Part shown: piece after piece, positions 1 through 64,000 of the stretch | How positions within the stretch are numbered: position 1 is the first letter of the stretch | How the letters are laid out: each line of letters begins with the position of its first letter | Source: Erythrobacter sp. KY5 | Lineage (GTDB): Bacteria > Pseudomonadota > Alphaproteobacteria > Sphingomonadales > Sphingomonadaceae | Direction of reading: 5' to 3' | Assembly (NCBI RefSeq): GCF_003264115.1 | Contig: NZ_CP021912.1 | Location: 3,083,001 to 3,147,000, forward strand | DNA: 64,000 nt | Program-made: the position numbers and the translations under genes | Notes under the pieces: model-generated | What the model saw: only the letters and a program-made list of their open reading frames with translations | What the model was told of the DNA's origin: nothing | Databases searched by the model: none

Positions 1-69
1 GAGCGCGGCCTCGTCGGCATCGGGGTCGTAATCCTTGACCCTTTCAACAAGTTCGTACTGGCGCAGCAT
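1..69 (-). CDS. RelA/SpoT-type (p)ppGpp synthetase/hydrolase, N-terminal fragment
   Basis: The reverse complement opens with ATG at 67-69 and stays open to the window edge, giving 23 codons that begin MLRQYELVERVKDYDPDADE. This matches the extreme N-terminus I know from sphingomonad bifunctional RelA/SpoT (Rsh) proteins, which make and hydrolyse the stringent-response alarmone. Only these residues are inside the window, so neither the HD hydrolase nor the synthetase domain can be checked. The gene is divergent from the histidine kinase gene that follows, with about 125 bases between them. Confidence 0.6.
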   Translation of the reverse strand, partial: MLRQYELVERVKDYDPDADEAAL

Positions 70-193
70 TGATGTAGATATGTGCTGCGCTGCGGCATCG
101 GGCAAGCGCAAAGCTTGCAAGCGGCAAAGCTTTTGATCGGTATTCGCCCCTATGCGACCGGGCACGCTATCTTCGTCATGCCCGCGCTAGCCC

Positions 194-2038
194 TTGCCAG
201 TGACCCATATCCGCTCTTCCGCCTTCGTAAGATGGCTTTATATCGCCAGCCTGGCATGTCTGGTCGCGTGCGCCGGCGCTGTCGCTGCCATCGTTCTTGG
301 CCTCGTCCAGACAGGGTCCAATGACGAGTTCGGGATCGCCGCCATAATCTGCCTGCTGGCCGCGGTGGTGTTGCGCGAAGCGGTTTCTCGCCATCGCGCG
401 AAATTCAGGAACGAAGACCTGCGATCCAAACTGCGCAGGCTGGAAGAAGCGAACAGACTGCTCGAACTTACCGAGACAACGGCGCGGGTCGGTCATTGGC
501 GGCTCGATCTGGCAACCAACGAAGTTTATTGGTCGCCCGGAACTTTCGCCATTCACGGCGTCGATGGCGGATCGCCGCCACCGCTCGACAAGGCCATCGA
601 ACTTTTTCACGAAGATGATCGCGGGATCGTTGAGAACGCCGTTGAGCAGTCGCGCCAGACAGGCGTACCGTTTGAGTTTCGCGCGCGCCTGATCCGGGCG
701 GATGGCTGCGTGCGTCACGCCCAGAGCACCGCGCTGGTCGAATTTGACGACGACGGAGCGCCGGTGGCCTTGTTCGGAGTATTCTGCGACCGGACCGAAG
801 AAGAGGAAATGCAGACCAACTTGCGCAAGGCGCGCAACGAAGCGAACGCCATGGCCGAGGCCAAGAGCTCTTTCCTGGCAAGGATGAGCCACGAGATCCG
901 CACCCCCATGAACGGCGTCATGGGCTTTGCCGATCTGTTGTCGCGCAGTGAGCTATCGCACGATCAGGCGCGGCATGTCGAATTAATCACGGAGTCCGGC
1001 AAGGCTCTCCAGACACTTTTGAACGATATCCTCGACCTCTCGAAAATCGAGTCCGGTGAATTCAGGATCAAAGAAGAGCCGGTCAACGTCTCTCATCTGG
1101 TCAAGCGCACGGTCCAGCTGTTCGAGCCGCTCGCCCGAGAAAAGGTCATCGGGCTATCTTTCGAGGTTTCCGATACGCTGCCGCAATTCGCGATGCTCGA
1201 CGCATTGCGGCTGAGGCAAGTGCTCAGCAACCTGTTGGCAAACGCGATCCGGTTCACCGATCGCGGAGGTGTCAGGGTCATCGTTGCGCCATCGCCCTTG
1301 GGCATCGACTTTACTGTGAAAGACACAGGGACCGGCATTCCGGAATCGATGGTCGAGGCGATTTTCGATCCCTTTCTACAGGCCGATGGTGGCAAGAACA
1401 GCCCACGAGGCGGGACCGGTCTGGGTCTCGCGATCAGCCGCCAGCTTGCAGAATTGATGGGGGGTGATCTGCGCGTCGAAAGCACCGAAGGGCTTGGCTC
1501 TGCCTTCACGCTGGGGCTGCCGCTTGTGCCCGCGACCGCTATCGAGAAATCACCGCAGCCCGCCCTTGCCCGCATCGAGGAAAATCCGTGCGCAGGTTGC
1601 CAGTGCCGCATCCTGCTTGCCGAAGATTTCGACATAAATCAGGAATTGATCCGCGAAATGGGCAAACAGCTGGGTCTTGATTTCGACTTGGTAGAAGATG
1701 GCAAGGCAGCGGTTGACGCCGTTATTTCAGCGAGCGCGCGCGGAAAGCCCTATTCGCTGGTGCTGATGGATGTGCAGATGCCGCGCATGGACGGGCTCGA
1801 AGCCACCCGCGCGATCCGGGCTGCTGGCTTTGATGCAGAATCGCTGCCGATTATCGCGCTGACCGCCAATGCGTTCGAAGACGATATCGAAGCCTGTCGG
1901 CAGGCAGGCATTCAGGAGCACGTCGCCAAACCGCTTGAACTGAACAGGTTGCGCGAGGCCCTGCAGCGCTGGCTCAAGGGGACAGTCACCGCATCAGGCA
2001 TGCGCCGTCCGTGCGCCGCGCGTAAAGTCAACGAGTAA
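194..2038 (+). CDS. Hybrid sensor histidine kinase (PAS-HisKA-HATPase-REC)
   Basis: A 614-residue inner-membrane signalling kinase. Two hydrophobic segments lie near residues 14-37 and 46-60, followed by a coiled linker and a PAS-like domain (about 85-205; GHWRLD, FGVFCDRTEEE). The HisKA dimerisation helix has phospho-acceptor His233 in SHEIRTPMNG. The HATPase domain shows an N-box near 346-353, DTGTGI and GGTGLGLAIS. A C-terminal receiver (about 470-595) has phospho-acceptor Asp526 in VLMDVQMPRMDG and a conserved Lys579. The autokinase could pass phosphate to its own receiver. The start is TTG at 194 or GTG at 200, because no ATG is available upstream of the membrane segments. No output partner is adjacent, so the signal is unknown. 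Confidence 0.9.
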   Translation: MPVTHIRSSAFVRWLYIASLACLVACAGAVAAIVLGLVQTGSNDEFGIAAIICLLAAVVLREAVSRHRAKFRNEDLRSKLRRLEEANRLLELTETTARVGHWRLDLATNEVYWSPGTFAIHGVDGGSPPPLDKAIELFHEDDRGIVENAVEQSRQTGVPFEFRARLIRADGCVRHAQSTALVEFDDDGAPVALFGVFCDRTEEEEMQTNLRKARNEANAMAEAKSSFLARMSHEIRTPMNGVMGFADLLSRSELSHDQARHVELITESGKALQTLLNDILDLSKIESGEFRIKEEPVNVSHLVKRTVQLFEPLAREKVIGLSFEVSDTLPQFAMLDALRLRQVLSNLLANAIRFTDRGGVRVIVAPSPLGIDFTVKDTGTGIPESMVEAIFDPFLQADGGKNSPRGGTGLGLAISRQLAELMGGDLRVESTEGLGSAFTLGLPLVPATAIEKSPQPALARIEENPCAGCQCRILLAEDFDINQELIREMGKQLGLDFDLVEDGKAAVDAVISASARGKPYSLVLMDVQMPRMDGLEATRAIRAAGFDAESLPIIALTANAFEDDIEACRQAGIQEHVAKPLELNRLREALQRWLKGTVTASGMRRPCAARKVNE

Positions 2039-2044
2039 GAGCGA

Positions 2045-2902
2045 TCAGCTCCACGTCGCGCGAGGCGGCAGGCTCATCAGGATCGCGTCGATATTGCCGC
2101 CGGTCTTCAGGCCGAAAATCGTACCCCGGTCATAGACCAGGTTAAATTCGGCATAGCGGCCGCGATATTCGAGCTGCTGCGCAATGTCGGTTTCGTCAAA
2201 GTCGCTGTCCATCCGCTTGCGCACAAGCTTTGGATAGATATCGAGAAACGCCTTGCCGACATCCTGTGTGAAGGCAAAATTGCGATCGAAGCTCTGATCG
2301 TCTTCGCATTCGAGATGATCGTAGAAAATGCCGCCGACCCCGCGATGCACCTCGCGATGGGGGATGTAGAAATAATCGTCCGCCCAATTCTTGTAGCGTT
2401 CGTAATAGGTCGGATTGTGCGCCATGCATGCGGCTCGCATGGTGGCATGAAATTCTTCGGTGTCTTCCTCGTAAGGGATCGGCGGATTGAGATCCGCTCC
2501 GCCGCCGAACCATGCAGCCTGCGTGGTGAGGAACCGCGTGTTCATGTGCACCGCTGGCACATGCGGATTGTGCATGTGAGCGACCAGACTGATGCCGGTC
2601 GCGGTGAATTCCGGGTTATCGACACTCGCGCCGTTGACCTGGTTTGCGAACTGTTCGGAAAAGCGTCCACGAACGGTCGACACATTCACGCCGACCTTTT
2701 CAAACACCTCACCTTTCATCAGGCCCTGCACGCCTCCGCCGGGGTCATCATTGCCCTCTTCCTCGCGGTTCCACGGCGTGTATTGAAAGCTCGCATCAGA
2801 GCCAGCCTCGCGCTCGATACTTTCGAAAGCGGCGCAGATCTGGTCCCTCAGGCTTTCAAACCATTCTTTCGCCCGGCTCGTATGGGCTGCCCACTCGCTC
2901 AT
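2045..2902 (-). CDS. hemF: Oxygen-dependent coproporphyrinogen III oxidase
   Basis: A cytoplasmic 285-residue enzyme that oxidatively decarboxylates coproporphyrinogen III to protoporphyrinogen IX in heme synthesis. Family signatures run along the whole length: FEKVGVNVSTVRG, HMHNPHVPAVHMNTRF, WFGGGADLNPPIPYEEDTEEFH, YFYIPHREVHRGVGGIFYD, and the C-terminal EYRGRYAEFNLVYDRGTIFGLKTGG split across residues 245-270. The length fits the family. I start at the ATG at 2902 (MSEWAAHTSRAKEW), which has a purine-rich GAAGGGA site upstream. The reading frame extends to 3010, but that part has no family similarity and overlaps the divergent pdeM gene. Confidence 0.95.
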   Translation of the reverse strand: MSEWAAHTSRAKEWFESLRDQICAAFESIEREAGSDASFQYTPWNREEEGNDDPGGGVQGLMKGEVFEKVGVNVSTVRGRFSEQFANQVNGASVDNPEFTATGISLVAHMHNPHVPAVHMNTRFLTTQAAWFGGGADLNPPIPYEEDTEEFHATMRAACMAHNPTYYERYKNWADDYFYIPHREVHRGVGGIFYDHLECEDDQSFDRNFAFTQDVGKAFLDIYPKLVRKRMDSDFDETDIAQQLEYRGRYAEFNLVYDRGTIFGLKTGGNIDAILMSLPPRATWS

Positions 2903-3008
2903 GCTTTTCGATCCCTTCCCGTCTTGGCTCGGCATTGCCCGATGACAGCATGAGTGTCCACCCGCTTTGACACTTGTCAAACGCCTGCAATCGCGCCAGA
3001 TGGGGCGC

Positions 3009-3731
3009 ATGGTTCCCGTTTCGTTCCCGCGTGATTCTGGCGCTCCACTCCCCTTCGCCGGGGAAGAGCTTGTCCTGACCAGGTCGAACGCGCTTTATTG
3101 GCCGCGCGAGCGTGCGTTGCTGGTTGCGGACCTGCACCTTGAAAAGGGAAGCTGGTTTGCCAGCCATGGCCAGATGCTCCCGCCCTATGACAGCCGCGAA
3201 ACGCTTGAGCGGTTGGCGGACACGGTCAAGACAACGGGCGCGCGCCGGGTCATCACTTTGGGCGACAATTTTCACGACGATGACGGGGTCAGCCGCCTCG
3301 ATCCTTTCGCGGCCGGTATGCTCGAGACGCTGACGCGCGCACTCGACTGGGTGTGGATCACGGGCAATCACGATGAAAACATGCACCGGTCTTTCGGTGC
3401 TCAACTGGCAAACGAGATGGAGATCGGGGGCATCGTCCTGCGTCATGAAGCGCGCATGGGCGAGACGCGGCCCGAGCTTTCGGGTCACTACCACCCCAAG
3501 ATGCGCGTGCATGTCAGGAACCGGCACATCGCGCGGGCCTGCGGCGTGATAAGCCGATCGCCAAACTCCGGCGACCGTATGATCCTGCCCGCATTCGGCG
3601 CCTATACCGGCGGGATGGATGCAGGCTCGCCCGAAATCCTGAAGGCGCTCAGCCCGGCCAACAGGATCGACGCGGTGCTGCCTGCGAAGGGCAAATTAGT
3701 CACCTTTCCGCTTTATCGCGCGGCAGCGTAA
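3009..3731 (+). CDS. pdeM: PdeM-type metallophosphoesterase
   Basis: A roughly 240-residue calcineurin-like metallophosphoesterase of the ligase-associated DNA damage response endonuclease PdeM family. Metal-binding motifs appear in order: VADLHLEKGS, TLGDNFHDDDG, ITGNHDEN and SGHYHPKM. The Asp, Asn and His residues that bind two metals are all present. Members are often found beside DNA ligase and helicase genes, but here the gene sits between hemF and infC. The family role in DNA processing is known only by annotation. ATG at 3009 gives an N-terminus close to family length; ATG 3000 and TTG 2967 are alternatives. Confidence 0.85.
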   Translation: MVPVSFPRDSGAPLPFAGEELVLTRSNALYWPRERALLVADLHLEKGSWFASHGQMLPPYDSRETLERLADTVKTTGARRVITLGDNFHDDDGVSRLDPFAAGMLETLTRALDWVWITGNHDENMHRSFGAQLANEMEIGGIVLRHEARMGETRPELSGHYHPKMRVHVRNRHIARACGVISRSPNSGDRMILPAFGAYTGGMDAGSPEILKALSPANRIDAVLPAKGKLVTFPLYRAAA

Positions 3732-3806
3732 GACTCATCTGGAGTTTTGCGCCCCGGAGCACTACATAAGGCGCATCAAGACTCAGGCTACAACAGGAGA
3801 ACACAC

Positions 3807-4349
3807 ATAGCCCGTCCACCTCGGCGTTCGATGGCCCCGCCAACTAAAAGCGGCCCTCGCTACGATCAGTTTATCCAGGTTCCCAAGGTCCGCGTCATCG
3901 ATGACGAAGGCGAGAATCTGGGCGTCATGTACACCCGCGAAGCAGTCGAGCAGGCCCAGGAGAAAGGCCTGAACCTGGTTGAGGTCAGCCCCAACGCTGA
4001 TCCGCCGGTGTGCAAGTTCCTCGATGTCGGCAAGTACCGCTACGAAGCGCAGAAAAAGGCAAACGCCGCGCGCAAGACGCAGAAGACGCAGGACATCAAG
4101 GAAGTCAAAATGCGTCCCAACATCGACACGCATGATTACGACGTGAAGATGAGGAACGTGAACAAGTTCATCGACAATGGCGACAAGGTGAAGGTCACCC
4201 TGCGCTTTCGCGGGCGCGAAATGGCTCACCAGCATCTCGGTATGGATCTGCTCAAGCGGGTTCAGGAAGATGTCGAGGAAATCGCCAAGGTCGAAGCATT
4301 CCCACGCCTCGAAGGCCGCCAGATGCTGATGGTGCTCGCACCGAAGTAA
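3807..4349 (+). CDS. infC: Translation initiation factor IF-3 (apparent AUA start)
   Basis: IF-3 binds the 30S subunit, prevents premature 50S joining and rejects wrong start codons. The protein carries the N-terminal signature [22 protein letters not shown] (in two parts), [17 protein letters not shown], and the C-terminal domain through [12 protein letters not shown]. The only in-frame ATG is at 3831, 31 bases after the AGGAG at 3795-3799, which is too far. An ATA codon at 3807 follows the AGGAG by 7 bases and opens [14 protein letters not shown], the N-terminus expected for sphingomonad IF-3. infC in many bacteria starts with AUU or a similar rare codon that IF-3 itself discriminates against, giving autoregulation. 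AUA would serve the same role. With this start the protein has 180 residues. Confidence 0.93.
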
Positions 4350-4352
4350 CCT

Positions 4353-4958
4353 TCAGGGTGCCGGGTGAACCATGGTCCGGTATCTGGGCCCACCATCCGG
4401 CACCTGCCATTCCTCAATAATCTCGAAACCCAGCCTCATATAAATCGCGACATTGCTTTGGGTCGCGGTTTCCAGAAGCGTGCCGAAGCCCTGTGAGGCG
4501 GCATGTTCGACGCCTTTTCGGATCAATGCCCCTCCCCATCCCTTGCCCTGCGCGTCGGGCGCGACGCCGACGAAGCGCAGATAGACATGCGGTTGCGGAT
4601 CGGGATGGCGCGCGGCCATGGCTTCGGCCAGCTTGAGCCCGCGCAAAAGGACCGGGCCGAACACCCGCGCCAGCCGCAGGTTGTCGCGAAAGCTTGCCAT
4701 GATGCTATCCCTGACCACGCCCGGCGGATACCACAAGGACACCGCTTTCGCATCGGGCGAGGCCAGCACTTCTCCATGACGATGCGATTGCTGCACCATC
4801 ACTTCGAAAAAGGTAGGCAGCGCACGGCGGCGGCGCTCCGCATCGGGCAGCAGCCATGTCAGCGCCGGATCGTCCTGAAACGCGAGCGCCAACGTCTCGG
4901 CAATCTGCGCCGCTTTGTCGCCTGGCTCGACAGACAGGACAGGGCGATCTTCTCTCAC
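4353..4958 (-). CDS. GNAT family N-acetyltransferase
   Basis: About 201 residues with the GNAT fold. The acetyl-CoA loop lies in FVGVAPDAQGKGWGGALIRKG, and the C-terminal strand ETATQSNVAIYMRLGFEIIEEWQV is typical (listed here as its known blocks ETATQSNVA and YMRLGFEI). The N-terminal half (IAETLALAFQDDPALTWLLPD) resembles acetyltransferases often annotated as unspecific. The substrate cannot be read from the sequence. GTG at 4958 is chosen because it overlaps the TGA of the upstream membrane-protein gene by four bases (GTGA), which indicates translational coupling. The longer open frame to 5192 would run backwards through that gene. Confidence 0.8.
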   Translation of the reverse strand: MREDRPVLSVEPGDKAAQIAETLALAFQDDPALTWLLPDAERRRRALPTFFEVMVQQSHRHGEVLASPDAKAVSLWYPPGVVRDSIMASFRDNLRLARVFGPVLLRGLKLAEAMAARHPDPQPHVYLRFVGVAPDAQGKGWGGALIRKGVEHAASQGFGTLLETATQSNVAIYMRLGFEIIEEWQVPDGGPRYRTMVHPAP

Positions 4959-5359
4959 AGGACCTGCATGGCCATGGGCCGGCTCATCATCGCAAAAGCC
5001 AGCGCCGCCGCGATGCCGCCGAGGAAGAGGGTCAACGCGACCGACTTTCGCCAGGCACCCGTCACTAGCAGGATCGCGGTGGCTCCTGCATTCGAAACCA
5101 GCCCCATCGTCACCACTCCTGTCGGAAAAACGTCGCGCGAGATCCACGACAGGCCAAAGCAATAGCCGACCAACAGCGCGATGACAGCCCATCCATAAAG
5201 CCGGATCAACGGCATCGCCGCTTCAGCACCTTCGATGCGCAAAAGGCGGATCAGCAGCGGCGCGGGCAGCAAAAGCATGGGCAGGCCCACGAAAAGGCCG
5301 GTCCCGGCGATCTTGATAAGCAGAATTGCATCGAGATAGGTCATCACTTGCCCCGTCAT
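4955..5359 (-). CDS. Small multi-span membrane protein of unknown function
   Basis: A 134-residue, strongly hydrophobic protein with four predicted membrane helices (about 8-35, 47-68, 78-100 and 106-128). No motif was recognised that would assign a transporter or enzyme family. It is the first gene of a two-gene unit and its stop overlaps the start of the GNAT gene. ATG at 5359 is used; an in-frame ATG at 5344 (MTYLDAILL) is equally possible because neither has a strong ribosome-binding site. Confidence 0.7.
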   Translation of the reverse strand: MTGQVMTYLDAILLIKIAGTGLFVGLPMLLLPAPLLIRLLRIEGAEAAMPLIRLYGWAVIALLVGYCFGLSWISRDVFPTGVVTMGLVSNAGATAILLVTGAWRKSVALTLFLGGIAAALAFAMMSRPMAMQVL

Positions 5360-5728
5360 TCGACCTGAGCACTAATCGCAAGCCACGCCGATTTCCAAAC
5401 AAAAGCACGCAGCTGCCGGATGGGCGAGCGATGTTGCCGAGCCAACAAAGCGCTGATCTGGAACGACGAACGACAATCGCTTTCGACGAAAAACAGGTAT
5501 CGTCCGATTGCCGGGAACACACCCGGCGTTCTTCAGGTTATACACTGACACCAGAGGCGCGGACCGGTGCGATGCCCTTTATGCGAACTTTCGGGCACAC
5601 CCCCACGCACCGGTCCCACTCCTCTGACCAACACCAGATCACTCCCCAGGCCCCGTCCCCCGGCCGACCACCCCGCCAAAGACCCCGTTGAAGAAGGGTC
5701 GGCCATTTCAGGAAGGAATACGACGCAC
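5360..5728. other. Intergenic divergent promoter region, about 370 bases
   Basis: No convincing gene is seen here. The region separates the leftward membrane-protein unit from the rightward DUF547 array and must hold promoters for both. Just before the DUF547 ribosome-binding site (AGGAAGGA, 5710-5717) there is an imperfect inverted repeat, GGCCGACC at 5662-5669 and GGTCGGCC at 5697-5704, which could form a leader hairpin. No recognised riboswitch motif is present. Confidence 0.4.
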
Positions 5729-6853
5729 ATGCCCCGCATTCAGGCTCTTCTGCTGGCAGCATCGGCCCTTGCGATGACCGGCGTTCCGGCGACCGCGCAG
5801 GCACAGCCTGCCGCCGACCCCCAGTTCGAAACCTTCGCACCCAAGGGCGCGCCGATCGACCACACGATCGACTATTCGATCTGGGACGAAGCGATGAAGA
5901 ACCTGGTCGTTTCGATGGGGCCGAGCCTTCGTGAGACCGCGGGCTCTCCGCCGCAGAGCTTTGGCACGCGTCGCCAGTACGGGCACACGTCGCGCTATCG
6001 CCTCGAAGGCTCGCGCATCATGTTCAGCTTCCTCGATGCCGACATCCGCGCAAGCTTCGGCGAATATCGCCGCGACCTCGAAAGCGTCGCCGACAAGGTC
6101 GATATCCAGTCGCTTTCGCGCAACGAACAGCTCGCATACTGGATCAATCTCCACAACGTCGCGATGATCGAACAGATCGCCGATGCATGGCCCGTGCGCC
6201 AGCCGCGTGAGATCGAAATCGGCGGCGTTCCGCTTGACGAAGCCCGCTTCATCACCGTCGAAGGCATCGCGATGAGCCCGCGCGACATTCGCGAAAAGAT
6301 CGTCTTTGCCAACTGGAGCGATCCCAAGGTCATTTACGGCTTCTGGCGCGGCGAGATCGGTGGTCCTTCGATCCAGCGCGAAGCGTTCAACGCCGACAAT
6401 GTCGCCCGCCTGCTCGATCGCGGTGCGCGTGACTTCGTGAACTCGCTTCGCGGCACGCAGAAAAGCGGCTCGACCCTTGAGGTGTCGGAACTCTACCGCG
6501 AGGCAGCGCCGTTCTTCTTCGACAATTTCGAAGCCGACCTGCGCGCGCATATTGCAACCTACGCTGATGAGGACACAGCCGCGCTGCTCGCCGGCACCAC
6601 CCGCTTGGAAGCCTCGGTGAGCGAACCCGACATCGCCGACCTTGCAGGTGGCGTGCGTGAGCCGAGCTACCAGAACATCCAGGGCGCCGACGGCAACCAG
6701 GCAAGCTTCCGCATTCCGCAGAGCATGCAGCGCCTGCTCGCCCAGCGTGAAGAGAAGTTCCAGCGCATCATCCGCGAGGGCCGCACCGGAACGGTCACCT
6801 TCTCGAACATCGACCTGCCCGGCGATCCGGAGGGTGACGGCGAAGTCGAATAA
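5729..6853 (+). CDS. Exported DUF547 protein, copy 1 of 4
   Basis: A 374-residue protein with a Sec signal peptide (residues 1-25, ending TAQAQPA). The DUF547 core is NEQLAYWINLHNVAMIEQI, followed by PRDIREKIVFANWSDPKVIYG, FWRGEIGGPSIQR and DFVNSLRGTQ. No cysteine occurs in the whole protein, so a thiol mechanism is unlikely despite the domain's distant link to papain-like folds. It ends in FSNIDLPGDPEGDGEVE, a tail shared by copies 2 and 3. A good AGGAAGGA site precedes ATG 5729. A strong terminator follows, so this copy is its own transcription unit. The biochemical function of DUF547 is unknown. Confidence 0.88.
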   Translation: MPRIQALLLAASALAMTGVPATAQAQPAADPQFETFAPKGAPIDHTIDYSIWDEAMKNLVVSMGPSLRETAGSPPQSFGTRRQYGHTSRYRLEGSRIMFSFLDADIRASFGEYRRDLESVADKVDIQSLSRNEQLAYWINLHNVAMIEQIADAWPVRQPREIEIGGVPLDEARFITVEGIAMSPRDIREKIVFANWSDPKVIYGFWRGEIGGPSIQREAFNADNVARLLDRGARDFVNSLRGTQKSGSTLEVSELYREAAPFFFDNFEADLRAHIATYADEDTAALLAGTTRLEASVSEPDIADLAGGVREPSYQNIQGADGNQASFRIPQSMQRLLAQREEKFQRIIREGRTGTVTFSNIDLPGDPEGDGEVE

Positions 6854-6879
6854 GACAGACCGGAAAGTCTCAGCATCAG

Positions 6880-6921
6880 AAAAAGGCCGCAGGAACCAGC
6901 GTGGTTTCTGCGGCCTTTTCT
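6880..6921 (+). terminator. Rho-independent terminator after DUF547 copy 1
   Basis: A long stem AAAAGGCCGCAGGAACC pairs with GGTTTCTGCGGCCTTTT (one wobble pair) around a five-base loop AGCGT and is followed by CTTACTT. It lies 27 bases after the stop codon. Confidence 0.9.
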
Positions 6922-7016
6922 TACTTAACCGCGAAATATTGTTACATAATTGAAAAGTCGGGGTTTTTGAGGCATGTAATGTCGCATCATTGATTGCAGC
7001 AAGGAACCGTTTCCTC

Positions 7017-8243
7017 ATGCCCGGCTTTCGTCTCCCCGCCCTTTCCATCGCCGCGTCGAGCATCGTCGCGCTTTCCGCTATGCCTGCTGCTGCGGAAAGC
7101 ATGGTCCCACAGGAACGACCTGAAAGCAGCGCAGAAGAGCCCGCATCCTACATCCCTGCATCCACCGAAGGCACGAGGCCCGCTGCTGACGACCGGTTCG
7201 CGATCTTCACCCCGACCGACGCTCCGGTTCGCCACCGCATCGACTTCGAGAATTACGATTACATCTTGAAGAACATCGTCATCGCAATGGGGCCGAGCAC
7301 GCGCCAATTGCCATTCCGCCGGGCAGAAGCGGTGGGCACCCGCATCAGGCAGGGACACAAATCGCCGTACAGGCTTGAGGGCAGCCAAGTCATGTTCCTG
7401 TTCATGGAGAATGATGCGAAGGCCGCTTTTACCGACTACCGGCGCGAGCTGGAGGGGATCACCGACACGCTCGACATCGCCAGTCTGCCGCGCAACGAGC
7501 AACTGGCTTTCTGGTTTAACTTCCACAACATTGCGATGCTAGAGCAGCTCGCAACCAACTGGCCCACGCGCGAACCGGCAGAGATCGAGATCGATGGTGC
7601 GCCGCTCAACGATGCCAAGTGGCTGACCGTGCGCGGCATTCCGATGAGCCTGCGCGACATTCGTGAGAATATCGTCTTCGCCAACTGGAAGAGCCCGAAG
7701 GTCATTTACGGTTTCTGGCGCGGTGACATGGGCGGACCCGCCCTCGAGCGCGAGGCCTACACTGCGGCCAATGTGAACTCGCTCCTCGATATTGCGGCGG
7801 AAGATTTCGTCAATTCCTTGAGAGGAACCCAGAAGCGCGGCGATAGGCTCGATGTATCGACGCTTTACGACGAAACGCGCGAATACTACTTCCCCGATTT
7901 CGAGACCGATGTGCGCGCGCACCTCGCATCTTACGCGCATGAGGAAGTCAGCGAGATCCTTTCCAGGACCAGCACGCTCACCGCCTCGATCAAGGATGGC
8001 ACGATCGCCGACCTGTCTGGCGGAGCGCGCTTTGCAAACTACCTTTTCAATTCCACGCAAGGCAATCCGCTGTTCTACGACGATGCCCCGTCGAGCCGTG
8101 TCCCGATCCCGCTCTGGCTGCATCTCAACGATCGCGAGCGCAAGCTTGAACGCATGGAGCGCCAGGACATCCCGACAGGCCGTGTCATCTTCTCCAATAT
8201 TGACCTCCCGGGCGATCCGCCGAATAAGAACGCTGTCGAATAA
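7017..8243 (+). CDS. Exported DUF547 protein, copy 2 of 4
   Basis: A 408-residue paralogue of the preceding gene. A signal peptide (MPGFRLPALSIAASSIVALS, cleaved after AAA) precedes the core: NEQLAFWFNFHNIAMLEQL, LRDIRENIVFANWKSPKVIYG, FWRGDMGGPALERE and DFVNSLRGTQKRGDRLDVS. The tail FSNIDLPGDPPNKNAVE is identical in copy 3. No cysteines. ATG 7017 follows an AAGGA at 7001-7005; the frame is open from TTG 6990 but that would spoil the signal peptide. Copy 3 starts 12 bases after its stop, so copies 2 and 3 form an operon. Confidence 0.88.
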   Translation: MPGFRLPALSIAASSIVALSAMPAAAESMVPQERPESSAEEPASYIPASTEGTRPAADDRFAIFTPTDAPVRHRIDFENYDYILKNIVIAMGPSTRQLPFRRAEAVGTRIRQGHKSPYRLEGSQVMFLFMENDAKAAFTDYRRELEGITDTLDIASLPRNEQLAFWFNFHNIAMLEQLATNWPTREPAEIEIDGAPLNDAKWLTVRGIPMSLRDIRENIVFANWKSPKVIYGFWRGDMGGPALEREAYTAANVNSLLDIAAEDFVNSLRGTQKRGDRLDVSTLYDETREYYFPDFETDVRAHLASYAHEEVSEILSRTSTLTASIKDGTIADLSGGARFANYLFNSTQGNPLFYDDAPSSRVPIPLWLHLNDRERKLERMERQDIPTGRVIFSNIDLPGDPPNKNAVE

Positions 8244-8255
8244 GGACGCGTTTTT

Positions 8256-9410
8256 ATGAATCCAATCCGCGAAGCTGCACTCTTTGGCGCATGCCTGATC
8301 GCTTTGACTTGCGCGCCCGTGGCGGCGGCACAAGAAGCTGGCGCCATGTATGCCTCAGGTCAGCCTGAAGAAGCGCGCGCCGATCCCTTTGCCATTTTTG
8401 TGCCCACCAACGATCCGATCCGTCACCGGATCGATTACGAGATCTGGGATTTCGCGCTCAAGAATATCGTGATTTCGATGGGGCCTTCCACCCGGTCGCG
8501 GCCCTATGCGGAAACTCCGCCGATGGGCACGCGCGTCCGTCAGGGGCACAATTCGCGATACCGGCTCGAAGGCTCGATGGTTTCGTTCTCCAGCTTTCAG
8601 ACCGAGACCATCGAAAGCTTTGCCGAATATCGCCGCGACCTCGAAAGCGTCGGCGACAAGCTCGACATCTCCTCCCTGCCGCGCAACGAACAACTCGCCT
8701 TCTGGATCAACCTCCACAATGTCGCATTGATGGAGAAGATTGCGGCGGAATGGCCCGTGCGCCAGCCACACCGGATCGAGGTGGACGGTGTGCTGCTCGA
8801 CAGCGCGAAGTTCATCACGGTTGCGGGCGTCCCGATGAGCCTCAAGGACATTCGCGAGCGGATAGTCTTCGCCAACTGGAAGAGCCCGAAAGTCATCTAC
8901 GGCTTCTGGCGCGGCGAAATCGGTGGGCCGGCGCTTGAGCGCATGGCCTATACCGGCAACAATGTCGGATCGCTTCTGGACCTGGCGGCAGAAGATTTCG
9001 TGAACTCGCTGCGCGGCACGCAGAAACGCGGCGACCAACTCGACGTCTCGCGGCTCTACACCGAAGCAGCGCCCTTCTATTTCCCCGATTTCGAGAATGA
9101 CCTGCGTGCGCATCTGGCCGAATACGCCAATGAGGAAGTCGCGGAAATCCTCGCCGAGACGGGCATGGTGCGCGCCTCCATCGCGGAGCAGGATATCGCC
9201 GATCTGTCAGGCGGATCGCGCGGGGCAAACTATCTTAACGGCTCATCCAGTGGCAGCCGCCCCGGCATTCCACCGGGTGCGGCGCTTCTGCTGGTCCAGC
9301 GAGAGCGAAAGCTTGAGGTGCTGCGCCGCGAGGAAGTGCCGACAGGCCGCGTGATCTTTTCGAACATAGACTTGCCGGGCGACCCGCCGAACAAGAACGC
9401 GGTCGAATAG
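8256..9410 (+). CDS. Exported DUF547 protein, copy 3 of 4
   Basis: 384 residues, the closest relative of copy 2 by motif: NEQLAFWINLHNVALMEKI, FANWKSPKVIYGFWRGEIGG, DFVNSLRGTQKRGDQLDVS and the same terminal FSNIDLPGDPPNKNAVE. The signal peptide contains the only two cysteines (FGACLIALTCAPVAAAQ), so the mature protein has none. It is the second gene of an operon with copy 2. No terminator with a T-run is obvious behind it; only a weak hairpin near 9417-9441. Confidence 0.88.
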   Translation: MNPIREAALFGACLIALTCAPVAAAQEAGAMYASGQPEEARADPFAIFVPTNDPIRHRIDYEIWDFALKNIVISMGPSTRSRPYAETPPMGTRVRQGHNSRYRLEGSMVSFSSFQTETIESFAEYRRDLESVGDKLDISSLPRNEQLAFWINLHNVALMEKIAAEWPVRQPHRIEVDGVLLDSAKFITVAGVPMSLKDIRERIVFANWKSPKVIYGFWRGEIGGPALERMAYTGNNVGSLLDLAAEDFVNSLRGTQKRGDQLDVSRLYTEAAPFYFPDFENDLRAHLAEYANEEVAEILAETGMVRASIAEQDIADLSGGSRGANYLNGSSSGSRPGIPPGAALLLVQRERKLEVLRREEVPTGRVIFSNIDLPGDPPNKNAVE

Positions 9411-9521
9411 CTCCACTAGGTCATATGCCTGATGGCCTAGGCTGCTCGCGTTCAGCGCGAGTCCATCAATTAAGGGTAAACTCCTGATTCTCGGACGTAT
9501 TTTGTCAGGTGGAGGCATTAA

Positions 9522-10715
9522 ATGATCAAGTCCCCGCAACTTCGTTTCGCCGCAGCTTTGACTGCTTCAGCGGGGCTTGTCGCGCCGCTTGCCGCTGAAA
9601 GTCCGGCAGCGGTCGCTCCAGCGCAATCTCAGGCAGGCAGCAGCACGGCTAGGGTCGACACGGCGCTTACCCGTTTCGCCCCGCAAGCCGATCGCCGCGA
9701 ACATCGCATCGACTATGAACACTGGGACGAGGCGCTGGCATGGATGGTCGTTCCAATGGGGCCGTCCGTGCGCCAAGGTGCACCCCGGGTCAATCCGACC
9801 ACAGGGACCCGGCGGATCTATGGTCACGAATCGCGCTTTCGTCTTGAAGGCAACCGTGTCGCATTCTCGTTCCTCAATGACGAGATACTGACCGGGATAA
9901 GTGATTATCGCGCAGCGCTTGAACGCGTGGGGTCCGACCTCGATCTCACCGCGATCCCGCGCAATGAACAGCTGGCCTTCTGGCTGAACCTCCACAACGT
10001 TGCCGTCGTAGAGGCGCTGGCGAAAGAATATCCGCTGAGCGAGCTCGATGCCTCGATTGATGACGCCAAGTTGGTGACAGTCGCAGGCGTGTCGCTTTCG
10101 CCGCGCGAGATTCGCGAAGGCATCGTGTATCCAAACTGGCGCGATCCGAAAGTCATCTACGGCTTCTGGCGCGGAGCGATCGGCGGTCCCTCGATCCAGC
10201 GGATCGCCTTTACCGGCGACAATGTGGACGCCCTGCTTTCGCTGTCAGCCGAGGAATTCGTGAATTCGCTGCGCGGTGTCGAACGCTGGGGCGGTGCGCT
10301 GCGGGTCAGCCCGATCTATCAGGAGGCGGAGCCGTTCTATTTCAGCGAGAATGACAGCCTGCGCGCGCACCTGTCGCAATATGGGCGCGAGGACGTGCGA
10401 GAGCTGGTCTCTGAGACGCAACAGGTCGCTTACACGGATCTGGAAACCGATATTGCCGACCTGTCTCGCGGTGAGAAAGAGATGGTCTACTCACCGCTGC
10501 AGATCATCCAGTGCCGCGGGGCCTGCGATCCGAACACGATTGGGGTGTCTGCCGCCATTTCGGTCCGCAATCGCCCACATCTCGCGATCCAGCGTCTCAT
10601 GATTGAGCGTCAGTACAAGCTGGAACGGGCCGCGAAGCGGGGCATTCGCACCGGCATGGTAATCTATGGCAATGGCGAATATTCCGAAGGCGAAGCGCCG
10701 CCTGAAGTCGAATAG
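9522..10715 (+). CDS. Exported DUF547 protein, copy 4 of 4 (most divergent)
   Basis: 397 residues with signal peptide (about 1-24). The core is conserved (NEQLAFWLNLHNVAVVEAL, PNWRDPKVIYGFWRGAIGG, EFVNSLRGVERWG), but the copy has drifted. It alone carries a two-cysteine insertion, CRGAC, near residue 330, and it ends YGNGEYSEGEAPPEVE instead of the shared tail. A strong ribosome-binding site (GGTGGAGG) precedes ATG 9522. A 111-base gap from copy 3 suggests its own promoter. The Cys pair could form a disulfide in the periplasm. Confidence 0.87.
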   Translation: MIKSPQLRFAAALTASAGLVAPLAAESPAAVAPAQSQAGSSTARVDTALTRFAPQADRREHRIDYEHWDEALAWMVVPMGPSVRQGAPRVNPTTGTRRIYGHESRFRLEGNRVAFSFLNDEILTGISDYRAALERVGSDLDLTAIPRNEQLAFWLNLHNVAVVEALAKEYPLSELDASIDDAKLVTVAGVSLSPREIREGIVYPNWRDPKVIYGFWRGAIGGPSIQRIAFTGDNVDALLSLSAEEFVNSLRGVERWGGALRVSPIYQEAEPFYFSENDSLRAHLSQYGREDVRELVSETQQVAYTDLETDIADLSRGEKEMVYSPLQIIQCRGACDPNTIGVSAAISVRNRPHLAIQRLMIERQYKLERAAKRGIRTGMVIYGNGEYSEGEAPPEVE

Positions 10716-10965
10716 GCCTCGACAAGAACCCTGCGCCCCCGCGCGATGTGACACGCATGGCAAAGGGGCGCTGGTTTTGCCCACATCATACTAGACAATG
10801 CGACCTTCAAACCGGTTGCAAGCGCAACCAGTGCGCGATAATTCCTGAGCCAACAGGCGAAGGGGAGAGGCGCTTCTGCGGAGGTTAGAAGCGGGCGCCC
10901 CGTTCGTCCTGCCAATCGGCTCCTGCCTTCCTGGGAGCGTTATTCAGGAAGGACGACGCGTTCCC

Positions 10966-12282
10966 ATGACCGACGCCATTGACGCAACCGACACCCCCAC
11001 TCCGCGCCGCAAGCCCAAGCCCGAGCGCACCGAGATCGCGGGCCGCCCGCTCAAACCCTCCACGCTGATGATGGGCCACGGCTATGATCCCGAGCTTTCC
11101 GAAGGCTCGCTCAAGGCTCCGATCTTTCTCACCTCCACCTTTGCTTTCCCAAGCGCGGCGGATGGCAAGCGTCACTTCGAAGGCATCACGGGAAAGCGGC
11201 CGGGCGGAGCGGAAGGGCTTGTCTATTCGCGCTTTAACGGCCCGAACCAGGAAATCCTCGAAGACCGGCTCGCGATCTGGGACGGCGCGGAGGATGCGCT
11301 GACCTTCTCCAGCGGGATGACCGCGATCTGCATCCTGATGATGGCATATGTGAGCCAGGGCGACGTGATCGTCCATTCCGGCCCGCTTTATGCCGCATCC
11401 GAGGGTTTCGTCGCGAAAGTGCTCTCCAAGTTCGGCGTCACCTATATCGACTTTCCAGCAGGGGCGGGCCGCGAAGAGCTGGACGAGGTGCTTGAGCGCG
11501 CCAAGAAGCAGGCGAGTGAAAACGGGGGCAAGGTTGCGATGATCTACCTTGAAAGCCCGGGCAACCCTACCAATGCGCTGGTCGATATCGAGGCGGTAAA
11601 GGCCGCGCGCGATGCTTCGCTCGACTGGTCGTGCCCGATCGCGATCGACAATACGTTCCTCGGGCCGCTGTGGCAGCGCCCGCTGGACCATGGCGCAGAC
11701 ATCGTCGCCTATTCGCTGACCAAGTATGTGGGCGGGCATTCCGATCTGGTCGCGGGCTCTATTGCCGGCGCGCAGAAGTGGATGGACCCGGTGCGCGCGC
11801 TGCGCAACACGATGGGCGGCATCGTCGATCCCAACACCGCGTGGATGCTGCTGCGAAGCCTTGAAACGGTCGAATTGCGCATGCAGCGCGCCGGCGAAAA
11901 CGCGGCCAAGGTCTGCGCTTTCCTCAAGCAACATCCGAAGGTCGAGGGGCTCGGCTATCTCGGCATGATCGAGGATAAGCGCCAGCAGGACATCTATGAC
12001 CGCCATTGCCTCGGCGCTGGTTCGACCTTCAGCGTTTTCCTGAAAGGCGGCGAGGCCGAATGCTTCCGCTTCCTCGATAGCCTCACCATTGCCAAGCTCG
12101 CGGTCAGCCTCGGCGGGACAGAGACGCTGGCGAGCCATCCCGCTTCGATGACCCACCTGTCGGTTCCACATGCGCGGCGCCAGATGCTCGGCATTTCGGA
12201 CAGTCTGGTGCGCATCAGCATCGGGATCGAGGATGCAGACGACCTTATCGCCGACTTCGAACAGGCGCTGGACTGCGTCTGA
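10966..12282 (+). CDS. PLP-dependent Cys/Met metabolism enzyme (cystathionine gamma-synthase family)
   Basis: 438 residues, fold type I PLP enzyme. The Schiff-base lysine is Lys253 in YSLTKYVGGHSDLVAG. Other family marks are VYSRFNGPNQEILE, FSSGMTAI, ESPGNPTN, AIDNTF and SLGGTETLASHPASMTH. The reaction is gamma-replacement or gamma-elimination on homoserine esters or methionine; the exact choice cannot be decided from sequence. A proline-rich N-terminal extension of about 28 residues precedes the core. The 250-base leader contains a hairpin (CGCTTCT 10871-10877 with AGAAGCG 10887-10893) but no SAM riboswitch consensus that I could recognise. RBS AGGAAGGA lies upstream of ATG 10966. Confidence 0.88.
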   Translation: MTDAIDATDTPTPRRKPKPERTEIAGRPLKPSTLMMGHGYDPELSEGSLKAPIFLTSTFAFPSAADGKRHFEGITGKRPGGAEGLVYSRFNGPNQEILEDRLAIWDGAEDALTFSSGMTAICILMMAYVSQGDVIVHSGPLYAASEGFVAKVLSKFGVTYIDFPAGAGREELDEVLERAKKQASENGGKVAMIYLESPGNPTNALVDIEAVKAARDASLDWSCPIAIDNTFLGPLWQRPLDHGADIVAYSLTKYVGGHSDLVAGSIAGAQKWMDPVRALRNTMGGIVDPNTAWMLLRSLETVELRMQRAGENAAKVCAFLKQHPKVEGLGYLGMIEDKRQQDIYDRHCLGAGSTFSVFLKGGEAECFRFLDSLTIAKLAVSLGGTETLASHPASMTHLSVPHARRQMLGISDSLVRISIGIEDADDLIADFEQALDCV

Positions 12283-12324
12283 TCTTTCGGCCTAACTCTC
12301 GCCGCACAAAGCGAGAGGAATGCC

Positions 12325-13158
12325 ATGACCGACGAGAGAAAGCCCGTATGTCTGGTGCTGGGGGCAGGCGCTGGAATTGGCGGCAACACGGCAATACGCT
12401 TTGCCAAGGGCGGATATCACATCGTCCTTGCGCGCCGATCTGATGGGGACGGGCTGGCAAAGCTCGTCTCCGAGATCGAAGCGCAGGGCGGCTCGGCCAC
12501 CGGCACGCTTATCAACGCGGTCGAGGATGGCACGATCGAGCAATTGGTCGAGACGACCGAGCGCGATATCGGCCCGATCGCGGTTTGCCTGTTCAATCTC
12601 GGGGCGCAAATCGGCAATCGCGCGTTCTTCGATACCTCGCACAAGGCGTTCGAGCTTGGCTGGCGGATGACGAGCTATGCGCTGTTTCGTCTGGGACAGG
12701 CGATGCTTCCCGCGATGGTTGAGAGAGGCAGCGGCGTGCTGCTTGTCACGTCCGCGACCTCCGCCATGCGCGGCAATGCGGGCCAGCACAGCCACGCGGC
12801 GGCTATCGGCGGACGGCGCATGCTGTGCCAGTCACTCAACGCCGAATTCGCTCCTCAGGGCATCCATGTCGCGCATGTCGTGGTCGATGCGCCTGTCGAT
12901 GCGCCGGACACGCTGGGCCGGCTGCTTGGCGACAAATATGAGGCGTTCAAGGCGTCGAAGGGAGAAGACGGGATTGTCGACCCCGCCGCTCTCGCGGAGA
13001 CGTACTGGCATATCGCCCACCAACCACGCAGCTGCTGGAGCTTCGAGGTCGACGTGCGGCCCTGGACCGATGTGCCGTGGTGGAACGACAATCCGCCAGC
13101 CGCGATCACCACAAGCCCGCGCGATGGCAAGACCGCTTTTGGAGGCGAAAAGGACTAA
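12325..13158 (+). CDS. SDR-fold protein lacking the catalytic Tyr-Lys pair
   Basis: 277 residues with a Rossmann fold: nucleotide loop VLGAGAGIGGNTA near residue 10 and a central VTSATSAM strand. At the position of the usual YxxxK the sequence reads HAAAIGGRR, so both Tyr and Lys are replaced (by His and Ile). Classical short-chain dehydrogenase chemistry is therefore doubtful. It follows the PLP enzyme by 42 bases with a good GAGAGGAA site, and the two are likely co-transcribed. The C-terminus is long and Trp-rich (WSFEVDVRPWTDVPWWND). Alternatives are an atypical SDR using other residues or a binding protein. Confidence 0.8.
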   Translation: MTDERKPVCLVLGAGAGIGGNTAIRFAKGGYHIVLARRSDGDGLAKLVSEIEAQGGSATGTLINAVEDGTIEQLVETTERDIGPIAVCLFNLGAQIGNRAFFDTSHKAFELGWRMTSYALFRLGQAMLPAMVERGSGVLLVTSATSAMRGNAGQHSHAAAIGGRRMLCQSLNAEFAPQGIHVAHVVVDAPVDAPDTLGRLLGDKYEAFKASKGEDGIVDPAALAETYWHIAHQPRSCWSFEVDVRPWTDVPWWNDNPPAAITTSPRDGKTAFGGEKD

Positions 13159-13241
13159 GCTTCGATCAGGATTGCTCGTAGGCCTGCATTTTTCAGGTTG
13201 CGCCAGACTGCCCAGAGGCAGCGGCAGAAAACGCGTTCCTT

Positions 13242-13442
13242 CTATCGACCTGTTGAGACAGGAGAACCGCCCTCGCCAGGCCATCCCATATTGGACAGCC
13301 CGTTCTCAAATCGCCAGTCGGCCACCCTCTTCGCACGCGCTTCCATCAGCTCGATTGCGAGACTGCGCTCATGCAGCCAGCCAGAACGGTCGACCTTCAT
13401 GGCGGCAAGCTGTTGATCGAAAAGAAACTGGTTCATCGGCAT
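13242..13442 (-). CDS. Possible small protein, 66 residues, unknown
   Basis: A short frame with ordinary codon use: MPMNQFLFDQQLAAMKVDRS, then an amphipathic helix-like SLAIELMEARAKRVADWRFE, ending PGEGGSPVSTGR. An AAGGG nine bases before ATG 13442 could be its ribosome-binding site. No family was recognised. It fills most of an otherwise empty 350-base gap between the SDR gene and the cold-shock-like gene. It could also be a chance frame. Confidence 0.4.
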   Translation of the reverse strand: MPMNQFLFDQQLAAMKVDRSGWLHERSLAIELMEARAKRVADWRFENGLSNMGWPGEGGSPVSTGR

Positions 13443-13514
13443 CTCGGTGCACCCTTGCAAGAGAGAAGGAAGCGTGAGCCGGGAGGATGATTGCCCCCCG
13501 GCCCTGCGTTGTTG

Positions 13515-13769
13515 TCAGCCCTGCTGTTTGCTGGCCTGATCCTTCTGGTTCTGGCCGTCGCCCTGCTGGTGTTGCAGGTTCACGGCGGACTTCTTCCCGC
13601 CATCGACTTCCTTCGTTTCGTAGCTGTAACGCTGATCGACCTTCGGGACCTGACCTTCCTGTTGAAGGTCGGCCTTCTTGAACCTGAGCACGTCGCCGCC
13701 ATTCTCTGCGGTGATCGAGCCTGCGCCCATGCTACTGTCGTAGCTCTTGATTTTGCCAAAGTGTGCCAT
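13515..13769 (-). CDS. Cold-shock-domain-like small protein
   Basis: 84 residues. The first 65 align by eye with CspA-type domains: FGKIKSYDSSMGAGSITAEN against GxVKWFNxxKGFGFIxxE, and the closing GGKKSAVNLQ against GKESAVNL. The aromatic RNP1 and RNP2 residues that stack on nucleic acid (KGFGFI, VFVH) are mostly missing here (MGAGSI, VLRFKK). RNA binding may be altered. The C-terminal tail is Gln-rich (QHQQGDGQNQKDQASKQQG). AAGGA lies 8 bases before the ATG. A canonical CspA lies at 59269. Confidence 0.75.
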   Translation of the reverse strand: MAHFGKIKSYDSSMGAGSITAENGGDVLRFKKADLQQEGQVPKVDQRYSYETKEVDGGKKSAVNLQHQQGDGQNQKDQASKQQG

Positions 13770-13996
13770 GTGTCATTCCTTCATACGAGTTTGCAGCGCG
13801 CCAGAATTGACCCGGCTGCGACTATGAGGCGGAACTGAAGGAAAGGGCTTTCGAAGTAGAAAGCGATCACCGTCGATTACGACTGGTAGCTGATTATTAG
13901 ATGGCCATGCCGGGCCATGAATACAACAGCCGCCATCGCTTTATATATTTGTGTGATTGAAGTCTGCGGCAAACGCTGGATTTCGGCTAGTGCAGG

Positions 13997-14530
13997 CTAA
14001 CCTTTCCATTCCCGCCGTTCTTCGGCAGCGCGCAGGACTTCGTAGGCGACCTGGAGTTTCTGGAACTCGGCTGCCGCCTCTTCGTCGCCCGGTTTTACAT
14101 CGGGGTGCACGACTTTCGCCTTGGTGCGATACGCCTTCTTGATAGCCGCAAAATCGGCGTCGGCTTCAAGCTCCAGCACGTCGAGCGCGCGCATCTCATC
14201 TGCCGAGCGCGACCCATCGCCTGATCCGGTCCAGCCGTAATGCGAAGCCTCGGCATATCCGGCACTTTCGGCGCGTTCGGCCTTTGCGCGTTCTTCTTTC
14301 TGCTCTTTGTCGAGACCCTCGAAATAGTCCCAGCCCTTGTTGTATTCGGCGGCGTGTTGCTGACAGAAATACCAGCGATCCGGGCTGTTGGGTGATTTGG
14401 GCGCAGGGCAATTGCCCGGCTCATCGCAACCGTGACGGTCGCAGATGCGCACATTGGTCGTCTCGCGCGAAGAGCCGTAGCCACGCCAGCGCGGAAAACC
14501 CCAGTCGTTGGAACGCCGTGCCTTAGGCAT
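13997..14530 (-). CDS. J-domain protein (DnaJ-like co-chaperone)
   Basis: 177 residues with the J domain at the C-terminus (about 112-172): ALDVLELEADADFAAIKKAY, then VHPDVKPGD with the HPD motif that stimulates DnaK ATPase. The N-terminal half has a Cys/His cluster (CDRHGCDEPGNCPAP and CQQHAAEYN) that could bind zinc. There is no G/F region and no DnaJ substrate domain, so it is a small specialised type III co-chaperone. Proteins of this layout are common in sphingomonads. Monocistronic. Confidence 0.88.
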   Translation of the reverse strand: MPKARRSNDWGFPRWRGYGSSRETTNVRICDRHGCDEPGNCPAPKSPNSPDRWYFCQQHAAEYNKGWDYFEGLDKEQKEERAKAERAESAGYAEASHYGWTGSGDGSRSADEMRALDVLELEADADFAAIKKAYRTKAKVVHPDVKPGDEEAAAEFQKLQVAYEVLRAAEERREWKG

Positions 14531-14712
14531 GGCAGTGCGCAGTGGGGCTGTGGCCGGCGGGGCTGATGCAGTTGGTCGGATAAATCACGCGCCTAACCTA
14601 GGGTCGGTGGCGCGGATTGGAAAGGTGTGGAACCAGTTGCGATGTGAAATGTTGCATTGCAACTAATACTTCACACTTTCGTCGCATTGCGCGGCAGCAC
14701 GATCAGGACCTG

Positions 14713-14865
14713 ATGAGCCAACAATTGACCATATCCAGTCTGTTTTCAGCGCTCGCGCTGGTCTGCCTCGCGCTAGTCGCGCGGGTCGGAGCGGACCGTG
14801 ACGTGCAGATCGGCACTACAGGCCCCGTCGCTCAGGTCATTTCAAGCAGCAACGGCGCGAAGTAG
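14713..14865 (+). CDS. Small single-span membrane protein, unknown
   Basis: 50 residues starting at ATG 14713 (MSQQLTISSLFSALALVCLA), with one hydrophobic segment (about 6-28) and a short polar tail DVQIGTTGPVAQVISSSNG. An AGGA lies just upstream. The frame is open further 5' but that part is Cys-rich and does not look like protein. No family recognised. It is divergent from the J-domain gene and converges on pal. Confidence 0.5.
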   Translation: MSQQLTISSLFSALALVCLALVARVGADRDVQIGTTGPVAQVISSSNGAK

Positions 14866-14887
14866 ACGCTCCAGCGCACAAGCGAAC

Positions 14888-14917
14888 GCCCGCCCCTCCC
14901 TGCCGGGAGAGACGGGC
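14888..14917 (-). terminator. Hairpin behind pal, possible terminator of the tol-pal operon
   Basis: Arms GCCCGCCCCTCCC and GGGAGAGACGGGC (13 positions, a few wobble or mismatched) around TGCC. It sits directly after pal on the minus strand. No clear T-run follows, so termination strength is uncertain. Confidence 0.45.
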
Positions 14918-14939
14918 GCGCATCGTTTTGTAATCGCGA

Positions 14940-15467
14940 TCAGTTGATGATGATGCTCGCAGCGCGGCGGTTCTGCGACCATGCCTCGGGGCTGGAAGCG
15001 AGCGCGACCGGGCGCTCCTTGCCGTAGCTGACAGTGCGGATGCGGTTTGGCGAAACCCCAAGGCTGACCAGATAGTTCTTCGCTGCATTGGCGCGGCGCT
15101 CACCCAGAGCAAGGTTATATTCGCGCGTGCCGCGTTCGTCGCAGTGCCCTTCGATCGTGAAGGTCAGCTGCGGGAAACGGGCAAAATACTGCGCCTGCGC
15201 CTGAAGCGCGGCTGCATCGGTGCTGTCGATGTTGAAGCGGTCGGTGTCGAAATAGATCACGCTCGACGAGCCGACGGCGGACTCGAAATGCCCCTGTGTT
15301 CCGGGAACCGGGCCGGTGGGAGCGGTCGAAGCCGGTGCCGGGGTCGGCGTCGGGGTCGAAACCGGCGCGGGCGGCAATTCTTCGGGAGCCTTCTTGGCAC
15401 ACGCGCCCAGCGCAAGTGCGGAAGTCATCAGAGCGAGCGTGGCCGCTTTGGAAACGGAGAAAGTCAT
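14940..15467 (-). CDS. pal: Peptidoglycan-associated lipoprotein Pal
   Basis: 175 residues. A lipoprotein signal peptide ends in the lipobox LGAC (Cys23). A Pro/Thr linker (VSTPTPTPAPASTAPTGPVP) is followed by an OmpA-like domain, with the peptidoglycan-binding signature TIEGHCDERGTREYNLALG and ERRANAAKNYL. It anchors the outer membrane to the cell wall and pairs with TolB. It is the last gene of the ybgC-tolQRAB-pal operon; the TolB stop lies 83 bases upstream. Confidence 0.97.
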   Translation of the reverse strand: MTFSVSKAATLALMTSALALGACAKKAPEELPPAPVSTPTPTPAPASTAPTGPVPGTQGHFESAVGSSSVIYFDTDRFNIDSTDAAALQAQAQYFARFPQLTFTIEGHCDERGTREYNLALGERRANAAKNYLVSLGVSPNRIRTVSYGKERPVALASSPEAWSQNRRAASIIIN

Positions 15468-15550
15468 AAATTTGCTCTCCTATCTTGGAGCCGGTCAGCA
15501 ATGCGCACCGGGCAGGTTTAACCTTGTAAGTTCGTGGGGGTAAAACGCAA

Positions 15551-16972
15551 TCAGGGACGAATGGGTCCCCATGCTGGGTCCGATGCATCGACCGGCGTCG
15601 GCAATCTCCTTTCGTTGCGGCCGGTGAGGTCGACCTGCCACAGCGAGGAACGACCGGCATCGCGGGTGGTCCGGAAAAACTGGATGATCCGGCCATTTGG
15701 CGCCCAGGTGGGGGCCTCGTCCTGCCAGCCGTTTGTAAGGACGCGCAAGGACCCTCCCGATGGGGTCATGACGGCGACGTTGAAATCGCCTGCAATGCGC
15801 GTGAAGGCGATCTGGTCGCCGCGCGGGCTCCATTCAGGCGTGGCGCAGCGCCCGCCGAAGAAGGTGATGCGGCGCTGGTTCGAACCGTCCGCATCCATGA
15901 TGTAGCATTGCTGCGTTCCCGAACGGTCGCTTTCGAACACGATCCGGCGACCATCGGGCGAGTACGATCCTCCGATGTCGATACCGGGCGTATTGGTCAG
16001 CCGCTCGCTTCTCCCACCGGTTACTGGCACGCGGTAGATGTCGGTGTTGCCCGCAACGGCCATCGAATAGAGGATATGGCGACCATCAGGCGACCAGCGC
16101 GGCGCAAGCGTCGGGTTCTGGTTCTCCGTCACCAGCGTCTGCTGGCCGCTGCCGATGTCATAGACATAGATGCGCGGGTTTCCGTCGACATAGGACAGGT
16201 AGAGGATCTTCGAATAGTCGGGCGAATAGCGCGGGGTGAGCGCGGTTGCGCTGCCGAGGGTGAGGAAGCGGTGGTTCGCGCCGTCCGAATCCATCACTGC
16301 GAGGCGCTTGACCCGGTTATCCTTGGGCCCGGTTTCCGCGATATAGGCGATGCGGCTGTCGAAGAACGGGCTCTCTCCGGTCAGGCGCGCATAGATGAGG
16401 TCGGAGCATTTGTGCGCCGCGCGCCGCCAGTCTGCCGGGCGCACCACCCAGCCTTCGCGGATCAGCTCGTCCTGAAGCGCGACGTCGTAGAGATAGCAGC
16501 CGACCACCAGGCGATCATCGCCGCGCGCGCGGACATAGCCATGCACCAGCATCTCCGCCCCGCGCCCGGTCCAGCTCGACCAGCTGGGCGCGGTAATCTG
16601 CTGAAAGCGCGGCTCGGGCAAGCTGTCGGGACCGGTCGGCTTGAACAGGCCATTGTTGCGCAGATTTGCCGTGATGACCCGCGCAATCTCGCGGCCCAGC
16701 GCCGCGGTGCCGTCGCTGTTCGCAGGGGTCGGGCGGTCTGCATCGGTAGCGAAGGAGGGAATCGCGATGCCAAGGTCCTGCCAGTCGCTTTCGTCAGTGA
16801 CCGTACCGCGCAGCGGGCCAAGCTCTTCGCCATCGTCGCCCTCGATCGCGATATCTTCGACCTCACCGCCTTCACCAAGCGGTTCGCCAAGGTCCTGATT
16901 CTGAGCGGTCGTTATCGACGCGGACGTGGCCATGAGGCCAGCGATGAGGGTGACGAAAATCTTGGTCTTCAT
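15551..16972 (-). CDS. tolB: Tol-Pal system protein TolB
   Basis: 473 residues, periplasmic. Signal peptide MKTKIFVTLIAGLMATSASI is followed by an acidic, low-complexity spacer (about 25-55), the N-terminal alpha/beta domain and a six-bladed beta-propeller with repeated blades such as TPRYSPDYSKILYLSY, APRWSPDGRHILYSM, GGSYSPDGRRIVFESD and TPEWSPRGDQIAFTR. It links Pal to TolA during outer-membrane constriction. ATG 16972 gives the signal peptide; the open frame to 17056 overlaps tolA. The acidic spacer after the signal is longer than in enterobacterial TolB. Confidence 0.97.
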   Translation of the reverse strand: MKTKIFVTLIAGLMATSASITTAQNQDLGEPLGEGGEVEDIAIEGDDGEELGPLRGTVTDESDWQDLGIAIPSFATDADRPTPANSDGTAALGREIARVITANLRNNGLFKPTGPDSLPEPRFQQITAPSWSSWTGRGAEMLVHGYVRARGDDRLVVGCYLYDVALQDELIREGWVVRPADWRRAAHKCSDLIYARLTGESPFFDSRIAYIAETGPKDNRVKRLAVMDSDGANHRFLTLGSATALTPRYSPDYSKILYLSYVDGNPRIYVYDIGSGQQTLVTENQNPTLAPRWSPDGRHILYSMAVAGNTDIYRVPVTGGRSERLTNTPGIDIGGSYSPDGRRIVFESDRSGTQQCYIMDADGSNQRRITFFGGRCATPEWSPRGDQIAFTRIAGDFNVAVMTPSGGSLRVLTNGWQDEAPTWAPNGRIIQFFRTTRDAGRSSLWQVDLTGRNERRLPTPVDASDPAWGPIRP

Positions 16973-16976
16973 GGGG

Positions 16977-17786
16977 TCAGAGCCTTCTGTTGAATTCCCA
17001 TTCGAGGTCTTTCCAGCGACTGTAGAATTGCTCGGGCAAGTTGAAAGGGGCAGCAAGCTGGACCGCGCGAATTGCGCGTTCGCAGTGCAGGCCTGCTTGT
17101 GGACGATTGCTGTCGGTCACACTGCGGGAAACATTGGTGCAGCGCGGGCGGCCCTTGAGGCTGCCGTCTTCGTTGAGCTGCCAGGTTACCACCGATTCAA
17201 GCAGTTCGGCCTCCACCCCTGAGGGCGCGTTCCAGTGCGGGCGCAACTGGCGCGTGATGGCCGATGCCAATGCGGCGCGTTCCGCGCGGCCGAATGTTGC
17301 TGCCGGGGCGCTGGTTGTATCGGTCTGGGTCGAGCTGCCCTGTCCCTCGAGGAAGTTGTCGCCGATGCGGCTGCCGCCTGCGGGCTGCTCGGCGCGGCGC
17401 TGAGAGGGTTGCTGGCGGGTTTCTTCGGGACGGCGGCGGTCGCGGGTGTCGGGCGGCGCCTGTGTGCGAGGTTGCGTCCGCGTTTGCGGGCGCGGCGGTG
17501 TGGGCGGCGCGGTTTCCGCAGCAGGCTGCGACGAGGCCTCCTCCGGCGGAGAAGGAATATCGGTCAGCGTCGGCGCAATCGCCGCGCGGCTTTCGGGCAC
17601 CGGATTGGGCGCGGTCGATTCAAGGCTTACCTCGGTCGCGAGGCTCACCGCGACGCGTTGCGGCGGGGTGAAAGGTTCAGGCGCGAACAGGACCTGCGCC
17701 GCAAGCAACGCGACCAGCGCGCCGTGCAGCACGATCGCGGCGATCAGCCCGATCCTGTCTTCAGTCCTGAACGTGCTCTCTCCCAT
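16977..17786 (-). CDS. tolA: TolA-like envelope energy-transducing protein
   Basis: 269 residues. One membrane helix (about 13-33) is followed by a long Pro/Arg/Gln-rich periplasmic region (about 75-150) and a C-terminal TolA/TonB-type domain (ALASAITRQLRPHWNAPSGV, WQLNEDGSLKGRP, AIRAVQLAAPFNLPEQFYSR). It connects the TolQR motor to TolB and Pal. The linker is much shorter and lacks the Ala/Lys helix of E. coli TolA, which is normal for alphaproteobacteria. Four bases separate it from tolB. Confidence 0.93.
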   Translation of the reverse strand: MGESTFRTEDRIGLIAAIVLHGALVALLAAQVLFAPEPFTPPQRVAVSLATEVSLESTAPNPVPESRAAIAPTLTDIPSPPEEASSQPAAETAPPTPPRPQTRTQPRTQAPPDTRDRRRPEETRQQPSQRRAEQPAGGSRIGDNFLEGQGSSTQTDTTSAPAATFGRAERAALASAITRQLRPHWNAPSGVEAELLESVVTWQLNEDGSLKGRPRCTNVSRSVTDSNRPQAGLHCERAIRAVQLAAPFNLPEQFYSRWKDLEWEFNRRL

Positions 17787-17798
17787 CTCTGCCTCTCG

Positions 17799-18254
17799 CT
17801 ATGGGGGAGTAACTGAACCGTCGGTGACCAGCGAGATCGAGGTGAAGCCGGCACGGCCAAGCTCACCCATCACCGCCATCACCCGGCCATAATCGAGGCT
17901 GCGATCGCCGCGAAGGACAATCGTGGGCAGCTCTCCCGCCGCGTTGCGGTCAAGCGTCGCCAGCGCATCGGGCAGAGCGCCGGTCGGCACGGCGTCATCG
18001 CCGATATAGACGCGGCCATCGCTGTCGATGCTGATCGTCACCTGCTCCCGCGCTTCCTCGACCGGATTGGCGCGGCTCTCGGGAAGTTCGATCGGCACGC
18101 CCACGGCGGGCAGCGTCACCGTCACCATGAAGATGATGAGCAGCACCAGCATCACATCGACCAGCGGCGTGACGTTGATCTCCGCCATGGCCGCACGCTT
18201 GCGGCTGGAACGGCGAGAGCGCGCACCCGAAGAAGAGGCAAGCGAGACGCCCAT
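17799..18254 (-). CDS. tolR: TolR, ExbD-family motor stator subunit
   Basis: 151 residues. A basic N-terminus is followed by AEINVTPLVDVMLVLLIIFM, the ExbD/TolR transmembrane helix with the essential Asp in the LVDVML motif. The periplasmic domain includes PTIVLRGDRSLDYGRVMAVM. It works with TolQ to harvest the proton gradient. Its ATG overlaps the tolQ stop by one base (TAATG), so translation is coupled. Confidence 0.96.
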   Translation of the reverse strand: MGVSLASSSGARSRRSSRKRAAMAEINVTPLVDVMLVLLIIFMVTVTLPAVGVPIELPESRANPVEEAREQVTISIDSDGRVYIGDDAVPTGALPDALATLDRNAAGELPTIVLRGDRSLDYGRVMAVMGELGRAGFTSISLVTDGSVTPP

Positions 18255-18976
18255 TACGCTCTATCCAGCTCGCGGCTCAGGCCTGCGTGGACCTTGTCGG
18301 CGAAGCGGTGAAGCTTTGCCTCGTACTGGTTCACCGCGTTCGAGAAACGGTTATAGGCGATCACCGCCGGGATAGCAGCGAATAGGCCGATTGCGGTGGC
18401 GAACAGTGCCTCTGCGATGCCCGGTGCGACGACTGCGAGCGATGCCGATTGCTGCGCGCCGATCTGGAAGAAGCTGTTCATGATGCCCCACACGGTTCCG
18501 AACAGACCCACGAACGGCGCAACCGATCCGGTCGTGGCGAGGAAGTTGAGCTTGCCCGCCAGTTCGTCGGCCTCCTCTGCGACCTGGCTTTCCATCGCCG
18601 CGCCGATACGTTCGCGCGCGGCGGGGCGGTCGGGCGCGCCTGACTTGGTTGAGCGCCGCCATTCGTCGAGCCCTGCTCCTGCCACGCGGGCAGATGGCAC
18701 TGTCGCGCGGCGCTGTTTGGTCAGCATCGCTTCGCGGTCGCGCGTGTCCCAGAACTCAGCCTCGTATCCGCGCGATGCGGAATTGAGCTTGCCGATGCGC
18801 AGCATGAACGACACGATGATCGCCCAGGTCCAGATGCTTGCAAGGATCAGCCCGATCATCACCGCCTGAACCACGATATCGGCGGCCAGAAACAGCTCAA
18901 TCGGATCGAGCCGCGTCGGCCCAAGAGAGGTGGCCCCCGCTTCGGCGAGCCCGGCGCTCAACAGGTCAATCAGCAC
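18254..18976 (-). CDS. tolQ: TolQ, ExbB/MotA-family proton channel subunit
   Basis: 240 residues with three membrane helices (about 34-58, 145-168 and 185-207). The proton-channel core is GSVAPFVGLFGTVWGIMNSF and the third helix ATAIGLFAAIPAVIAYNRF. It forms the stator with TolR. It begins three bases after the ybgC stop and overlaps tolR. Confidence 0.96.
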   Translation of the reverse strand: MLIDLLSAGLAEAGATSLGPTRLDPIELFLAADIVVQAVMIGLILASIWTWAIIVSFMLRIGKLNSASRGYEAEFWDTRDREAMLTKQRRATVPSARVAGAGLDEWRRSTKSGAPDRPAARERIGAAMESQVAEEADELAGKLNFLATTGSVAPFVGLFGTVWGIMNSFFQIGAQQSASLAVVAPGIAEALFATAIGLFAAIPAVIAYNRFSNAVNQYEAKLHRFADKVHAGLSRELDRA

Positions 18977-18979
18977 TCT

Positions 18980-19450
18980 CTAGCTATCCTCTCGTGTCAT
19001 GAATTGGTTGAAGGCCTCGCGCCATTCGGCAGGCTGGCGCTTGGGCCGGCCTTCGAGCGATATGAACCCGACGCGCAAGGTCGCTTCGCACAGGCCTTCC
19101 TCGCCGCGCCTTGCAATCTGGTGCATCCGGCAACTTGCCGCGCCCAGTTCGGTGCAGGTGGTGGTGATCACCACGTCATCGTCGAGCTTTGCGGGCCGCA
19201 GATATTTGAGATGTATCTCGGAAACGGCGTACGCACCGCCCGCACCTTCGCCATCTGCTCCTGCCTCGATCTCGGCGCGCTGGTCGATGCCCAGCATCCT
19301 CAGCAAATCGCTGCGAGCACGCTCGAACCAGCGCAGATAATTGGCATGATAGGTGATGCCTGAAAGGTCGGTATCCTCGTAATAGACGCGCACCGCATAA
19401 AGGTGCTGCGAACCATCGATGACGCCGCCCGGAGGAGTTGGTTTTACCAT
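18980..19450 (-). CDS. ybgC: YbgC-type acyl-CoA thioesterase of the Tol-Pal operon
   Basis: 156 residues, hot-dog fold. The signature YYEDTDLSGITYHANYLRWF contains the catalytic Asp, and ERARSDLLRMLG follows. It hydrolyses short or malonyl-type acyl-CoAs in vitro in other species; its link to Tol-Pal is conserved but not fully explained. It is the first gene of the operon, so the promoter should lie in the repeat-containing 19451-19660 gap. ATG 19450 is used. Confidence 0.94.
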   Translation of the reverse strand: MVKPTPPGGVIDGSQHLYAVRVYYEDTDLSGITYHANYLRWFERARSDLLRMLGIDQRAEIEAGADGEGAGGAYAVSEIHLKYLRPAKLDDDVVITTTCTELGAASCRMHQIARRGEEGLCEATLRVGFISLEGRPKRQPAEWREAFNQFMTREDS

Positions 19451-19570
19451 GTTGCAAAGCCACCTAGCGCAGCGGAGATTCGCTGGAAAGGTGCGTTTGT
19501 CGCTGGCCGCATGAACGGGGACGAAACGAATCTCAGCTGCGGTGAGGTGTTAGAAGTCGGAAACGACGCC

Positions 19571-19660
19571 GCAGGCGTCGCAAGGGCGACTGCCCGCCCG
19601 CAGCGGGCGCAGCTTTGCTGCGCGTCTAGCGAGGACGCACACGCGGATGCGTGTGCGAAA
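19571..19660. repeat. Dispersed palindromic element, copy A
   Basis: The segment GCAAGGGCGAC-T-GCCCGCCCGCAGCGG (19580-19606) and the segment GTCTAGCGAGGAC (19624-19636) recur at 22824-22850 and 22872-22884 with one difference in about 40 bases. The second segment is followed by a perfect 8-bp hairpin with a GGAT loop: GCACACGC (19637-19644) and GCGTGTGC (19649-19656). In copy B the loop is the same but the stem sequence differs with every pair preserved. It lies between ybgC and hinT. Confidence 0.75.
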
Positions 19661-19662
19661 TG

Positions 19663-20040
19663 CTAACGAGCTATCATCGGACCCAGAGGCTGGCCGCCGA
19701 AGATATGGACATGCAGGTGCGGGACTTCCTGTCCGCCATGCGCGCCGATATTCGCCATGAGGCGATAGCCGGGTTCGACAAGGCCCTTCATGCGGGCCAC
19801 TTCGCCGACCGCGCGGATAAAGCCGCCGATTTTCTCGTCCGATGCCTTTGCGCTGAAATCGTCCCAGCTGACATACTTGCCCTTGGGAATCACCAGCGTG
19901 TGAATTTCCGCCTGCGGATTGATGTCCTCGAACGCGAAGGCCCAGTCGTCTTCGTAGACTTTGTTCGACGGAATTTCCCCGCGCAGGATCTTCGCGAAGA
20001 TGTTGTCGTCATCGTAAGGCAGCGTCGGGTCGATCGGCAT
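19663..20040 (-). CDS. hinT: HIT-family nucleotide-binding protein (HinT-like)
   Basis: 125 residues. The histidine triad is HLHVHIF near the C-terminus, and DNIFAKILRGEIPSNKVYED is the typical N-terminus. HinT proteins hydrolyse adenosine phosphoramidates such as lysyl- or aminoacyl-AMP. It lies 22 bases downstream of hisE and is probably the last gene of the his operon, an arrangement frequent in alphaproteobacteria. Confidence 0.93.
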   Translation of the reverse strand: MPIDPTLPYDDDNIFAKILRGEIPSNKVYEDDWAFAFEDINPQAEIHTLVIPKGKYVSWDDFSAKASDEKIGGFIRAVGEVARMKGLVEPGYRLMANIGAHGGQEVPHLHVHIFGGQPLGPMIAR

Positions 20041-20062
20041 GATTTACTCCTTGCGACAGAAA

Positions 20063-20374
20063 TCAGGGGCGTGAAGCTTTTTCCTCGAGCCCCGAAAGCC
20101 CCTCTCGCCGGTCGAGTTCGGCAAGGACGTGGTCGAGGCTGACACCCTTGGCCTGAAGCAGGACGAGCAGATGGAAGATGAGGTCGGCGCTTTCGCTCAC
20201 CAGTTCCTCGTTCGAGCCGGAGACCGCCGCGATCACCGCCTCGGTCGCTTCCTCGCCCAGCTTCTGCGCGATCTTGGACAGGCCTTTGGCGTTGAGCTTG
20301 GCGACGTAGCTGGTCTCAGGCGAGGCAGCGCGGCGCTGCGCGATGGTCTTTTCGAGGCGTTCCAGGGTGCTCAT
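20063..20374 (-). CDS. hisE: Phosphoribosyl-ATP pyrophosphohydrolase
   Basis: 103 residues, second step of histidine synthesis (PR-ATP to PR-AMP). The all-alpha NTP pyrophosphohydrolase core has the acidic metal-binding motif [13 protein letters not shown] and [13 protein letters not shown]. The start [15 protein letters not shown] (ATG 20374) fits the family; the longer open frame to 20497 runs into hisF. It is a stand-alone HisE, not fused to HisI. Confidence 0.95.
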
Positions 20375-20390
20375 GGGCGCGGGGTCTCGC

Positions 20391-21191
20391 TCAAACGCCG
20401 CGCGCAGGCAAGCCTGCATCGCGCAGCGCCTTGTGCGCCTCGGCAATCGAGTGGGTGCCAAAGTGGAAGATCGATGCGGCGAGCACTGCGCTCGCATGGC
20501 CTTCGCGCACCCCTTCGACGAGGTGGTCGAGATTGCCGACGCCGCCGCTGGCGACGACTGGGATGCTCACGGCATCGGCGATGGTGCGGGTTAGTTCCAG
20601 GTCATATCCGGTCTGCGTCCCGTCGCCGTCCATGCTGGTCACGAGCAATTCGCCCGCTCCAAGCTCGGCGACTTGTCTGGCATATTCGACAGCGTCAATC
20701 CCGGTCGGCTTGCGTCCGCCATGGGTGAAGATTTCCCACTTCGGCCCTGGCTCGGGTGCCTCGCCCTGCACGGGAATTGCAGGTGTGACCCGGCGCGCAT
20801 CGACGCTGGCGACGACGCACTGGCTGCCGAACTTCGCTGCGATCTCGCTCACCAGTTCGGGCCGCGCGACTGCGGCGGAATTGATCGCAACCTTGTCGGC
20901 GCCTGCGAGCAGCAACGCACGCGCATCTTCGACGCTGCGCACTCCGCCTCCGACGGTGAGCGGCATGAAGCACACCTCTGCCGTGCGCCGGACGATATCG
21001 AGCAGTGTCCCGCGCCCTTCATGGCTGGCGGAAATGTCGAGGAAGCACAATTCGTCCGCCCCCGCTTCGTCATAGGCGCGCGCCTGTTCGACCGGGTCGC
21101 CTGCGTCTTTGAGATCGACGAAATTGACGCCCTTGACGACGCGCCCATCGGCGACGTCGAGACAGGGGATGACGCGGATGCGGACGGTCAT
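20391..21191 (-). CDS. hisF: Imidazole glycerol phosphate synthase cyclase subunit HisF
   Basis: 266 residues, (beta-alpha)8 barrel. Catalytic Asp residues lie in [15 protein letters not shown] (Asp12) and VVASVDARR. Phosphate loops are LTVGGGVRS and VVASGGVGN. It uses ammonia delivered by HisH to convert PRFAR into IGP and AICAR. The region around residues 135-150 ([20 protein letters not shown]) is slightly longer than in E. coli. hisE follows after 16 bases. Confidence 0.97.
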
Positions 21192-21212
21192 GGGGTGCTC
21201 CAGTCTGGCTCC

Positions 21213-21308
21213 TCATTGCGAGGAGCCGCAGGCGACGCGGCAATCCAAGGGCCATTGGTCTCAATCACTGGGTTCGGTCCATGGATTGCTTCGCCTCGCT
21301 CGCAATGA
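21213..21308. repeat. Dispersed inverted-repeat element, TCATTGCGAG type
   Basis: The outer arms TCATTGCGAG (21213-21222) and CTCGCAATGA (21299-21308) are exact inverted repeats, and the inner parts (GGCAATCCA and TGGATTGCTT) also pair. This layout is a known type of dispersed repeat in many alphaproteobacteria and other phyla. It fills the hisA-hisF gap and would form a long hairpin in the his mRNA. Confidence 0.8.
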
Positions 21309-21321
21309 CGAAATAGGCTGC

Positions 21322-22050
21322 TCATGCCCGCGCGCCCATCTGGATCGCCGCTGCAAGATCGAGCTTGCCTTCATAAAGAGCCCGCCCTGTAATCACGCCT
21401 TCAATGCCGTTATGCGCCTGAAGCGACAGGATGTGGATGTCGGCCAATCCCTTTACCCCGCCGCTGGCGATCACCGGGATGTCGACGCGCTGGGCCAAGT
21501 CCACCGTCGCCTCGATGTTCACGCCTTTGAGCAGCCCGTCGCGCCCAATGTCGGTGAAAAGCAGCGCGGCAACGCCTGCATCCTCGAACCGACGGGCGAG
21601 GTCGACCACGGGAACGTCGGACACTTCGGCCCAGCCTTCGGTCGCGACCATGCCGTCTTTCGCGTCCACCGCGACGACGATGCCGCCTTCCCATTCGCGG
21701 GCCATCTCCTTGACGAATTCGGGGTCCTTGAGCGCGGCGGAGCCCATCACCACGCGCGCAACACCAAGATCGAACCATCCCTCGACCGCCTTGGCATCGC
21801 GGATGCCGCCGCCAAGCTGCACATAGCCGGGGAACTGCTCGACGATGGCCTTCACCGCCTCGATATTGCGTCCCTCGCCTGCAAACGAGCCGTCGAGGTC
21901 GACCACGTGAAGGTGCTCTGCGCCCGCTTCGGCGAAGATCATCGCCTGCGCGGCAGGATCGTCGCCATAGATCGTCGCGCGGTCCATGTCGCCTTCGGCA
22001 AGCCGCACGACTTCGCCGCCCTTGAGGTCGATGGCTGGGAAAACGATCAT
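21322..22050 (-). CDS. hisA: ProFAR isomerase HisA
   Basis: 242 residues, (beta-alpha)8 barrel that isomerises ProFAR to PRFAR. Catalytic Asp8 is in VFPAIDLKGGEVVRL; the second Asp is in TDIGRDGLLKG. Phosphate-binding loops are QLGGGIRD and IASGGVKG. ATG 22050 gives the standard N-terminus; the open frame to 22278 reads through a repeat and into hisH. Confidence 0.97.
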   Translation of the reverse strand: MIVFPAIDLKGGEVVRLAEGDMDRATIYGDDPAAQAMIFAEAGAEHLHVVDLDGSFAGEGRNIEAVKAIVEQFPGYVQLGGGIRDAKAVEGWFDLGVARVVMGSAALKDPEFVKEMAREWEGGIVVAVDAKDGMVATEGWAEVSDVPVVDLARRFEDAGVAALLFTDIGRDGLLKGVNIEATVDLAQRVDIPVIASGGVKGLADIHILSLQAHNGIEGVITGRALYEGKLDLAAAIQMGARA

Positions 22051-22071
22051 TTCGCTGTGACCCCTCTCAAA

Positions 22072-22149
22072 GTCATCCCCGCGCAAGCGGGGACCCTGGG
22101 CGAATTTGCACCAAGGCCATCCTGGGTTCCCGCTTTTGCGGGAATGACA
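22072..22149. repeat. Dispersed inverted-repeat element, GTCATCCCCGC type
   Basis: GTCATCCCCGCGCAAGCGGG at the left and CCCGCTTTTGCGGGAATGAC at the right are imperfect inverted repeats. The type (GTCATTCCCGCGAAAGCGGG) is common in proteobacterial intergenic regions. It fills the hisH-hisA gap. Confidence 0.8.
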
Positions 22150-22156
22150 GCAGGTC

Positions 22157-22795
22157 TTACGGCTTCCATGCGAGGAACCTTTCCAACGTCGCAAGACCAT
22201 AGGCTTGGCTCTTTTCAGGGTGAAACTGCACGCCTGCAATGTTGGCGCGGCTGACCGCTGCCACAAGGCCTTCGCCATGGTCGGTCAGAGCCGCAACGTG
22301 ATACGGGTCTTCGGCGACGAAGTGATAGGAGTGGAGGAAGTAGGCCTCGCCCTCCTCGATCACCTGATGCCCCCCGGACTTTCGGCGCGCATGAGGCATG
22401 ATTGCAACGTCGTTCCAGCCCATATGCGGCACCTTGATCGCCGGGTCGTGCGGCTGGATCAGGCGAACCTCGCCCGGTATCCAGCCGAGGCCCTTATGCG
22501 TGCCGTGCTCAAGGCCGCGCGTCGCGAGCAATTGCATGCCGACGCAGATGCCGAGGAACGGCGCACCGCCGATCTCGACCCGTTCATGCAGCGCGTCGAC
22601 CATGCCCGGCACGGCTTTGAGGCCTTCGGCACACGCCTTGAACGCGCCCACTCCGGGGAGCACGATGCGGTCGGCTGCGCGCACGACGCTGGCATCGGCG
22701 GTGACCTTGACGTTCGCCCCGACCGCTTTCAGCGCATTGTAAACCGAATGCAGATTGCCCGCGCCGTAATCCACCAAAGCAACCTGCTCAGCCAT
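22157..22795 (-). CDS. hisH: Imidazole glycerol phosphate synthase glutaminase subunit HisH
   Basis: 212 residues, class I glutamine amidotransferase. The nucleophile Cys is in FLGICVGMQLL and the His-Glu dyad in GVQFHPEKSQ. VDYGAGNLHSVYNAL is the usual N-terminus. It feeds ammonia to HisF. The 125-base gap to hisB carries repeat copy B. Confidence 0.97.
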   Translation of the reverse strand: MAEQVALVDYGAGNLHSVYNALKAVGANVKVTADASVVRAADRIVLPGVGAFKACAEGLKAVPGMVDALHERVEIGGAPFLGICVGMQLLATRGLEHGTHKGLGWIPGEVRLIQPHDPAIKVPHMGWNDVAIMPHARRKSGGHQVIEEGEAYFLHSYHFVAEDPYHVAALTDHGEGLVAAVSRANIAGVQFHPEKSQAYGLATLERFLAWKP

Positions 22796-22820
22796 GGCGA
22801 AACCAATCGGCTGCGGAGCA

Positions 22821-22912
22821 GCCGCAAGGGCGACCGCCCGCCCGCAGCGGGGCCGCAGCGGAGCGGAGGCCGTCTAGCGAGGACGCGCGCCCGGATGGGC
22901 GCGCGCAAAGCA
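22821..22912. repeat. Dispersed palindromic element, copy B
   Basis: Shares GCAAGGGCGAC-C-GCCCGCCCGCAGCGG (22824-22850) and GTCTAGCGAGGAC (22872-22884) with copy A. The terminal hairpin is GCGCGCCC (22885-22892), loop GGAT, GGGCGCGC (22897-22904). The central part between the two shared blocks differs from copy A. It lies between hisB and hisH. Confidence 0.75.
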
Positions 22913-22920
22913 AAAACACC

Positions 22921-23526
22921 TCACCCACCAAGCTGCCCTTTCGTACTCGGGATAGCGCCGCCCTTCCTCGGGTCGCGTTCGACCGCGATGCGCATGGCGC
23001 GGGCAAAGCCCTTGTAAAGGCTCTCGCAAATGTGGTGGTTGTTGGTGCCGTAAAGCAGCTCGCAATGCAGCGTCAGTCCGGCAGACTGCGCGACCGAATG
23101 GAACCAGTGCTCGATCAGCTCGGTGTCCCATTCGCCGAGCTTTTCCTGGCTGAACGCGGCCTTCCACACCAGGTAAGGCCGCCCCGAAATGTCGAGCGAC
23201 ACGCGAGAAAGCGTCTCGTCCATCGGAGAGTACGCGCTGCCATACCGCCCGATCCCCGCCTTATCACCCAGCGCATCAGACAGCGCCTGACCCAGCGCAA
23301 TCGCCGAATCCTCGGTCGTGTGGTGCTGGTCGACATGCAGGTCGCCTTCGACCTTCATCGTCACGTCGATCAGCGAATGTTTCGAAAACTGTTCGACCAT
23401 GTGATCGAGAAATCCGATCCCCGTCGAAACGTCATAAGTGCCTGTTCCGTCGAGGTTCACCGCGATCTCGATCGAGGTCTCTGCGGTTTTCCGCTCTACT
23501 TTTCCGGTTCTGGGCTGGTCAGTCAT
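22921..23526 (-). CDS. hisB: Imidazoleglycerol-phosphate dehydratase HisB
   Basis: 201 residues, monofunctional. It dehydrates IGP to imidazole acetol phosphate at a Mn cluster bound by paired His motifs: [16 protein letters not shown] and [32 protein letters not shown] is present near the N-terminus. It is the first gene of hisBHAFE-hinT. The start at ATG 23526 is about 115 bases from the divergent sspB start. Confidence 0.97.
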
Positions 23527-23642
23527 GGCGCGCGCTATAGGCTTCTCGTCGGGGTGTGCAAACGGGTGATTGGCATAATTGCATACAATCGCTCACGAAA
23601 CGCTTGACCCGCGCCGCGAGGCTCGCCACGCTTTGTATCGTG

Positions 23643-24146
23643 ATGACCGAAGACACACCCGATAGCCTGATCCCGTATGACGAGATCGTCCAGGAGGCGC
23701 TGCGCGCCGTGGTCGGGCGTGTGCTCGGAGAGATCGAGCGTGGGGGCAGCGAACTGCCCGGCAACCACCATTTCTACATCACTTTCAAGACCGGGGCGAG
23801 CGGCGTGTCGATCCCCGCTCACCTGCGCGAACGCTTTCCCGATGAAATGACGATCGTCCTTCAGAACAAGTTCTGGGACCTCGACGTGCGCGAGGATGGC
23901 TTTACCGTCGGCCTCTCTTTCAACCAGATCCCGGCCAAGCTTGAAATTCCCTTTGCTGCGATCACGGCCTTCGTCGATCCGGCGGTGGATTTCGGCCTCC
24001 AGTTCCAGGCATCGGTCAGTGAACTCGCCCCCGAAGAGCATGAAGACGCCCAGAACGACGCCGACGTGCAGACCGCTAATGTCGCCGGGGACAGCGCGGA
24101 CGATGGCTCCAATGTCGTAACGGTCGATTTCGGCCGCAAGAAATAG
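23643..24146 (+). CDS. sspB: SspB-like ClpXP adaptor protein
   Basis: 167 residues. The N-terminal domain (YDEIVQEALRAVVGRVLGEI, HHFYITFKTGASGVSIPAHL, MTIVLQNKFWDLDV, FTVGLSFNQIPAKLEIPF) is the alphaproteobacterial SspB fold that binds ssrA-type degrons. An acidic, disordered linker follows and a basic C-terminal patch (VVTVDFGRKK) probably docks ClpX. ATG 23643 is chosen over the open frame to 23556. Divergent from hisB. Confidence 0.9.
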   Translation: MTEDTPDSLIPYDEIVQEALRAVVGRVLGEIERGGSELPGNHHFYITFKTGASGVSIPAHLRERFPDEMTIVLQNKFWDLDVREDGFTVGLSFNQIPAKLEIPFAAITAFVDPAVDFGLQFQASVSELAPEEHEDAQNDADVQTANVAGDSADDGSNVVTVDFGRKK

Positions 24147-24231
24147 CGCGGGGCGCAAAACTTTTCGCGCTGATCTTCACGGGCTGGGAAACGGGCTGGA
24201 AACCTTCCGCTGCTAGTGGTGTTGATTAGTA

Positions 24232-24702
24232 ATGAGCGAGAGACGATCACAAAAAGCACGCGAATTTGCCCGCGACAAGGCCAGCCGGTTGAAACGCGGG
24301 GCGATGGCGCGCGACCCGGTTGCGCGCGAACTCGTCGAACCGAGCGCCGATGCAAGCGCCAATACGCGAGCGCCCGTCCCCAGCACCAATCCCGCGACCA
24401 ACCTTGTGATCGCCGAAATCATCATCCGCGGCGCATCGACCATGTTCCGCAAGAATGTCGAACGCCGGGTTGCACGGGCCAATTACGGTGATGACGACAA
24501 GGCGCGCGAAGTGCTTGACGGGCGCACCGTGGTCACTTCGCTTGCCCTTTATGGTGCGAGCAAACTTGCCACGCGTTCTCCGCTCGGGCTTGGGGTTGTG
24601 ACCGGCGCGCTGGTTGCCAAGACGCTGTATGATCGCGGCAGAAGCCGGCAGCTGCGCAAACGCCGCGAAGGTGTCGGCAAGCTCACCTCATCAGAGGAAT
24701 AG
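24232..24702 (+). CDS. Conserved-type hypothetical protein, 156 residues
   Basis: A basic protein. Residues 1-50 are charged and probably disordered; 58-85 and 100-132 form helices, the second mildly hydrophobic (VTSLALYGASKLATRSPLGL, VVTGALVAKTLYDRG). The C-terminus is Arg/Lys-rich. It may associate with the membrane. No family recognised. It lies between sspB and gmk on the same strand. Confidence 0.75.
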   Translation: MSERRSQKAREFARDKASRLKRGAMARDPVARELVEPSADASANTRAPVPSTNPATNLVIAEIIIRGASTMFRKNVERRVARANYGDDDKAREVLDGRTVVTSLALYGASKLATRSPLGLGVVTGALVAKTLYDRGRSRQLRKRREGVGKLTSSEE

Positions 24703-24750
24703 CGGCCAAAGCCCCCTTGATTTGACGCTGCGATAACGCCAGTGGGCGAT

Positions 24751-25395
24751 ATGGGCGACTTCAAAACCATCGACAAACTTGCACGCCGCGGCCTGCTTTT
24801 CATCCTGTCCTCGCCATCGGGCGCAGGCAAAACGACGCTTTCGCGCATGCTGCTGGCGAAGGATCCCGAGATCAGGCTTTCGATTTCGGCCACCACCCGC
24901 CCCCCGCGTCCGGGCGAGGAAGACGGCGTGCATTATCACTTCGTCTCCGATGCCGAGTTCGACCGCATGGTCGAGGAGGACGACTTCTACGAATGGGCGC
25001 ACGTCTTCGGCCATCGTTACGGAACGCCCAAGGGCCATATCCGCGAGGGGCTTAAACAGGGGCAGGACTATCTGTTCGACATCGACTGGCAGGGCACGCA
25101 GCAGCTGAAGCAAAAGGACGACCAGGACGTCGTTACCGTCTTCGTCCTCCCGCCCAGCCTCGATGAATTGCGCCGCCGGCTGGAATCGCGCGCGCAGGAT
25201 TCAGACCAGGTGATCGACGTCCGCATGGAACGCGCCCGCGCTGAAATCAGCCACTGGGCCGAATACGATTACGTCGTCATCAACGACAGTGTCGAGGAAT
25301 GCTTCGCACGGGTATGCGAAGTGCTGGACGCCGAGCGTATGCGCAGGACGCGCCAGACCGGGCTGATTCCGTTTGTGCGCGAATTGATGGGGTAG
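24751..25395 (+). CDS. gmk: Guanylate kinase
   Basis: 214 residues. It phosphorylates GMP to GDP. The P-loop is SSPSGAGKTTLSRML; GMP-binding motifs are SISATTRPPRPGEEDGVHYH and FDIDWQGTQQLK; the lid is RLESRAQDS. ATG 24751 is preferred; GTG 24742 adds three residues. No strong ribosome-binding site is visible for either. Confidence 0.95.
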   Translation: MGDFKTIDKLARRGLLFILSSPSGAGKTTLSRMLLAKDPEIRLSISATTRPPRPGEEDGVHYHFVSDAEFDRMVEEDDFYEWAHVFGHRYGTPKGHIREGLKQGQDYLFDIDWQGTQQLKQKDDQDVVTVFVLPPSLDELRRRLESRAQDSDQVIDVRMERARAEISHWAEYDYVVINDSVEECFARVCEVLDAERMRRTRQTGLIPFVRELMG

Positions 25396-25472
25396 GTGGC
25401 TGCGGGCTGCTCGCGGCCCGATTGCGGACCGCCACGCCTCTCGCGACTGTGAGCTAAAATCTGACCTTGACG

Positions 25473-25503
25473 TAAGAAAGGGCACGGATTCCTCCGCGCC
25501 CTT
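25473..25503 (-). terminator. Rho-independent terminator of the DUF2383 gene
   Basis: Read on the minus strand: AAGGGCGCGGA, loop GGAA, TCCGTGCCCTT, then TCTTA. It sits 20 bases after the stop codon of the leftward gene. The T-run is on the minus strand only. Confidence 0.75.
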
Positions 25504-25523
25504 CCTCCAATATCGTCACGATC

Positions 25524-25955
25524 TTAGTCGTATTGCTTTGCGATCAGGTCGCCAAAGCGTTCGCCTTCGCAGATTTCGTTGAACACCTGCTGGACGACGG
25601 AGCGTTCCGACGCTTCGAGCTGGTCGCTCTGAAGCGCTTCTTCGAACTTGTTCTTGATGTAGTCTTCGCCTTCTTCTACGCGCTCGGCGGCGGCTTCGTC
25701 GTTGTCCTCGAACGCCGAAGTGATGCTCTGCCACATCTGATGGGCTTCGCCGGTCAAGGTGCCTTTGGTCACGAGCTCGTCGCCCTGCCGCTCCAGTTCC
25801 GCATTCATCTGGCGAAGCGTATTTTCACGCTCGCTGCAGCGCTTTTGGAGTGCCTGCTTAAGCTGAGGACTGTCAGCCTTTTCGTGGGCCTGGCGGTAGC
25901 CTTCGACAGAATCGAAAGTGGTATCGGTGAGTGATTTGAAAACCGTGCTGCTCAT
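25524..25955 (-). CDS. DUF2383 (PA2169-type) ferritin-like four-helix protein
   Basis: 143 residues, all helical: FDSVEGYRQAHEKADSPQLK, RCSERENTLRQMNAELERQ, then AHQMWQSITSAFEDNDEAAA and VVQQVFNEICEG. The pattern matches the DUF2383 family, which has a ferritin-like fold and is often linked to stress or stationary phase; its activity is not known. ATG 25955 is preferred over 25964 because the AAAAAGGA site is then properly spaced. Own terminator, so monocistronic. Confidence 0.8.
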   Translation of the reverse strand: MSSTVFKSLTDTTFDSVEGYRQAHEKADSPQLKQALQKRCSERENTLRQMNAELERQGDELVTKGTLTGEAHQMWQSITSAFEDNDEAAAERVEEGEDYIKNKFEEALQSDQLEASERSVVQQVFNEICEGERFGDLIAKQYD

Positions 25956-26205
25956 TTTTTGCATCCTTTTTGAAATACTTAGATGCAGGTGCAACACGGG
26001 GCGGACGACAAAGTGCCAAAATAATTCGGGTATGAGCCAAGCTGGCTCTGTGTTGAGCCAAGTTGAATTGGGTCGGGCGAGAGACCGCCAGCAAATTGAC
26101 GGCTTCTGCCCCACCCGGACGCGGCCGTTTTCCTACTCGCAGCCGGTTTGCTATCGGGCGGAAAGCTCTTTCAAATTGTCGATGCTCGCAAACCGCAGAT
26201 CGCGC
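25956..26205. other. Intergenic region upstream of the DUF2383 gene
   Basis: Together with the adjoining repeat (26206-26366) this forms a 422-base gene-free stretch. It should hold the leftward promoter of the DUF2383 gene. A direct repeat TGAGCCAAG occurs at 26033-26041 and 26054-26062, spaced 21 bases (two helical turns), which would suit a regulator binding site. No gene is seen. Confidence 0.4.
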
Positions 26206-26366
26206 CGCGCCAAGGTGACACTTTGCACCCTCGTACAGTGACGCTTGGCCCTGCTAAGGTTACACTTTGGGCGCTAAGGTGACGCTTTTGGCGCTCAAAG
26301 GTGACACTTTGCCGGTTTTGGCCCTGGACCGTGTAACATGCGGTCCACTTCTCGGGCAAAGCGCTG
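26206..26366 (-). repeat. Composite iteron-like repeat, copy 1
   Basis: Read on the minus strand, a conserved block of about 45 bases (GAGAAGTGGACCGCATGTTA continuing into CACGGTCCAGGGC) contains a hairpin GGACCG/CGGTCC. It is followed by five degenerate tandem units of about 21 bases with core AAAGYGTMACC. A second copy with the same block and again five units is at 62453-62611. This copy begins about 10 bases after the stop of the leftward SDR gene. No known element was recognised. Confidence 0.8.
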
Positions 26367-26377
26367 GCGCGAACCGC

Positions 26378-27184
26378 TCATTCGCCCGACGGATCGACGA
26401 AGTTGCCCGCGCCGACATTGGCGTTCACCACGCCGCCATCGATCGCGATGGTCGTGCCCACCACGTAGTCGCCAGCGCGGCTCAAGAGGTAGATCGCGCC
26501 GCCTGCCATGTCCTCGGTCACGCCGACGCGCCTTGAGGGGATGCCGCGCTTGACCAGATCCTCGTTGTCGCGCGCCGCCTTGTTCATCGAGCTCGGGAAA
26601 GCGCCCGGCCCGATGCCGTTGACGATGATGTTGTCGTTCACCAGCTCTGCGGCCATGCGGCGGGTCAGGTGGATAAGGCCCGCTTTCGACGCCTGATAGG
26701 GATAGGTCGGCCATGGATTGGTCTTCATCCCGTCGATCGAGGCGATCATCAGCACCTTGGCCGGACGCTCGGGCGTGCCGGCGGCCTTGAGCAGGCCGTG
26801 CAGCTTCTGCGTCAGGAAAAACGGCGTCTTGACGTTCAGGTCCATCGTGCGGTGCCAGCCCGCTTCGCTGAACTCGGTGAAGGGTTCGCCCCACGCAGCG
26901 CCTGCATTGTTGACGAGGATGTCGAGCTTGTCCTCGCGGCTCGCAATCTCGTCGGCAAGCTGCTGGATGCCGTCCATCTGCGACAGGTCAGCAACAAGGC
27001 CGATGACCTTCTCACCAAGCTCTGCGGCGGTTTCGTCAACCTGTTCCTTCTTGCGGGCGACGATGTAGACGCGCGCCGCACCCGCAGCGAGCAGGCCTTC
27101 GACGATCATCTTGCCGATGCCGCGCGATCCGCCGGTGACAAGAGCGATGCGCCCTTCGAGACCGAAAAGTGAATTGATGTCCAT
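26378..27184 (-). CDS. Short-chain dehydrogenase/reductase
   Basis: 268 residues, classical SDR. The cofactor loop is VTGGSRGIGKMI, then NNAGAAWG, catalytic Ser in MIASIDG and YQASK. The ARKKEQ after strand 2 suggests NADP(H) preference. The layout resembles RhlG-like reductases and 3-oxoacyl reductases. It is the last gene of a leftward unit with two acyl-CoA dehydrogenases (12-base gap to the next gene), so a role in oxidation of acyl or hydroxyacyl intermediates is plausible. Confidence 0.9.
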   Translation of the reverse strand: MDINSLFGLEGRIALVTGGSRGIGKMIVEGLLAAGAARVYIVARKKEQVDETAAELGEKVIGLVADLSQMDGIQQLADEIASREDKLDILVNNAGAAWGEPFTEFSEAGWHRTMDLNVKTPFFLTQKLHGLLKAAGTPERPAKVLMIASIDGMKTNPWPTYPYQASKAGLIHLTRRMAAELVNDNIIVNGIGPGAFPSSMNKAARDNEDLVKRGIPSRRVGVTEDMAGGAIYLLSRAGDYVVGTTIAIDGGVVNANVGAGNFVDPSGE

Positions 27185-27196
27185 GTTCTAAACTCC

Positions 27197-28336
27197 TCAG
27201 TACCCGCTCAGCTCGGCAACGCGGCTGGCGTGGAAATAGGCATCGCCCAGGAACTCCTGCAGCGCGCGGTCGCGCTTCATGTAAAGGCCGATGTCGTATT
27301 CGTCGGTCATGCCGATGCCGCCGTGCATCTGCACGCCTTCCTTGACCGCGAGGCCGGCTGCCTTGGCGACCTTGGCCTTGGCGACCGAGATCATCAGGTC
27401 GGCGCGTTCGCTGTCTGCGTCGAGCAGTTGCTGAGCCTTGATCGTAGCGGCGCGGGCGATTTCGACTTCGGAATAGAGGTGCGATGCGCGGTGCTGGAGC
27501 GCCTGAAACTCGCCGATAACCTTGCCGAACTGCTTGCGCTGCTTGAGGTAGTCGACGGTCATGTCCATCGCCCCTTGCGCAACGCCGACGCCTTCCGACG
27601 CTGCGCCCACGCGGCCTGCTTTCAGCATCGTGTTCAGGATCTCGCGCCCGCCATCGACTTCGCCGATCACAGCATCGCCATCGAGCATGGTGCCATCGAA
27701 CTTCGTGTGCGTTGCCATCGAGCTGTCGACGAGGCGAACGCTGTCGTGGCTCATATTGGCCGCATCCCTGGGCACGGCGAACAGGGTAATGCCATCCTCA
27801 TCATCGTCCGCGCCGCTGGTACGCGCGGCGACGACCAGCATGTCGGCGCTGACCCCGTGGATCACGAAGCTTTTGGAGCCGGTCAGCCTGAAGCCATTGC
27901 CCGACTTCTCGGCACGGGTGGTGATGCGGTCGGGGCGGTGCTTGGCGGTCTCGTCGATGGCGACGGCAAAGACGCTCTCGCCTTCGATGAGGCCGGGGAG
28001 GTAGCGGCCTTTGAGGTCCGAACTGCCGTGACCGAGCGCGGTCGCGGCGAGCACGGATGATGTCAGAAACGGCGAAGGCGTCAGGTTGCGGCCGATCTCT
28101 TCGAGCACGATCCCTGCCTCGACATGGCCCATACCAAGACCGCCATCATCTTCGGCCACCAGCATGCCGGTGAAGCCCATCTCGGCCATTTGCTTCCACA
28201 GGCCGTGGCCGAAACCGTCCTTGCAATCGCGGTCGCGCCAATGGCGCAGCTGTTTGGCGATGTTGCCTTCTTCGGCCATGAAGCCGCTGGCGCTGTCGGC
28301 CAGCATGGCCTGATCTTCGTCGTGAAAAAGGGGCAT
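27197..28336 (-). CDS. Acyl-CoA dehydrogenase (379 residues)
   Basis: Flavoenzyme with the three ACAD domains. VAEDDGGLGMGHVEAGIVLE lies in the N-terminal helical domain, FRLTGSKSFVIHG in the central beta domain, and the C-terminal signature MHGGIGMTDEYDIGLYMKRD closes the protein. Starts at ATG 28336 with AGAGGAA upstream. Partner subunits of this size often act as heteromers in steroid or branched-chain degradation; with the next gene it may form such an alpha-beta pair. Confidence 0.9.
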   Translation of the reverse strand: MPLFHDEDQAMLADSASGFMAEEGNIAKQLRHWRDRDCKDGFGHGLWKQMAEMGFTGMLVAEDDGGLGMGHVEAGIVLEEIGRNLTPSPFLTSSVLAATALGHGSSDLKGRYLPGLIEGESVFAVAIDETAKHRPDRITTRAEKSGNGFRLTGSKSFVIHGVSADMLVVAARTSGADDDEDGITLFAVPRDAANMSHDSVRLVDSSMATHTKFDGTMLDGDAVIGEVDGGREILNTMLKAGRVGAASEGVGVAQGAMDMTVDYLKQRKQFGKVIGEFQALQHRASHLYSEVEIARAATIKAQQLLDADSERADLMISVAKAKVAKAAGLAVKEGVQMHGGIGMTDEYDIGLYMKRDRALQEFLGDAYFHASRVAELSGY

Positions 28337-28360
28337 TTGGTTGTTCCTCTCCGCACCCAT

Positions 28361-28421
28361 CATCCCGGATGTGATCCGGGATCGGTTCGGTATTGTGAGT
28401 GGCCCCGGATCAGGTCCAGGG
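28361..28421. repeat. Dispersed inverted-repeat remnant, ATCCCGGAT type
   Basis: CATCCCGGATGTGATCCGGG at the left and CCCCGGATCAGGTCCAGGG at the right resemble the widespread GTCATCCCGGACTTGATCCGGG repeats. It fills the gap between two acyl-CoA dehydrogenase genes. Confidence 0.6.
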
Positions 28422-28432
28422 CAACGGATTGC

Positions 28433-29641
28433 TTACGATCCCGGCAGTTCGAGAATGCGCTTCGAAATCACGTTGAGCATGACTTCGGACGTGCCGCCCT
28501 CGATCGAGTTCGCCTTGGTGCGAAGCCAGTTGCGCGAGGGCTTGCCGCCGCTCGTCTCTTCGCTTTTCCATTCAAGGCTGCGCGAACCGCCAGCGCTCAT
28601 CATGAGCTCGTGGCGGCGCTTGTTCAGCTCGGTGCCGACATATTTCATCATGTTGGGCTGAGCCGGGTGACCCTTGCCTGCCTTCATCTCGTCCATGAAC
28701 TTCTCGGCCATGGCGGTGAAAGCGAGCGCGTCGACGTCGAACAGGGCAAGCTCGCTGCGCAGGATCGGATCGAGTTCATCGCCGTTCCGCTGCGCATGGC
28801 GCTTCATGGCAGAGCCGATGGCTGCGGTACGTTCGCCGCCGCCCATGCCAGAGATCATCTCGCGCTCATGGCCGAGCAGGTACTTCGCAACGTCCCAGCC
28901 GCGACCCACCTCGCCGACATAGCCGGGAACGTCCTCGCCATAGGACTTGGGCACTTTCACATCGTCGAAGAAGGTCTCGCAGAAAGGCGAGTTGCCGCTG
29001 ATCAGCAGGATCGGCTTGGTCGAAACGCCCGCGCCCGCCATGTCGAAGAGCATGAAAGTAATGCCCTTGTACTTGTCGTTCTTGTCGGTGCGAACGAGGC
29101 AGAAGATCCAGTCGGCCTGATCGGCGTAGGAGGTCCAGATCTTCTGGCCGTTGACGATCCAGTGATCACCCTTGTCCTCGCCAAAGGTCTGCATCGAGAC
29201 GAGGTCGGAACCGCTGCCCGGCTCCGAATAGCCTTGGCACCAGCGGATTTCGCCACGCGCGATTTCATTGAGGAAGCGCTTCTTCTGGCCCTCGGTGCCG
29301 AATTGCAAAAGCGCGGGGCCAAGCATCCAGATGCCGAAGGAGGACAGCGGCGGGCGTGCGCCGATGCGGCTCATTTCCTGGCGCAGGATCTTGGCTTCGG
29401 GAGCGCTGAGGCCAGCTCCGCCGTATTCCTTGGGCCAGCTTGGCACGGTATAGCCCTTGTCGCGGGCCGCCTCGAACCATGCCTTTTGCGCATCGTTCTT
29501 GAAGGTCGCGTTGCGCCCACCCCAGTAAACGTCGTCGTCATCGCGCACGGGTTGGCGCATTTCGGGGGGGCAGTTGGCTTCAAGCCATTCTCGGGTTTCC
29601 TGACGGAAGGTTTCCAGATCGGTCACGGTTCGGTCAGCCAT
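28433..29641 (-). CDS. Acyl-CoA dehydrogenase (402 residues)
   Basis: ACAD family member. RDKGYTVPSWPKEYGGAGLS opens the core; QGYSEPGSGSDLVSMQT and VNGQKIWTSYADQADWIFCL are the FAD/substrate region; the end reads EGGTSEVMLNVISKRILELP. ATG 29641 follows GAGAGGAG. It is the first gene of the leftward ACAD-ACAD-SDR unit. The substrate is not readable from sequence. Confidence 0.92.
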   Translation of the reverse strand: MADRTVTDLETFRQETREWLEANCPPEMRQPVRDDDDVYWGGRNATFKNDAQKAWFEAARDKGYTVPSWPKEYGGAGLSAPEAKILRQEMSRIGARPPLSSFGIWMLGPALLQFGTEGQKKRFLNEIARGEIRWCQGYSEPGSGSDLVSMQTFGEDKGDHWIVNGQKIWTSYADQADWIFCLVRTDKNDKYKGITFMLFDMAGAGVSTKPILLISGNSPFCETFFDDVKVPKSYGEDVPGYVGEVGRGWDVAKYLLGHEREMISGMGGGERTAAIGSAMKRHAQRNGDELDPILRSELALFDVDALAFTAMAEKFMDEMKAGKGHPAQPNMMKYVGTELNKRRHELMMSAGGSRSLEWKSEETSGGKPSRNWLRTKANSIEGGTSEVMLNVISKRILELPGS

Positions 29642-29813
29642 GGGGGCGACTCCTCTCATTGTCTCTCACTTGACGCTTACGTTATCGTCATTTGCCCGCG
29701 CGCCGCAAGCACACTTCGCTGGCACGCCCATGCCGTAACGTCATCCGGTTTGCGTTGACGAAGTCCCCTTTCCGATTAGGTTGCAATTGAGGATGGAGAG
29801 AGGGACAGCATTG

Positions 29814-30680
29814 ATGAGATTCGCCGGAAAGACGATAGTCATCACGGGCGCAGCGTCGGGCATCGGCCTTGCCGCAGCGCAGCTCTTCGCCCGCGAAGGC
29901 GCCACCGTCTTTGCCAGCGACATCGACAAAGTGGGCGGCGAAAAGCTCGCCAGCGAAACCGAAGGCGATGTGCGCTTTGTCCCTTGCGACGTCACCGACC
30001 CCGCTTCGATCAAGGCGCTGATGGACACAGCCGCGCGCGAGACCGGCGGAATCGACACCGTGTTCAACAATGCGGCAGCTGGCGGAGCACGTCCCGGCAT
30101 CGACGAGATCGAGCCTGAAGAATGGGACATGACGATGGACCTCGTCCTGCGCTCGGTCGCATTCGGCATCCGCTACGCCGTCCCGCATATGAAGGGGCGA
30201 AAGGGCGCGAGCATCGTCAATGTGTCCAGCGTGGCCGCAGTCGGTCCGGGTTATTCGCCCACGGCCTATGCGGTTGCAAAGGCAGGCGTTCTGCACCTGA
30301 CCAAGTGTGCCGCCGCCGACCTCGCCCAGCATGACATTCGGGTAAACGCGATCCAGCCGGGCTTCATCAACACCAACATCTTCACCTCGACGCTCGAAAT
30401 TCCGGACGAGATGAAGACCATGGCCAACGCTGCCATCGCGCAGCTTTCCTCCAACGCCCAGCCGGTCAAGCGAGGCGGGCAGCCATCGGATATTGCCGAG
30501 GCGGTCGCATATCTTGCCAGCGATGCGGCGAGCTTCGTCACCGGTACTTCGCTGATCGTCGATGGCGGTATCACCATCGGTCCGCGTCATTGCTGGGACC
30601 CGGAGGAGGATACCTTGTTCGCCGGGCTCGAAGCGATGGAAGAACAGGCCAAAGCTGCTGCCGAAACGGCGGGCAAGTAA
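29814..30680 (+). CDS. Short-chain dehydrogenase/reductase
   Basis: 288 residues, classical SDR: ITGAASGIGLAAAQL, an Asp after strand 2 (FASDIDK, NAD preference), NVSSVAAVG and catalytic YAVAK. A C-terminal extension beyond VDGGITIG (HCWDPEEDTLFAGLEAMEEQ) is unusual. ATG 29814 follows GAGAGAGGGA. Its stop overlaps the transporter start (TAATG). It heads the rightward half of the catabolic cluster. Confidence 0.92.
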   Translation: MRFAGKTIVITGAASGIGLAAAQLFAREGATVFASDIDKVGGEKLASETEGDVRFVPCDVTDPASIKALMDTAARETGGIDTVFNNAAAGGARPGIDEIEPEEWDMTMDLVLRSVAFGIRYAVPHMKGRKGASIVNVSSVAAVGPGYSPTAYAVAKAGVLHLTKCAAADLAQHDIRVNAIQPGFINTNIFTSTLEIPDEMKTMANAAIAQLSSNAQPVKRGGQPSDIAEAVAYLASDAASFVTGTSLIVDGGITIGPRHCWDPEEDTLFAGLEAMEEQAKAAAETAGK

Positions 30681-32167
30681 TGGCATTTACGAAGGGCAAA
30701 CTCCCCGGACGCCTCAAGCTCATTCATGGCTTTGGCGCAGTGGCGTTCGGGGTGAAGGATTCCGGCTTTTCGTTCTTCCTGCTGATCTTCTACAATCAGG
30801 TCCTCGGCATGGATGCGCGGCTGGTCAGCCTTGCTTTGCTGATCGCGTTGCTGGTCGATGCGGTGATCGACCCTATCATCGGCAATCTTTCCGACCGAAC
30901 CTACACACGCTGGGGCAGGCGTTTGCCGTGGCTTTATATCGCGCCCATCCCGCTTGCGGTGGTCTGGGTCATGCTGTGGTCGCCGCCGGGAGGCGAAGCG
31001 CCAAGCTTTTACGGCCTTGTCGGGATAGCGATTGCGGTGCGCATCCTGCTGTCGGCCTGCGAGGTGCCCTCGGTCAGCCTCGTGCCTGAAATCACGCAGG
31101 ATTATGACGAGCGTACCACGCTCTTCCGCTACCGCTTCCTGTCGGGTTGGCTTGGGGGCCTGCTGATGATGGCCCTCGCCTATACGGTGTTTATGCCGGG
31201 CGCGGATGGGCTCCTGCAGGAAGATGGATACATCTATTTCGGCGCGTTCGGAGCGGCGCTGATGGCGATCTCGGTCATCGGGTCGGCAGCGGGTCAACAT
31301 TACCTTGTCGCACGCCTGCCAGAGCATAAGCCGCCGCCCTTTTCACTCAAGGGCGCTTTCTCCGAAATCTTTGATGCGTTTTCCGAAAAGAGCTTTCTGA
31401 TCTTCGCCGCGGGCGCGCTGGCAGCCTATATCAGCCAGGGGATGACGTTCTCGATCCTCAACTACCTCAACCTGTTTGTCTGGCAGTTGAAGGAGAACGA
31501 GCTGATCCTGTTCCCAGCGACCTTGTTCCTGTCGGTTGTCCTGATGTTCGTGATCGTCGGCCCGATGCACCGCGAATGGGGCAAGGCGCGCTCTGCCGCG
31601 ATTGCCGCACTGGGTGCGCTTGTCATCGGGTTCACGCCCTATGCGCTGCTGCTCGCCGGTCTCTGGTTTGAAAGAGGCACGCCTGCCTCGACCTATGGCT
31701 ATTTCTTGTTCCTGCTGTTCGGCAACACGCTGGGCGTTGTCATGATGATTTCGGCCACCTCCATGATCGCGGAGATTGTCGAAGCTTTCGAGGAACGCAC
31801 GCACCGCCGTGCAGAGGCCGCGTTCTATTCGGGCAACTGGCTGATCCAGAAATGCGCCACCGGGGCGGGCATTTTCCTGACCGGACAGATCATCGGCCTT
31901 GCCCAGCTTTCGACCGACGCCGATCCAGGCTCTGTTCCCGGCGCGGTCGTAAACGACATGGTGCTGTATTATGGCAGCGCGTCGATCATACTCGCCTTGA
32001 TCGCGGCTTACTGGCTCGGCAGCTTCCCGATCGGGCGTGAAGAGCACGAAGCCCGGCTCGAACGCCTGCACCGCCGCCACACGGGCAAGGATGAGGGCGT
32101 GCCGCTGGGAGGCAAGGCCATCGGCGATGCAGCCCGCGCCGATCCCGATGCCCATTCGGTGATTTGA
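30680..32167 (+). CDS. MFS transporter, GPH (glycoside-pentoside-hexuronide) type
   Basis: 495 residues with about 12 membrane helices. After helix 2 comes GNLSDRTYTRWGRRLPWLYI, the GPH signature, and later YRFLSGWLGGLLMM. GPH members couple solute uptake to cations; in sphingomonads they are often found in lipid or xenobiotic clusters, so the substrate need not be a sugar. Translation is coupled to the SDR gene upstream. Confidence 0.9.
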   Translation: MAFTKGKLPGRLKLIHGFGAVAFGVKDSGFSFFLLIFYNQVLGMDARLVSLALLIALLVDAVIDPIIGNLSDRTYTRWGRRLPWLYIAPIPLAVVWVMLWSPPGGEAPSFYGLVGIAIAVRILLSACEVPSVSLVPEITQDYDERTTLFRYRFLSGWLGGLLMMALAYTVFMPGADGLLQEDGYIYFGAFGAALMAISVIGSAAGQHYLVARLPEHKPPPFSLKGAFSEIFDAFSEKSFLIFAAGALAAYISQGMTFSILNYLNLFVWQLKENELILFPATLFLSVVLMFVIVGPMHREWGKARSAAIAALGALVIGFTPYALLLAGLWFERGTPASTYGYFLFLLFGNTLGVVMMISATSMIAEIVEAFEERTHRRAEAAFYSGNWLIQKCATGAGIFLTGQIIGLAQLSTDADPGSVPGAVVNDMVLYYGSASIILALIAAYWLGSFPIGREEHEARLERLHRRHTGKDEGVPLGGKAIGDAARADPDAHSVI

Positions 32168-32261
32168 TCGGCAAAACTTACCCTTGGCGCAGCTTACTGG
32201 CTCTGCCACGGTCGATTTCAACAGATTCGGTTTCAGATAAGGACGAGAGAGGAACACCCCC

Positions 32262-33596
32262 ATGGATTTCGAACCCACAGAGCGCCAGGCCTATTGGCGC
32301 GACCGCGTGCGCAATTTCATCGAAAAGCACGTGCGTCCCAACATGGACACCTACAAGCAGCAGGACGCCGAGGGCGACCGCTGGAAGGTGATCCAGATCA
32401 TCGAAGACAAGAAAGCCATCGCCAAGGACGAAGGCATCTGGAACCTGTTCATGCCCCCGCGCAATGACAGCCACCACCATGTCGACGACACCTTCGAATT
32501 CGAAGGTCCCGGCCTCACCAACCTCGAATATGCGCTGTGCGCAGAGGAAATGGGCCGCATCGGCTGGGCGTCTGAAGTCTTCAACTGCTCCGCTCCCGAC
32601 ACCGGCAACATGGAAGTGTTCCACCGCTACGGCACGCGTGAACAGAAGGAAGAGTGGCTGCGCCCGCTGATGAACGGCGAAATCCGCAGCGCCTTCCTCA
32701 TGACGGAGCCTTACACGGCATCCTCGGACGCGACGAACATCGAAACCCGGATCGAACGCGACGGCGACGAATACGTCATCAACGGTCGCAAGTGGTGGTC
32801 GTCAGGGCTCGGCGATCCGCGCTGCAAGGTCGCGATTGTCATGGGAAAGACCGACTTCGAAGCCAAGCGTCACGCACAGCAATCCATGGTCCTCATGCCG
32901 ATCGACACGCCCGGCGTGAACGTCATCCGTCACCTGCCTGTCTTCGGCTATGACGATGCACCGCACGGGCACATGGAAGTCGAAATGAAGGACGTGCGCG
33001 TCCCTGTCTCCAACATGCTGCTGGGCGAAGGCCGCGGTTTCGAGATCGCACAGGGGCGCCTCGGCCCGGGCCGTATTCACCACTGCATGCGCACCATCGG
33101 CGTTGCCGAAGAAGCGCTCGCCAAGATGTGCCGCCGTCTTCAGGAGCGCGAGGCGTTCGGCAAGCCGATCTACAAGCACTCGGTCTGGGAAGAGCGCATT
33201 GCGCGTGCCCGCATCGACATCGACATGACCCGCCTCCTGTGCCTCAAAGCTGCAGACATGATGGACAAGGTCGGCAACAAGTCGGCCAAGCAGGAAATCG
33301 CCATGATCAAGGTGCAGGCGCCCAACATGGCCCTCAAGATCATCGACGATGCGATCCAGGCCCATGGCGGCGGCGGCGTGTCCGAGGATTACGGCCTTGC
33401 CAGCGCCTACGCGCATCAGCGCACGCTGCGTCTTGCCGATGGTCCCGACGAGGTTCACGCACGCTCGATCGCCCGCATGGAGATCGGCAAGCACGCACCG
33501 CAGGAAGGTCCGACTGCCAACGCCCTTCGCGATGGTGGCGGCGCAGCGAACGACGCGGGCGGCTTCAGCTCGGGCGATATGGGCGTCGCTCGCTAA
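32262..33596 (+). CDS. Acyl-CoA dehydrogenase (444 residues, ACAD10/11-like)
   Basis: ACAD family: [60 protein letters not shown], and near the end [20 protein letters not shown] and [19 protein letters not shown]. The WWSSG and AHGGGGVS motifs match the branch that includes the ACAD half of mammalian ACAD10/11. Two genes downstream is an APH-fold kinase, matching the other half of that fusion. This suggests handling of 4-hydroxyacyl-CoAs, by inference. Confidence 0.92.
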
Positions 33597-33640
33597 ACGA
33601 CACATAAGGGCCCGCAAGGGCGCGAGAGAGGAAGCCAAAG

Positions 33641-34729
33641 ATGGCGAAAGCAGCAATCCTGGAACAGCCGGGAGAAGGGCTTGTGATCGGCGAGGTCGAA
33701 TATTCCGACCCCGCCCCTCACGAAGTCCTGATCGACACCAAGGCGTGTGGCCTGTGCCATTCCGACCTGCACTTCATCGACGGAGCCTATCCGCACGCCC
33801 TGCCCTGCGTCCCGGGTCACGAAGCCGCGGGCATCGTGCGCGCGGTGGGCAGCGAAGTGCGCACGGTGAAGCCGGGCGATCATGTCGTCTCGTGCCTCTC
33901 CGCCTTTTGCGGAACCTGCGAGTTCTGCGTGACGGGCCGCATGGCGCTGTGCCTTGGCGGGGCGACCCGGCGCGGCAAGGGCGATGCGCCGCGCATGACC
34001 CGCGCGGATGGTTCACCGGTTGCCCAGATGCTCAACCTCTCGGCCCTGTCCGAGCAGATGCTGATCCACGAAAACGCCTGCGTCGCGATCGACAAGGACA
34101 TGCCGCTGGACCGTGCTGCCGTGATCGGTTGCGCGGTGACGACGGGTGCGGGGACGATCTTCAACGCCTGCAAGGTGACGCCGGGTGAAACCGTGCTGGT
34201 CGTTGGCTGCGGGGGGGTTGGCCTTGCGACGATCAACGCAGCCAGGATCGCTGGCGCTGGCAAGGTGATCGCGGCCGATCCGCTCCCCGAAAAACGCGAG
34301 CTTGCCAAGGTTCTGGGCGCGACCCACACGGTCGATGCGCTTGCCGAGGACGCGGCAAAGCAGATCCTGGAGCTTTCGGGTGGCGGCGTTCACTGGGGGA
34401 TCGAGGCTGTGGGGCGTCAGGCCTCGGCGGACCTCGCGGTTGCCTCGCTGAGGCGCGGCGGGACGGCGGTGATCCTCGGTATGATGCCGCTCGACTGCAA
34501 GGTCGGGCTGGGCGCGATGGACCTGCTTGGCGGCAAGAAGCTGATGGGCGCGATCATGGGCATGAACCACTTCCCGGTCGACCTCCCGCGCCTTGTCGAT
34601 TTCTATATGCGCGGGCTGCTCGACCTCGACACGATTATTGCAGAGCGCATCGGGCTTGAGGGTGTGAATGCCGGGTTCGACAAAATGCGCGAAGGGAGCC
34701 ACGCACGCAGCGTGGTCATGTTCGACTGA
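33641..34729 (+). CDS. Zinc-dependent alcohol dehydrogenase (MDR family)
   Basis: 362 residues. Catalytic zinc ligands are in ACGLCHSDLH and PGHEAAG. The structural zinc site is four Cys in CGTCEFCVTGRMALC. The Rossmann motif is VGCGGVGLATI with AADPLPEK (Asp for NAD). It resembles class III-type ADHs. ATG is 44 bases after the ACAD stop; the stop overlaps the kinase gene start (TGATG). Confidence 0.92.
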   Translation: MAKAAILEQPGEGLVIGEVEYSDPAPHEVLIDTKACGLCHSDLHFIDGAYPHALPCVPGHEAAGIVRAVGSEVRTVKPGDHVVSCLSAFCGTCEFCVTGRMALCLGGATRRGKGDAPRMTRADGSPVAQMLNLSALSEQMLIHENACVAIDKDMPLDRAAVIGCAVTTGAGTIFNACKVTPGETVLVVGCGGVGLATINAARIAGAGKVIAADPLPEKRELAKVLGATHTVDALAEDAAKQILELSGGGVHWGIEAVGRQASADLAVASLRRGGTAVILGMMPLDCKVGLGAMDLLGGKKLMGAIMGMNHFPVDLPRLVDFYMRGLLDLDTIIAERIGLEGVNAGFDKMREGSHARSVVMFD

Positions 34730-35799
34730 TGGACATTGATTTTGACAAGGAGATGGTCGGCACGGTCGAGGTCGAAGAGCGCGACAAGCTCGACCTTGAA
34801 GCCCTGACCCGGTGGTTCGAGGCCAATGTCGAAGGCTTCGCCGGGCCGATCAGCTACACCAAGTTCAAGGGCGGGCAGTCGAACCCCACCTACAAGATCG
34901 AGACGCCGGAAACGAACTACGTCCTGCGCCGCCAGCCTTTCGGCAAGCTGCTTCCGTCGGCCCACGCGGTGGACCGCGAATATGCGGCGATGACGGGCCT
35001 TCACCCGACCGGATTTCCGGTGCCAAAAACATATGGCCTTTGCGAAGATGCCGAGGTTATCGGCTCCAAGTTTTTCGTGATGAGCATGGCCGATGGGCGT
35101 TCGCTGTGGAACGGCGCGCTGCCGGGGATGGAGCCGGAGGAACGCCGCGCGCATTACCACGCGCTGATCGACACGATGGCCGACCTGCACCTCAACAAGC
35201 CTGCCGAAATCGGGCTTGGCGATTATGGCAAGCCGACCGACTATTGCGCGCGTCAGATCTCGCGTTGGTCGAAGCAGTACAAGCTTTCCGAAACAGAGCA
35301 CATGCCCCAGATGGAGCGGCTGATCGAATGGCTGCCCGAGACGATCCCGCCGCAGCATGAAAGCTCGGTCGTCCATGGCGACTACCGGCTCGACAACGTG
35401 ATCTTTCATAAGAGCGAGCCGCGCATCATCGCAGTGCTCGACTGGGAGCTGTCGACGCTGGGCGATCCGATTGCCGATTTCAGCTACCTGATGCTCAACT
35501 GGTTCCAACCTGCCGACGGGCGCGCGGGTCTGCTTGGGCTTGATCTGGGCAAGCTCGGCATTCCCACGGTCGAGGAAGCGGTCGAACGCTATGTTGCGCG
35601 GACCGGCTATCCCGTCCCGCCGATGGACTGGTATTTTGCCTACAACCTGTTCCGGCTTGCGGGCATCATGCAGGGCATCAAGAAGCGCGTGATCGACGGC
35701 ACGGCATCCTCCGCCCACGCCAAGTCGATGAGCGAGCGCGTCGCCCCGCTGGTTGAGCGCGCCTATATGTTCGCGCGCGATGCCGGGATGCCGGAATAG
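34729..35799 (+). CDS. APH-fold phosphotransferase, ACAD10/11-like kinase
   Basis: 356 residues. Kinase-like motifs: KFKGGQSNPTYKIETPETNY (nucleotide loop and Lys), catalytic loop VVHGDYRLDNVIFH, metal-binding Asp in VLDWELSTLGDP. This is the bacterial homologue of the N-terminal domain of ACAD10/11 and of LvaA-type kinases, which phosphorylate 4-hydroxyacyl-CoAs before elimination. Translation is coupled to the ADH gene. It is the last gene of the rightward unit. Confidence 0.88.
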   Translation: MDIDFDKEMVGTVEVEERDKLDLEALTRWFEANVEGFAGPISYTKFKGGQSNPTYKIETPETNYVLRRQPFGKLLPSAHAVDREYAAMTGLHPTGFPVPKTYGLCEDAEVIGSKFFVMSMADGRSLWNGALPGMEPEERRAHYHALIDTMADLHLNKPAEIGLGDYGKPTDYCARQISRWSKQYKLSETEHMPQMERLIEWLPETIPPQHESSVVHGDYRLDNVIFHKSEPRIIAVLDWELSTLGDPIADFSYLMLNWFQPADGRAGLLGLDLGKLGIPTVEEAVERYVARTGYPVPPMDWYFAYNLFRLAGIMQGIKKRVIDGTASSAHAKSMSERVAPLVERAYMFARDAGMPE

Positions 35800-35835
35800 A
35801 GCAGCCCCTTACAAGAACGCATGCCGGAATAAGGT

Positions 35836-38322
35836 TCAGAACGCCGCGCCGATGCTGAGCAGCGCGCCGATGTCGCTGGACGCGCTGTCAAAGTGGCCCG
35901 GTTCCTGCCGGTAATAGACGCTGGTTGAAATGCGGGCGGAGCCGACCCATCCGCTCCAGTTGAGTTCGCTCATCAATTCGCGTCCCGCGGGTGCAAGGCT
36001 CAGCGACTGGCGGCCAATGATCGCGCTTTCGGTCGCGTAATCGTAAGCGACGGGCAGATCGAAGTTGAGAGCGCCGCCGACCACGCGAAGGGGCTGGCTT
36101 AGGCGCAGACCGATGCTGTCATGGCCTTGGAACAACCCTGCGCGTGTGAGGTCGAGCGACCATCCCTGCGTCTCGACCTGTGAGCCTGCACCGATCAGAG
36201 CCGAGCCGCGCGGCCGGGTGAAGCCGGCGCGGTACGCCCCGCCCAGCCGCCAGCGTGAACCGATGCGCTGCACCAGGCGCGCGTCGACGGACATCGTGTC
36301 CGCGCCCGACAATCCAAAGGCGGGGTTGAAATAGGCCCCAAGCAGCGTCTCTTCCTCCGCGAGCCACGACACTGCGACGCTCGCGTCCAGCCCGCCCCAG
36401 CTGCGGTCTGCGGCCAGCGCCATGCTGCTGGTTTTGCGCCGTTCGCGCACGCCGAACAGCACATCGCTCGCCCGCCGATTCTCGCCAAGCCAGGCGCGCC
36501 CGCGTTCCCCCGAAACGGTCAGGCCCCAAGGCCCGAATGTATGGCGGGAGGCAAAGGCGAGTTCACTCTCCTCCAGAAAGCCTGCATCGCGGCCCGCCTC
36601 CGGCGCGATCATGAAGGCTGCGCGGTCTGCGCCCTGCATGTGTGCGACGAGGCCCGACGCGCTTTGCCGGAATGCGACGCCAAGCTGCGTGTCGGGCGCG
36701 ATGTGAGCGGCCACGCGTGCGGCCAGCACCCGCGCGCCTTGCGCATCCTCGGGCGACAATTGCAGGCCTTGCGTCCACCCGACACCCGCGGCGCGATTGG
36801 TTTCTCCAACCGTAACGGCAAGCGAAAGCGCAGGGCCGGATGCCGCGCTGGTATATCCCCCCCGCTCAACCGCGCCGCGCAAGCGTTGGACCTGCGCTGC
36901 ATTCTGCGTGCGGCCACCGAAGTTGAAAGTGTAGGCGCGGTCGTAACGGTCGGTGACAATCGTGCCGAGCGAAGCGCTCGACAGTGCATCCCCCATCGCC
37001 GCCGAGCCAATCGCAAAATCGTCAGCCAGGCCAAGCGCGTTCGGCGTGCCCGCAAGTGTCGTTGTCCCTGCTGGCTGAAATGCGCGCGCGATGTCGAGAA
37101 TTCCGGTCCCGAACACCCCATCCGTTCCCGTTGCGCCCGCATCGCTTGCGCTGGTGAGCAGGATCTCGACGATTTCATCACCGGTCAGATTGGGGAACGC
37201 CTGCGCCAGCAGCGCCACTGCGCCCGCGACTTGCGGGGTTGCAAAACTGGTTCCCGAAAACAGCGTGACGAATTGCTGGCCGTCGATGGTTTCGACGAAA
37301 ATCTCGCCATCCTGATAGACGCAGCAGATCCGTTCGCCACGGGCGCTCAAAAACGATCCTGCGGATGTTCCGGCGCGGTTGCTGAAGCTGGAGAAGCCGC
37401 CATTTTCGTCGACTGACCCGACGATGATAACATTGCCGCCGCCTGCATCGAGAAGGCTGGTGGCAAAGGGGTCGGGTTGGCCGGGATCGATATCGGGATC
37501 GGACCCGTCTCCGCCATTTCCCGCGGCGACCACGATCACGATCCCTGCATTGGCTGCCCGTGTGATTGCACCGCGCAGCGAGGCGGAAGCATCGCTTCCC
37601 CCAAGGCTCAGATTGATGACGACAGCGCCGCTGGCAATGGCCTGATCCACGCCTGCGGCAATGTCGGTGTCGGTAAAGGAGCATCCCAGCGTCGGGTCCT
37701 GCGGGGTATCCGTCCCGCACGATCCCGGCATATCGGCGCGCAGCGCGAGGACCTGAGCATCGAACGCGATGCCCACAATGCCCTCATCATTGCGCGCGGC
37801 TGCTGCGACCATGGCGACATTGGTGCCATGATCATCCTCTGGATCGATCCCGCGATTGCCCGCGACATCGCGCGAATCCGGGTGAATGCGCCCTGCGAAT
37901 TCCGGGCTGTCGGAATCGATGCCGCTGTCGATCACGGCGATGATCTGCCCTCCGCCCGTCGCACCGTCCTGCCATGCCGCAATCGCGCCGTGAAAATCCG
38001 GGCCATCCGAACGACGGAATTCCGCCGTGTCGAAATTGGTCGATGGGGGAGGCGGAGGGGGTGGCGGCGGGGGAGGCGGTGGCGGTGGCGGAGGCGGCGG
38101 AGGCAGCGTTTGCACCCCGCCCCCTCCTCCACCGCCGCCGCAAGCAGCAAGTGCAGTGCAGGCGAGCGCCGCCGCGACCACTTTCCAGACCACCGGGGCT
38201 GACCGCGCGGCGCATTTGGCCGCAGGCACATGCGTGATGCGAACGGGCGAGTTGCCCTGCTGCTTTAGCGAAAGCGAGATTGCAGGGGGTGTTTCACCGG
38301 AAGTGCAAGGCATGCGTTTCAT
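35836..38322 (-). CDS. Subtilisin-family serine protease autotransporter, lipidated (NalP/SphB1-like)
   Basis: 828 residues from the first ATG. A hydrophobic signal ends in the lipobox LAAC (Cys61), followed by eight Gly and a run of 20 Pro (74-93). The S8 protease domain has catalytic Asp in AVIDSGID, His in DDHGTNVA and Ser in FSGTSFATPQ. The last 270 or so residues show alternating strands and a terminal Phe, as in an autotransporter barrel. NalP and SphB1 are known lipidated subtilisin autotransporters that process surface proteins. The 5' end is unsure: a GTG at 38229 would give a normal-length lipoprotein signal. Confidence 0.85.
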   Translation of the reverse strand: MKRMPCTSGETPPAISLSLKQQGNSPVRITHVPAAKCAARSAPVVWKVVAAALACTALAACGGGGGGGGVQTLPPPPPPPPPPPPPPPPPPPPSTNFDTAEFRRSDGPDFHGAIAAWQDGATGGGQIIAVIDSGIDSDSPEFAGRIHPDSRDVAGNRGIDPEDDHGTNVAMVAAAARNDEGIVGIAFDAQVLALRADMPGSCGTDTPQDPTLGCSFTDTDIAAGVDQAIASGAVVINLSLGGSDASASLRGAITRAANAGIVIVVAAGNGGDGSDPDIDPGQPDPFATSLLDAGGGNVIIVGSVDENGGFSSFSNRAGTSAGSFLSARGERICCVYQDGEIFVETIDGQQFVTLFSGTSFATPQVAGAVALLAQAFPNLTGDEIVEILLTSASDAGATGTDGVFGTGILDIARAFQPAGTTTLAGTPNALGLADDFAIGSAAMGDALSSASLGTIVTDRYDRAYTFNFGGRTQNAAQVQRLRGAVERGGYTSAASGPALSLAVTVGETNRAAGVGWTQGLQLSPEDAQGARVLAARVAAHIAPDTQLGVAFRQSASGLVAHMQGADRAAFMIAPEAGRDAGFLEESELAFASRHTFGPWGLTVSGERGRAWLGENRRASDVLFGVRERRKTSSMALAADRSWGGLDASVAVSWLAEEETLLGAYFNPAFGLSGADTMSVDARLVQRIGSRWRLGGAYRAGFTRPRGSALIGAGSQVETQGWSLDLTRAGLFQGHDSIGLRLSQPLRVVGGALNFDLPVAYDYATESAIIGRQSLSLAPAGRELMSELNWSGWVGSARISTSVYYRQEPGHFDSASSDIGALLSIGAAF

Positions 38323-38417
38323 CCTAAACTGCCGGCCCCCTAACAGAAGTGAGCATAGGCTCCTGTCTTACCTCTCGGCAAGCATGGCCTGAAGTGCAAC
38401 GCCAACAAGCCCCGAAA

Positions 38418-38433
38418 TGACGCTTTTGGCGCT
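38418..38433 (-). repeat. Single unit matching the iteron-like repeat
   Basis: The 16 bases TGACGCTTTTGGCGCT are identical to part of copy 1 at 26280-26295. Here they occur once, in the 255-base divergent gap between the protease gene and dapD, with no conserved hairpin block next to them. Confidence 0.45.
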
Positions 38434-38577
38434 TCACCAAGCTTGTCGCTTGCCGCCTCGCTGCGGGCAAGCTAGCAGCGCGGGTGAACCAGAGAGCCGA
38501 AACCAACGCGGACCTTGCGCGTTAGCGTTCCATTGCAAGGCGTCCCTTGCACGAAGGTGACGCAAGCCGGAGACACC

Positions 38578-39414
38578 ATGACCGACACCATCATCAGCCA
38601 GATCGAAGCCGCCTGGGAAGAGCGCGACACCGTCACACCGGGAAGCGATGTTCGCCACGCGGTCGGCGAAGCGCTTTCGCTGCTCGACAATGGCGAGGTG
38701 CGCGTGGCGCAGCCGGGCGAAGATGGCACATGGACCGTCAACCAGTGGCTCAAGAAAGCGGTGCTTCTTTCCTTCCGCCTTCAGGACAACCGCGTGATGG
38801 AGCATGGCTCTGCCGGTGAGGCAGCGTTCGACAAGGTTCCTCTGAAATTCGCCGGCTGGGGCGCAAACCGCTTCAAGGAAGCCGGTTTTCGCGTGGTTCC
38901 CGGTGCCATCGTGCGGCGCGGCAGCCATATCGGCAAAGGCGCGGTCCTGATGCCGAGCTTCGTCAACATTGGCGCCTATGTCGGCGAAGGCACCATGGTC
39001 GATACATGGGCGACCGTGGGCTCGTGCGCGCAGATCGGCAAGAACGTGCACCTGTCGGGCGGCGCCGGGATCGGCGGCGTGCTCGAACCGCTTCAGGCCG
39101 AACCGGTCATCATCGGTGACGGCGCGTTTATCGGCGCTCGTGCAGAGGTTGCAGAAGGCGTGCGCGTGGGCGAAGGCGCGGTGCTGTCCATGGGGGTATA
39201 TCTCGGCGCATCGACCAAGATCATCGACCGCGCGACCGGCGAGGTGCATCGCGGCGAGGTACCGCCCTATGCTGTGGTCGTCCCCGGATCGCTCCCCGGC
39301 AAGCCGCTTCCCGATGGAACGCCCGGCCCCTCGCTCTATTGCGCGGTGATCGTGAAGACCGTCGATGCGCAAACGCGCTCGAAAACCGGGATCAACGAGC
39401 TGCTGCGCGACTGA
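38578..39414 (+). CDS. dapD: Tetrahydrodipicolinate N-succinyltransferase
   Basis: 278 residues, cytoplasmic, lysine and diaminopimelate synthesis. Left-handed beta-helix hexapeptide repeats run through [39 protein letters not shown] and the GGIGGVLEP-type turn. The C-terminal [21 protein letters not shown] motif (given in part) is typical. ATG 38578 follows a purine-rich GGAGAC. Length fits the family. Confidence 0.96.
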
Positions 39415-39522
39415 TCTCGCCACACAATCATTGCTTCGATGAATGGCGTGCGGGCTTTCACCGCGCGCTGATTTGTCCTAGAAGCCAAACACAAACACGA
39501 ATTTGGGATTACGGAGTTTTTC

Positions 39523-39684
39523 ATGAGTGAAGTCGACAAAGACGGGCGCGTCCATATTGAAGACGACGATGCGCGCGGTGCTCACACCACCGGTTACATG
39601 CGTTACGTGCTCGGTATCGGGCTGCTGCTTGCCATCATCGCGATGAGCATCATCTGGATCGTACCCGCAATCACGGGCGTCTGA
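39523..39684 (+). CDS. Small single-span membrane protein, 53 residues
   Basis: An acidic N-terminus MSEVDKDGRVHIEDDDARGA is followed by one membrane helix (about 26-48, MRYVLGIGLLLAIIAMSIIW) and a three-residue tail. An ACGGAG lies 7 bases before ATG 39523. The translation reads as real protein and lies between dapD and the stress-type gene cluster on the same strand. Family unknown; small proteins of this form are common in Sphingomonadales. Confidence 0.7.
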   Translation: MSEVDKDGRVHIEDDDARGAHTTGYMRYVLGIGLLLAIIAMSIIWIVPAITGV

Positions 39685-39762
39685 TAACGGTCGCCGTCAA
39701 CAGATTGGAACGATCTGAGCGTTGAATTGATTACTCCTTTGAACCAATCAAAGGAGACTTAA

Positions 39763-39990
39763 ATGAGCAATTCTAACAGCTTCCAGACCAACCAGTACGT
39801 CAAGTGGAACTGGGGCGACGGCGAAGGCAAAGGCCAGATCAAGGAACGCTTCGAACGCGAAGTGACCCGCACCCTTCAGGGCACCGAAGTCACCAAGGAC
39901 GGTGACGAGGACAATCCCGCATACCTGATCAAGCAGGAAGACGGGGACGAAGTCCTCAAGCGCGGGAGCGAACTCGAGGCTCAGGATTGA
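39763..39990 (+). CDS. DUF2945 (TUDOR-like) small protein
   Basis: 75 residues. YVKWNWGDGEGKGQIKERFE and AYLIKQEDGDEVLKRGSEL are the DUF2945 pattern, a beta-barrel fold related to TUDOR domains found in bacteria and fungi. Function is unknown. A strong AAAGGAGA precedes the ATG. First of three closely packed genes. Confidence 0.8.
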   Translation: MSNSNSFQTNQYVKWNWGDGEGKGQIKERFEREVTRTLQGTEVTKDGDEDNPAYLIKQEDGDEVLKRGSELEAQD

Positions 39991-39993
39991 GCC

Positions 39994-40188
39994 ATGGCCC
40001 AAGCGAAGAGCAAGGCGCAGCAGCAGGCTGCGGGCGCCGCGCTTTCTGCAAAGCGCGGTGAAACTGACAAGTCCGACCTCCAGGGTGCATCGGAAGAGAT
40101 GTACGACAGCATGACGGAGGAAGAGCTCGAGGATATGGCCTCGACCGCTCGCGAGAACCTGCCCGACACGGCCGACGAGGACGATTGA
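39994..40188 (+). CDS. DUF3008 small protein
   Basis: 64 residues: KSKAQQQAAGAALSAKRGE, GASEEMYDSMTEEELEDMAS, ENLPDTADEDD. This is the DUF3008 pattern, usually a short helical protein of unknown role found with stress genes. It starts three bases after the DUF2945 stop and its own stop overlaps or abuts the next start. Confidence 0.8.
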   Translation: MAQAKSKAQQQAAGAALSAKRGETDKSDLQGASEEMYDSMTEEELEDMASTARENLPDTADEDD

Positions 40189-40190
40189 TC

Positions 40191-40526
40191 GTGGACAGCC
40201 AGGAAAAAGACGAAATCTACGACACGTTCTACGACCGGGTGAACATGCAGCCCAAGGAGCTCGAGGAATGGCTTGAGACGGACGAGTCCAAATCGGTCGG
40301 CGACAATGATGACGGCGAAAGTACCGGACACAGGTCCGGTCGCCGCATCGTCGAGATCAAGCGGACAAACAAGGACGAGCTTACCGACAGCCAGTTCGAG
40401 CACATGAACAAGGTCGCCAATTACATCAAACGCCACCTCTCGCAGCGCCCCGACGGCGATGTTGAAAAGACCGACTGGCGCTACAGCCTGATGAATTGGG
40501 GCCACGACCCGCTCAAGGACAGCTGA
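40191..40526 (+). CDS. DUF3140 protein
   Basis: 111 residues: FYDRVNMQPKELEEWLETDE, GHRSGRRIVEIKRTNKDEL, MNKVANYIKRHLSQRP and WRYSLMNWGHDPLK are the DUF3140 signature (a DNA-binding-like small domain by annotation only). GTG 40191 sits 10 bases after a GAGGA site; TTG 40185 overlapping the upstream TGA is the alternative. Followed by a terminator, so it closes the cluster. Confidence 0.82.
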   Translation: MDSQEKDEIYDTFYDRVNMQPKELEEWLETDESKSVGDNDDGESTGHRSGRRIVEIKRTNKDELTDSQFEHMNKVANYIKRHLSQRPDGDVEKTDWRYSLMNWGHDPLKDS

Positions 40527-40536
40527 GCCGACACAG

Positions 40537-40578
40537 AGGCGGCGGCGCAACCCATCATCCGGGTCGTGCCGCCGCTTT
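40537..40578 (+). terminator. Rho-independent terminator after the DUF3140 gene
   Basis: GGCGGCGGCGCAACCC pairs with GGGTCGTGCCGCCGC around ATCATCC, followed by TTTACC. It lies between two convergent genes. Confidence 0.8.
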
Positions 40579-40599
40579 ACCTATAAATCCTCGCTCGGC

Positions 40600-41925
40600 T
40601 CAGTCCTCGGTCGGGATCAAGGTCTCGATCGGCGGCTGGGCCGATGCGCGCGCTGCGAAGCGTTCCGCCTCGCGCAGAACGCGCATGGCGTTGCGGCTTG
40701 AGATCAGCTCAAGCTCCACCTGCGAATAGCCGCGTCGCGACAGCTCGGCGAACAATTGCGGATAGCCGCTCACGTCCTCGAAGCCTTCTGGGCCGGTCGG
40801 CATTCCGTCAAAATCACCACCAATTCCGATATATTCGACCCCGATGAGGTCGCGGATGTGGTCGATGTGATCGGCCATATGGCTGATCATGGTCGGCGGC
40901 ATCTCGTTTGCCGCATCCCATTCCGCCATCGCGCGGGCGATGACATCGGGCTGACCTCGGAAAAGCGATTCCTGCCGCGCGACCTCTGCCGCGCGCTCGG
41001 CAAACCATTCGCGCTGCGCGTTGTTGAGGAAGCCCGGCAGCCCCACCACCATCACGATCCCGCCATTGGCTGGCAGACGCTGGAGCACGCTGTCGGGCAC
41101 ATTGCGCGCGTGACCATTTACTGCGCGCACGCCCGAATGGCTGAAGATCACCGGCACCTGCGTCACGTCAAGCGCGTCGTGCATGGTCTTCTCGCTCACA
41201 TGGCTGAGGTCGACCAGCATCCCGATCCGGTTCATCTCGCGCACCACGTCCTTGCCGAAATCGGTGAGGCCGTCATGCTCGGGATCGTCGGTCGCGCTGT
41301 CAGCCCAGGGCGTGTTCGCGCCGTGGGTCAGCGTCATATAGCGCGCGCCCAGATCATACATCTGGCGCAGCACCGCAAGGCTCGACCCGATTGAATGGCC
41401 GCCTTCCATGCCCAGCATCGAGGCGATGCGCCCGTCGGCAATCGCGTTCTCTATGTCGTCCGCCGTTTCGGCGAATGCGAGACTGTCGGGATAACGCGCA
41501 ATCAGGCGCTTCATCACGTCGATCTGTTCGATGGTCATCTGGACTGCCTGGGGTTCGGGCAGGCTGGCGGGGACATAGACCGACCAGTACTGTGCCCCAA
41601 CGCGCCCTTCGACCAACCGCGCAAGATCGGTGTGCATCGGGTTTCCGTCGACCTCCGGCCCGGTGTCGGTTGTATCGGCAAAGTCGAACGTGTTGATCTG
41701 GTTATCGAACCGGCGGCGCAGCTGGATCGGCACATCGTTGTGCCCGTCAAACACCGGAGCAACCGCAAGTGCGGCCTCCGCCGCAGCGAGCGCTGCGTCG
41801 TTCTCAACTTCGGGGGCGATATCCTCGGCAACGGTGCCTTCGACGTCCTGAGCTGCGACAGGCGCACTCCAGACAAGGGCGATGGCTGCGCAAGCGGCCA
41901 CGTGATTAAGCGCTTTGTATTGCAT
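40600..41925 (-). CDS. M19 family membrane dipeptidase, exported
   Basis: 441 residues with a signal peptide (cleaved near VAAQD). Zinc-site motifs: DGHNDVPIQLRRR, LGMEGGHSIG, DLSHVSEKTMHDAL, FSHSGVRA, and IGIGGDFDGMP. The renal-dipeptidase fold hydrolyses dipeptides, often with D residues. A spacer of acidic and Ala residues (about 25-50) precedes the domain. Divergent from the cupin gene. Confidence 0.93.
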   Translation of the reverse strand: MQYKALNHVAACAAIALVWSAPVAAQDVEGTVAEDIAPEVENDAALAAAEAALAVAPVFDGHNDVPIQLRRRFDNQINTFDFADTTDTGPEVDGNPMHTDLARLVEGRVGAQYWSVYVPASLPEPQAVQMTIEQIDVMKRLIARYPDSLAFAETADDIENAIADGRIASMLGMEGGHSIGSSLAVLRQMYDLGARYMTLTHGANTPWADSATDDPEHDGLTDFGKDVVREMNRIGMLVDLSHVSEKTMHDALDVTQVPVIFSHSGVRAVNGHARNVPDSVLQRLPANGGIVMVVGLPGFLNNAQREWFAERAAEVARQESLFRGQPDVIARAMAEWDAANEMPPTMISHMADHIDHIRDLIGVEYIGIGGDFDGMPTGPEGFEDVSGYPQLFAELSRRGYSQVELELISSRNAMRVLREAERFAARASAQPPIETLIPTED

Positions 41926-41975
41926 GCGGCGAAAAACTCCCGATACTTACGCGCTTCCTTCAGGGGCGCATTTTC

Positions 41976-42434
41976 ATGACAAAAGCGAATAGCGCGGGCG
42001 CGCTGATCGAACAATTGCAGATGCAACCGCATCCCGAAGGCGGGTGGTATGCAGAAACCTGGCGCGCCGATGCAGATGGCACCGGGCGCGCTCGGGGTAC
42101 GGCGATTCATTTCCTGCTGAAGTCGGGAAAATCCTCGCACTGGCACCGGGTCGATGCGGACGAGATGTGGCTGTGGCAAAGCGGCGACCCGCTTGAACTT
42201 GGCATCGCCCGAAGCGATGACGAACCCCCACGCTGGCTGCGCCTTGGCGGAGATGTGGCGGGTGGTGAGACACTTCAGGGCCTCGTCCCCACCGGCGCAT
42301 GGCAGGCCGCGCGTCCGGTCGATGGTCCGGCGGGCTATGCACTGGTATCCTGCATCGTCGTTCCCGGGTTCGAGTTTGCAGGTTTCGAGCTTGCCCCGCC
42401 CGGATGGGCTCCCGGACAAGGAACGCGCGCATGA
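41976..42434 (+). CDS. Cupin DUF985 family protein
   Basis: 152 residues: EQLQMQPHPEGGWYAETWRA, SSHWHRVDADEMWLWQSGDP, VPTGAWQAARP and PGFEFAGFELAPPGW. The single cupin barrel with metal-binding His/Glu in HWHRVDADE is typical of DUF985. Enzymatic role unknown. Its stop overlaps the next gene by four bases (ATGA). Confidence 0.88.
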   Translation: MTKANSAGALIEQLQMQPHPEGGWYAETWRADADGTGRARGTAIHFLLKSGKSSHWHRVDADEMWLWQSGDPLELGIARSDDEPPRWLRLGGDVAGGETLQGLVPTGAWQAARPVDGPAGYALVSCIVVPGFEFAGFELAPPGWAPGQGTRA

Positions 42435-42868
42435 TCATGGGCTTCATCAAGGCATTGCTGCGCATCATCCTCGCCGCGTTCTATGCATTCGCGGGCTACA
42501 TGCACATCGTGAAGCCCGAACCGTTCCTGTCGATCATGCCCGAGATGATCCCTTATCCCGAACAAATCGTCTTCTGGACCGGCATTGCGGAGATCCTCGG
42601 CGCAATTGCCCTGATCCAGCCGTTCAATGCACGCCTGAGGCGGATCGGCGGGATCGGTCTGGCGCTTTATGCGCTGTTCGTGTGGCCGGCCAATATCAAT
42701 CACTTCGCGATGGACATGGCCCGCGCCGATGGTGGCCTGGGTCTGGAGTACCATGTGCCGCGCATGATCGCGCAGCCAATCATCATCCTGTGGGCGCTCT
42801 GGGTCGGCGATGTGCGCATTCCGCACCGCAAGGACCTGCCCTGGCGCCGCCGCAAATATGGGGAGTGA
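42431..42868 (+). CDS. DoxX-like membrane protein
   Basis: 145 residues with four membrane helices (about 5-25, 43-62, 72-88, 108-125). LAAFYAFAGYMHIVKPEPFL and FWTGIAEILGAIALI match DoxX-type proteins. Function is unclear for this subgroup. ATG 42431 gives a four-base overlap with the cupin gene; ATG 42437 is an alternative. Confidence 0.8.
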   Translation: MIMGFIKALLRIILAAFYAFAGYMHIVKPEPFLSIMPEMIPYPEQIVFWTGIAEILGAIALIQPFNARLRRIGGIGLALYALFVWPANINHFAMDMARADGGLGLEYHVPRMIAQPIIILWALWVGDVRIPHRKDLPWRRRKYGE

Positions 42869-43118
42869 CAGCGAGGCTGCTGACGCGATCCGCACGCTGC
42901 TGAGCAGAAGGCGCGAAGGAGCAACGATCTGCCCAAGCGAAGCCGCGCTCCTGATCGCCACACCCGGCGGCGACTGGCGGTCGCTGATGGACCCGGTTCA
43001 CACCGCCGTCGATGCGATGCACGAAGCGGGTGAAATCACGCTAAGTTGGAAAGGCAAACGGCTCGCCCGGCGCAACGGTGCTTATCGCATCGCATTGCCC
43101 GGCGAGCCGCCTGAATAA
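42858..43118 (+). CDS. DUF3253 protein
   Basis: 86 residues: EAADAIRTLLSRRREGATIC, PSEAALLI, DWRSLMDPVHTAVDAMHEAG and ITLSWKGKRL form the DUF3253 winged-helix-like pattern. It overlaps the DoxX-like gene by 11 bases, so the three genes from 41976 form an operon. Confidence 0.8.
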   Translation: MGSDSEAADAIRTLLSRRREGATICPSEAALLIATPGGDWRSLMDPVHTAVDAMHEAGEITLSWKGKRLARRNGAYRIALPGEPPE

Positions 43119-43134
43119 GAAGCGAAGACGCGTC

Positions 43135-43386
43135 TTAGGTGAGGTGCTTCGAAACAGCAGCCGTCATCTTGAACATCGAGATCTGCTCTTTGCCGATCAC
43201 CGCGCCAAGCTTGTCGTCAGGGTTGATCTGACGCTTGTCCTTCGAATCCTGAAGGTCGTTCGCCTTGATGTATTCCCACACTTTCGAGGTGACCTGTGCG
43301 CGGGTCATCGGACCCTTGCCGACCACGTTTTCCAGTTCGCCCGAAAGGTTCACCGGTTTCTGCAGTGCGTTGGTTTTGCCAGCCAT
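43135..43386 (-). CDS. SWIB/MDM2-domain protein
   Basis: 83 residues consisting of one SWIB domain: ENVVGKGPMTRAQVTSKVWE, YIKANDLQDSKDKRQINPDD and KLGAVIGKEQISMFKMTAAV. In eukaryotes this domain is part of chromatin remodellers; bacterial stand-alone copies (also in Chlamydia) are likely nucleoid-associated. GGAGAACAAC precedes the ATG. Confidence 0.93.
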   Translation of the reverse strand: MAGKTNALQKPVNLSGELENVVGKGPMTRAQVTSKVWEYIKANDLQDSKDKRQINPDDKLGAVIGKEQISMFKMTAAVSKHLT

Positions 43387-43429
43387 GGTTGTTCTCCCTA
43401 ATATTTTGGCAGGTTATTCGAAGTTCAAA

Positions 43430-44020
43430 TCAATCGAATTCTGGGTCGTCAATGAAGCCGTCATCCGCCTCGACCCCGGTGAACGGTGCATAAAGCACGG
43501 CGCAGCCGGTTACGAAGCCTTTGATAGCGGCCATCACTTCTTCGCGGTTTGCCCCCGGCATGATGGTCAGCGGCAGGTCGGTCGCAAAAATCTGAAACAC
43601 ATAGTGCCGCGTCTCTCCAACCGGAGGATCGGGCAGCAGCCATTCGGAATTGCCAACGGCGTTCTTTCCGGCGCGCGGCGGCACTTCGCCTTCGAGCAGC
43701 TTGCCGCGCTGTCCGGCAAGGCCCCAGACGAGCCAGTGGCAGGCAGGCTCTGCGCTGTCGGAGGAAGCATCCTCAACGATAACGATCAGTTCCTGCGAGC
43801 CCGGTGGCGGCGCGGTCCATTCAAGCGGGGGCGCGACCGCGTCTTCTTCCTTCGCGGTGAAGCACGGGTCGAGTTCATCCCCGCCCTTGAACGCCGGGCT
43901 GGTGAGGGCAAATCCGCCGCGCTCAAACGTCTTGGCATCACCAAGGCTTGCGATCGCAAGTCCGGCGTGGCGCGCTGCGGGCGGCAATTTGGCGGTCAGC
44001 CAATCAGGCAGATCGGTCAT
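43430..44020 (-). CDS. YbhB/YbcL-type PEBP-like protein
   Basis: 196 residues. PEBP motifs are FKGGDELDPCFTAKEEDAVA, PPLEWTAPPPGSQELIVIVE, PACHWLVWGLAG and HYVFQIFATDLPL. These cytosolic proteins bind phospholipid head groups or anions; the bacterial role is unknown. ATG 44020 is chosen because GGAAAG lies 8 bases upstream. The chain is somewhat longer at both ends than E. coli YbhB. Confidence 0.88.
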   Translation of the reverse strand: MTDLPDWLTAKLPPAARHAGLAIASLGDAKTFERGGFALTSPAFKGGDELDPCFTAKEEDAVAPPLEWTAPPPGSQELIVIVEDASSDSAEPACHWLVWGLAGQRGKLLEGEVPPRAGKNAVGNSEWLLPDPPVGETRHYVFQIFATDLPLTIMPGANREEVMAAIKGFVTGCAVLYAPFTGVEADDGFIDDPEFD

Positions 44021-44287
44021 GATTCTGTCTTTCCATGTCATGTTTGCTAGTCGGATAAGGGGGGCAAAACGAGGGAGCCTTGCGCGATTTGCCCCGGTTT
44101 CTGAGGAAAACCTGCAAAAAACACAGCATTTTCAATGCCAGGGCAGGATTTGTGGCGGTGGACAAGTGGACTTCGCATGTCGAAAACGACATGCAAACTT
44201 GCCGTTAGCGGGTCGCTCATGCATTCTGAGCGCTCAGGCGTAAACATCATTTGCTACAACTTCACGCTCCGGAGTCGCCTTCTTTTC

Positions 44288-45742
44288 ATGAAAAACGATG
44301 CAAACACCGCGTCCCTTCCACTAGGGCGCAGCACGCTGACTGCAACTCTCGCATTGGCGCTTGCCGCTTGTGGAGGCGGCGGGTCTTCGGCTCCTCGCAC
44401 CAGTGGCCCCACGCCGACCCCGACACCGAGCGTCGCGACCTGCGCGGTGCAGAACCAGATCGCCTTCGCCAATGACGTTCTGAATGAATGGTATCTGTTC
44501 CCGGACCTGCTCGACAACACGGTCAACGCAGCCAATTTCAGCGACGTTCAAAGCTATCTCGACGCGCGCGTCGCCCCGGCCCGCGCCCAGTCGCGCGACA
44601 AGGGCTTCACCTTTGCAACCTCGATCGAGGCCGAAAACGAGCTGATCAATTCAGGATCGAGCGCAGGGTTCGGCATCCGTTTATCCTATGACACAGTCAA
44701 CGACCGGGTGTTCCTGTTCGAAGCTTTTGAAACCGCACCCGGCTTTGCCGCCGGAATGGATCGCGGGACCGAACTGCTGGCCATCGGGACGAGCGCGAAC
44801 AACCTCGTATCGGTCAGCTCGCTCATGGCATCGGGCGGAGCGCAGGCTGTTATCGAAGCACTCGGCCCTTCCGATCCGGGCGTGACCCGCGTGATCCGCT
44901 TTGCCCAGGTCGACGGGACCGTCATCGAAGCAAGCATTACCAAGGCCGATTTCAACCTCGATCCGATCTCCGACCGGTACGGGGCGCTGATCATCAACGA
45001 TGGCGGCAAATCGGTGGGTTATCTCAACTTCCGCACCTTCTTCCCGCAAACCGCCGATGCGCAGCTGCGCGATGCGTTCCAGCTGTTCAACTCGAACAAT
45101 GTTGACGAACTCATCATCGACTTCAGATACAATGGCGGCGGGCTGGTCTTCCTTGCCAACACGATCGGCGACCTGCTGGGCGAAAACCGCGTCGGACAGG
45201 TCTGGAGCAAGACGGTTCTTCGCGAATCCAAGTCTTCGGAGAACGAGACACGTTTGTTCCAGAACGAGGTGCAGGCGCTACAAGCGACCAAGATCGCGTT
45301 CATCACGACAGGCAACACCGCTTCGGCAAGCGAACTCACGATCAATTCGATGATCCCGTATCTTGATCCGGCCAACATCGCGATCGTCGGGCGCAACACT
45401 TCGGGCAAGCCGGTGGGGCAGTTCGGCTTCGATTTCGAGGAATGCGACCTGCGCGTTCGCGCGGTCACTTTCCAGACGCTCAACGCCAATGACGAGGGCG
45501 ACTATTTCACCGGCCTTGCAGGGACGGTGCCCAACTCCTGCCGCGCCGGAGACGATATCTCGGTCCAGCTGGGTGATCCTGCAGAAGCGTCTATCGCAAC
45601 CGCGCTCGACTTTCTGTCAGGGCAAAGCTGCACCCCGATCAGCGCCAGCGGTGCGCAAGGGGCGCAAAGCGTCGGCGGGCTCGAAACGCTCCAGCCGGAG
45701 CGGCCAAACGCGGCGCAGTTCGAAATTCCGGGTCTGTTCTAA
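44288..45742 (+). CDS. S41-family peptidase lipoprotein (C-terminal processing protease type)
   Basis: 484 residues. The signal ends in lipobox LAAC followed by GGGGSS and a Pro/Thr linker. A PDZ-like region (about 110-240; GFGIRLSYDT, GFAAGMDRGTELLAI) precedes the S41 core: KSVGYLNFRTFFPQTADAQL, ELIIDFRYNGGG, the putative catalytic Ser in TGNTASASELTINSM and Lys in GRNTSGKPVGQ. Lipoproteins of this type are common in Erythrobacter relatives. ATG 44288 gives a normal signal; the open frame begins at 44135. Substrate unknown. Confidence 0.88.
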   Translation: MKNDANTASLPLGRSTLTATLALALAACGGGGSSAPRTSGPTPTPTPSVATCAVQNQIAFANDVLNEWYLFPDLLDNTVNAANFSDVQSYLDARVAPARAQSRDKGFTFATSIEAENELINSGSSAGFGIRLSYDTVNDRVFLFEAFETAPGFAAGMDRGTELLAIGTSANNLVSVSSLMASGGAQAVIEALGPSDPGVTRVIRFAQVDGTVIEASITKADFNLDPISDRYGALIINDGGKSVGYLNFRTFFPQTADAQLRDAFQLFNSNNVDELIIDFRYNGGGLVFLANTIGDLLGENRVGQVWSKTVLRESKSSENETRLFQNEVQALQATKIAFITTGNTASASELTINSMIPYLDPANIAIVGRNTSGKPVGQFGFDFEECDLRVRAVTFQTLNANDEGDYFTGLAGTVPNSCRAGDDISVQLGDPAEASIATALDFLSGQSCTPISASGAQGAQSVGGLETLQPERPNAAQFEIPGLF

Positions 45743-45756
45743 GCGCAAAGGCGCTG

Positions 45757-46140
45757 TCAGGCAGCGTCTTGCTTGCAAGGCGAGTTGCGGTGCTGAAGGG
45801 CGAGTTCGATCACGTCGTTTGGCATCGCAGGCTTCGGAATGAACGGCACGCCCGCGCTGCGCACGACTTCATTGTTGCGGTCGATTGCGCCTGAGTGCAG
45901 CACGAAAGGCACCTCGCGAGCGGCCAGTTCCATCGCCACGGGGGCGCAGGTCTGGTTCACGCCGAGATTGACATCGAGCACCGCGACATCGGGAACAGGT
46001 CCACGGTTGATCAGATCGAGCGCCTCTTCCAGGCTCAGGGCAGAGATGACCTCGTGCCCCATATCCTGAGCCGCCATTTCGAGGCCCATGAGCACAAGTG
46101 GCTCATCCTCGACGAGCAATATGGTGCAGTTCCCGCTCAA
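45757..46140 (-). CDS. Single-domain response regulator
   Basis: 127 residues, receiver only: LLVEDEPLVLMGLEMAAQDM, phospho-acceptor Asp in VAVLDVNLG, switch Ser in VLHSGA, Lys in PFIPKPA. No output domain. It overlaps the HWE kinase gene by four bases (ATGA), so the kinase is its likely partner. In alphaproteobacteria such stand-alone receivers tune the general stress response. Confidence 0.93.
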   Translation of the reverse strand: MSGNCTILLVEDEPLVLMGLEMAAQDMGHEVISALSLEEALDLINRGPVPDVAVLDVNLGVNQTCAPVAMELAAREVPFVLHSGAIDRNNEVVRSAGVPFIPKPAMPNDVIELALQHRNSPCKQDAA

Positions 46141-46826
46141 CCGACGCGCGCAACTGGAATGCAGATTTTTGCCTCCAGTCCCTCTTCAGTCCAGTTGCGT
46201 TCGATCGTTCCCCGCGCGGTCGCAAGGAGACGGTCAACGATCTCGGTTCCGCCACCAGCGGCGACCGTGTCAGCATCGGTCGCAGGGCCGCCCCTTTCGG
46301 TCCAGATCAGCGTGATGGCCTGCGCATCGCCGGCGCTCACATCGCATGTCAGACCTTCGCTGCATCCGGCCACGAGCTTGACCGAAACCGACCCATTGCC
46401 GCGCCATGCGCCGTGTTTTCTGGCATTGATCGCAAATTCGTGAAGCACCATCCCAACCAGCGAGATAGTCGCGCTCGGCGCGCGAATGGTGTCGCCTTCA
46501 AGGCTCAGCCGCTCGGCAGACTGCGCATAGGGGCGAAGGACCGCCTCTATCGCTTCGCCAATGTCAAAAGCGCCGGTGTGCGATCCTTCGAAAGTCGTTT
46601 CGTAGGCCCGGCCCAATGCCTGGATGCGCGCGTTTATTTCCGCGGCTTCCTGCGGGATGTTCTTTACGCGCCCGGTGATGCTGACGATCGCATTGATGAC
46701 CGCGAACATGTTCTTGACGCGGTGCGAAAGCTCGCGCTCCATGTCCAGCGCATAGTGCGGGCTGGCGCCGGGGTCCTGCCCGCTACCGTCGGCTGCCTTG
46801 TCTTGCGATGAACTCGAATTTGTCAC
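46137..46826 (-). CDS. HWE/HisKA_2 family histidine kinase
   Basis: 229 residues, soluble. Phospho-acceptor His in ERELSHRVKNMFAVINAIVS; N-box HEFAINARKHGAW; WTERGGP and a divergent GGGTEIVDRLLATA closing motif. No sensory domain is present: only 28 disordered residues precede the HisKA_2 region. The kinase is probably controlled through its own abundance or a partner. A sigma-EcfG type promoter lies about 80 bases upstream. Confidence 0.92.
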   Translation of the reverse strand: MTNSSSSQDKAADGSGQDPGASPHYALDMERELSHRVKNMFAVINAIVSITGRVKNIPQEAAEINARIQALGRAYETTFEGSHTGAFDIGEAIEAVLRPYAQSAERLSLEGDTIRAPSATISLVGMVLHEFAINARKHGAWRGNGSVSVKLVAGCSEGLTCDVSAGDAQAITLIWTERGGPATDADTVAAGGGTEIVDRLLATARGTIERNWTEEGLEAKICIPVARVG

Positions 46827-47153
46827 TGGCTCGTTTCTTTCGCGGGGTTAAGGGCCCACAATTAAAATGGCTATGCCTGATCCCAATCAGGTGTCTGTTC
46901 CGGCTTCAACGCAAGGAAACGGGCCCGGTTCCCACTGGGAGCCTGTAAAAATGGAGGAAAATCGCGCTTCTCGTGACCAGTGCGCCAGTGAGAAAACCGG
47001 GCCGGCTTGTGCGTTTCGGTGATTGGCGATTGGTTTTCAATAGCTTGGATCGTGGGTCGCGCGGCTCAAAATAACGCCGCCCGCCCTCTCAGAAAATCAC
47101 AGGATTTCTGGAAGAATTCGGCCATTTACCCACGTTTTCGCGCTTCGCCCCGC
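46827..47153. other. Intergenic region, about 330 bases, with one promoter
   Basis: It separates the leftward HWE kinase operon from the leftward lipoprotein gene. The recognisable element is the GGAAC-N16-CGTT promoter at 46908-46932. The rest shows no gene or strong hairpin. Confidence 0.5.
46908..46932 (-). promoter_or_regulatory. Sigma-EcfG type promoter (general stress response)
   Basis: On the minus strand GGAAC (46932-46928) and CGTT (46911-46908) are separated by exactly 16 bases, the EcfG consensus of alphaproteobacteria. The predicted start is near 46900, giving a 5' leader of about 75 bases before the HWE kinase ATG at 46826. An imperfect palindrome (GGAACCGGGCCCGTTTCC) overlaps its left part. 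Confidence 0.75.
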
Positions 47154-47600
47154 TCAGGGTGTCTCTATGTCGGTGTAGGGTTGAGCGCTGGTGTAGGCGC
47201 AGCCGAGATAGGTTTCCTCACCGAGGGCGAAGGTCGCCGTATAGGGGTAGGTGCGGTCGCTCATCGTGTCGTTGCACTCCCCCGGGGTGAGCGCGAGGCT
47301 TGCCTGAGCGCCGCCCAGTTCACCGCTCATCCCGATACCGTTATTGCCTGCAAAGCGCGAGACGGCGAAGGATTGCCCCTCGATATCTTCAGGCGTTGCA
47401 AAGGTCGCGGTGAACGCGCCGTCGCCGGTCGGCTCGACCTTTACACTCCAGAATGGCTCGTTCCCCTGAGCTGTGACAACCTCTTCAGGAGCAATCGCGG
47501 AAAACGGTTCGGTGTCGCGGGTGATCTCTCCAGGCGTCTCGGTGCACGCGGCAAGCGCAAGCGGAGCGGCAAGAAGGGCGATCTGGAATGGTTTGCTCAT
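47154..47600 (-). CDS. COG3650-type lipoprotein
   Basis: 148 residues. Lipobox LAAC after MSKPFQIALLAAPLAL. The domain has GNEPFWSVKVEPTGDGAFTA, FAVSRFAGNNG and ECNDTMSDRTYPYTATFALG, the pattern of small periplasmic or outer-membrane proteins of unknown role. Cys in GECND and LGCAYT may pair. Its ATG at 47600 is preferred over 47603. Confidence 0.8.
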   Translation of the reverse strand: MSKPFQIALLAAPLALAACTETPGEITRDTEPFSAIAPEEVVTAQGNEPFWSVKVEPTGDGAFTATFATPEDIEGQSFAVSRFAGNNGIGMSGELGGAQASLALTPGECNDTMSDRTYPYTATFALGEETYLGCAYTSAQPYTDIETP

Positions 47601-47675
47601 CATCCAAGGCGCTATAACCGGCGGATTCGCTTCGCGAAAGCCATTGAATACGGCGCGCGGCCCACATGGCAAAAG

Positions 47676-47718
47676 CAAAAAGGCGGGCCGCTGCACTGTG
47701 CAGCGACCCGCCTTGTTT
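47676..47718 (-). terminator. Rho-independent terminator of the FAS1 lipoprotein gene
   Basis: Arms AAGGCGGGCCGCTGCA and TGCAGCGACCCGCCTT, with CTG at the turn. On the minus strand it is followed by TTTTTGC. It lies 26 bases behind the FAS1 stop codon. Confidence 0.88.
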
Positions 47719-47743
47719 TGCGTTTCGCAATATGCGGCGCAGA

Positions 47744-48319
47744 TTACTGCGGCATCAGCACGCCGTCGATCACGTGGATCAGGCCGTTCGATGCTTCAAC
47801 GTCGGTTGCGGTGACGTTCACGGTCGCGCCGGTGGCATCGGTGAGCACAACGCCGCCATCAACAAGCGTTGCAGTCAGTTCGCCGCCGCCAAGCGTCGGG
47901 ACCGGGTGGCCTTCTTCGCCAGCTGCTTCGATCATGCCGATCAGCGTTGCGGCATCAACGCGGCCTTCGACCACGTGGTACTGCAGAATGGCGCCGAGCG
48001 TTTCGGTGTCGTTGGTGGTGAGGTTTTCGACCGTACCTTCAGGCAGTGCGCCGAACGCGTCGTTGGTCGGTGCGAATACGGTCAGCGGGCCTTCGCCCGA
48101 AAGCGCATCGCCAAGACCGGCCGCCGTCACGGCAGCGACGAGGGTCGAGAAGGTGTCTTCGTCGCCCTGAGCGACTTCTACGATGGTGCCGGGTGCCGTG
48201 GCTTCTTCGGCCATGGCGGTTTCGTCGGCCATCATGGAATCGTCGGTTTCGGTTTCCGAAGCACAGGCAGCAAGAGCAAGCGCGGTGCCTGCAACGAGGC
48301 TAAGCTTGATGAATTTCAT
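47744..48319 (-). CDS. Fasciclin (FAS1) domain lipoprotein
   Basis: 191 residues. Lipobox LAAC (Cys19) is followed by an acidic Met/Glu/Thr linker. The FAS1 domain has GPLTVFAPTNDAFGALPEGT, LGAILQYHVVEGRV and EASNGLIHVIDGVLMPQ. FAS1 domains mediate adhesion or surface binding. The protein should be anchored in the outer membrane or periplasm. Strong terminator behind it, monocistronic. Confidence 0.93.
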   Translation of the reverse strand: MKFIKLSLVAGTALALAACASETETDDSMMADETAMAEEATAPGTIVEVAQGDEDTFSTLVAAVTAAGLGDALSGEGPLTVFAPTNDAFGALPEGTVENLTTNDTETLGAILQYHVVEGRVDAATLIGMIEAAGEEGHPVPTLGGGELTATLVDGGVVLTDATGATVNVTATDVEASNGLIHVIDGVLMPQ

Positions 48320-48469
48320 TGGGATCGTCCTCTAGTGATTGAGGTTGGGGAATGATTTACGAAGCCGCAAGAATTGTGGCGGCTCTGTGGCAAGATACGC
48401 ATGAAGGCTTCGGTTGGATCCAAATTCTTTTGAGATCATTTGAGTGACGACACCTAATCTGGAGCTTCG

Positions 48470-49708
48470 ATGACCTTCACACCCGACCGCAAGGCCGGTC
48501 TCGGCCGCCTTGCCGATTTCGCACCTCGCTCTGGAACCGCCTATGCCAGCAACCGCAATTACGATGATGGCGTCTCAGAAAATGGGATGCTTTCCAACGT
48601 CTCGCAATTGTCGCCTTGGCTTCACGCGGGGTTGTTGAGCGAGCGCGAGGTTATCGTCGCCGCACTTGACGAACATGGCCCCGGCAAAGCGGAGAAGTTC
48701 ATCGCCGAAGTGTTCTGGCGGGTCTACTTCAAGGGCTATCTCGAACAGCGCCCAGCCGTGTGGGACGCCTACAAACAGGGCCGCGACGGCGCTCTGATCG
48801 CAGTCCAGAACAATTCGGGCCGTGCCAAGGGATACGAGGAGGCGACCCAAGGCCGCACCGGAATCGAGGCATTCGACATGTGGTCGCACGAGTTGGTGCA
48901 GACCGGTTACCTCCACAACCATGCGCGCATGTGGTTTGCGAGCATCTGGATCTTCACATTGAAGCTTGACTGGCAGCTGGGCGCAGACTTTTTCCTGCGA
49001 CACCTGATGGATGGCGATGCAGCCTCGAACACGCTGTCGTGGCGCTGGGTCGCGGGGCTTCATACCAAGGGCAAGAATTACGCCGCGCGCGCCTCCAACA
49101 TCAAACGCTACACCGAGCGCCGCGATGGAGGGCCGCTATCTGCGGAAGGATTAAACGAAGACCCGCAGCCGCTGAGCGAGGAGACCGAGCACCAGCGCGA
49201 GCCGCTCGACCTGCCAGCAGCGCCTTCAGCAGACGCGTTCGATGCGCCCTTCGCGCTGCTCTTGCATGATGAGGCGGCCAGCCACGTGCCGCTCACCCTC
49301 CCCCGTCCGCCTGCGGCCATAATCGGTGCGGCACGGCCAGAGGCGCGCTCGACCGGCGAAGTGGGTGAACACGCGGCGCGTTTTGCAACCGGAGCGGTCG
49401 AGAGCGGCGCGACGGAGGCCGCCAAGGCTTTTGATTGCCCCGCCCTGACCTGGGAGCCGGGTGAGGATCCTGCAAAACTGCTCGGCGAAGCAGGCGTGGA
49501 ACGGCTTGCCGTGCCCTACCTCCCCACCGGATGGACCAGAGATGCACTGATGCCGGAGATCGCGCCTCTCGCCGAGGCAGGCAACACCATAACCCTGCTC
49601 TCCGACCTCGACCGCCTCACCTGGCCACATGCGCGCGCCGGGTTCTTTCGGGTGAGGAAGGAAATCCCCGACATTCTCGGCGAATTGGGGCTGGAACCGG
49701 CTGACTAG
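48470..49708 (+). CDS. Photolyase/cryptochrome-like FAD-binding protein with unusual domain order
   Basis: 412 residues. The FAD-binding region of photolyases is at the N-terminus: NVSQLSPWLHAGLLSEREV, GYLHNHARMWFASIWIFTLK, LDWQLGADFFLRHLMDGDAA and SNTLSWRWVAGLHTKGKNYA. The antenna-type Rossmann domain that normally comes first is absent there. Instead residues about 270-412 form an alpha/beta-like region (VERLAVPYLPTGWTRDALMP, NTITLLSDLDRLTWPHARAG). A DNA-repair or light-signalling role is inferred from the FAD domain only. Confidence 0.85.
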   Translation: MTFTPDRKAGLGRLADFAPRSGTAYASNRNYDDGVSENGMLSNVSQLSPWLHAGLLSEREVIVAALDEHGPGKAEKFIAEVFWRVYFKGYLEQRPAVWDAYKQGRDGALIAVQNNSGRAKGYEEATQGRTGIEAFDMWSHELVQTGYLHNHARMWFASIWIFTLKLDWQLGADFFLRHLMDGDAASNTLSWRWVAGLHTKGKNYAARASNIKRYTERRDGGPLSAEGLNEDPQPLSEETEHQREPLDLPAAPSADAFDAPFALLLHDEAASHVPLTLPRPPAAIIGAARPEARSTGEVGEHAARFATGAVESGATEAAKAFDCPALTWEPGEDPAKLLGEAGVERLAVPYLPTGWTRDALMPEIAPLAEAGNTITLLSDLDRLTWPHARAGFFRVRKEIPDILGELGLEPAD

Positions 49709-49788
49709 AGCCACCTTGCCGCATTGATCCTATCGCTGGCACTGTTCACGCGATAACCCCCTAAAACACGACAAGGGGAGCGAAACGC

Positions 49789-50757
49789 ATGGCTGGTGGA
49801 CTGGGACTGGCGCTCAGCGGTGGGGGCGCAAAGGGCGCGTATCAGGTGGGTGTGCTGGATGAATTGATCCGGGTGAGAGGCGTCGATTTCGAAACGGTGG
49901 TCGGCACATCGACCGGAGCGATCCAGGCGGCAGGCGTGGCGCAGGACACGATCCCCGAACTGGTCGATTTCTGGACCAACCTCAAAGGCCCCGATGACAT
50001 TTATAAAAGCCGGGGCGGTCCGATCTGGGCGGTGATCAGCGGCAAGAACTCGGTCTACAGCACCGGCCCCCTGCTCAAGCTGCTGCGCGGTGCGTTCAAG
50101 GATAATGACATCCGCGCAACCGGCAAGAACCTGCGCCTCGCGGTCGTCAACATCACCACGGGCGAACTCATAACCGTGGCCGAAAATGCCAACAATATCG
50201 CCGACTGGGTCTATGCAAGCTCGGCCCAGCCGCCCTTCTTCCCTCCGTTCGAAACGCAGGATGCGGGCGGCAAGCTGGAACAATGGGTCGATGGCGGGGT
50301 GAAGGACATCACGCCTTACGACGCCGCCATCCGGTTGCGCCCGCGCGCAATCCTGGTGGTGCGCGCCGAAGCGCCGCTGCCCATGACGCATAACGAATAT
50401 AACAGCATTATCGACATCGGCCTGCGATCGGTCGAATTGCTGACGCGCGAGGTGGCCGACAGCGACCTTGGCAATATCGAACTTATCAACGACCTGCTGC
50501 GCGCCGAGATGGAGCAGCGCAGCGTGCTCGCGGGGCTGAACCTGACCCCCGAGCAAATCGAACAGGCGATGGCTCCGATCAAGGCTCGGATCGACCGGTA
50601 TTTCCTGATCCCGACCATGGTACTCCAGCCGCCGACCGACCTTTACGAAACGCTCGATTTCATACCTGAGCTGATCGCACAGAATATCGAGCGTGGCCGC
50701 AACGAAGTGCGCGCACGGTGGAGCGAGATTGCAGCGTTTCTGGGAGTGCCCGAATAG
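49789..50757 (+). CDS. Patatin-like phospholipase
   Basis: 322 residues. The oxyanion hole is SGGGAKGAYQVG, the nucleophile Ser in VVGTSTGAIQ, and the dyad Asp in WVDGGVKD. No signal peptide, so cytoplasmic. Lipid acyl hydrolase activity is expected. GGGGAG lies upstream of the ATG. Convergent with the HEAT-like gene. Confidence 0.92.
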   Translation: MAGGLGLALSGGGAKGAYQVGVLDELIRVRGVDFETVVGTSTGAIQAAGVAQDTIPELVDFWTNLKGPDDIYKSRGGPIWAVISGKNSVYSTGPLLKLLRGAFKDNDIRATGKNLRLAVVNITTGELITVAENANNIADWVYASSAQPPFFPPFETQDAGGKLEQWVDGGVKDITPYDAAIRLRPRAILVVRAEAPLPMTHNEYNSIIDIGLRSVELLTREVADSDLGNIELINDLLRAEMEQRSVLAGLNLTPEQIEQAMAPIKARIDRYFLIPTMVLQPPTDLYETLDFIPELIAQNIERGRNEVRARWSEIAAFLGVPE

Positions 50758-50835
50758 CGCTTATTCGCGCGCGCCCGCCCACGCTCCGGGTTCGCCCGCG
50801 CTAAGCCTGCGGATCGACTGGATCGTGCAGCGCGG

Positions 50836-51366
50836 TCATCGTCCGGCGGCGAGGTTGCGAGCCCTTGCCCGGACGGAGGCCCGGTCGTCCTTGGCCGCCG
50901 CAGCGAGCGCGGCTTCGAACCGGTCGGCAAAGCTCTCATCAGCGCGCGCCAGATGCCCGAGCGCATCAAGCGACCAGGCCCGCACGAAAGGTCGCTCATG
51001 CTGCAGCAGCGGCTCCAGCCAGTTCGCAAGAGCTGCGGTGTGGCGCGGCGTTATATCCAGAAAGCCTATCGATTGGCACAGGTGAAGCTTCGCCGCCCAA
51101 CCAGTGATGGCGGGCAGGCAGGCAATCAATGCCTCGGCCTGAGACGAGCTTGCTTCGTGCCCTGCCTCAAGCGCGCTCTTGATGAGCCAGGTTGCACCGG
51201 CAGGCACATGCCCATCGCGCGAACCTGCAAGCTCAATGAGCGCGTCGAAATAATCAAGATCGCGGCAACACGCCGCCTCCGTCTCGCCGAGCAGCGTCAC
51301 GGATTGCCCGTCATACTCCGCCAGCCGCGCGCGCAGTTGACTGCGCACATCGCTGGCGGAAGTCAT
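50836..51366 (-). CDS. HEAT-repeat-like protein
   Basis: 176 residues, all helical: ATWLIKSALEAGHEASSSQA, WAAKLHLCQSIGFLDITP and VRAWSLDALGHLARADESFA, FEAALAAAAKDDRASVRARA. The repeating helical pairs suggest HEAT-like solenoid binding; function unknown. It starts two bases after the hpf stop and so is co-transcribed with hpf. Confidence 0.72.
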   Translation of the reverse strand: MTSASDVRSQLRARLAEYDGQSVTLLGETEAACCRDLDYFDALIELAGSRDGHVPAGATWLIKSALEAGHEASSSQAEALIACLPAITGWAAKLHLCQSIGFLDITPRHTAALANWLEPLLQHERPFVRAWSLDALGHLARADESFADRFEAALAAAAKDDRASVRARARNLAAGR

Positions 51367-51368
51367 GC

Positions 51369-51713
51369 TTACATCACCTTGTCGGGACGCGCGTCGTGTT
51401 TGTGCCGCTCACTCTTGCCGAACAGGCGTTCGAGGCGCTGGGTCAGAGTGTTCGCGGCCTTGCGTGCAGCGTCGTCGACCTTGTCGGCCTTGCCAGTCAC
51501 GCCGATGGGTTTGCCGCCGCGCGGGCGTGCCTCGATCACGCAGTGCTTGTCATCGGCACCGTGCTTGGAGCCGTTTACATCCGACACGTGCACCTCGACC
51601 CGCGTAAGACGATCCTCGAAACGCGCGATCTTTTCGCGCACCATGGCCTCGATCCGTTCCGAGACGTTTTCGGTGCCCATGACGCTGCTGTCGGAATTGA
51701 ACTGGAACTGCAT
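51369..51713 (-). CDS. Ribosome hibernation promoting factor (HPF/RaiA family), short form
   Basis: 114 residues: MQFQFNSDSSVMGTENVSER, ARFEDRLTRVEVHVSDVNG, DDKHCVIEARPRGGKPIGVT. The beta-alpha-beta-beta-beta-alpha fold of HPF binds the 30S decoding region in stationary phase. The C-terminal dimerisation domain of long HPF is lacking. A GAGGAG site precedes the ATG 51713. Confidence 0.85.
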   Translation of the reverse strand: MQFQFNSDSSVMGTENVSERIEAMVREKIARFEDRLTRVEVHVSDVNGSKHGADDKHCVIEARPRGGKPIGVTGKADKVDDAARKAANTLTQRLERLFGKSERHKHDARPDKVM

Positions 51714-51906
51714 GAAAGTAACTCCTCTCTTTCTTGCCCCTCTTGGCATTCGATATGGGAGCGCTGTTCTACGATTGCGAGCGAAATCGGTTCCGTTCCG
51801 GCGTCGATTCTTCTCCTGCCCGAAGACGATCGGCCAACAAGGCGTAACCATTTGGCGTATGACGACATAAGGCAATAGAAGAGCTCTAACGGGGACCCAC
51901 CAGATC

Positions 51907-52515
51907 ATGCACACCGCTTTCCATCGCAACGCGACGATCGTTGCCTCCTTGCTGCTTATCGCGGCTGTTACGCAGGCCATCTACACCGCGCTCCACGCCG
52001 CCGAAATGGACGTACCGCGACAATTCTTATGGGGCACAGAGGGCGTTCTGTTCACGATCCTTGCCGCCTTTGCGGGCGCGGCGATGGTTCAGGTGAAGGA
52101 GTTTCATGTAGGCTGGGCGGCGATTGCTGCTTCGGCTGTTCTCAACGTCGTACAGGTCGGCGTGGGCCTTACCTTGTTCGGCCCCTTCTTCGAAGTCGCT
52201 GGTGAACTCCCCCAGATGGCCCCTGTCGCCTCTGCGATCGTCGCGTATTCCTTCATGGTTTATAACGCCGCCAAGGTGTTGATTGCGCTTGCCGCCGTGG
52301 TCTTTGGCCTTGGTCAGATGAGCGCGGGATCGAAGGCAGTGGGCGGCCTCACCGCCATCGTCGGCGCGGTTGCATTGGTCAGCAACGCGCTGTCCGCCGC
52401 CATGGGCCGCGACTTTGCCGGCGGACTTCCGATTGCCGGCGGATCGGGCGTTGCGGCAACGGTGCTGCTGGCGGTCTGCCTGTTCGCGCAGGCCCGCGCC
52501 GACGCCGCGAAATAG
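51907..52515 (+). CDS. Multi-span membrane protein of unknown function
   Basis: 202 residues with five or six membrane helices (about 8-30, 42-63, 68-90, 105-135, 143-165, 173-197). GGLPIAGGSGVAATVLLAVC closes it. No family recognised. Convergent with the CPBP gene. Confidence 0.75.
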   Translation: MHTAFHRNATIVASLLLIAAVTQAIYTALHAAEMDVPRQFLWGTEGVLFTILAAFAGAAMVQVKEFHVGWAAIAASAVLNVVQVGVGLTLFGPFFEVAGELPQMAPVASAIVAYSFMVYNAAKVLIALAAVVFGLGQMSAGSKAVGGLTAIVGAVALVSNALSAAMGRDFAGGLPIAGGSGVAATVLLAVCLFAQARADAAK

Positions 52516-52521
52516 CGGCGA

Positions 52522-53346
52522 TCAGGCAGAGCCGGGCTCGCGCACCAGTCGCCGCAACCGGTCCCTGCCCCAGATCGTAAGGACGATCGAGCCCGCGATC
52601 ACCGCCAGCCGCACAGCATTGCCAAGCTGCCCTCCAAGCGCGTTTTCGCCGAGTGCGAAGATCGCCCACGCGCTGTTGAGCCCTGCATGGAGGAAGATGG
52701 CGGGCCACAGGTTGAAATCCCACTTCCAGTAGATCCAACCAAACCACAGCCCCCCGAATGCGGTTATCCCCGCAATGGTCAGCGCCTGGGTGATGTCGCC
52801 CTCGCCCTGCCACATGTGGAAACCGCCGAAGAACAGCGAGGGCAGAAGCGCGGCGGGTATGAAGTGCCAACGGAAATGCTGCATCAGCACTCCGATGGCG
52901 AGGCCGCGAAATATGATCTCTTCCATGATCGGAAAGATCACCCCGCCAAAGGCAAGCTCATCGGCATCAAGGTCGGGATTGAGGCTGCCCGCGAAGAGGA
53001 ACACCGCTATCGCAGGCACGAACAGGATCGCAGCGAAAAGGGCGGGCGCAAGCACGGGCCGCATCAGCCCCACGATGTCCCATTGGCGCCTCCACGCGAC
53101 CCCTGCGATCAGCCAGAACGCCAGCGCGACCGCCGCGAGATCGAGAAGGTTCAAAAGCAGTGGCCAGCCATACGGAAAGTCGGTGAACCACTCGTCCACC
53201 GCCAGATATCGCAGCGCATCGGCATTATACGCATTGGCGAGCATCGCGACAACGACAGCGATCGCGGCGATGCACCATGAGCGCGGAGGTGAGGAAGCCA
53301 GTGTGTTCACGCGCTGAAGAGATGCCGCGTTACGCGCTGGCGTCAA
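52522..53346 (-). CDS. CPBP family intramembrane metalloprotease
   Basis: 274 residues, about seven membrane helices. CAAX-protease/bacteriocin-processing motifs: EEIIFRGLAIGVL (the EExxxR motif), FFGGFHMW and FLHAGLNSAW. The Glu and His residues coordinate metal. Substrate unknown. Divergent from the thiC riboswitch. Confidence 0.9.
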   Translation of the reverse strand: MTPARNAASLQRVNTLASSPPRSWCIAAIAVVVAMLANAYNADALRYLAVDEWFTDFPYGWPLLLNLLDLAAVALAFWLIAGVAWRRQWDIVGLMRPVLAPALFAAILFVPAIAVFLFAGSLNPDLDADELAFGGVIFPIMEEIIFRGLAIGVLMQHFRWHFIPAALLPSLFFGGFHMWQGEGDITQALTIAGITAFGGLWFGWIYWKWDFNLWPAIFLHAGLNSAWAIFALGENALGGQLGNAVRLAVIAGSIVLTIWGRDRLRRLVREPGSA

Positions 53347-53423
53347 GCGGCAAAAGACGCTTACCCGTTCTGGCCTATCCTGGCCCGGGCCACTCGACAG
53401 GCGCGCCCATCATCGCTACCAAT

Positions 53424-55461
<2,038 letters not shown>

Positions 55462-55499
55462 GTCCAGCTGAGTACGCGAGTTGAAAGTCGTAAACTTGA

Positions 55500-55524
55500 T
55501 CCGGCGTCGCTATGCGACGCCGGA
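55500..55524 (+). terminator. Perfect hairpin behind thiC, possible terminator
   Basis: TCCGGCGTCGC and GCGACGCCGGA form an 11-bp perfect stem around TAT. No T-run follows, so it may be a weak terminator or mark the left border of the AT-rich module. Confidence 0.5.
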
Positions 55525-55537
55525 GACTTGGCGAGTT

Positions 55538-55903
55538 TCAAACAACATTAAGACTTCTTGTTCGTTCGCCGATTGAAGCAACTAGCATTTCTCTAATCCG
55601 CTCAACGATAACCCGCCGTGCATACGCAGGTGGGCAACTTCTGCGATCCTTCCAACGGCTAATCGTGCTCACGGAAACTTTGAATTCTTGAGCAAGTTCG
55701 CTGGGATTGAAGTGATTTCTTATTACTGATCCAATTATATGAGAAAAATCTTCGTCACTTTCTTGGTCGTAGGAGTCGAGTGCATCTGCCAGAAGCTTAA
55801 GGCTGCGAACCTCTGCATTTTGTAGTTTTTCGAAAAACGTAGAGCCGTTTAGCGTCTTTTTTCCACAATCGACTTCCCTAGCTACGTTTAGCTTGTCAGA
55901 CAT
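55538..55903 (-). CDS. HTH regulator of HTH/GNAT module 1
   Basis: 121 residues. A helix-turn-helix lies at about 68-92: NPSELAQEFKVSVSTISRWK, then DRRSCPPAYARRVIVERIRE. The N-terminal half (STFFEKLQNAEVRSLKLLAD) is helical. The HTH and flanking residues align with the protein at 60673-61122 (TxxRWxDRxxxPxY). The gene is AT-rich compared with thiC. It is divergent from the GNAT-like gene with a 156-base gap. The motif ATTCGAAAGGAT upstream of the start is identical in both modules. It may be an autorepressor. Confidence 0.75.
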   Translation of the reverse strand: MSDKLNVAREVDCGKKTLNGSTFFEKLQNAEVRSLKLLADALDSYDQESDEDFSHIIGSVIRNHFNPSELAQEFKVSVSTISRWKDRRSCPPAYARRVIVERIREMLVASIGERTRSLNVV

Positions 55904-56007
55904 GGGAAGTATCCTTTCGAATTAAAACACTTGATTGAGGGTATCTCGAATCAGCGCAGCGCCGAATCGCTTTCACGGGCGGCGCATAAGTGTGTATCGC
56001 ACAAACC

Positions 56008-56036
56008 TTGACAATATGCAAATTTTTTGCATATGC
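56008..56036 (+). promoter_or_regulatory. Promoter with embedded operator, module 1
   Basis: A -35 TTGACA (56008-56013) and, 17 bases on, a -10-like ATATGC (56031-56036). Within the spacer is a perfect palindrome ATATGCAAA (56014-56022), TTT, TTTGCATAT (56026-56034). The arrangement is that of a repressor-controlled promoter driving the GNAT-like gene. Confidence 0.65.
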
Positions 56037-56059
56037 GCTTTCATCATTTCGGAGAAAAA

Positions 56060-56755
56060 ATGGCTCGACTAATTATACGTGAAGCTACCGCCGGAGACTA
56101 TGAGGACGTCTTCTGTTTCTATGAAGAAAATCCAGATGACCATGTGATGCTTCGCGATGAGGCTGATGTGCGCAATGCTATCAGCAATGGTACATTTTTT
56201 ATTGCTATTGACACGGAAGCTGACAACAACGGACGAATATGCGCTGCCTCTGCCGTGTACGATGTTCCGTCGACGTTGGACTCAGGAGGTTCCGTGCTAC
56301 TGAAGGAGGCTGGTGGTTCACTTACTAAACCAATAATGCGAGGATTAGGACTTCACAAGATTTTTCATGCGGCTCGCGGACTTCATGAGTATATCTTGGA
56401 TCGCTTTGGCTTCGATTACTACTTTGGTGCAATAATCCTGCCGAACCCACCGTCTGTAAAAAACATAGAGAGAATGGGTTTTGAGCCGTGGACTGAAGCC
56501 CCAAAGAAACTCGTAGAGGAACGGGCGCCTTATGCATTGACGGACGAGGGGATCGGCTTTTTTCGTTGCAAAGAGGCTGCGCTTCAATCCCATGCAAAGT
56601 TTCTCCTAGATATTCAAAATGTTGGACACGTTGTCAGGCACGGCGAGAACTCGCAGACCGAACAGGTCGAAGTTGTCCTGAGCATCGAAACTTTGAAACG
56701 ATATCGGCCCATTGTAGAGATTATCGCGGCGGGAGATTTCGAAAAGCTGACGTAG
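56060..56755 (+). CDS. GNAT-like protein of HTH/GNAT module 1
   Basis: 231 residues. N-terminal LIIREATAGDYEDVFCFYEE is GNAT strand 1 plus helix, FIAIDTEADNNGRICAASAV the following strands, and HEYILDRFGFDYYFGAIILP, NPPSVKNIERMGFEPW the later fold. A canonical Q/RxxGxG acetyl-CoA loop is not obvious. A C-terminal extension of about 70 residues follows. AT-rich. ATG 56060 has GGAG five bases upstream. The substrate is unknown; candidates are a small-molecule signal synthase or a toxin-like acetyltransferase. Confidence 0.7.
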   Translation: MARLIIREATAGDYEDVFCFYEENPDDHVMLRDEADVRNAISNGTFFIAIDTEADNNGRICAASAVYDVPSTLDSGGSVLLKEAGGSLTKPIMRGLGLHKIFHAARGLHEYILDRFGFDYYFGAIILPNPPSVKNIERMGFEPWTEAPKKLVEERAPYALTDEGIGFFRCKEAALQSHAKFLLDIQNVGHVVRHGENSQTEQVEVVLSIETLKRYRPIVEIIAAGDFEKLT

Positions 56756-56798
56756 TTAATCTGTAGAACTAAATCGCGCAGCACGTTATAACCCCCGT

Positions 56799-57026
56799 AT
56801 GAACGCACCGCTCAAAGTCACCAAGATCGGCAATTCTGCCGGGGTTATCCTGCCTAAGGAAATCCTCGCGCGCCTGCGGGTGGGCCCGGGGGACGTGCTC
56901 TACGTCACCGAAGCGCCCGATGGTATCCGGCTGACCGCCACCGATCCCTCCTTTGCCGAGAAGATGGCGCTGGCGGAAAAGATCATGCGCGAGGATCGCG
57001 ACATCCTTCGCGAACTGGCGAAGTGA
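56799..57026 (+). CDS. AbrB/MazE-family antitoxin
   Basis: 75 residues. Swapped-hairpin AbrB motif VTKIGNSAGVILPKEILARL, RVGPGDVLYVTE; the C-terminal helix MALAEKIMREDRDILRELAK probably blocks the toxin. GC-rich like the surrounding chromosome, not like module 1. It precedes a Doc-like toxin whose frame is broken. Confidence 0.9.
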   Translation: MNAPLKVTKIGNSAGVILPKEILARLRVGPGDVLYVTEAPDGIRLTATDPSFAEKMALAEKIMREDRDILRELAK

Positions 57027-57035
57027 CCACTTTTC

Positions 57036-57108
57036 GTCGCTCCAGCGAATGCTGGGGTCTCTGGCCGCTGCGCAAGACGCTTGAGATACCGGCTTTCGCT
57101 GGCGTGAC
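57036..57108. repeat. Dispersed inverted repeat between antitoxin and toxin
   Basis: GTCGCTCCAGCGAATGCTGG (57036-57055, continuing GGTCTC) and GAGATACCGGCTTTCGCTGG (57083-57102, continuing CGTGAC) form an imperfect inverted repeat of a common proteobacterial type (GTCACCCCAGCGAAAGCTGG). Antitoxin and Doc genes usually touch; here they are 100 bases apart because of this element. Confidence 0.7.
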
Positions 57109-57126
57109 TGCATCGATTGGTCGAGA

Positions 57127-57533
57127 GTGACCGATCCCCCTATCCGCCTCGAACCCGTCTGGATCGACGCCACGGTTGCGAGTGCGATCCACGACCGGCA
57201 GCTGGCGAACATGGCGGGCCGAGCGGCGTGCGCGATGCAGGCGCTCTCGAAAGCGCGCTCGCGCGACCGCGTAACCAGTGGGAATATGGCGAAGACGATC
57301 TGTCTGCGCTCGCCGCCGCCTACGCCTTCGGGCTGGCGCGCAATCATCCGTTCGCCGATGGCAACAAGCGCACCGCATGGGTGCTTGCACGTCTCTTCCT
57401 GAAGCTGAACGGACAGACCCTCTCGTTTACACCGATAGAGGCTATCAATGTGGTCCTGGCACTGGCGGAAGGCGAACTCTCCGAAGACGCACTCGCCGAC
57501 TGGTTTCGACATCACCTCGCCGAGCCCGACTAG
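57127..57533 (+). pseudogene. doc: Doc-like (Fic) toxin, frameshifted
   Basis: GTG 57127 opens VTDPPIRLEPVWIDATVASA and IHDRQLA, which is the Doc N-terminus. At about 57204-57208 the frame must shift by one to continue as EHGGPSGVRDAGALESALAR and onwards. The C-terminal half with the Fic motif HPFADGNKRTAW is intact. One missing base in CTGGCGAACATGG explains the break. No slippery heptamer is visible, so a loss-of-function deletion or a sequencing error is likely. The stop at 57531-57533 is TAG, with its last base from the IS element. Confidence 0.8.
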
Positions 57534-58379
57534 GGTCCGTACTCAATAAGGACTGGTGCTGTTGAGTGATTGGTGATTCAAGGCTGTTGGAAGGAGCCTT
57601 GGATGAGCAAGCATCTTTACTGGTTGGACGATCAGTCGTGGGCGGCGATTGAGCCTTTGCTGCCCCGTGGTCGGCGCGGTGCACGGCGGGTTGATGATCG
57701 GCGCGTGATCTCGGGGATCATGCACATGCTCAAGACGGGTGCCCGGTGGCGCGATTGCCCTTCTGAGTATGGTCCCTACACGACGGTCTACAACCGCTTC
57801 AACCGGTGGAGCCGACAGGGCGTGTGGCAAGACATCTTCTATGCTCTGACCGGATCGAGCGGGGTGATCGGCGGGGTCACCGCCTCGGTGGACTCGATGC
57901 ACATCAAGGCGCATCGCTCGGCAGCGGGCGCAAAAGGGGGGCCTTCCATCACTGTATCGGGCGCTCGCGCGGCGGTCGTACCACCAAGGTTCACGCCCTG
58001 ACCGATGAGCGGGGACGGCCCCTCGCTCTGGTCCTGACCCCCGGCAACACGCATGATCTGACAGGCGCGCGCGATCTGCTGGCCATCACCGGTGCGCCCC
58101 GCCGCCTGCTGGCCGATCGCGCCTATGACGCGCGGTCCCTGCGCGACTGGCTTGCCGAGCACGGCTGCGAACCAGTCATCCCGCCCAACCCGACCCGCAA
58201 ACACCCGCACACATACGACGCTCTCGCCTACAAGCAGCGCAACGGGATCGAACGCTTCTTCTGCCGCCTGAAAGACTTCCGACGCATCCACACCCGCTAC
58301 GACAAGCGCGCAGACATCTTCCTCTCTGCAATACTCATCGTCGCCGCCATCATCTGGTGGGCTAATTGAGTCCCGACCC
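57533..58379 (+). mobile_element. IS5-family insertion sequence (IS427-like group)
   Basis: About 847 bases. Left terminal repeat GGGTCCGTACTCAATAAG and right end CTAATTGAGTCCCGACCC (inverted: GGGTCGGGACTCAATTAG) match at 15 of 18 positions. The element is flanked by TA at 57531-57532 and 58380-58381, the short target duplication of this group. It contains one transposase gene in two frames. Confidence 0.9.
57603..58369 (+). CDS. IS5-family transposase, made by -1 frameshift
   Basis: The first frame (57603-58001, MSKHLYWLDDQSWAAIEPLL) ends soon after the catalytic Asp in ASVDSMHIKAHRS. The second frame (to 58369) carries the second Asp in LLADRAYDARSL and Glu in RNGIERFFCRLKDF. The frames meet at AAAAGGGGGG (57932-57941), a plausible -1 slippery tract, as known in IS427-group elements. 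The fused product is about 255 residues. Confidence 0.88.
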
Positions 58380-58984
58380 TAACCCCGCCCCATCCCCACC
58401 AGCACGCGATCCAGCGCCTGCAGGAACCGCGAGCGATCCGCCTTGCTGAACGGCGCAGGGCCACCACCGACCCCGTCCATCCCGGCGCGCAGGTCTTCCA
58501 TGATTGCACGGGTGGCAATCGCGTTACCGATGCTGGCGGCGTCGAATTCTCGCCCGTCGTGTTTCAGCACGCGCGCGCCTGCTTTGAGGCAGCGTTCGGC
58601 CAGCAGGATGTCGGCGGTGATCACCACGCTGCGCTCGTCGGCATGCTCCGCGATCCAGTCGTCCGCCGCGTCGTATTTTGGTCCCTCAGGCGCCGGGCGC
58701 GGGCCATCCGGCCCGCTTGGCTCCTTGCATAAGCTCGGGCGCGCTTGCAGGTGGCCTTTGGCCAGCTGCGTCTTCGACTTCGCTTCCGCGCTTGTGGGCG
58801 GTGGGCCGCCCGAGATGTGCACGGTATAACCATCAGCGACCACGCGCTTCACCCGCTCACTCACCGGCACGCGGAAGGGCGAGTTGCTCACCACGCGGAC
58901 CTGGGCCTTGAACCTGTCGGCCACGCGGTACACTTCGTCCTTCACCGGGCAGGCGTCGGCATCGACAAGGATGGTGATCGTCAT
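58379..58984 (-). CDS. YaiI/YqxD (DUF188) family protein with an in-frame insertion
   Basis: 201 residues. MTITILVDADACPVKDEVYR, SNSPFRVPVSERVKRVVADG, YDAADDWIAEHAD and VVITADILLAERCLKAGARV are the PIN-like DUF188 family. Between VVADG and YDAADDW, where relatives have only a few residues, about 50 residues are inserted (53-103), rich in Gly/Pro (SGPDGPRPAPEGPK). The DNA of the insertion holds a hairpin GCGGGCC-ATCC-GGCCCGC (58699-58716). ATG 58984. The stop is shared with the IS insertion point. Confidence 0.88.
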   Translation of the reverse strand: MTITILVDADACPVKDEVYRVADRFKAQVRVVSNSPFRVPVSERVKRVVADGYTVHISGGPPPTSAEAKSKTQLAKGHLQARPSLCKEPSGPDGPRPAPEGPKYDAADDWIAEHADERSVVITADILLAERCLKAGARVLKHDGREFDAASIGNAIATRAIMEDLRAGMDGVGGGPAPFSKADRSRFLQALDRVLVGMGRG

Positions 58985-59268
58985 GGGACCACGCGTTAGC
59001 GCACGGGCATGCGGGAATCCAGAAACGCAGCCACTCCTCGCGAACAATAATTAGGCGACTGCGCAATTGTGTGCTACATCCTCCCCGCTGACGTCGGAAT
59101 TTGCGACGGAACTTGAAATTTGCGCTCCGCCGCTTGGTCGCCCTTCCAACGGGATGCACCCCCGGCGTTAACCGGACGACGACTTCCTTTCATCTGAACG
59201 AATTGACGCACAACCTTGCCGCATTCCGTGGTGAGGCAACACCCACGTTCTTGAAAGGAACGATTATT

Positions 59269-59484
59269 ATGTCCAGCAAAACTGGCTCCGTGAAATTCTT
59301 CAACGCCGACAAGGGTTATGGCTTCATCCAGCCCGACGATGGCTCGGCTGACAGCTTCGTACACATCAGCGCCGTGCAGGCCGCAGGCATGCAGACGCTC
59401 GATAAGGAGCAGCGCCTCAACTACGAAGTCGAAACCGGCCGTAACGGCAAGGAAAGCGCCGTAAACCTCTCGGCCGCAGACTGA
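59269..59484 (+). CDS. Cold shock protein CspA family
   Basis: 71 residues, single cold-shock domain. RNP1 KGYGFIQPDDG and RNP2 DSFVHISAV are intact; the end is NGKESAVNLSAAD. It binds single-stranded nucleic acid. AAAGGA precedes ATG 59269. The gene-free stretch of about 280 bases upstream (58985-59268) would allow a long structured leader, typical of csp genes. A strong terminator follows. Confidence 0.95.
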   Translation: MSSKTGSVKFFNADKGYGFIQPDDGSADSFVHISAVQAAGMQTLDKEQRLNYEVETGRNGKESAVNLSAAD

Positions 59485-59490
59485 CGGACA

Positions 59491-59527
59491 AGCGCAGCGC
59501 GGAACATCATGGTCCGCGCTGCGTTTT
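59491..59527 (+). terminator. Rho-independent terminator of cspA
   Basis: AGCGCAGCGCGGA pairs with TCCGCGCTGCG around ACATCATGG, then TTTT. Inside it GGAAC (59501-59505) and CGTT (59522-59525) are 16 bases apart and so also match the EcfG consensus for the next gene. Confidence 0.85.
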
Positions 59528-59569
59528 ATCCATTCAGCACTTTTCCGGCAGACCGAAAGGCAGATCACC

Positions 59570-59785
59570 ATGGCGCAGACTTACGAATTCTATCTCGAAC
59601 GCGCGGCGCAATCTGCTCTGGCTGCGGACGAAGCGGTGCTCGAAAATGTGCGGATGCGCGAGCTGCGCTCCGAAAAGAACTGGCTCGCCCTTGCCGAGCG
59701 TACCCGCGAAGGCAAGATTGCCCGCGAAAAGGCAGACGCCATGCGCGCGGCCAAGCGCGAAGCAGAGCTTGGCCTGACCAACTGA
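59570..59785 (+). CDS. Small helical protein of unknown function
   Basis: 71 residues, rich in Ala, Glu, Arg and Lys: YEFYLERAAQSALAADEAVL, RMRELRSEKNWLALAERTRE, EKADAMRAAKREAELGLTN. Probably one long helical hairpin. No family recognised. Possible EcfG promoter embedded in the upstream cspA terminator. Confidence 0.72.
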   Translation: MAQTYEFYLERAAQSALAADEAVLENVRMRELRSEKNWLALAERTREGKIAREKADAMRAAKREAELGLTN

Positions 59786-59847
59786 CAGTTTTTGCGGCGC
59801 GCCTTGATTGAGCGTGTATGATGTCCCCTCGAAAGAGAGGACCATCC

Positions 59848-60348
59848 ATGCACAGATCAGCCACCCGTTTCGCCGCCACTATCCTCGCAAGCGCCGCTTG
59901 CACCGGCCCCGCGCTCGCCGATGCGCATGTCGAGGCTGGCAGCGAGCAGGCCAGCGCGGACAAGCGCACCATCATGCCCGAAGACCCGGGCGCGCGCGGC
60001 TTCATGGAACAATTCGGCTTTTCCGAAGCGGTGATCCACGGCGACACCGTCTACCTTTCCGGCGTGATCCTCGGCCCTGCGCAAGAGGGCGAGACGCAGG
60101 AAGAGGCGTTCGACCGCACGTTCCAATATATCGGCAGCATCCTGGAGCGCGCCGGGTCGAGCTGGGACGACGTGCTCGACATCACCACCTACCATGTAGA
60201 CATAGACGCCTCGATGCCCGCGCTCGCCGCGGTGAAGAACCGCTATGTTAAAGCGCCGTTTCCTGCGTGGACCGCGATTGATGTGGACCGGCTGTACACG
60301 CCCGACGGGGTGGTGGAGATCAAGATTACGGCTCGGGTTGGTGAATGA
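59848..60348 (+). CDS. RidA/YjgF-like protein, exported
   Basis: 166 residues with a signal peptide (MHRSATRFAATILASAACTG, cleaved near ALADA). The Rid domain shows VIHGDTVYLSGVILGP, FQYIGSILERAGSSWDDVLD and FPAWTAIDVDRLYTPDGVVE. The Arg that RidA uses on imines (in PxRxxV) is replaced by Trp, so deaminase activity is unlikely. ATG 59848 follows GAGAGGA. Confidence 0.85.
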   Translation: MHRSATRFAATILASAACTGPALADAHVEAGSEQASADKRTIMPEDPGARGFMEQFGFSEAVIHGDTVYLSGVILGPAQEGETQEEAFDRTFQYIGSILERAGSSWDDVLDITTYHVDIDASMPALAAVKNRYVKAPFPAWTAIDVDRLYTPDGVVEIKITARVGE

Positions 60349-60672
60349 CCGTTCTAATCGAAGCTTTTAGAAGCATTTGCCCTAGACTATAGCCAGTTTG
60401 GGCGCATCTTATTTTTCAGATCAGATTAAAATATTTTTTTTGGGCTACCACCAGATCAATTGCAGACGTCATCATAAGCCAGGCCATTCTTACTTTTTAT
60501 GTGTCGCTATATGGATCATAAGGTAATATGATTGCATGAATGCCAGATAATACGACATAACATTCGGCAACGATAGCGACACCATTACATAAGTTGAGCT
60601 TATAGACCGAAATTGCGTTCGCCGCTTAATAAGCTCTTCATTTATGAGAAGTCTGTTACCTCATAAATACAT
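60349..60672. other. AT-rich gene-free stretch left of module 2
   Basis: About 320 bases with sharply higher AT content than the flanking ridA-like gene. No gene, no clear repeat and no terminator with a strong stem was found. It marks the left border of the acquired HTH/GNAT module 2. Confidence 0.5.
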
Positions 60673-61122
60673 TTAGCGGCTCGCGACAACTCTAATCTTC
60701 TCATGATCTGATGAACATTCCTCGTCCGTTATTGATATCACCTCAAAAACACTTGGATTTGAGTCAAACCCACATTGATCAATTCTCCTTTGAGATTCTT
60801 CCGAAATCCGTTTGAGTATTTTTCTTGAAAACACCTCCCTTGCCTCTTCGTATCTTGGCGTAGCAGAGCGATCGGCCCAACGCGCCGGAGTAGAACGAGC
60901 AACACCCGTAATTTCAGCAATCTCGGCCGCAGAAATTCCGATATCCAACGCCCATTGGACAATTCCAGCAAAAACTTCTTGATCACCCAATGGCTTTTGG
61001 TCAGCTAGTGAAATAGTTTTCAATGCTAAGCCAGCTTGAATACCTCTATATACTTTAAGCAATTTCGCGAATTCTGCATCAGCTAGGTTAGATGAGAGAG
61101 ATTTCGATATACAAAGTTCCAT
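60673..61122 (-). CDS. HTH regulator of HTH/GNAT module 2
   Basis: 149 residues. The HTH is at about 63-88: ISAAEIAEITGVARSTPARW, then ADRSATPRYEEAREVFSRKI. It aligns with the regulator at 55538-55903 around (A/S)ST(P/I)(A/S)RWxDRxxxPxY. The N-terminal part is helical and a 40-residue C-terminal tail is added. AT-rich. The leader ATTCGAAAGGAT is identical to that of module 1. Divergent from the GNAT-like gene. Confidence 0.75.
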   Translation of the reverse strand: MELCISKSLSSNLADAEFAKLLKVYRGIQAGLALKTISLADQKPLGDQEVFAGIVQWALDIGISAAEIAEITGVARSTPARWADRSATPRYEEAREVFSRKILKRISEESQRRIDQCGFDSNPSVFEVISITDEECSSDHEKIRVVASR

Positions 61123-61189
61123 GGTGGGAATCCTTTCGAATCATATGAGTCAACAAAATTATTTCGTGCTTATGTCGCGGTAAGGATTA

Positions 61190-61231
61190 ATGTTGCATTT
61201 TGCAACATATAAGATATGTGCTACATTGTAG
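61190..61231 (+). promoter_or_regulatory. Promoter and operator region, module 2
   Basis: Perfect palindrome ATGTTGCA (61190-61197), TTT, TGCAACAT (61201-61208), and a second small one CTACA-T-TGTAG (61221-61231). A -35-like TTGCAA (61200-61205) and -10-like TACATT (61222-61227) overlap them. The TTT spacer and GCA/TGC flanks are shared with the module 1 operator. Confidence 0.6.
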
Positions 61232-61247
61232 CTTTATGGAGGGGTGC

Positions 61248-62051
61248 ATGGCGCTCGAGATGGTTGACAAAGGCGCAGTGCGCATCCGAAGAATGCGGCA
61301 ATCCGATATCGGTGACGTCGCGGCACTGATCCAATCTATCATACAACGGGACCAGGATAATGGGAGGCCGCCACGCCTCGGGCCATTGGATGAAGACACT
61401 GTTGAGCGCTCTTTGATCGAGTATGTGGGGCAGTCCGTTGTCCTAGAAAGCGCAGAGAGGCCTCGCATTCTAGCCTGTGCCCTAATCCTGTTGTTTGAAG
61501 ACTTAGAGGAGGAAGGGGTCACTTACCCCCCCGGACTCGCTGAAGCAGCGAAGCTGACTCTCGACCCGGAGCTATATGGAACCGAAGTTGCGAATCTGAT
61601 GCACTCGATTCGGATTGTTAGCCAAGCGCTATCTGAAAGGCTTGGAGGCCAAACGCTTGACTTGGTTTACAATGTTCTGAGCCAGAATGCTGGCCAGTTA
61701 AAGCATGTTGAAGCGCTGGGCTTAAGAATTCGAGCCCCTCGAGGCTACCTGAAGGCTGTCTTGGAAGCACGAGAAGCCAATCTCAATCTTTCAGGACAAA
61801 AGATACTGACCTTCGATGTCTCTGATGAAGCGATCGGCATTGCTTTAACGAGTATCTTCGACCTTGTTGGTAGCGGCTCATTCTCTAGAAGACTTATGGG
61901 TGCCTCAAGCCCACAAATCGAAGGATGGGCTGTGCAATTGGATCATCCATTTTTCGGTGACGAATTACCGATCCTGAAATGTCTTGCAGATGAGATCGGC
62001 CTCCAGACACCTCGATGGATGGCCACTGCGTCAGGGTCGATGATCACCTAG
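61248..62051 (+). CDS. GNAT-like protein of HTH/GNAT module 2
   Basis: 267 residues. VRIRRMRQSDIGDVAALIQS is GNAT strand 1 and helix; SVVLESAERPRILACALILL the next strands; SIRIVSQALSERLGGQTLDL, VYNVLSQNAGQLKHVEALGL the later part. The order and spacing match the module 1 protein although identity is low. A C-terminal extension of about 80 residues follows (DVSDEAIGIALTSIFDLVGS). ATG 61248 follows GGAGGGG. AT-rich. Function unknown. Confidence 0.7.
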   Translation: MALEMVDKGAVRIRRMRQSDIGDVAALIQSIIQRDQDNGRPPRLGPLDEDTVERSLIEYVGQSVVLESAERPRILACALILLFEDLEEEGVTYPPGLAEAAKLTLDPELYGTEVANLMHSIRIVSQALSERLGGQTLDLVYNVLSQNAGQLKHVEALGLRIRAPRGYLKAVLEAREANLNLSGQKILTFDVSDEAIGIALTSIFDLVGSGSFSRRLMGASSPQIEGWAVQLDHPFFGDELPILKCLADEIGLQTPRWMATASGSMIT

Positions 62052-62068
62052 AGAATCTCTAATCTGAG

Positions 62069-62464
62069 GTGGCGAAGCCTCCCTTTCCTACACCGCCCAA
62101 ATCTGCCTTAACCTCGCAGATGGCACCCTCCCCGACCCCTCCCCGCTCGCCCTCTCTCCAATCCGACAACACCCGCTGGACCGGCGCTAAAGCCGCCGCG
62201 TTTCTCAAGGCGCTGGCTCGCATGGGTAAGGTTGCGCCTGCGGCTCGTTCGGTGGGGATGAGTCGGCAGGCGGCTTATCGGTTGCGGGCGCGGGCGCCTC
62301 GGTTTGCTCGGCTTTGGGACATGGCGCTTGATAACGCCCGGCGCGAGGCGGCGGGGCGGCGTGCGGGGCGCTCTGCCACTCATCCCCTGCTGGCTCGCGA
62401 ACCCGAAGCGCATGGTTGGGCGGATGGTTCGGCACAGGCTTTTGCGGCAAATACGCTACGGTGA
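62069..62464 (+). CDS. Small HTH-type protein
   Basis: 131 residues from GTG 62069. Residues 1-35 are Pro/Ser-rich. FLKALARMGKVAPAARSVGM, SRQAAYRLRARAPRFARLWD is a helix-turn-helix found in many short sphingomonad proteins. The last codons (NTLR, stop) lie in the composite repeat copy 2, so the C-terminus may have been replaced. ATG 62120 is an alternative start. Confidence 0.6.
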   Translation: MAKPPFPTPPKSALTSQMAPSPTPPRSPSLQSDNTRWTGAKAAAFLKALARMGKVAPAARSVGMSRQAAYRLRARAPRFARLWDMALDNARREAAGRRAGRSATHPLLAREPEAHGWADGSAQAFAANTLR

Positions 62465-62611
62465 CACTTTGCGCGGGTAAGGTGACACTCTCGCGCGCCA
62501 GGGTGACGCTTTTGCGCGCAGGGTTACGCTTTGGCGCTCAAGGTGACACTTCGGGGTGTTTTTGCCCTGGACCGTGTAACATGCGGTCCACTTCTCGAAC
62601 AAAGCACTGGA
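62453..62611 (-). repeat. Composite iteron-like repeat, copy 2
   Basis: On the minus strand the conserved block (GCCCTGGACCGTGTAACATG on plus, continuing CGGTCCACTTCTCG) is identical in 34 bases to copy 1, and is again followed by five degenerate units with core AAAGYGTMACC. It lies between the small HTH gene and the adhesin gene. The hairpin GGACCG/CGGTCC is retained. Confidence 0.8.
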
Positions 62612-62801
62612 ATCGCTCGGCTTGTAGGAAAGGCGGCTGGCGGCGCTCTGCCCGGTGCTGCGACGGGCGCGGCTGCTGCGCGGGCGAGAGGTGGTCGCCA
62701 TGCGCGTGGCTGACGGTGTCGTCGGGGACCTCAGAACACGCAGCAAGCGCCATGATGGCGGCAAAAGGATGAGCGGAAAGGAGCAGGCGGAAGGCGCGCA
62801 T
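62538..62801 (-). CDS. Possible small lipoprotein running into the repeat
   Basis: From ATG 62801 the frame gives a lipoprotein-like signal MRAFRLLLSAHPFAAIMALA-AC (Cys after LAA), then a low-complexity tail (DDTVSHAHGDHLSPAQQPRP) that ends inside repeat copy 2. The signal is convincing but the rest is not, so this may be a truncated gene. With the repeat this accounts for the gene-poor 62465-62929 stretch. Confidence 0.3.
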   Translation of the reverse strand: MRAFRLLLSAHPFAAIMALAACSEVPDDTVSHAHGDHLSPAQQPRPSQHRAERRQPPFLQAERFQCFVREVDRMLHGPGQKHPEVSP

Positions 62802-62929
62802 GAACAGGCCCTTCGCGACAGGGCTGCGGCGAAAGGGAAGCCGGGTACAGCGGGCGCGGGTGCCAGATGCCTCGAAAGTGGAGCCAGTTGCGCGGGCGGG
62901 AGGGGCGCTCAAATGGCAGGTTGGCGCGC

Positions 62930-64000
62930 ATGGCCCATCACCGCAACTCTCATCGCAGCCTTGGCCTCGCGCTTGGAGCGCTGGTCGTCGGCATCGCCAC
63001 TCACTCCCTCGCACACGCCGATGCGACCGCTTCGTGCAATGTCGCGAGGGGGCCGGACTTCGTCCTTGTCACGCAAGATGACAGCCTCGAATGCGGGGAG
63101 AACTCGGCGGCGGGCGGCGCCAATGCGACGGCGGTCGGCAACGATGCGGATGCCAGCGGCGACCTCAGCCTCGCCGTGGGCGACAGCGCCAGCGCCATGG
63201 GGGATCGCGGCACGGCGGTGGGGCAATTCGCGCAAGCGGGCAGCGCCAGCACCGACGCAAGCGCGAGCGCGTTCGGCCAGTCGGCTCAGGCCACAGCCAG
63301 CGGCGCGACCGCTCTGGGTGCAGGATCGGATGCGACGGCGAGCAATGCAATCGCCATCGGCATCCTCTCGGTCGCTGGCGGGGCCGATACGATTGCCGCA
63401 GGCCGGCTCGCACAGGCCAGCGTCGCAGATGCGATCGCCATCGGCAGAGCCTCGAATGCATCGGGTACGGGGTCGGTCGCGATGGGATCGGGAGCCAGCG
63501 TGAGCGCCGCGAGAGCGATCGCCATCGGAGACCTCGCCACGGCGCAAGGTACAGCCGGCGTCGCGCTGGGCTCGGGCGCGCTGGCGCAGGGGCTCAACAC
63601 GACTGCCATCGGAACGGGCGCGCAGGCGATCCGCGACGAAGCGCTTGCCATCGGAACAGGCGCGGTGGCGTTCGACTTCAACAACGTGGCAATCGGGACA
63701 GGCGCGCAATCGACCGCGCTCAACTCGACCGCTTTCGGCAACAGGGCGCGGGCGACGGGGACAAGCTCTGGCGCATTCGGGCAGGAGGCGCTGGCGACCG
63801 GAACGTTCTCGACCACCACGGGCACGGCCTCGGTCGCGGCCGGGCTTTCGAGCGCGGCTTACGGTGTGCTCGCCAGTGCGGTTGGCGATCAGGCGACGGC
63901 TATCGGCGCCAACGCCTCGGCCAGTGCGGCGCGGGCGACTGCGATCGGGCAAGGCGCGGTGGCGGCCAATACGGGCTCTACCGCCCTCGGTCAGGGAGCG
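62930..64000 (+). CDS. YadA-type trimeric autotransporter adhesin, N-terminal part
   Basis: Open from ATG 62930 to the window end (357 codons, incomplete). A signal peptide (SLGLALGALVVGIATHSLAH) leads into a Cys-containing start, then about 18 copies of the YadA head motif AxAIGxGA, for example STAFGNRARATG, NAIAIGILSVAGG, TTAIGTGAQAIRD. Such left-handed beta-roll heads form trimeric surface adhesins. The stalk and membrane anchor would lie beyond the window. No strong ribosome-binding site precedes the ATG. Confidence 0.85.
   Translation, partial: MAHHRNSHRSLGLALGALVVGIATHSLAHADATASCNVARGPDFVLVTQDDSLECGENSAAGGANATAVGNDADASGDLSLAVGDSASAMGDRGTAVGQFAQAGSASTDASASAFGQSAQATASGATALGAGSDATASNAIAIGILSVAGGADTIAAGRLAQASVADAIAIGRASNASGTGSVAMGSGASVSAARAIAIGDLATAQGTAGVALGSGALAQGLNTTAIGTGAQAIRDEALAIGTGAVAFDFNNVAIGTGAQSTALNSTAFGNRARATGTSSGAFGQEALATGTFSTTTGTASVAAGLSSAAYGVLASAVGDQATAIGANASASAARATAIGQGAVAANTGSTALGQGA

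Follow-up and report, generated by a model that had tools for sequence, protein, structure and literature searches.

Dispersed two-part repeats of Erythrobacter sp. KY5 as candidate operators for orphan proteins of the phage terminase small subunit type

In REP/REPIN systems, a single gene encoding a RAYT transposase is accompanied by matching short elements dispersed in intergenic regions, and in plasmid iterons, phased direct repeats of ∼21 bp adjoin the gene for a helix-turn-helix (HTH) protein. A repeat-bearing site beside the gene of a terminase small subunit (TerS) is known in phages (PMC4737164), and roadblocking by LacI is established in vivo (PMC4132739). Here we describe a repeat of the Erythrobacter sp. 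KY5 chromosome (G000; 3.31 Mb, single contig), one copy of which, copy 1, is probably a composite operator for two orphan TerS-type proteins, perhaps acting as an elongation roadblock. Genomes of relatives are designated by other G-numbers and loci by L-numbers.

Only two copies of the repeat were present in the 64-kb window, that is, the whole stretch of DNA analyzed (Table 1). They were identical over the 34 bases noted in a preliminary description of this DNA, within a surrounding 53-nt repeat that was 92% identical. The five units at about two helical turns described there for copy 1 were also borne out, unit starts being 23, 21, 20, and 22 bases apart in the unit scan. The unit core given then, AAAGYGTMACC, is real but corresponds to the minus-strand reading of GGTKACRCTTT, so that the order on the plus strand is array and then block. 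Similarly, the nearby stop codon is present but belongs to the minus-strand SDR-family gene, ∼12 bases from the end given for the repeat. In copy 2, the ATG of the gene designated gamma lies 36 bases past the box, and its stop codon falls within the first array unit. An inverted TTTCCTAC box was observed after the copy 2 block (62624-62631), and several blocks of the TCC type (see below) had an inverted TTTCCTAC box or CCTGTAGGA a few to ∼35 bases downstream. Elsewhere in the window, a TPP riboswitch was recognized with Rfam (53424-53533), and a coding stretch was present in four diverged tandem copies (6039-10237; repeat families D1-D5).

Table 1. Positions in the window of copies 1 and 2 of the repeat and of the neighboring features
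Feature	Position	Strand	Remark
ORF with DUF2383-domain gene, divergent from copy 1 box	25524-26114	-	PF09537, 5.5e-29
TTTCCTAC box, copy 1	26129-26136	+	Promoter -35-like; no ATG at +34 to +38 of copy 1
Copy 1, whole repeat	26206-26366		
Array, copy 1	26206-26312	+	Five ∼21-bp units, core GGTKACRCTTT
T run ahead of block, copy 1	26316-26319	+	
34-base stretch common to copy 2	26321-26354	+	
Alpha block GGACCGTGTAACATGCGGTCC, copy 1	26326-26346	+	
SDR-family gene, convergent, downstream of copy 1	26378-27184	-	PF13561, 1.6e-44
TTTCCTAC box, copy 2	62084-62091	+	
Gamma gene, predicted 114-aa orphan TerS-type HTH protein	62120-62464	+	PHROG 4044, 5.9e-10; array companion
Array of five units, copy 2	62460-62552	+	
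34-base stretch common to copy 1	62564-62597	+	
Alpha block, copy 2	62569-62589	+	

A search of the whole genome, as the preliminary description had proposed, yielded 34 copies in Erythrobacter sp. KY5. The 22-mer TGGACCGTGTAACATGCGGTCC gave 34 matches (22 exact and 12 with one mismatch) and none in the reversed control; the core GGACCGTGTAACATGCGGTCC occurred 34 times, and BLAST with the whole repeat likewise returned 34 matches. According to the unit scan, 17 of the 34 copies contained no array unit and 17 contained one to six, with unit starts mostly 20 to 23 bases apart (∼42 where a unit was missed); the lone unit of the one-unit copy is probably due to chance. A run of at least three T's was observed within 26 nt ahead of the block in 33 of the 34 copies. 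A terminator hairpin before the T run was rejected as a general feature (mean z of -0.04 to -0.99 in five genomes), although single cases such as L076 were strong. No match to the repeat was obtained in the plasmid search, no system was found by PADLOC in the material submitted to it, and NCBIfam gave no match above a cutoff.

As judged from the relatives, the repeat is composed of two separable parts, the block and the 21-bp array. Thus, G018 contained 17 blocks and no array, and the blocks read GTGTCTCAT GTGTCTCCA in G001 and G003 and GTGTTCCAT GTGTTCCAT in G012, with the surrounding features arranged as in Erythrobacter sp. KY5. The general form of the block is YNGAC, one base, and two adjoining 9-bp units GTGTxxCAn, which across the Erythrobacteraceae are mostly a tandem pair. 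The hairpin GGACCG/CGGTCC, first taken for a conserved feature of the block, can indeed form with 6 bp in the core of Erythrobacter sp. KY5, but it is not kept between species, being limited to the AAC/CGG block type, the version of one species group, in which the second unit is degenerate. Matches to the pattern GACNGTGTNNCANGTGTNNC were obtained in 32 of the 61 genomes of the genus, with a maximum of 27 places per genome among the matches listed and 2 in total in the control; this pattern misses the AAC/CGG type, and such blocks are therefore uncounted in most of the genomes lacking alpha (see below). The 21-bp array was found in 3 of the 61 genomes.

The block is very probably paired with a protein designated alpha, and the array with gamma. 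With the copy 2 ORF as the query (E ≤ 1e-12), gamma was detected only in G000, G012, and G032 of the 61 genomes, and the array pattern occurred at 15, 6, and 19 places in these three, respectively, and at none in the other 58 (controls, 0). This co-occurrence (3/3 versus 0/58; Fisher test, 2.8e-5) is in agreement with the earlier suggestion of a protein matched to the phased units. In all three genomes gamma was followed by array and block; they do not form a clade on the chpT tree, on which G012 groups with the array-less G002 (100/99).

For its part, the alpha gene of Erythrobacter sp. KY5, at ∼2.4743 to 2.4749 Mb, has a block within its own reading frame. The in-frame block inside the alpha ORF reads GPCNMRS (L043, 1610-1631, in G018; L033, 1539-1615, in G000). 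Alpha was detected (E ≤ 2.5e-49; next score, 6.5e-30) in 26 of the 61 genomes, all of which had at least one block, as established by GACNGTGTNNCANGTGTNNC counts in 22 genomes, by separate searches in G000 and G018, and solely by the block beside alpha in G038 and G058. Among the 35 genomes without alpha, 10 had at least one block of the type searched, 6 had three or more (G002, 13; G008, 4; G010, 4; G013, 8; G015, 14; G070, 12), 4 had a single one, and 25 had none. The association was strong when phylogeny was ignored (26/26 versus 6/35 with three or more; Fisher test, 1.4e-11). Against the pairing, no alpha was found in the block-bearing G002, G008, and G070, and the units of G002 were anatomically intact despite this. 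Nor was alpha found in G010, G013, and G015, genomes that are 74 to 86% complete, the last of which has a partial alpha match.

At 22 of the 26 genus loci, the exceptions being G044, G047, G064, and G065, a block was located at most 1.2 kb past the alpha HTH, and its type varied with the recognition helix. Helix SRAH[LC]YRxRR was accompanied by block CTC at nine loci, SHQTxYRxRR by AAC/CGG at five, S[PA]QTAYRAR[RQ] by TCC at four, and ISRSTAYRMRR by GTC at two, while ARATAYRMRR with CTC-AA and APMTAYRWRR with AAC-AAC were each represented by one locus. The matched series of helices and sites comprised the dinucleotide types CT, TC, GT, GA, CA, and AA. Among the named alpha-like loci (best 80 of 189), the helix was identified in 79 and a block in 47, a count in which one block that looks false (L239) was left; against the pairing, 32 of the 79 loci had no block that the script found within 1 kb. 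In a column scan of alignment A3, in which 34 of 38 rows had a block type, mutual information with the block dinucleotide was highest for residue 64 (z of 10.4), followed by residues 57 (10.3), 65 (9.4), and 55. In the AlphaFold model of alpha from Erythrobacter sp. NAP1 (L288; mean pLDDT, 87.3), residues 64 to 73 constitute the HTH recognition helix, so that residues 64 and 65 are its start. Columns outside the HTH also reached z values of 5 to 7, and therefore shared descent explains part of the association between helix and block. A tree of the alpha region that follows the HTH required 11 changes of block type, and in the sister pair L241 (RS, GT) and L251 (RA, CT) helix and block changed together. 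Tests on independent pairs, with 2 or 3 pairs per type, cannot reach 0.05; no pair was contrary.

By sequence homology, alpha and gamma are orphan relatives of phage TerS. All 38 alpha members and five companion HTH proteins, including gamma, matched PHROG 4044 (terminase small subunit). Foldseek with the alpha model returned nothing at E ≤ 0.5 against the PDB, whereas named small-terminase entries were among the best BFVD hits (3.4e-4 to 5.1e-4). In a second-look PDB comparison, Sf6 TerS was the best hit (Z of 8.2, a modest value for a helical protein; rmsd of 3.9 over 97 aligned residues), and SPP1-like TerS had a Z of 5.2; a sequence search of solved structures gave nothing relevant. A TerL-like motif was absent from the fetched flanks of all 80 named and all 26 genus alpha loci; of 30 homologue loci, 9 had one, none of these within the genus. 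Several boxes precede HTH genes, and several such genes end at a block or a related repeat.

Further combinations of this kind were observed. A third pair of TerS gene and site in Erythrobacter sp. KY5 comprises L144, L309, and L311 to L316 (∼0.82, 0.95, 1.38, 1.58, 2.40, 2.56, 3.21, and 3.29 Mb) and is laid out as box, ORF, and then GGAAAGTCACACnTCCnACA (7 of 8 loci) and TTTTTCCAAACCACCCnnTTGCGTGG (5 of 8), the HTH gene at L144 having both. Another TerS paralogue, with helix SRQSAYRLRS (L123, L125, L135, L299, and L157 at chpT of G004), has a gene ending at a repeat approximating TGACAcGGTGTcACCTTTGTCAaC, and this repeat sometimes contains the stop codon. At L129 of G020, which belongs to a different family in the order, a TGTCCTAC box accompanies a TerS homologue, and GTGACTTTTGTGACTTTT comes directly after the stop; the plan of box, gene, and repeat may thus occur outside the genus.

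In G000 and G018, a TTTCCTAC or TGTCCTAC box was located upstream of the block in 46 of 51 copies; the distance between the two was 100 to 250 bp in 38 of these 46 (counted by hand from the listed positions), and an ATG stood at +34 to +38 from the box in 33, with weak -10-like bases in between. The pattern TTTCCTACN26-29ATG was clearly more frequent than in the control in G000 (28/1), G001 (20/1), G003 (23/0), and G012 (18/1) and near the control level in many other genomes of the genus (e.g., G009, 8/4, and G002, 7/3). By our own assignment according to position, 18 of the 28 places in G000 were at block copies, 1 was at a TerS-type HTH gene (L144), and 7 were at units of the third type described above. 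The frame set by the ATG was open up to the block in all 33 leaders of G000 and G018, versus 8 and 11 of 33 for the other frames (33/33 versus 19/66; Fisher test, 5.9e-13). In leaders of G003, G001, and G012, which were preselected for box and ATG, it was open in 40 of 42, the other frames being open in 16 and 36, so that one control was nearly equal. The median distance from ATG to block was 83 bases in the former set and 76 in the latter. In 17 of 75 leaders the stop overlapped the start of a long ORF on the same strand (ATGA or ATGnnTGA), compared with 3 and 3 for the other frames (P = 8e-5). Genes coupled in this way in G000, with names assigned by reading the translations, include chpT (L018), folP (L021), a threonine dehydratase-like gene (L024), a bamD-like gene (L031), and a MOSC-domain gene (L032).

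Most sites would therefore sit inside a short translated leader beginning ∼36 bases past the box, whose transcription is quite probable. Because of the spacing between box and ATG, we infer that the leader ORF is transcribed as a leaderless message. A leader peptide kept for its sequence was considered and rejected, since the leaders of G000 and G018 run through the block in each of the three frames. By our reading of the ORF map, ∼13 of the 34 G000 copies face a convergent gene, and therefore control of a downstream gene cannot be the sole reason for the sites. The regulatory reading is weakest for convergent copies such as copy 1, whose leader has no ATG.

The positions of 94 block loci were compared across five genomes by means of shared flanking proteins. 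A flank was shared with a block locus of another genome by 15 of 17 loci in G018 and 21 of 34 in G000, and of 39 locus pairs, 26 had both flanks in common. Different block types were joined in ten of the flank-sharing clusters, in one of them only through the gamma gene. Since shared positions carry different block types, the sites would have changed in place as the protein changed. Thus, as in a regulon, dispersed sites occupy conserved gene positions, and the specificities of site and protein covary.

At chpT, 30 of 31 loci (30 plus L113 of G012) could be scored, G043 being scored as empty and G034 not being scorable. The unit was present in 11 and absent in 19, and in the absent state the upstream gene runs directly to chpT. 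Three of the 11 units (G009, G031, and G004) hold sites of another type. The upstream stop lies nine bases from the ATG both with and without the unit (G000, G003, G018, G014, and G045, by eye), and therefore the chpT unit would begin at the old start codon; its box is located in the upstream gene, outside the insert. Presence and absence required 7 changes of state on the tree, 4 of them forced by well-supported branches.

We propose that alpha reads the block and that gamma, encoded directly upstream of copy 2, reads the array. On the model of TerS rings, the HTH domains of an oligomer would touch units spaced at about two helical turns, and the bound protein would meet RNA polymerase in elongation and not at initiation. 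Such a roadblock would regulate the gene that follows and, where genes converge as at copy 1, would restrict antisense transcription. A roadblock is favored because the site lies tens to ∼200 bases past the putative start, mostly too far to block initiation, and because the leaders are kept readable up to the site; for the sites in general it is a tentative proposal from sequence comparison, and the proteins may also serve there as activators or antiterminators. Physical binding, ring wrapping, and the roadblock with its direction are what we infer from these comparisons. More broadly, it is an evenly balanced proposal that a domesticated TerS family forms separate chromosomal regulators in the Erythrobacteraceae, in which each paralogue has a site next to its own gene and further sites at several to tens of leader ORFs that are leaderless and coupled, its target being the elongating polymerase, and the specificity of the whole set of sites switching with the start of the recognition helix.

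The preliminary description had compared the repeat to a plasmid iteron or a transposon end, and neither comparison was supported, the copies being dispersed on the chromosome with unrelated interiors in three array-less genomes and a hairpin that is not conserved between species. A related alternative is a family of mobile elements, in which HTH gene, box, and block are autonomous and the short box-to-block units are nonautonomous derivatives. HTH genes and short units do have the same two ends, and the chpT unit, starting at the ATG, is either cleanly there (11) or missing (19) in the 30 scorable genomes, with at least four changes forced on the tree. Nevertheless, this is unlikely: no pair of copy interiors was similar at E ≤ 0.01 among 15 in G018, 18 in G003, and 16 in G001 (142 hits in G000 were attributed to the arrays), different block types occupy shared positions, the leaders keep an open frame and are coupled to genes, and the chpT box lies in the upstream gene rather than in the insert. 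Chance or a decayed duplication in two copies, which the preliminary description had also envisaged and which the two copies in the window taken by themselves would suggest, can be virtually dismissed, given 34 copies in G000 versus 0 in the control and positions common to relatives, 15 of the 17 copies in G018 being at flank-sharing loci.

That the companion proteins are TerS homologues also raises the idea of dispersed pac-like sites, at which orphan TerS would start packaging for a gene transfer agent or phage; the pac site of SPP1 contains direct repeats and spans the start of terS (PMC4737164), resembling the site-beside-gene arrangement seen here. The lack of a TerL-like motif in the fetched flanks of the 80 named and 26 genus alpha loci, and a leader ORF with start coupling, which has no evident role in packaging, make this quite improbable. 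An RNA-level device in the leader (hairpin, attenuator, or pseudoknot) acting in the transcript is likewise very unlikely. The 6-bp hairpin that the G000 core can form would lie within an apparently transcribed and translated leader, and in some copies the loop is matched by a complementary sequence farther downstream (by eye), but the hairpin is absent from other block types and broken in G058, there is no general terminator hairpin ahead of the T run, the riboswitch mentioned above is the sole Rfam match in the window and lies away from the site, and no compensating change was seen by eye in an alignment of 51 rows. A composite operator for alpha and gamma is thus the reading that we prefer for copy 1.

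In the literature searched, mostly outside the subscription journals, we found no paper on orphan TerS regulators or on the repeat itself, and a set of chromosomal orphan TerS proteins coevolving with tens of sites would in that sense be new. If the proposal is true, a packaging protein has been turned into a family of regulators with readable specificity, and the matched series of helices and sites would allow a test of how the tens of sites in a regulon can switch their recognition sequence without the regulon collapsing. It would also explain a frequent unannotated repeat of the Erythrobacteraceae and place leader ORFs ahead of core genes such as chpT and folP.

Compared with known systems, the repeat shares with REP/RAYT the combination of one gene and matching short dispersed elements; here, the companion is a TerS homologue, copies have interiors that bear no relation to one another, and what they share is a direct repeat, the conserved palindrome of REP/RAYT being absent from the blocks of other species, which are direct repeats. 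As in plasmid iterons, phased direct repeats of ∼21 bp adjoin a gene for an HTH protein, but the arrays are chromosomal, with 16 or 17 in one genome, and the protein is of the TerS family and not Rep. No Rep gene was found beside the sites: by our reading, 23 ORFs that adjoin 21 of the G000 loci encode housekeeping proteins or others that are not Rep, copy 1 lying between the DUF2383 and SDR genes. With phage TerS and pac (SPP1/SF6 and Sf6), the system has in common a homologous protein family, a predicted TerS-like HTH arrangement, and direct repeats beside the gene. It differs in that no TerL was found adjacent, tens of sites are dispersed in leaders of chromosomal genes, and reading appears to be sequence specific, in contrast to the SF6 TerS domains, which bind DNA with little sequence specificity (PMC4737164). 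Finally, the LacI roadblock operators (PMC4132739) resemble the present sites in that a protein site lies downstream of a promoter, in the path of the elongating polymerase, whereas here the protein would belong to the TerS family, the site would lie in a translated leader ORF, and several paralogues would have separate families of sites.
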